Origin: Microcaldota archaeon
GTDB taxonomy: Archaea > Micrarchaeota > Micrarchaeia > Norongarragalinales > UBA8480
DNA: 14,888 bases
NCBI GenBank assembly: GCA_023247085.1
Contig: JAHFHC010000024.1
Location: 1 to 14,888, forward strand
Direction: 5' to 3'
In this document: piece after piece, positions 1 through 14,888 of the stretch
How the letters are laid out: every line of letters begins with the position of its first letter
Numbering within the stretch: the first letter of the stretch is position 1
Notes under the pieces: model-generated
Databases searched by the model: none
The model's input: the letters and a program-made list of their open reading frames with translations, nothing else
Told to the model about the DNA's origin: nothing
Program-made: the position numbers and the translations under genes

Positions 1-256
1 TAACACGTTTGTCATTGTGTCAGCCTTCTTGGATTTTTCAAAACCCCCTTGGAAGAGGACTTGATTACTTGAAAAACCCACTTAACTTTTTTTTGAACAC
101 AGTGCAAATGAATGCACAACGCGTCCACACAAAAAACATAAAAAAATAATTTCAACAAACTATCTTTCTTTTTCCGAATTTTTTCTTTTTGGGCTGAATG
201 AGCATCGCTCTTGAGCGATGACTCAGTCATTTTGCTTTTCAGCAAAATGCTGAAGA
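1..256 (-). other. 16S-23S internal spacer, part after tRNA-Ala
   Basis: This stretch lies downstream of tRNA-Ala in the rRNA transcript, and no 23S start was recognised in it. It holds three consecutive perfect hairpins: CATCGCTC/GAGCGATG at 203-220, ATGAC/GTCAT at 218-230 and CATTTTGC/GCAAAATG at 228-249. Nearer the window edge a weaker pairing GGGTTTTTCA/TGAAAAATCC lies around 31-85. Two copies of the AAAAGAAAA-type purine tract, read on the transcribed strand, lie at 162-174 and 179-190. These match the unpaired arm of the module found in the introns. A 77-codon open frame here has no recognisable protein character and is not called. Confidence 0.6.
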
Positions 257-283
257 CTTTTTCTTTTTCGTAAAAAGAAAAAG
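257..283 (-). repeat. CTTTTTCTTTTT hairpin in rRNA spacer
   Basis: A perfect 12-bp inverted repeat, CTTTTTCTTTTT and AAAAAGAAAAAG, with a 3-base loop starts 7 bases after the 3' end of tRNA-Ala. It is the same hairpin that sits inside the tRNA and 16S introns, but here it is outside any recognised RNA gene. Two more AAAAGAAAA-type tracts follow further down the transcript. It could belong to a further excised segment of the spacer, to a processing signal, or to a copy of a small element. Confidence 0.8.
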
Positions 284-304
284 GGTTTCATGGACTCGAC
301 GGGA

Positions 305-449
305 TATTCCGCGCCATGCCTTTTCTTTTCTAAAGAAAAGGCCAGGCGTGGCCAAAAGAAATGAAAACTATTTCATCATTATGGCACATTGCCTTTTCTT
401 TTTAGCGCCTCGCCAGGGTCTCAAACGAACACGTTTGCGGACCAGGCCT
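305..449 (-). other. tRNA-Ala intron 2, T-loop (59/60), 145 nt
   Basis: The exon reads GCGGG-TTCAAA up to 450 and resumes with T-CCCGT at 304. The 5' bulge AAA (451-449) and 3' bulge TAT (306-304), each cut after the second base, give TTCAAAT. The central helix is imperfect (TTC/GAA plus an A-G mismatch), so the exact ends are less certain than for the other introns. Inside are CAAACG/CGTTTG (422-437), ATGAAA/TTTCAT (361-376), the CCTTTTCTTT/AAAGAAAAGG hairpin (319-341) and a free copy of the purine arm (391-405). It is the longest intron in the window, more than twice the size of most others. Confidence 0.75.
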
Positions 450-471
450 TTTGAACCCGCGACCTCCTGCT

Positions 472-533
472 TTTTTGAAAAAGAATTTTTTTCTTTTCGT
501 CAACGTTTTCTTTTTGTAAAAAGAAAAGGTTGT
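472..533 (-). other. tRNA-Ala intron 1, anticodon loop (37/38), 62 nt
   Basis: This is a canonical BHB. The outer helix is the anticodon stem CCTGC/GCAGG and the 4-bp central helix is TTTG/CAAA. The bulges are CAA (535-533) and AAA (473-471), cut after the second base. Most of the intron folds as CAAC-(C)-TTTTCTTTTT paired with AAAAAGAAAA-(C)-GTTG (501-532). A second purine tract (489-498) forms a small hairpin, GAAAAGAA with TTCTTTTTC. Confidence 0.88.
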
Positions 534-585
534 TGCAAAGCAGGCGCGCTACCACTGCGCTACGAGCCCATACTTGTAATTTTTT

Positions 586-673
586 TAGGAAAACCAATTG
601 TCGAAAATACTCAGTTGTGTAATATACCAGGTTGAATTGAAAGATACGAAAATAGAGTCAAAACTCTCTTGCG
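586..673 (-). other. 16S trailer arm of the rRNA processing stem
   Basis: Between the 16S 3' end and tRNA-Ala, several segments are complementary, in nested order, to the 16S leader. The stretch 586-599 is a perfect 14-nt reverse complement of 2440-2453. Further similarity runs on to about 660 (TATACC..GGTTGA, GATACGA, GTCAA), matching the leader down to about 2378. Alternative short pairings also exist: ACTCAGTTG at 609-617 with 2343-2351, AAACTCT at 661-667 with 2328-2334, and CTTGCG at 668-673 with 2310-2315. Archaeal pre-16S is excised from such a leader-trailer stem by the BHB endonuclease. Confidence 0.75.
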
Positions 674-712
674 CTTCCTATTACTGTTAGTCTTCCAAAA
701 TTAAAAAAATTT

Positions 713-2267
<1,555 letters not shown>

Positions 2268-2270
2268 TGA

Positions 2271-2294
2271 GGAATGCAGAACAAACTGCATTCC
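2271..2294 (-). other. Hairpin just before the 16S 5' end
   Basis: A perfect 9-bp inverted repeat, GGAATGCAG with CTGCATTCC and a 6-base loop, lies 3 bases outside the predicted 5' end of 16S, inside the processing stem. It may help define the mature 5' end. Confidence 0.65.
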
Positions 2295-2309
2295 CATTCT
2301 ATTCTGAGT

Positions 2310-2453
2310 CGCAAGTACCTCAACAACAGAGTTTGCACTCTGCAACTGAGTTACTTTTGTTAGGAATTGAAATTAACTGGGTTGACACTTTTCTCGTATT
2401 TATTTTCTCAACCGTATACTACTAATTTTGCGTATTTCTAATTGGTTTTCCTA
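2310..2453 (-). other. 16S leader arm of the rRNA processing stem
   Basis: In transcript sense the leader opens with TAGGAAAACCAATT (2453-2440), the exact complement of a 14-nt segment just before tRNA-Ala. It continues with interrupted complementarity to about 2378. Nearer to 16S it holds AACTCAGTTG (2352-2343), a small hairpin CAGAGT/ACTCTG, and CTTGCG (2315-2310), each with a complement in the trailer in nested order. The bulges that the splicing endonuclease would cut were not located with certainty. Confidence 0.75.
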
Positions 2454-2756
2454 CGTCAAACTCAAGACAGAAACCATAACCGAAGTCATGGAGCTTAGTC
2501 TGTTTATTCAAGTTTCCATTCATTAATCTAAATGCAAAAACTTTGCGTAAAATCCACTAAAGGAATTGTATTCAAATTTTTTTGCACTAAAACTGGGATA
2601 CCTTTCGGTCTCACCTGGTTTTAAGATGTAACTACGACTGCATTTACCCCAATAAGTCAAATTGACCAGAAAGCCAATAGACAGGATATTTGTACGTAGT
2701 AAAATAGCAGCGCTAAAAAGCACTGATAAGCTTACTTATTGACTTTAAAATCCTAT
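2454..2756 (-). other. Region upstream of the rRNA operon, no confident gene
   Basis: The interval between the end of the 95-aa membrane protein gene and the paired 16S leader should contain the rRNA promoter on the minus strand. AT-rich TATA-like stretches are present, but none stands out. A 66-codon frame on the minus strand (2523-2723) has no recognised domain or ribosome-binding site and ends close to the processing stem. It is left uncalled. Confidence 0.45.
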
Positions 2757-3044
2757 TTAAACCTTCCGGGCATTTCGCCCTCGGAGAAATGAATGCTTCC
2801 ATTGGTCTTTAAACAACGACAATGACAGCGTCGAGAGTAGGAATCCGATAGTTGGGACAATTGCGTTGGTGAATGGGTTTGAAATTCCAACTGACCACAT
2901 GAATATAACTATTACAAAATAAGTTAGAATTGCGATTATCGCTTTTCTTTCGCGACTAGTTTCCCATTGTTTGTCAAGTTCAACGCGTTTATTGCGTTGT
3001 TTTAGTTCGGTGATTTCTTTTTCTAGTTGGGAAATAGTCGCCAT
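2757..3044 (-). CDS. Small membrane protein with N-terminal coiled coil
   Basis: This 95-aa protein starts with a charged helix likely to form a coiled coil (about residues 1-32, LEKEITELKQRNKRVELDKQ). Two hydrophobic segments follow, about 35-53 and 58-78, and a basic tail (KDQWKHSFLRGRNARKV) probably faces the cytoplasm. The pattern DKQWETS..RK..IAILTYFVI....NPF.NAIVPT.GFLLSTLSL resembles a small uncharacterised family that I recall from bacteria and archaea with small genomes; that is memory, not a search. The ATG lies 1 nt after the stop of the preceding gene, so the two are surely co-transcribed and probably coupled in translation. Function unknown. Confidence 0.85.
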   Translation of the reverse strand: MATISQLEKEITELKQRNKRVELDKQWETSRERKAIIAILTYFVIVIFMWSVGISNPFTNAIVPTIGFLLSTLSLSLFKDQWKHSFLRGRNARKV

Positions 3045-3045
3045 T

Positions 3046-3447
3046 CTATCGGCCTAGTTGTTTTAGTTTAGCTTGGTTTTGTTGAAGCTTATCTTTTGCC
3101 GCTTGCACTATTTTTTTGTATTCAGCGACTTTGATTTTTTTCTTTAAGTATTTTTTCTTGGCTTTTTTGATTGTTTGGTCAAGCAACAAGTTTTCAAGTC
3201 TGAGTTCGCGTTCTTGTACGATTATCTCATCTTCAGAATAATCTGGTGCTTCTTCAATGTACGCAACTGGTTTCTTCAAAATTATTCGAGTGAATAGCAA
3301 GTAAAAGAAAATTATGGCTAAGAGTACAATTATCACATTAAGTAAAAATGGCACATCAAAGTTAGGACTAAGTAGAAACGGCATGGACAAAACGAAGTCG
3401 AATAGCATGTTAAATGGAAAGCAAATAGAGAATAAAAACGTAATCAA
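3046..3447 (-). CDS. Membrane protein with Lys-rich coiled-coil tail
   Basis: This 133-aa protein has a hydrophobic N-terminal half with membrane segments at about 5-28 and 35-55, followed by a long charged C-terminal helix. An acidic stretch (EEAPDYSEDE) comes first, then a Lys/Gln-rich coiled coil (KKAKKKYLKKKIKVAEYKKIVQAAKDKL). The first possible start is a TTG. The next in-frame ATG (3406-3408) would remove 13 residues, and neither has a clear ribosome-binding site. The tail could bind nucleic acid or a partner protein, but this is a guess. It forms a tight pair with the 95-aa coiled-coil membrane protein after it, and both may work in one membrane complex. Confidence 0.8.
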   Translation of the reverse strand: MITFLFSICFPFNMLFDFVLSMPFLLSPNFDVPFLLNVIIVLLAIIFFYLLFTRIILKKPVAYIEEAPDYSEDEIIVQERELRLENLLLDQTIKKAKKKYLKKKIKVAEYKKIVQAAKDKLQQNQAKLKQLGR

Positions 3448-3490
3448 AAGATTTTAGGTCGAAAAATGGCTCGCTTGTTTTAAGTTTGCT

Positions 3491-4042
3491 TTAAGTTTTT
3501 TTAATTAAGTATAATCCAAATAACGCCGTGAAAATTAAGTTTAGGTAAATAAACACTCGTTCGATGCCGCCTTGGCCAAGTCCAAAAAAGTTGTTCGTTA
3601 TTAACAGTAAAAGTGCAACTGAAGAGACTAGCGCAATTAGTATGGAAGTGAGATTGAACGGCTTGGGCAGCATTTCATACGTAGACATAACTGCTAGAAT
3701 AGATAAGATAAACGCCGTTCCGGAAATTATCGCGTGCAATGGCTGATTGTCCAATGGAAATAGCGCAACGCCGATTCCGCAAACCCCAATTGCCGCAATT
3801 AACAAGGCAAATCGTTTTGTAGTGCTAATTGAATAGAGAAGTAACGCCGACAGAATTAAAGCCGAACTCAAGATTATAAGTGAAGTGTTGAACAACGCTG
3901 CGGTTTCGCCAACTCCAAGTTCACTTATGAAACTATCGTAAATGCTGTAACCTGGAATCATTGACTGTGCAATGAATATAACTATGAAAAACTGCAGTGT
4001 AGAGGCAAAAAGTAATGCACCTGCAAGTCCAGCTTTTTTCAT
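3491..4042 (-). CDS. DUF998-family membrane protein
   Basis: This 183-aa protein has six predicted membrane helices, at about 5-27, 50-70, 76-96, 103-121, 130-150 and 163-180. The signature MIPGYSIYDSFISELGVGETAALFN after the first helix, LFPLDNQPLHAIISGTAF in the middle, and GGIERVFIYLN before the last helix fit the DUF998 family. Its members are integral membrane proteins of unknown function in bacteria and archaea. Length and helix count are normal. It starts 37 nt after the metalloprotease gene on the same strand and could be read from the same transcript. No Shine-Dalgarno sequence is visible ahead of the ATG. Confidence 0.85.
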   Translation of the reverse strand: MKKAGLAGALLFASTLQFFIVIFIAQSMIPGYSIYDSFISELGVGETAALFNTSLIILSSALILSALLLYSISTTKRFALLIAAIGVCGIGVALFPLDNQPLHAIISGTAFILSILAVMSTYEMLPKPFNLTSILIALVSSVALLLLITNNFFGLGQGGIERVFIYLNLIFTALFGLYLIKKT

Positions 4043-4079
4043 ATTTGTATCATAGATCGTATTAGGATTAGCTTAGTGT

Positions 4080-6665
4080 TTATTTCTTTAGTAGAAGATA
4101 AGCTATTCCTGCCACAACTAAAACTCCAACTATAATTACTATTACAATTATTAGCCCGAGGATTTCAAATGGAAAGCCGGAAAGGAAGCTAAGTAAACCA
4201 CTGGGATTTTCTTGGCTTAACGGCGAGTATGGAATTGTTAAGTTCGAACCGCTGATGCTAGTTGAATTTGGAAGTGTAGATGAAGCTCCGCTTTGCGTTG
4301 CAACTCGTATAGTTTCCGTACACGCGTCGCCGATGAAGTCATGGTTTGAATCAAGTTGATTGGGATTAGCAACGGCTGGGCAGTTGTCCAAGTCATCCAC
4401 TACGCCATCGCTATCTCGGTCAGAACAACCTTCATCTATTCTACCGTTTCCGTCATTGTCTTGGCCGTCACATGCTTCGCCTAGAAAGGGATACCTTGGA
4501 GGGAGTTGTTCGCTTTCCGCTGACGCTAACCCTAAATTGGCGCGTATGTCACTTAGCTCAGTGCAGTTGCCTTGCATGTTGCCCAGCCTAACTAAATTAT
4601 TTTCAGTTAAATTATCTTCTATTCCATATCCAGGACAGCCAATTTGCAGCACTATTTTATTCCAGTCTTTTCTGCCTTCAAGTAAATCCAATGGACCGGT
4701 GTTGTTGAACGGATCATCGTAATATCCGTTTACGCTGACTGTTGGCGAGCCGCCTATTCTTCCATCGCAGTCCCAGTCGACGGGTGAATTATTTAGTACA
4801 AACCACACTATCATGTTTTTGTTGTTCTTTGTAGAAACGTACATTACATCAGGGGCTATGCCGTGGCCAGTGTCGAAACATGAGTAGTATGAAGCTGCTT
4901 GTTGTTCTGTTGACCGTAATCCTTGTGCTTCGTTTAACCCAGTTGACTCGTCTAAATCTGAAAGATCTTCATTTGAATAATCTAATTTATAGTTCAATTT
5001 ACCAGTTGAGATATTGAAGTACGGCACCCCGTTAAACTGGAAATGGTAGTTCATTACACTGCGATAATTTGGCTTAAAATGCGTATTGTCATACTGTAAT
5101 TCTTTATCCTGTCGCCCACCGTGTCCAAGTTGTAAAGTATGGCCAAATTCATGCATTAGAGTTCCAGATTGTGCCGCTATCGTGTCATTAACAGGCAGTG
5201 CTACAAAAAAGTTACCGCCAACTTCAGCTTGTCCAGATGAATCATTGCGCTGGTGCACGAATATACCCCAGTGGAAAATCCCAATGCGGTTCTTGTCAAA
5301 ATTTGCCTTTTTAATGTCAAATAAATACTTGTTTCCATTTGCTAGGTAGTTTGGTTTTTCATCAGGATTGATAAACTTAAACTCACTCCACGCAGCATTA
5401 GGCTGCTCTCTTACTTGGTTTCCTCCGCCCCATTGGCCAACATCTACATGTAATCGAATTTCTTTGTTTGCAAATGCGTTTACAACGCGTTGAATAGCTG
5501 CATTTTCTGGCTTGTGCGAGTGAGATGCATTTGCAGCCATCCAATCTATTTCAAGGAATAGATCTCGCTTTAACGGGTCACTTCCCATTGCCGGCAAGTC
5601 AACTACTTTATTTCCATTTTTGTAAACCCCATTCACTTCCCAGCCATCAAGCAAGCCATCACCATCAGTGTCGGGGTTGTTTGAATTAGTACCATACCTC
5701 GTTTCGTCAACATCTGTTAAGCCATCATTGTCAGAATCTTGTTCAATTGCTTCTTCTAATTTCTTCATTGCATTTGGCAACTCAATATTCCACGTTACCT
5801 TCCAAGGTCCATCATTTCCTAGAATCTTAACTGGAGTGGTTGTAACAAACGTAGTGAATTTCGCTTCTTGCGCACCTGAAATAGAAGTGACTTTGCCTTC
5901 AAACTCATTGCCATACGGCTCATTAGCAGTTAATTCACCGGATTGGCTGAACTTACTTGTGTCGAAGTCAAGTAAAGTAACTGGAAATTGAACTGGAATA
6001 GATTTTTTGCGAGTGTCAGTTGTACTTTCTGTGCTTCCATCACAAACTTGGCGGACGCCAGTGGCCGACTGGTGAACTGTAGTGATATACGTAACGTCAA
6101 CTGGAATTAGAATCTGGCCAGCAAGTGCAAATTCAGGTTTACCACTGAGGCCTTGCTTCTTGTAGGTTAAACGCAAGTCATACCCATTTAAGTGCGCTAC
6201 GTTTCCATTCGCATCTTTGCCATCATTAACATCTACAACTACGTCTAAATTTGAAATGAAGTCCTTGCCATTACCACTTACCGTAATTGAACGCGTGCAC
6301 TTTGGATCAGCATCATTTGAATCCTCTTGAAAACGCCACTCGACAGTACCGTTTAGCAGTTCAAATGCGCGGTCAGAATAGCGAGTCAAGTCACTTGAAG
6401 TGGGATCAATTTCCTTTAGCCTACCGCTTATTTTAAAAAATGCATTTTCAGTAAGCGTACCTGCACTAGTTTGTGAATTAAAAGGCACAGCAACAACACG
6501 AGTATAAACAAAATCCGTTGGTTTATCCGCAAGGGAAAAAATACGTTGAACATTAGCTAACGTATCTGCGGCGGTATCTGGAGAAGATGAGTCAGAAAAT
6601 TGTTCTAAAGCAGCGGCATATTGCAAAAACAACAACATCACTAAGCTAAAGAAAACTAGTTTCAT
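4080..6665 (-). CDS. Exported, membrane-anchored metzincin-like metalloprotease
   Basis: This 861-aa protein has a signal peptide (about 1-20, ending AAALEQ) and a C-terminal membrane helix (about 833-858) with a short LLLKK tail, so the bulk lies outside the cell. A beta-rich N-terminal region (25-300) is followed by Ca-binding Asp repeats (DSDNDGLTD about 310-318, DTDGDGLLD about 332-340). A protease-like domain then has RDLFLEIDWM (368-376), zinc motif HEFGHTLQLGH (505-515) and Met-turn SVMNY (536-540). After it come DGQDNDGNGRIDEGC (733-747) and a thrombospondin-type Asp repeat (749-782), then a Ser/Thr/Pro-rich stalk. The usual metzincin Gly in HExxHxxGxxH is Gln here. A TATA-like TTTATAC lies about 30 nt before the start. 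Substrate unknown; a cell-surface or predatory/symbiotic role would be inference. Confidence 0.9.
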   Translation of the reverse strand: MKLVFFSLVMLLFLQYAAALEQFSDSSSPDTAADTLANVQRIFSLADKPTDFVYTRVVAVPFNSQTSAGTLTENAFFKISGRLKEIDPTSSDLTRYSDRAFELLNGTVEWRFQEDSNDADPKCTRSITVSGNGKDFISNLDVVVDVNDGKDANGNVAHLNGYDLRLTYKKQGLSGKPEFALAGQILIPVDVTYITTVHQSATGVRQVCDGSTESTTDTRKKSIPVQFPVTLLDFDTSKFSQSGELTANEPYGNEFEGKVTSISGAQEAKFTTFVTTTPVKILGNDGPWKVTWNIELPNAMKKLEEAIEQDSDNDGLTDVDETRYGTNSNNPDTDGDGLLDGWEVNGVYKNGNKVVDLPAMGSDPLKRDLFLEIDWMAANASHSHKPENAAIQRVVNAFANKEIRLHVDVGQWGGGNQVREQPNAAWSEFKFINPDEKPNYLANGNKYLFDIKKANFDKNRIGIFHWGIFVHQRNDSSGQAEVGGNFFVALPVNDTIAAQSGTLMHEFGHTLQLGHGGRQDKELQYDNTHFKPNYRSVMNYHFQFNGVPYFNISTGKLNYKLDYSNEDLSDLDESTGLNEAQGLRSTEQQAASYYSCFDTGHGIAPDVMYVSTKNNKNMIVWFVLNNSPVDWDCDGRIGGSPTVSVNGYYDDPFNNTGPLDLLEGRKDWNKIVLQIGCPGYGIEDNLTENNLVRLGNMQGNCTELSDIRANLGLASAESEQLPPRYPFLGEACDGQDNDGNGRIDEGCSDRDSDGVVDDLDNCPAVANPNQLDSNHDFIGDACTETIRVATQSGASSTLPNSTSISGSNLTIPYSPLSQENPSGLLSFLSGFPFEILGLIIVIVIIVGVLVVAGIAYLLLKK

Positions 6666-6792
6666 AAATGAACAATAAAGAAATGAACCGGGAGTATAAA
6701 AAAAGAGGGGGTAACTTCGCTGTTTTTTATTAAAAGGTAGAAGTTATAAGCTAGCTGTTTCCAAATTATGTTTACCGATAATGGTGATTTTA

Positions 6793-6984
6793 ATGAAAGG
6801 TAAAGTAAAAATGTTTAACGCTGCACGTGGTTTTGGATTTATCACTGGCGAAGACGGTAAAGACGCGTACGTACACACTTCAGAAGTTGAAGGTGGCGTT
6901 GCACTCGCAATGGGCGACTCAGTTGAATACGAAGTTGAACAAGGCGAACGCGGATTACGCGCAAAGAAAGTAAAGAAAGTCTAA
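6793..6984 (+). CDS. Cold-shock domain protein
   Basis: This 63-aa single-domain nucleic-acid-binding protein covers the whole cold-shock beta-barrel. It begins KGKVKMFNAARGFGFIT, with RNP1 as RGFGFI and RNP2 as AYVH (usually VFVH). The acidic loop and the basic end RAKKVKKV complete it. Such proteins bind single-stranded RNA and act as RNA chaperones. I place the start at the second ATG (6793) because GGTGAT (6783-6788), the complement of the 16S 3' end, lies 4 nt before it. That motif overlaps the upstream in-frame ATG at 6781. A TATA-like TTATAAG lies near 6744. The gene is divergent from the metalloprotease gene and shares a 127-nt promoter region with it. Confidence 0.93.
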   Translation: MKGKVKMFNAARGFGFITGEDGKDAYVHTSEVEGGVALAMGDSVEYEVEQGERGLRAKKVKKV

Positions 6985-7002
6985 AAAAATAAAAAAACGA
7001 AT

Positions 7003-7290
7003 TGTTACGAAAAAGTCCAAAAGATATTTAGACACTTCTAACATGACCTAGCGCTAGCTTAGCAAAAGTAACCCACAGGCAACCCCCATAAAGGTCTTTT
7101 CCACATTAGCCCCGAAATTATTTTCGCAAGCAGCCGTATTGCCTGGGGCTTAATCTTACATTTTTCGGCGATAGCCCCAAAACCATATCTACCTTCACGA
7201 TTAGCCTAGCTCAACATCAGCGACGTCAAAGGACGTAGCATCTCCTTTTGCGACTCCCACGAGCGGGACAGCACCGAACCTAAATCGAAT
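7003..7290. ncRNA. Candidate structured non-coding RNA
   Basis: Between the cold-shock gene and the Rieske gene there is no usable open frame. The sequence is visibly richer in G and C than its flanks and dense in inverted repeats. These include AGCCCC/GGGGCT (7114-7152) enclosing CGAAA/TTTCG and GCAA/TTGC, a competing TAGCCCC partner near 7172, AAAGGA/TCCTTT (about 7229-7246) and TCCC/GGGA (about 7255-7268). On the minus strand it would end at a run of T (6984-7000), as archaeal transcripts often do. I could not match it to SRP RNA, RNase P RNA or 5S rRNA by their conserved motifs. Strand and ends are uncertain. Confidence 0.35.
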
Positions 7291-7342
7291 AGACTGAAAT
7301 TAATCAGAAGAAGGATTAAGAGGGAGAATATAATTAGGTTAT

Positions 7343-7660
7343 ATGAATCATTTAGGTATGGTAACTGTCTCAATTGAAAAGCCGGATCTTAAACCAGGCG
7401 CACAACGTTGTGTCACCATTAAGAACAAAAAATTTTCTCTTGTTAATATTGAAGGAAGATACTACTGCATAGATAACGTTTGTACTCATGCAGGGGGTCC
7501 ACTTTGTGAAGGAAAAATAGACAAATTTACCGTAGTCTGCCCATGGCACGGTTCGGCTTTTGATTGTAGAGACGGCAAAGTAACAACAGGGCCTGCAACA
7601 GAACCGATTAAAACTTACAGCGTGAAGGAAAAAAACGGGAAGCTATTCATTGATATCTGA
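7343..7660 (+). CDS. Rieske-type [2Fe-2S] ferredoxin
   Basis: This 105-aa soluble protein has one Rieske domain. CTHAGGPL and CPWHGSAF give the two Cys and two His ligands of the cluster in the spacing typical of dioxygenase-type Rieske ferredoxins (CxH, then CxxH). There is no signal peptide or membrane segment. These small proteins carry electrons to an oxygenase or reductase, and no partner enzyme is in the window. An alternative start is the ATG at 7358, losing five residues. Arg codons are often AGA here, unlike the CGN codons of the cold-shock gene before it, so acquisition by transfer is possible. The stop lies 9 nt before the next gene. Confidence 0.93.
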   Translation: MNHLGMVTVSIEKPDLKPGAQRCVTIKNKKFSLVNIEGRYYCIDNVCTHAGGPLCEGKIDKFTVVCPWHGSAFDCRDGKVTTGPATEPIKTYSVKEKNGKLFIDI

Positions 7661-7669
7661 GGTGTTGCT

Positions 7670-7999
7670 ATGAAGAAGTTTGATCCTTTGGAACCGTTTT
7701 CTAGTAAAAGATTATTAGATGAGGTTCTTAAAGAACTCAAAAATTTCAAATACAAATTGTATGGCCGGATTCCGCTAAAGTTTCACAGAGGAAAACCTAC
7801 GAAGTATGATTTTGATTTGAACCTTGGTCTCATGCATTTCACCGAATTAGATGCTATAGGCCTTAGCAGGATATTTCAAAAGATAAACAAGAAATGGGGA
7901 ACAAAGATGACTTTCTGTATATATCCCTCGAAAAAAAAATTCAGGGATATTATTATTAACATCCGCGGGTCTCCCAAGGCGCCATCTGAGCTGAGTTAA
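7670..7999 (+). CDS. Small protein of unknown function
   Basis: This 109-aa protein does not resemble any family I recognise. It is basic and soluble, with no membrane segment or signal peptide. It has an N-terminal amphipathic part (SSKRLLDEVLKELKNFKY), a middle strand-like stretch (KYDFDLNLGLMHFTELDAIGLSRIFQKI) and a C-terminal beta-like part (TKMTFCIYPSKKKFRDIIINIRG). A good Shine-Dalgarno sequence, GAGGTG, lies 6 nt before the ATG and overlaps the stop of the Rieske gene, so the two are a translationally coupled pair. Arg is mostly AGA/AGG, as in the Rieske gene. It might be a partner of the ferredoxin, but only the linkage says so. Confidence 0.8.
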   Translation: MKKFDPLEPFSSKRLLDEVLKELKNFKYKLYGRIPLKFHRGKPTKYDFDLNLGLMHFTELDAIGLSRIFQKINKKWGTKMTFCIYPSKKKFRDIIINIRGSPKAPSELS

Positions 8000-8132
8000 T
8001 ATGCCACTTAAGTTAATTCAATCTAAAACCTTACTCCCCTGAGATTATACTGTTCTGGTTCAAAGTAGACAATTCGATTGAATTCAAACCAACTATTTTA
8101 CGAAGGGTCAAATAAGTATGCAGGGGGAGAGA

Positions 8133-8168
8133 TTTTCACTCTCCGTTGGATATTTTTCCGACGGGTTT
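8133..8168 (-). other. tRNA-Leu intron 2, T-loop (59/60), 36 nt
   Basis: This is a canonical BHB once intron 1 has gone. The outer helix is the T-stem GAGAG/CTCTC and the central helix is TTCA/TGAA. The bulges are AAA (8170-8168) and AAT (8134-8132), cut after the second base. The intron body is a hairpin, CCGTCGG with CCAACGG (one mismatch). It has no CTTTTCTTTT module. Confidence 0.88.
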
Positions 8169-8174
8169 TTTGAA

Positions 8175-8239
8175 TTCGAGGAGCATACGGTTTTCTTTTT
8201 CCATCGATGCTTTTTCTTTTCTCAAAAGAAAAAGGCTCG
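8175..8239 (-). other. tRNA-Leu intron 1, between T-stem and T-loop (53/54), 65 nt
   Basis: The central helix is CGAG/CTCG and the intron helix is GAGC/GCTC. The bulges are AGC (8241-8239) and AAT (8176-8174), cut after the second base. The outer helix is absent or weak, so this is a relaxed bulge-helix-loop form. Inside are CTTTTTCTTTT/AAAAGAAAAAG (8210-8234) and a second purine tract whose plus-strand copy is at 8191-8202. Confidence 0.87.
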
Positions 8240-8332
8240 CTCTCGAACCCATACGGGATAAGGTCCTAAGCCTTACGCGTTTGACCAAGCTTTGCTACCC
8301 CTGCAGGTTTTTATAGTGTTAATAGTAGGGAA

Positions 8333-8341
8333 GTTAAAAGA
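8333..8341 (-). promoter_or_regulatory. Probable TATA-type box of tRNA-Leu
   Basis: CTTTTAAC in transcript sense lies about 33 nt before the first base of tRNA-Leu. It is followed by CTTCCCTAC, close to the TTTTAAACTTCTAC element before tRNA-Pro. Position and sequence fit an archaeal TATA box. The TATAAAA nearer the gene is too close to start the transcript. Confidence 0.4.
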
Positions 8342-8404
8342 TTAAAGTACTTTGGTTACTTTCCTGCTTTTGGTTTTTAGCATTTTAAAAGCTACAAGCG
8401 CGGT

Positions 8405-9130
8405 TTACCCGTACATTGGGTTTGTTTGCATTTTTGAGTAGTCTGAGTGCATTTGTTTCATTTTGTCCATTGCTTCTTTTAGTTTTGACTCGACTTTTTC
8501 TGCTTCTTGTACGAGTGGACGCGTGTCTAGTTGAATGTCGAGTAATCCTAGTGTTTTGTCAAGTAGTTTGGCTGCTGCGCGGGGGTCTAGTGGAGCTGCG
8601 GTTTGTACCATGAAGTTAACTGCTGGGAATTTAGCTGCTGCGCATTCGGCGATTAGCACTCCGGAAACGCCTTGTGTTGCTCCTTCTTTCACTGGTTCAA
8701 ATTTGCGTTTACGCATATCTTCTGCTAGTTTTTTTGTGCTTGTTATTACGTATGTTTTGTCGTCAGGGGTTTGAGAGGCAATGCCGGCGTATGAATAAAT
8801 TGCTTTAGCGTTGTTTTTTTCAGCAAAATTTATTATTTGTTCTGACAAGGGGATAACAAGCTGAGCTGGGATTACTAGTTCGGAAAATATCACTACGAGG
8901 TCGTGTTCTTCGCTTGCATATATGCGCGCTGGCGATACTGGAATGTAATCGTGTATTGCTGCAATTGGGGGAAAGTGCGGGCTAGCGAAGTAGCCAATTA
9001 GCTTCATTTCAAGTTTTTCAGCTAGGTAGCTACTTGCAATTGTGCCGATCATGCCGATTCCGGGGAATCCCTCTATTATAATTGGGTTTTGGAGTTTTGG
9101 TTTATCGACTATGCGAAGTGAAAGAGTCAT
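8405..9130 (-). CDS. PAC2-family proteasome assembly chaperone
   Basis: This 241-aa cytoplasmic protein has the PAC2 signature EGFPGIGMIGTIASSYLAEKLEMK (about 20-43), followed by the conserved GYFASPHFPPIA. Archaeal members (PbaA/PbaB type) help build the 20S proteasome by binding its alpha subunits. After the domain comes a charged helix (about 205-232). The extreme C terminus, MYG, fits the HbYX pattern (hydrophobic, Tyr, any) that docks proteins into pockets of the proteasome alpha ring. It is the last gene of the minus-strand run from 11288, 32 nt after the TadC-like gene. No proteasome subunit lies in the window. Confidence 0.9.
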   Translation of the reverse strand: MTLSLRIVDKPKLQNPIIIEGFPGIGMIGTIASSYLAEKLEMKLIGYFASPHFPPIAAIHDYIPVSPARIYASEEHDLVVIFSELVIPAQLVIPLSEQIINFAEKNNAKAIYSYAGIASQTPDDKTYVITSTKKLAEDMRKRKFEPVKEGATQGVSGVLIAECAAAKFPAVNFMVQTAAPLDPRAAAKLLDKTLGLLDIQLDTRPLVQEAEKVESKLKEAMDKMKQMHSDYSKMQTNPMYG

Positions 9131-9162
9131 AGTACTGGTAACGGAACGCGGGTTAAAATTGT

Positions 9163-9855
9163 TTACGTTAGGAAAAATGGAGCTATATTAAACACAAGTA
9201 GAGAAACTGGCGCAGTGATTGAAAAGAATGTTAAAAAGTGCGCGGAAAATTGCTTGGATAAAAAATAGGATGAAATTACGGCTAGCAAGATGAGATAGAT
9301 GTTTATGGATAGCGTGATAATTGGTAAGGAAACCATTGCGTTAGGCTGAAGAAATACCGATGCTTTAGTTGAAATTGAATAAATAAACGCAATTACGAGC
9401 GGTACAAGTAACGCACAGCATAGCAAGAGGGAGTATTTTTGTAGGGAGGCGTCTGCTTCGATTTGTTCTCGGTCATTGTTTGAGTCAGATAATTCGAGTG
9501 CAAATTGTTTTGCAGTTTGTATGTCGGAGTTGCCGTTTGTGTAAACCTTAGCAAGTAAGTTTCCAGTTTTTTGAATTGTGAAAGAGTGTACAAAAGTTCT
9601 AGAAAGTGCAATGCTCATGGGCGCGCCTTTTTGCGATAATCCTAAAGTTTTTTTGAACAATATACTGGCGGGAGTTTTTAGGGAAGCGGCATTGTGCAAG
9701 CCGGTTTCAAAATTGGTAGAATTGCAAAATGCAAGTAGTGCATCTGGGAGTGTTTTTTCTATGGAGTTTATTTCGCGTTCAGTTTTGAATTGTTTGACTG
9801 CGTTTGCTAGTGCGGGCAAGGCAAAGACTGAAAGCAGGAGTAGAAATTCATACAT
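9163..9855 (-). CDS. TadC-like type II secretion F-domain membrane protein
   Basis: This 230-aa membrane protein has an N-terminal hydrophobic segment (about 1-16) and a cytoplasmic helical region with the F-domain character (KTLPDALLAFCNSTNFETGLHNA, then PMSIALSRTFVHSF). Three further membrane segments lie at about 143-165, 172-200 and 207-229. It fits the second of the two platform subunits (TadC/GspF type) of archaeal and Tad-type pili or secretion systems. SD-like CGGTGA, 9 nt ahead of the ATG, includes the stop codon of the TadB-like gene, so the two are translationally coupled. The ATPase and pilins are not in the window. The family assignment rests on layout and gene pairing, and no sequence search was possible. 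Confidence 0.75.
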   Translation of the reverse strand: MYEFLLLLSVFALPALANAVKQFKTEREINSIEKTLPDALLAFCNSTNFETGLHNAASLKTPASILFKKTLGLSQKGAPMSIALSRTFVHSFTIQKTGNLLAKVYTNGNSDIQTAKQFALELSDSNNDREQIEADASLQKYSLLLCCALLVPLVIAFIYSISTKASVFLQPNAMVSLPIITLSINIYLILLAVISSYFLSKQFSAHFLTFFSITAPVSLLVFNIAPFFLT

Positions 9856-9862
9856 GAGTAGT

Positions 9863-10645
9863 TCACCGATTTTCTTTGAACGTGTTTAATTCTAGGTAGT
9901 AAAGTAGACTAGCGTCGAATAATGGAAACAAGATTACGAATGCAAAAATTATTTGGAATATTGTTAGTGTGAATCCAACTATTTGTCCAAGTAAAGCGAT
10001 TGCAGAAAATAAGGCAGGTAAAACTGCGGCTACTCCTATGAAAAAAGTGCCGAGTAGATTTGCTTTAGCTGCGGATTGTTTTGACTTGTTTTTATTTTCT
10101 TGCACTAAATCCACTCTAAATTTTTTCAATGCCTCGCAATCATTATTTATTGTTAAGTGGAGTATCTTTGAAAAGTTTTGAGATGGAGTTACTACGAGCT
10201 TTGGAAGTAAGTTGGCCGGAGAACCTTTTGAAATTAATTGGATGATTTGTACGTATTCGCTTTTAAGCGCGGGGAAGTGGCGAAGTTCTTTTAATGCGAT
10301 TAATGGATTTGTCCGACATGCTAATTCAGATTCAAGTGAATAGATTAAAAGCGGTAAACTTGAATCAATTTTATTTAGTTTCAATTTAGCATCTAGGCTT
10401 GGGAGTAAAAGAACGAAAATGAATGCCATTGCCGCAAATGGAAGTGCAAAAAGTAAGGGAACGGAAAGCAGTGACAAGAAAGGTATTGAAATAATCGTCG
10501 CGCACATTGTAAATGCAAAGCAAAATGTTGTGTACTTTGCGCTCGATGCATTTGCGAATAATAACTTTAAATTTTTTTCTAGTTGCTTGTCGGTGTTCTT
10601 TAGCAAAGGTGGAAAAACTTCGGATAATTTAATTAGCAGTAGCAT
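9863..10645 (-). CDS. TadB-like type II secretion F-domain membrane protein
   Basis: This 260-aa membrane protein is the likely first platform subunit (TadB type). It has a pair of hydrophobic helices at about 40-85, a cytoplasmic F-domain-like region (SSLPLLIYSLESELACRTNPLIALKEL, about 95-121), and a second pair of helices at about 197-250. I start it at the ATG at 10645. An in-frame TTG at 10660 would add five residues and has no better ribosome-binding site. Its start overlaps the end of the HAD gene by 17 nt and it ends 7 nt before the TadC-like gene. Two such proteins together normally form the membrane base on which an ATPase assembles pilin fibres. Confidence 0.75.
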   Translation of the reverse strand: MLLLIKLSEVFPPLLKNTDKQLEKNLKLLFANASSAKYTTFCFAFTMCATIISIPFLSLLSVPLLFALPFAAMAFIFVLLLPSLDAKLKLNKIDSSLPLLIYSLESELACRTNPLIALKELRHFPALKSEYVQIIQLISKGSPANLLPKLVVTPSQNFSKILHLTINNDCEALKKFRVDLVQENKNKSKQSAAKANLLGTFFIGVAAVLPALFSAIALLGQIVGFTLTIFQIIFAFVILFPLFDASLLYYLELNTFKENR

Positions 10646-11288
10646 GGCTTTGTGGCACAACTTTCAACAAATCTGAAAACTTCGCCAAGTAATGATCTGC
10701 TTTTACTTCTTGATTGCGAGAATTTTTTAACAATGCAAGCATTATGCCATTGCCAACGCCTTTAACGTATTGCGCGTCTACTTCAGTGTCGCCCACATAA
10801 AGGCACTCTGCAGGCTTGAGCTCTAATTTCGAAATTAATTTAACAAGTGAAGTTGAATTTGGTTTTGGTACAATTAACCGTTCTGCTCCAATAACATCTT
10901 CAAAATAGTTGAATAGCTTTAATCTCCGTAAGCCAGCTGGCAAATAATCTTCTGAGGCATTTGACACAACAAATAACCTTAAACCCCGTTTTTTTAGCGC
11001 ATTGAGAGTTTTTCTTGCGCCAGTTACAGGTGAACCGTGCTTTTCTAAATCGCTTTTAAGTATGCCGAGCATCGACTCCGCAAGCGGTCTTGGGTCATAA
11101 TTCAATTGCAATTCACGCAAAAGACAGTCAATCCAATCTAGGGTCGAATAACCAGAAAACTTTAAAGTTTGCTTCGCGGTTGGCTTAGGTAAACCTGCAC
11201 GCGTAAATGCTAGTTGTACTGCGCGTACTATTGGTTTGTCTGAATCTACCAGGGTACCATCGAGGTCAAAAAACACTGCTTTAATCAT
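10629..11288 (-). CDS. HAD-superfamily phosphatase (phosphoglycolate phosphatase-like)
   Basis: This 219-aa soluble enzyme has all four HAD motifs: DLDGTLVDSD (8-17, nucleophile Asp and acid/base Asp), VSNAS (motif II), VPKP (motif III Lys) and GDTEVD (motif IV acids). The alpha-helical cap after motif I is of the size found in the phosphoglycolate phosphatase / beta-phosphoglucomutase group. The substrate cannot be told from sequence. It is the first gene of the minus-strand run, and its 3' end overlaps the TadB-like gene. There is no functional reason for this pairing with pilus genes, so it may be simple co-transcription. Confidence 0.9.
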   Translation of the reverse strand: MIKAVFFDLDGTLVDSDKPIVRAVQLAFTRAGLPKPTAKQTLKFSGYSTLDWIDCLLRELQLNYDPRPLAESMLGILKSDLEKHGSPVTGARKTLNALKKRGLRLFVVSNASEDYLPAGLRRLKLFNYFEDVIGAERLIVPKPNSTSLVKLISKLELKPAECLYVGDTEVDAQYVKGVGNGIMLALLKNSRNQEVKADHYLAKFSDLLKVVPQSHATAN

Positions 11289-11388
11289 AATACGTTTAGG
11301 TTAAGGAGTTTAACAAATTTGTGGTTCGAAAAAGGAACAAATAGAAAAAGAGAAAAAGGCTATAAGCGAAGATGCCATTGTCATTCTT

Positions 11389-11907
11389 ATGAATTTTTTC
11401 GTTGTTATTCGCGGGCCGCTTGGCGTTGGAAAAACAACAATTGCCAAAAAAATTGCCGAAACTCTTGTAGCAGAGTACATTGTTATTGATGCGTTACTGT
11501 CAAAGAAAAAGCTTGACCGGACGGGGGGAGATATTCCGGTTGAAAACTTCTTGCTAGCAACTAAAGTTGTTTTACCTCGAGTGAAGAGAATATTGGAAAC
11601 TGGAAAGTGCGTAGTGTTTGATGGAAATTTTTACAATAGAGAACAAATTGTTCAACTTGTCGAAGAATTGCCATTTGCACATTTTATATTCACACTAAAA
11701 GCGCCGCTTGCAGTTTGTATTAAGCGGGATTCGCAGCGAAAAAAACCGTACGGAAAACCGGCCACAAAAGCGGTTTACAAGCTCGTGTCAAAAGTCAAAA
11801 TTGGAATAAGCATAGATACTAATGGAAAAAGCGAAGAAGAAGTGACAAACGCTATACTTAAAACGGTCTTTGGTCAAAAAAAAACTAAACGCATGAAAAT
11901 TATTTAA
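11389..11907 (+). CDS. P-loop kinase (AAA_33 / gluconate-kinase-like)
   Basis: This 172-aa protein begins directly with a Walker A motif, GPLGVGKTT (9-17). A DGNFYNREQ stretch (about 83-91) stands where Walker B and the substrate site lie in small-molecule kinases, and a lid with RDSQRKKPYG (about 117-126) follows. The layout resembles the zeta-toxin / gluconate kinase / adenylylsulfate kinase group, which phosphorylates small molecules or RNA ends. The substrate is unknown. A TATA-like CTATAAG lies about 27-30 nt before the ATG, so the transcript may be leaderless. The stop codon overlaps the end of the convergent Cys-rich protein gene by 8 nt. Confidence 0.85.
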   Translation: MNFFVVIRGPLGVGKTTIAKKIAETLVAEYIVIDALLSKKKLDRTGGDIPVENFLLATKVVLPRVKRILETGKCVVFDGNFYNREQIVQLVEELPFAHFIFTLKAPLAVCIKRDSQRKKPYGKPATKAVYKLVSKVKIGISIDTNGKSEEEVTNAILKTVFGQKKTKRMKII

Positions 11908-14284
11908 ATAAGCGAACCATCATTTTTAATATTCCGCCAGCGCCTGCTTCTTGCGCAGTCGCTTCATTAGCAAGTGAGCGGCCTTGAGCTTGTAATTCGT
12001 TTCCTTTTGCATCGCACTCACGTTTTAATGTTTCACGGGTAATTTTTGCGCATAAGTCAAACATTGCATTTGCAGCAGCTTCAAGTTTATCTGCTTGCTC
12101 TTGCTTGAGTTTAGCTTCAAGTTTCTCTTGTTCAACTCTAGCTCCAAAAAAGTTAGCAAACTGCGCTTGTAATTCGACTAATACATCTTTCTTTAGCTCT
12201 ACCTTAAGTTGTTCAAATTGAGTTTTTGTAAGCACTATTTTGTCATTCGTTAGTTCAACTTCATGCGCGTCAACACCTGGCAAATCAACTGTTTCTGAAT
12301 TGAACTGTTTGAAAAAGTTATCTTCACCTAGAGATCGCTTCTTGCACTCAAGCTCAGCTTTTCTAAGAATTAGCATTCTGATCTTTTCTTTACTATTATA
12401 GCGTTTGCATAGCGAGAAAGCTTGACTCAACTTGTCTTTACTTTGATCTGCTTGTTCTTTGCATTTTTGATACGGATCTGTTTGTGCTTCACATATTTTT
12501 TGTAGTTTTTGAACATTTCGAGTTGCTTCTAACTTGCATTTATCATCTATGCTTTCACGCGAGTAACTAGCGTACGCATACGCGCGTCTATATGAAGCAC
12601 ACTGAGCTATAAACGCATCTCGATCGATTTTTTCATCTGCTGTGCATACTGATAATTGAATTGGTTGAATTGTATTAGGAGACAATGGCTCAGTTGTAGA
12701 AACAACGGCAGTACCATTAACCACTAACCCAGTGACGAAACGGGGCGCTTGAGTTGAATTCCACTTACAGCCATATGACCAGCATTTAATTGAATTGCTA
12801 CAACCGGATGGATAGTAATCAAATTGAGTTGTTTGGTAAACAACCCCCCCAGCCGAGCACTGCGTATTATGCGCTGGACATTGAGCAGTAGCGCAATCTA
12901 TATCGCACTTGTATTGTGGGCATTGAATTGGAGTAGCAGAGCATCCTAATGGAGAATAGCTATAAGTGGCTGTTTTTACAACTTGACCAGCGGGACAAGA
13001 TGGGAGCGTGCGTTGCCAGTTTCCAGCAAGTGGCGTTCCATCATCAGATGGGCAGGGAGTACTGGCACATACTGCGGGGTCTTTTTGGCACCTATAAGCT
13101 GAGCATTGTAATGTAGAAGAAGGAGATGGACAATTTGGCCCATTGTAAGAATAGCTATATGAACTGACTACTTCTCCCGTCGCACAAGTTGGTTGGGAAA
13201 ATACCGGACACGTTTGCTTAGTACAATCATCATTTGTAGGCGTACTGCAAGTATATGTTGGACAATTTTTTCCATTAATAGAAGTGGTTCCAGTTTGCAC
13301 GACATTTTGTCCAGTTGAACACGCTGGCGCAGAAGGACAATTGTCATTACACACTAAGGTCGTACAAGCTAAATTACGTCCAGAAGAAGTAGTGTAATTA
13401 TACGTATTTGTAACTGTACCATTAACACAATTTATTATCGACGTTTGTTGCGGACAAGATTCACTTGACTGATTTATTATTGAGTTATTTACTGAAGCGG
13501 CCACGCCACACGCATAAGTTTGGCACCCGTTGGAATCTACCCCATTCATAACCGAAATACCGTATTGACAAACCGGTTTAGCGGGGCATATTCTTGCACT
13601 GTCATTTACAACAAACCGAGATTGTTGAACATCACAACGCGGGTACTCGCAGCCGTCAATTGAACGAAAAACAGATGCAATTCCTCCTTTTGCGCTACAG
13701 TCATTCTTCCATTCAACTGCTAAATTTAAATTAGGGCAACTAAAAGAACTATGATTTTCTCCACGACAAAAACGCGTTAACTCGTCTTGATTTTTCTGAA
13801 ATTCAGCCTGACAAGCAATTGCCTCATCAGTGGAGTCTATTAAGGGCTTTTCTGATTCTAATCGTTGCTTACACAAGTCAAATAGTTTACTCTCACTAGG
13901 CAAACAAGTCGCGTCACTGGGCTTGCTTGTCTTAACTAATTCGCAATAATCTCTGCTTCTTTCAAACTCACTTGAAATATTTCCAAGTGAATCACACATA
14001 GTGGCATAATTGAAATTATTCTTTTTAAGTAGTACTTCAACTTCATCAGCTACTTTTTCGGCATTTGGGCAATACTGTAAAAGCGAGTTGCTTGAAACGC
14101 TAGAAAATATGGTTGGCCCAAGCGCCGCAAGCATGATTTCCTCAGAAGAATAGCCATCATAAGAGGTTATAAATTGAACTTCTGCGCCAGCGCCGCGAGT
14201 TGAATATAGCCCGGATGAAATAGCGGATACAGTTGAAAAAAATAAAACAAAACACAATACAAATGAAAAAAGTTTTCTTCTCAT
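11900..14284 (-). CDS. Large exported Cys-rich repeat protein
   Basis: This 794-aa protein has a signal peptide (about 1-21, KLFSFVLCFVLFFSTVSA). An N-terminal region (40-190) has scattered Cys. A repeat region (about 195-506) has six or seven units of roughly 30-55 residues, each of the form CP-x-C-x-x-G-x-V-x(5-9)-Y-x(2-6)-C-x(4-8)-C-x-x-Y-x-C. A long charged helical, probably coiled-coil region (about 560-794) contains further spaced Cys. There is no clear C-terminal membrane helix. The many paired Cys suggest disulfide-linked extracellular modules. I know no named family; short Cys-rich repeats like these occur in surface proteins of small-genome archaea. It is read alone, with a likely promoter at 14336-14350. 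Confidence 0.88.
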   Translation of the reverse strand: MRRKLFSFVLCFVLFFSTVSAISSGLYSTRGAGAEVQFITSYDGYSSEEIMLAALGPTIFSSVSSNSLLQYCPNAEKVADEVEVLLKKNNFNYATMCDSLGNISSEFERSRDYCELVKTSKPSDATCLPSESKLFDLCKQRLESEKPLIDSTDEAIACQAEFQKNQDELTRFCRGENHSSFSCPNLNLAVEWKNDCSAKGGIASVFRSIDGCEYPRCDVQQSRFVVNDSARICPAKPVCQYGISVMNGVDSNGCQTYACGVAASVNNSIINQSSESCPQQTSIINCVNGTVTNTYNYTTSSGRNLACTTLVCNDNCPSAPACSTGQNVVQTGTTSINGKNCPTYTCSTPTNDDCTKQTCPVFSQPTCATGEVVSSYSYSYNGPNCPSPSSTLQCSAYRCQKDPAVCASTPCPSDDGTPLAGNWQRTLPSCPAGQVVKTATYSYSPLGCSATPIQCPQYKCDIDCATAQCPAHNTQCSAGGVVYQTTQFDYYPSGCSNSIKCWSYGCKWNSTQAPRFVTGLVVNGTAVVSTTEPLSPNTIQPIQLSVCTADEKIDRDAFIAQCASYRRAYAYASYSRESIDDKCKLEATRNVQKLQKICEAQTDPYQKCKEQADQSKDKLSQAFSLCKRYNSKEKIRMLILRKAELECKKRSLGEDNFFKQFNSETVDLPGVDAHEVELTNDKIVLTKTQFEQLKVELKKDVLVELQAQFANFFGARVEQEKLEAKLKQEQADKLEAAANAMFDLCAKITRETLKRECDAKGNELQAQGRSLANEATAQEAGAGGILKMMVRLFK

Positions 14285-14335
14285 GAAAATTTGTTAGCTG
14301 TTTTTAACTAATAAACTTATTGACTAGAAGATATT

Positions 14336-14350
14336 GTAGAAGTTTAAAAT
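14336..14350 (-). promoter_or_regulatory. Promoter-like repeat, copy 1 (before the Cys-rich protein gene)
   Basis: ATTTTAAACTTCTAC in transcript sense is identical over 15 nt to the element before tRNA-Pro. It directly abuts the 3' end of tRNA-Gly and lies about 52 nt before the start codon at 14284. As a TATA box it would start transcription near 14320. Confidence 0.5.
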
Positions 14351-14363
14351 GCGATCGCCGGGA

Positions 14364-14427
14364 TTTTCGTAGCTGGAAAATTTTCTTTTCCCAACAGGCT
14401 TTTCTTTTTTATAAAAAGAAAAGGCTT
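14364..14427 (-). other. tRNA-Gly intron 2, T-loop (59/60), 64 nt
   Basis: The outer helix is the T-stem CCGGG/CCCGG and the central helix is TTCG/CGAA. The bulges are ATA (14429-14427) and AAT (14365-14363), cut after the second base. Inside are CTTTTCTTTTT/AAAAAGAAAAG (14399-14423) and a second purine tract, GGGAAAAGAAAA, whose plus-strand copy is at 14381-14391. Confidence 0.88.
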
Positions 14428-14448
14428 ATCGAACCCGGGCCTCAAGCT

Positions 14449-14505
14449 TTTTTCGGAAAACTAGTTTTTAGTTTTCGATCGAACCTTTTTGTAAAAAGGC
14501 TCGCT
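14449..14505 (-). other. tRNA-Gly intron 1, anticodon loop (37/38), 57 nt
   Basis: This is a canonical BHB. The outer helix is CGAGC/GCTTG and the central helix is TTTC/GAAA. The bulges are CAA (14507-14505) and AAA (14450-14448). Inside are a short version of the module, CCTTTTT/AAAAAGG (14484-14499), the palindrome TTCGATCGAA, and a hairpin GAAAACTA/TAGTTTTC. Confidence 0.9.
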
Positions 14506-14647
14506 TGGAAAGCTCGAATCATACCATTAGACTACGACCGCATTTGAGTATTATTTTTTAGGTGAAGTAAGTAATAAAAGAGAATTGTTCAATGCGTTTA
14601 AAGCAACTGAATATTCTAAAAGCAAGTTTGAAATGGGACCACCGAGA

Positions 14648-14681
14648 TATCTGCGCAAAACTAAACGAGTTAATTTTGCGT
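14648..14681 (-). other. tRNA-Pro intron 2, T-loop (59/60), 34 nt
   Basis: The intron is a simple hairpin, CGCAAAA with TTTTGCG (7 bp). It is flanked by bulges AAA (14683-14681) and TAT (14649-14647) and by a weak central helix TTCG/CAGA (one wobble, one mismatch). The geometry is still that of a BHB, and the junction gives TTCGAAT. It has no CTTTTCTTTT module. Confidence 0.82.
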
Positions 14682-14687
14682 TTCGAA

Positions 14688-14753
14688 TTACCGAAACCTT
14701 TTCTTTTTTGGGCTCAAAGACTTTTTTCTTTTTATAAAAGAAAAAAGGGTTTG
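14688..14753 (-). other. tRNA-Pro intron 1, between T-stem and T-loop (53/54), 66 nt
   Basis: The bulges are AGC (14755-14753) and AAT (14689-14687). The central helix is CCCG/CGGT with three pairs, the intron helix is AAACC/GGTTT, and the outer helix is a short TGA/TCG. Inside are CTTTTTTCTTTT/AAAAGAAAAAAG (14721-14747) and a second purine tract whose plus-strand copy is at 14697-14709. Confidence 0.85.
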
Positions 14754-14824
14754 CTCGGGTCACGGCCGCCCCAAGGCCGTAGGATGCCAGGCTACCCCAT
14801 GGTCCCATTAAAATAGTTAGCACA

Positions 14825-14839
14825 GTAGAAGTTTAAAAT
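14825..14839 (-). promoter_or_regulatory. Promoter-like repeat, copy 2 (before tRNA-Pro)
   Basis: ATTTTAAACTTCTAC in transcript sense has its TTTAAA core about 25-30 nt before the first base of tRNA-Pro, the usual place for an archaeal TATA box. It is identical to the element at 14336-14350. Confidence 0.55.
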
Positions 14840-14888
14840 CAAGCCACATAGTAAAAAAATAAAAACAAAATCCAGAAATTCTTTTTGG

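Follow-up and report, generated by a model that had tools for sequence, protein, structure and literature searches.

The window, by which we mean the whole stretch of DNA that was analyzed (14,888 nucleotides from the genome of a Microcaldota archaeon), carries on its minus strand, from 8304 to 8120, a tRNA-Leu gene with the anticodon TAG in which the T-arm is broken by two introns. The acceptor 5' strand, the D-arm, the anticodon arm (TAG), the long variable arm, and the T-stem 5' strand GAGAG (8244-8240) all reside in the first exon. The gene is laid out as follows.

8240-8304, minus strand: exon 1, identified from the sequence and aligned with intron-free and single-intron tRNA-Leu genes of relatives.
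8175-8239, minus strand: intron 1, 65 nucleotides at position 53/54, a site that is uninterrupted in the tRNA-Leu(UAG) of G001, a genome of the same genus, and in the genome's own tRNA-Leu(GAG).
8169-8174, minus strand: exon 2, the six nucleotides TTCAAA (nucleotides 54-59), identified from the sequence and by splicing in silico.
8133-8168, minus strand: intron 2, 36 nucleotides at position 59/60, without the dispersed module that is described below; 59/60 introns are also present in G001, in G023, and in the genome's own tRNA-Leu(GAG) and tRNA-Leu(TAA).
8120-8132, minus strand: exon 3, containing T60, the T-stem 3' strand, and the acceptor 3' strand, identified from the sequence, with the discriminator A at 8119.

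ARAGORN calls no tRNA in the whole window, and the Rfam tRNA model scores the unspliced gene at 17.3 bits, under the cut-off of 29. Only 11 tRNAs reach this cut-off across the 92% complete genome (G000), as is expected if most of its tRNA genes are interrupted. The preliminary description of this DNA placed two T-arm introns around the exon TTCAAA at 8174-8169 and proposed that cutting after the second nucleotide of each bulge would yield a standard T-arm. The coordinates proved exact, the same layout recurs in homologues and is therefore not a chance arrangement, and the doubly spliced sequence is called tRNA-Leu(tag) by ARAGORN, which makes no call on the precursor or on either single-intron form. 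Because the joint bases differ from one another, the mature sequence leaves the cut points no room to shift.

Both introns and the six-nucleotide exon are also present in the tRNA-Leu(CAG) gene of the same genome (G000:C36:30196-30380), where all 65 bases of intron 1 are identical to those in tRNA-Leu(UAG), and in the tRNA-Leu(UAG) orthologue of the sister species G002. The 53/54 intron was seen only in these two genomes. The T-arm of tRNA-Leu(UAG) in G001 contains the 59/60 intron only, with GAGAG-TTCAAA unbroken. The genome's own tRNA-Leu(GAG) likewise keeps GAGAG-TTCAAA unbroken and has the 59/60 intron as its sole T-arm intron, as does its tRNA-Leu(TAA). The D-arm of the tRNA-Leu(GAG) gene (L184 1336-1590, G000:C8) is also interrupted, by a long intron in addition to the one at 59/60. 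Single 59/60 introns are found in other families as well, and the T-arm is unbroken in many relatives. Because G001 and other leucine tRNAs of the genome carry only the 59/60 intron in this arm, the exon joints are fixed by comparison. Because relatives keep GAGAG-TTCAAA unbroken, the native arm is GAGAG-TTCAAA-T-CTCTC and the 53/54 intron is the newer of the two.

One could instead read the interruption as a single long intron that extends from 48/49 to just before the GAGAG at 8143-8139, in which case the T-arm would be the 3' hairpin GAGAG-TGAAAAT-CTCTC. This hairpin has a perfect five-base-pair stem and a seven-nucleotide loop, and exon 3 is predicted to fold this way while the precursor is unspliced. 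Its loop, TGAAAAT, however, lacks T55 and C56, which normally contact G18/G19 and which are present in every intact homologue (TTCAAAT or TTCGAAT); moreover, G001 tRNA-Leu(UAG) and the genome's own tRNA-Leu(GAG) use GAGAG-TTCAAA. We consider the single-intron reading very improbable. Alternatively, the locus could be a decayed pseudogene and the true tRNA-Leu(UAG) could lie elsewhere, since the assembly is 92% complete and might lack an intron-free second UAG copy. Against decay, none of the 84 exon positions differs between the tRNA-Leu(UAG) genes of G000 and G002 while 6 of 102 aligned intron positions do, the arrangement is common to two isoacceptors, and no other UAG or CAG copy was found in the assembly. 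Five leucine genes (TAG, CAG, GAG, TAA, and CAA) were each seen there once, which makes a pseudogene less likely still, and the UAG and CAG genes are probably needed, since only one of each was seen. We judge that a decayed gene is extremely improbable, and we treat the locus below as a gene with two T-arm introns.

The following elements surround the cut sites, with an arrow marking each cut.

8242-8245, minus strand: 5' strand of the intron 1 central helix (H1), CGAG (nucleotides 48-51), which overlaps the T-stem and pairs with CTCG at 8180-8177 (precursor probability 0.88).
8239-8241, minus strand: intron 1 5' bulge, AG↓C, identified from the sequence; forming the 5' half of BHB1 costs 2.1 kcal/mol relative to the minimum-energy fold.
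8174-8176, minus strand: intron 1 3' bulge, AA↓T, with no outer helix behind it; forming all of BHB1 costs 4.1 kcal/mol relative to the minimum-energy fold.
8139-8143, minus strand: decoy GAGAG in intron 2, just before TGAA, which pairs with the T-stem 3' strand CTCTC (8131-8127) in the precursor.
8135-8138, minus strand: 3' strand of the intron 2 central helix (H2), TGAA, which pairs with TTCA of exon 2 (8174-8171) in the minimum-energy fold after intron 1 removal.

At the level of sequence, both introns have a 4-bp central helix and 3-nt bulges. Intron 2 combines its central helix H (TTCA/TGAA) with the bulges AA↓A (8170-8168) and AA↓T (8134-8132) and with the T-stem as outer helix h. The T-stem and TTCA/TGAA form the minimum-energy fold once intron 1 is removed, in keeping with the earlier suggestion that the T-stem acts as the outer helix of intron 2. 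The inner helix is not flush but separated by an internal loop, so the motif is an hBH and not the full BHB that had been envisaged. The motif of intron 1 comprises H (CGAG/CTCG), the 5' bulge AG↓C, and an inner helix h' (GAGC/GCTC), but a stable outer helix is missing and the 3' bulge bases pair with exon 1 in the minimum-energy fold. The description of 3-base bulges and a 4-bp helix at both sites holds for intron 2 and for the central helix and 5' bulge of intron 1, but the 3' bulge of intron 1 is weaker than described. A strict hBHBh' with both flanking helices is seen at neither intron; both have the relaxed motif. Relaxed BHB motifs are reported substrates of the epsilon-2 splicing endonuclease of ARMAN archaea (PMC4033280, PMC12397907).

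Two other configurations of intron 1 were tried and rejected. An outer helix between GGGTT in exon 1 and AACCC at the start of intron 2 appears in a constrained fold, but the CAG copy reads AAGCC and the pairing is not conserved. A T-loop-like register, with TTCG/CGAA as the central helix, would not restore the T-stem. BHB1 shows no covariation because the three copies with both introns are closely related. The group I covariance models gave no Rfam match in the window, and by that measure neither intron is a group I intron.

The genome carries genes for both of the enzymes that such introns would call for. The EndA gene (L062 1150-2450, minus strand, G000:C26) consists of two reading frames parted by a run of ten Ns, which is an assembly gap. 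The two frames match ARMAN-2 EndA (4fz2) over residues 12-180 (E 8.7e-43) and residues 198-387 (E 3.7e-82), and the active-site positions corresponding to Y236, H251, and K282 are conserved. By homology, the encoded protein is an ARMAN-type (epsilon-2) splicing endonuclease with a predicted three-unit architecture, and this type agrees with a probable placing of the organism in the Micrarchaeota, among the DPANN archaea. An RtcB ligase is also encoded (E 2e-172).

To evaluate the order of splicing, we used pairing probabilities and constrained folds from ViennaRNA, which leaves out tertiary contacts and proteins. In the precursor, the T-stem and H2 have a probability of 0.00 and H1 has one of 0.88. 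When intron 1 is removed, the T-stem and H2 reach 0.54 and 0.55 and make up the minimum-energy structure, and forcing BHB2 into the precursor carries a penalty of 7.4 kcal/mol. The CAG and G002 copies follow the same trend as the UAG gene, and the trend is kept from 25 to 65 °C, with absolute values that drop with heat. Two predicted pairings block the T-stem in the precursor: that of the intron 1 central helix with G49-A50-G51, and that of the intron 2 GAGAG with exon 3 as a false T-arm. At 37 °C, the probability of this decoy pairing in the precursor is 0.65 for UAG and 0.89 for CAG, and the decoy competes even after intron 1 removal (0.22-0.45 at 37 °C). The decoy region of intron 2, GAGAGTGAAAA, is like the exon segment GAGAGTTCAAA in 9 of 11 places, part of which is explained by the motif's own needs; an origin of the intron segment by duplication of the exon is only suggested by this likeness.

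It had been proposed that intron 1 must leave first because it interrupts the T-stem. The rise of the T-stem and H2 from 0.00 to 0.54-0.55 is consistent with that order, but the interruption alone would not block the stem. In silico, the second motif is unable to form while intron 1 is present, as in forced-order multi-intron tRNAs, and these folds support a predicted order of intron 1 followed by intron 2. An endonuclease that binds locally and tolerates poor motifs might nonetheless remove either intron first. Epsilon-2 endonuclease can act on relaxed motifs (PMC4033280), its binding is independent of the overall pre-tRNA architecture (PMC12397907), and the central helix of intron 2 adjoins its own cut sites. 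Such a free order has to contend with the low probability of H2 and the T-stem in the precursor, which ranges from 0.00 to 0.01 between 25 and 50 °C and does not exceed 0.04 at 65 °C, and we regard a free order as unlikely.

We think it likely that this is a working tRNA-Leu(UAG) gene whose two T-arm introns are cut by the ARMAN-type endonuclease and sealed by RtcB, with intron 1 removed first. From the sequence and its homologues, the joints fixed by comparison, the encoded enzymes, and the predicted folds, we infer the following course of cleavage and ligation in the cell. In the precursor, intron 1 would fold on itself and draw nucleotides 48-51 into its central helix, exon 3 would be held by the GAGAG copy within intron 2, and the T-stem would be unable to form. 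The endonuclease would cut intron 1 at its relaxed BHB, and RtcB would join GAGAG to TTCAAA. The T-stem and the TTCA/TGAA helix could then form to give the hBH substrate of intron 2, which would be cut and sealed second. Intron 1 is probably a recent gain within the genus, with a dispersed intron family as its source.

Intron 1 is mostly made of the sequence of a dispersed module, which is absent from intron 2.

8191-8233, minus strand: dispersed module in intron 1, recognized from pattern matches across the genome and from register coupling.

The module begins with a U-strand at 8233-8224 (TTTTTCTTTT), followed by a loop, an A-strand at 8220-8211 (AAAAGAAAAA), a linker, and a third tract at 8200-8191 (AAAAAGAAAA). 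A general pattern of the module has 38 matches in the genome, compared with 3 when the pattern is read backwards, and is present in 30 of 60 relatives. The copies are located in tRNA T-loops, anticodon loops, and D-arms, in a 16S intron, at intergenic sites, and near tRNA ends. Excising one segment converts 19 of 36 distinct copies into a tRNA recognized by ARAGORN; this tally is rough and counts one trailer and several doubtful isotype assignments. The automated procedure misses about half of the module sites, as many of the tRNAs hold a second intron or a long variable arm. With a similar core in many tRNAs of one genome, intron 1 is a member of a dispersed tRNA intron family, and intron 2 is not.

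Several other copies are found in the window. The 16S rRNA gene has a 66-nt intron with the module at 1552-1617 (minus strand), with a central helix GTAA/TTAC and bulges AA↓A and AA↓T, and splicing gives GGTAAATGTTG. Just downstream of 16S, tRNA-Ala(TGC) (291-569, minus strand) has a module-bearing anticodon-loop intron and a second, long intron at ∼59/60 with the module in the opposite orientation. The modules at 14382-14421 and 14700-14743 (minus strand) adjoin tRNA exons, the first of them in a T-loop (GGTTCGAT...). Outside introns, the module is found ∼60 bases upstream of tRNA-Leu(CAG) (L042 ∼1355, plus strand), just after tRNA-His (L193 ∼1500), and just downstream of the EndA stop codon on the opposite strand. 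The T-tract of the leader and trailer modules could serve as a terminator.

The third tract of the module keeps register with the A-strand of the hairpin. In length, the first A-run of the third tract matches the hairpin's last A-run in 32 of the genome's 36 copies (shuffled mean 12.7, maximum 22) and in 46 of 47 distinct hand-picked strings from other genomes (shuffled mean 14.4, maximum 28), although the copies are related, so these counts are not independent. No coupling of this A-run to the other runs is seen in the genome's own copies. The coupling is that of a mirror register, antiparallel to the purine strand, like a purine third strand or an A-rich minor-groove strand, and it suggests that the tracts may form a triple strand. 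A short outer stem pairs more often than in shuffled sets, with several pair types, in both the genome's own copies and the genome collection. We rejected a plain direct or inverted duplication as the origin of the module, as the third tract mirrors the A-strand of the hairpin, and a mirrored sequence does not arise by copying.

Among the database matches listed, the module occurs in ANME-1, Micrarchaeota, Diapherotrites, Aenigmatarchaeota, some Clostridia, and some Bacteroidota; in these matches only the register counts as evidence because the scan pattern itself specified three tracts. At gathering scores, Rfam returned for 18 module loci no overlapping family except the interrupted tRNA and rRNA genes, and a literature search for the module found no relevant paper. 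Our judgment is evenly balanced on whether intron 1 is a copy of a structured RNA (or DNA) module that has not been described before and that is common in DPANN archaea and ANME-1 and present in some bacteria. Such a module would be a U-rich/A-rich hairpin followed on its 3' side by a second A-tract that mirrors the register of the hairpin's A-strand, as a third strand in a triple helix would, and in this lineage it would have spread within tRNA and rRNA introns as their core.

These findings can be set beside several known systems. The preliminary description called the arrangement remarkable, which is an overstatement: the tRNAscan-SE 2.0 paper already describes tRNA genes in which two or three introns lie so near one another that the second BHB forms only after one of them has gone (PMC8450103). 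Forced intron order is a known phenomenon, and tRNA-Leu(UAG) would be a further tidy example, with a six-nucleotide exon that may be among the shortest. The multi-intron tRNAs of Thermoproteales resemble it in having two or three EndA introns per tRNA and a forced order of removal for close introns (PMC8450103). The present case differs in that it comes from a DPANN archaeon with an epsilon-2 enzyme and has both introns in one T-arm, a six-nucleotide exon, and a decoy T-stem in intron 2. It thereby places heavy tRNA interruption and a predicted forced order outside Thermoproteales, together with an ARMAN-type endonuclease, and offers a natural substrate for asking whether competing helices set intron order. 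ARMAN-1 and ARMAN-2 are among the archaea listed with multi-intron tRNAs (PMC4033280). The ARMAN-2 splicing endonuclease (4fz2, 9w2k; PMC12397907) shares its three-unit epsilon-2 architecture and catalytic residues with the putative enzyme encoded by the EndA gene found here, which is split by an assembly gap.

A 53/54 intron and a preferred order of removal, assessed by RT-PCR, are also features of tRNA-Ile(UAU) of Cyanidioschyzon merolae, which has introns at 12/13, 37/38, and 53/54 (PMC9602550). That organism is a eukaryote, its introns sit in separate arms, and interruption of one intron's stem by another is not reported as the source of the order. The closest parallel to the spread of intron 1 is the transposed tRNA introns of Thermoproteales, which, as Fujishima et al. 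2010 are cited in PMC4033280, have similar sequences in many tRNAs and at many positions. In contrast to the introns in that account, the shared part here is a hairpin followed by a third A-tract in matching register, an element that is also present in a 16S intron, in tRNA leaders and trailers, and at intergenic sites. The module behind intron 1 may help to explain how tRNA introns came to spread among DPANN archaea, and it points to a possible triple-stranded RNA element.
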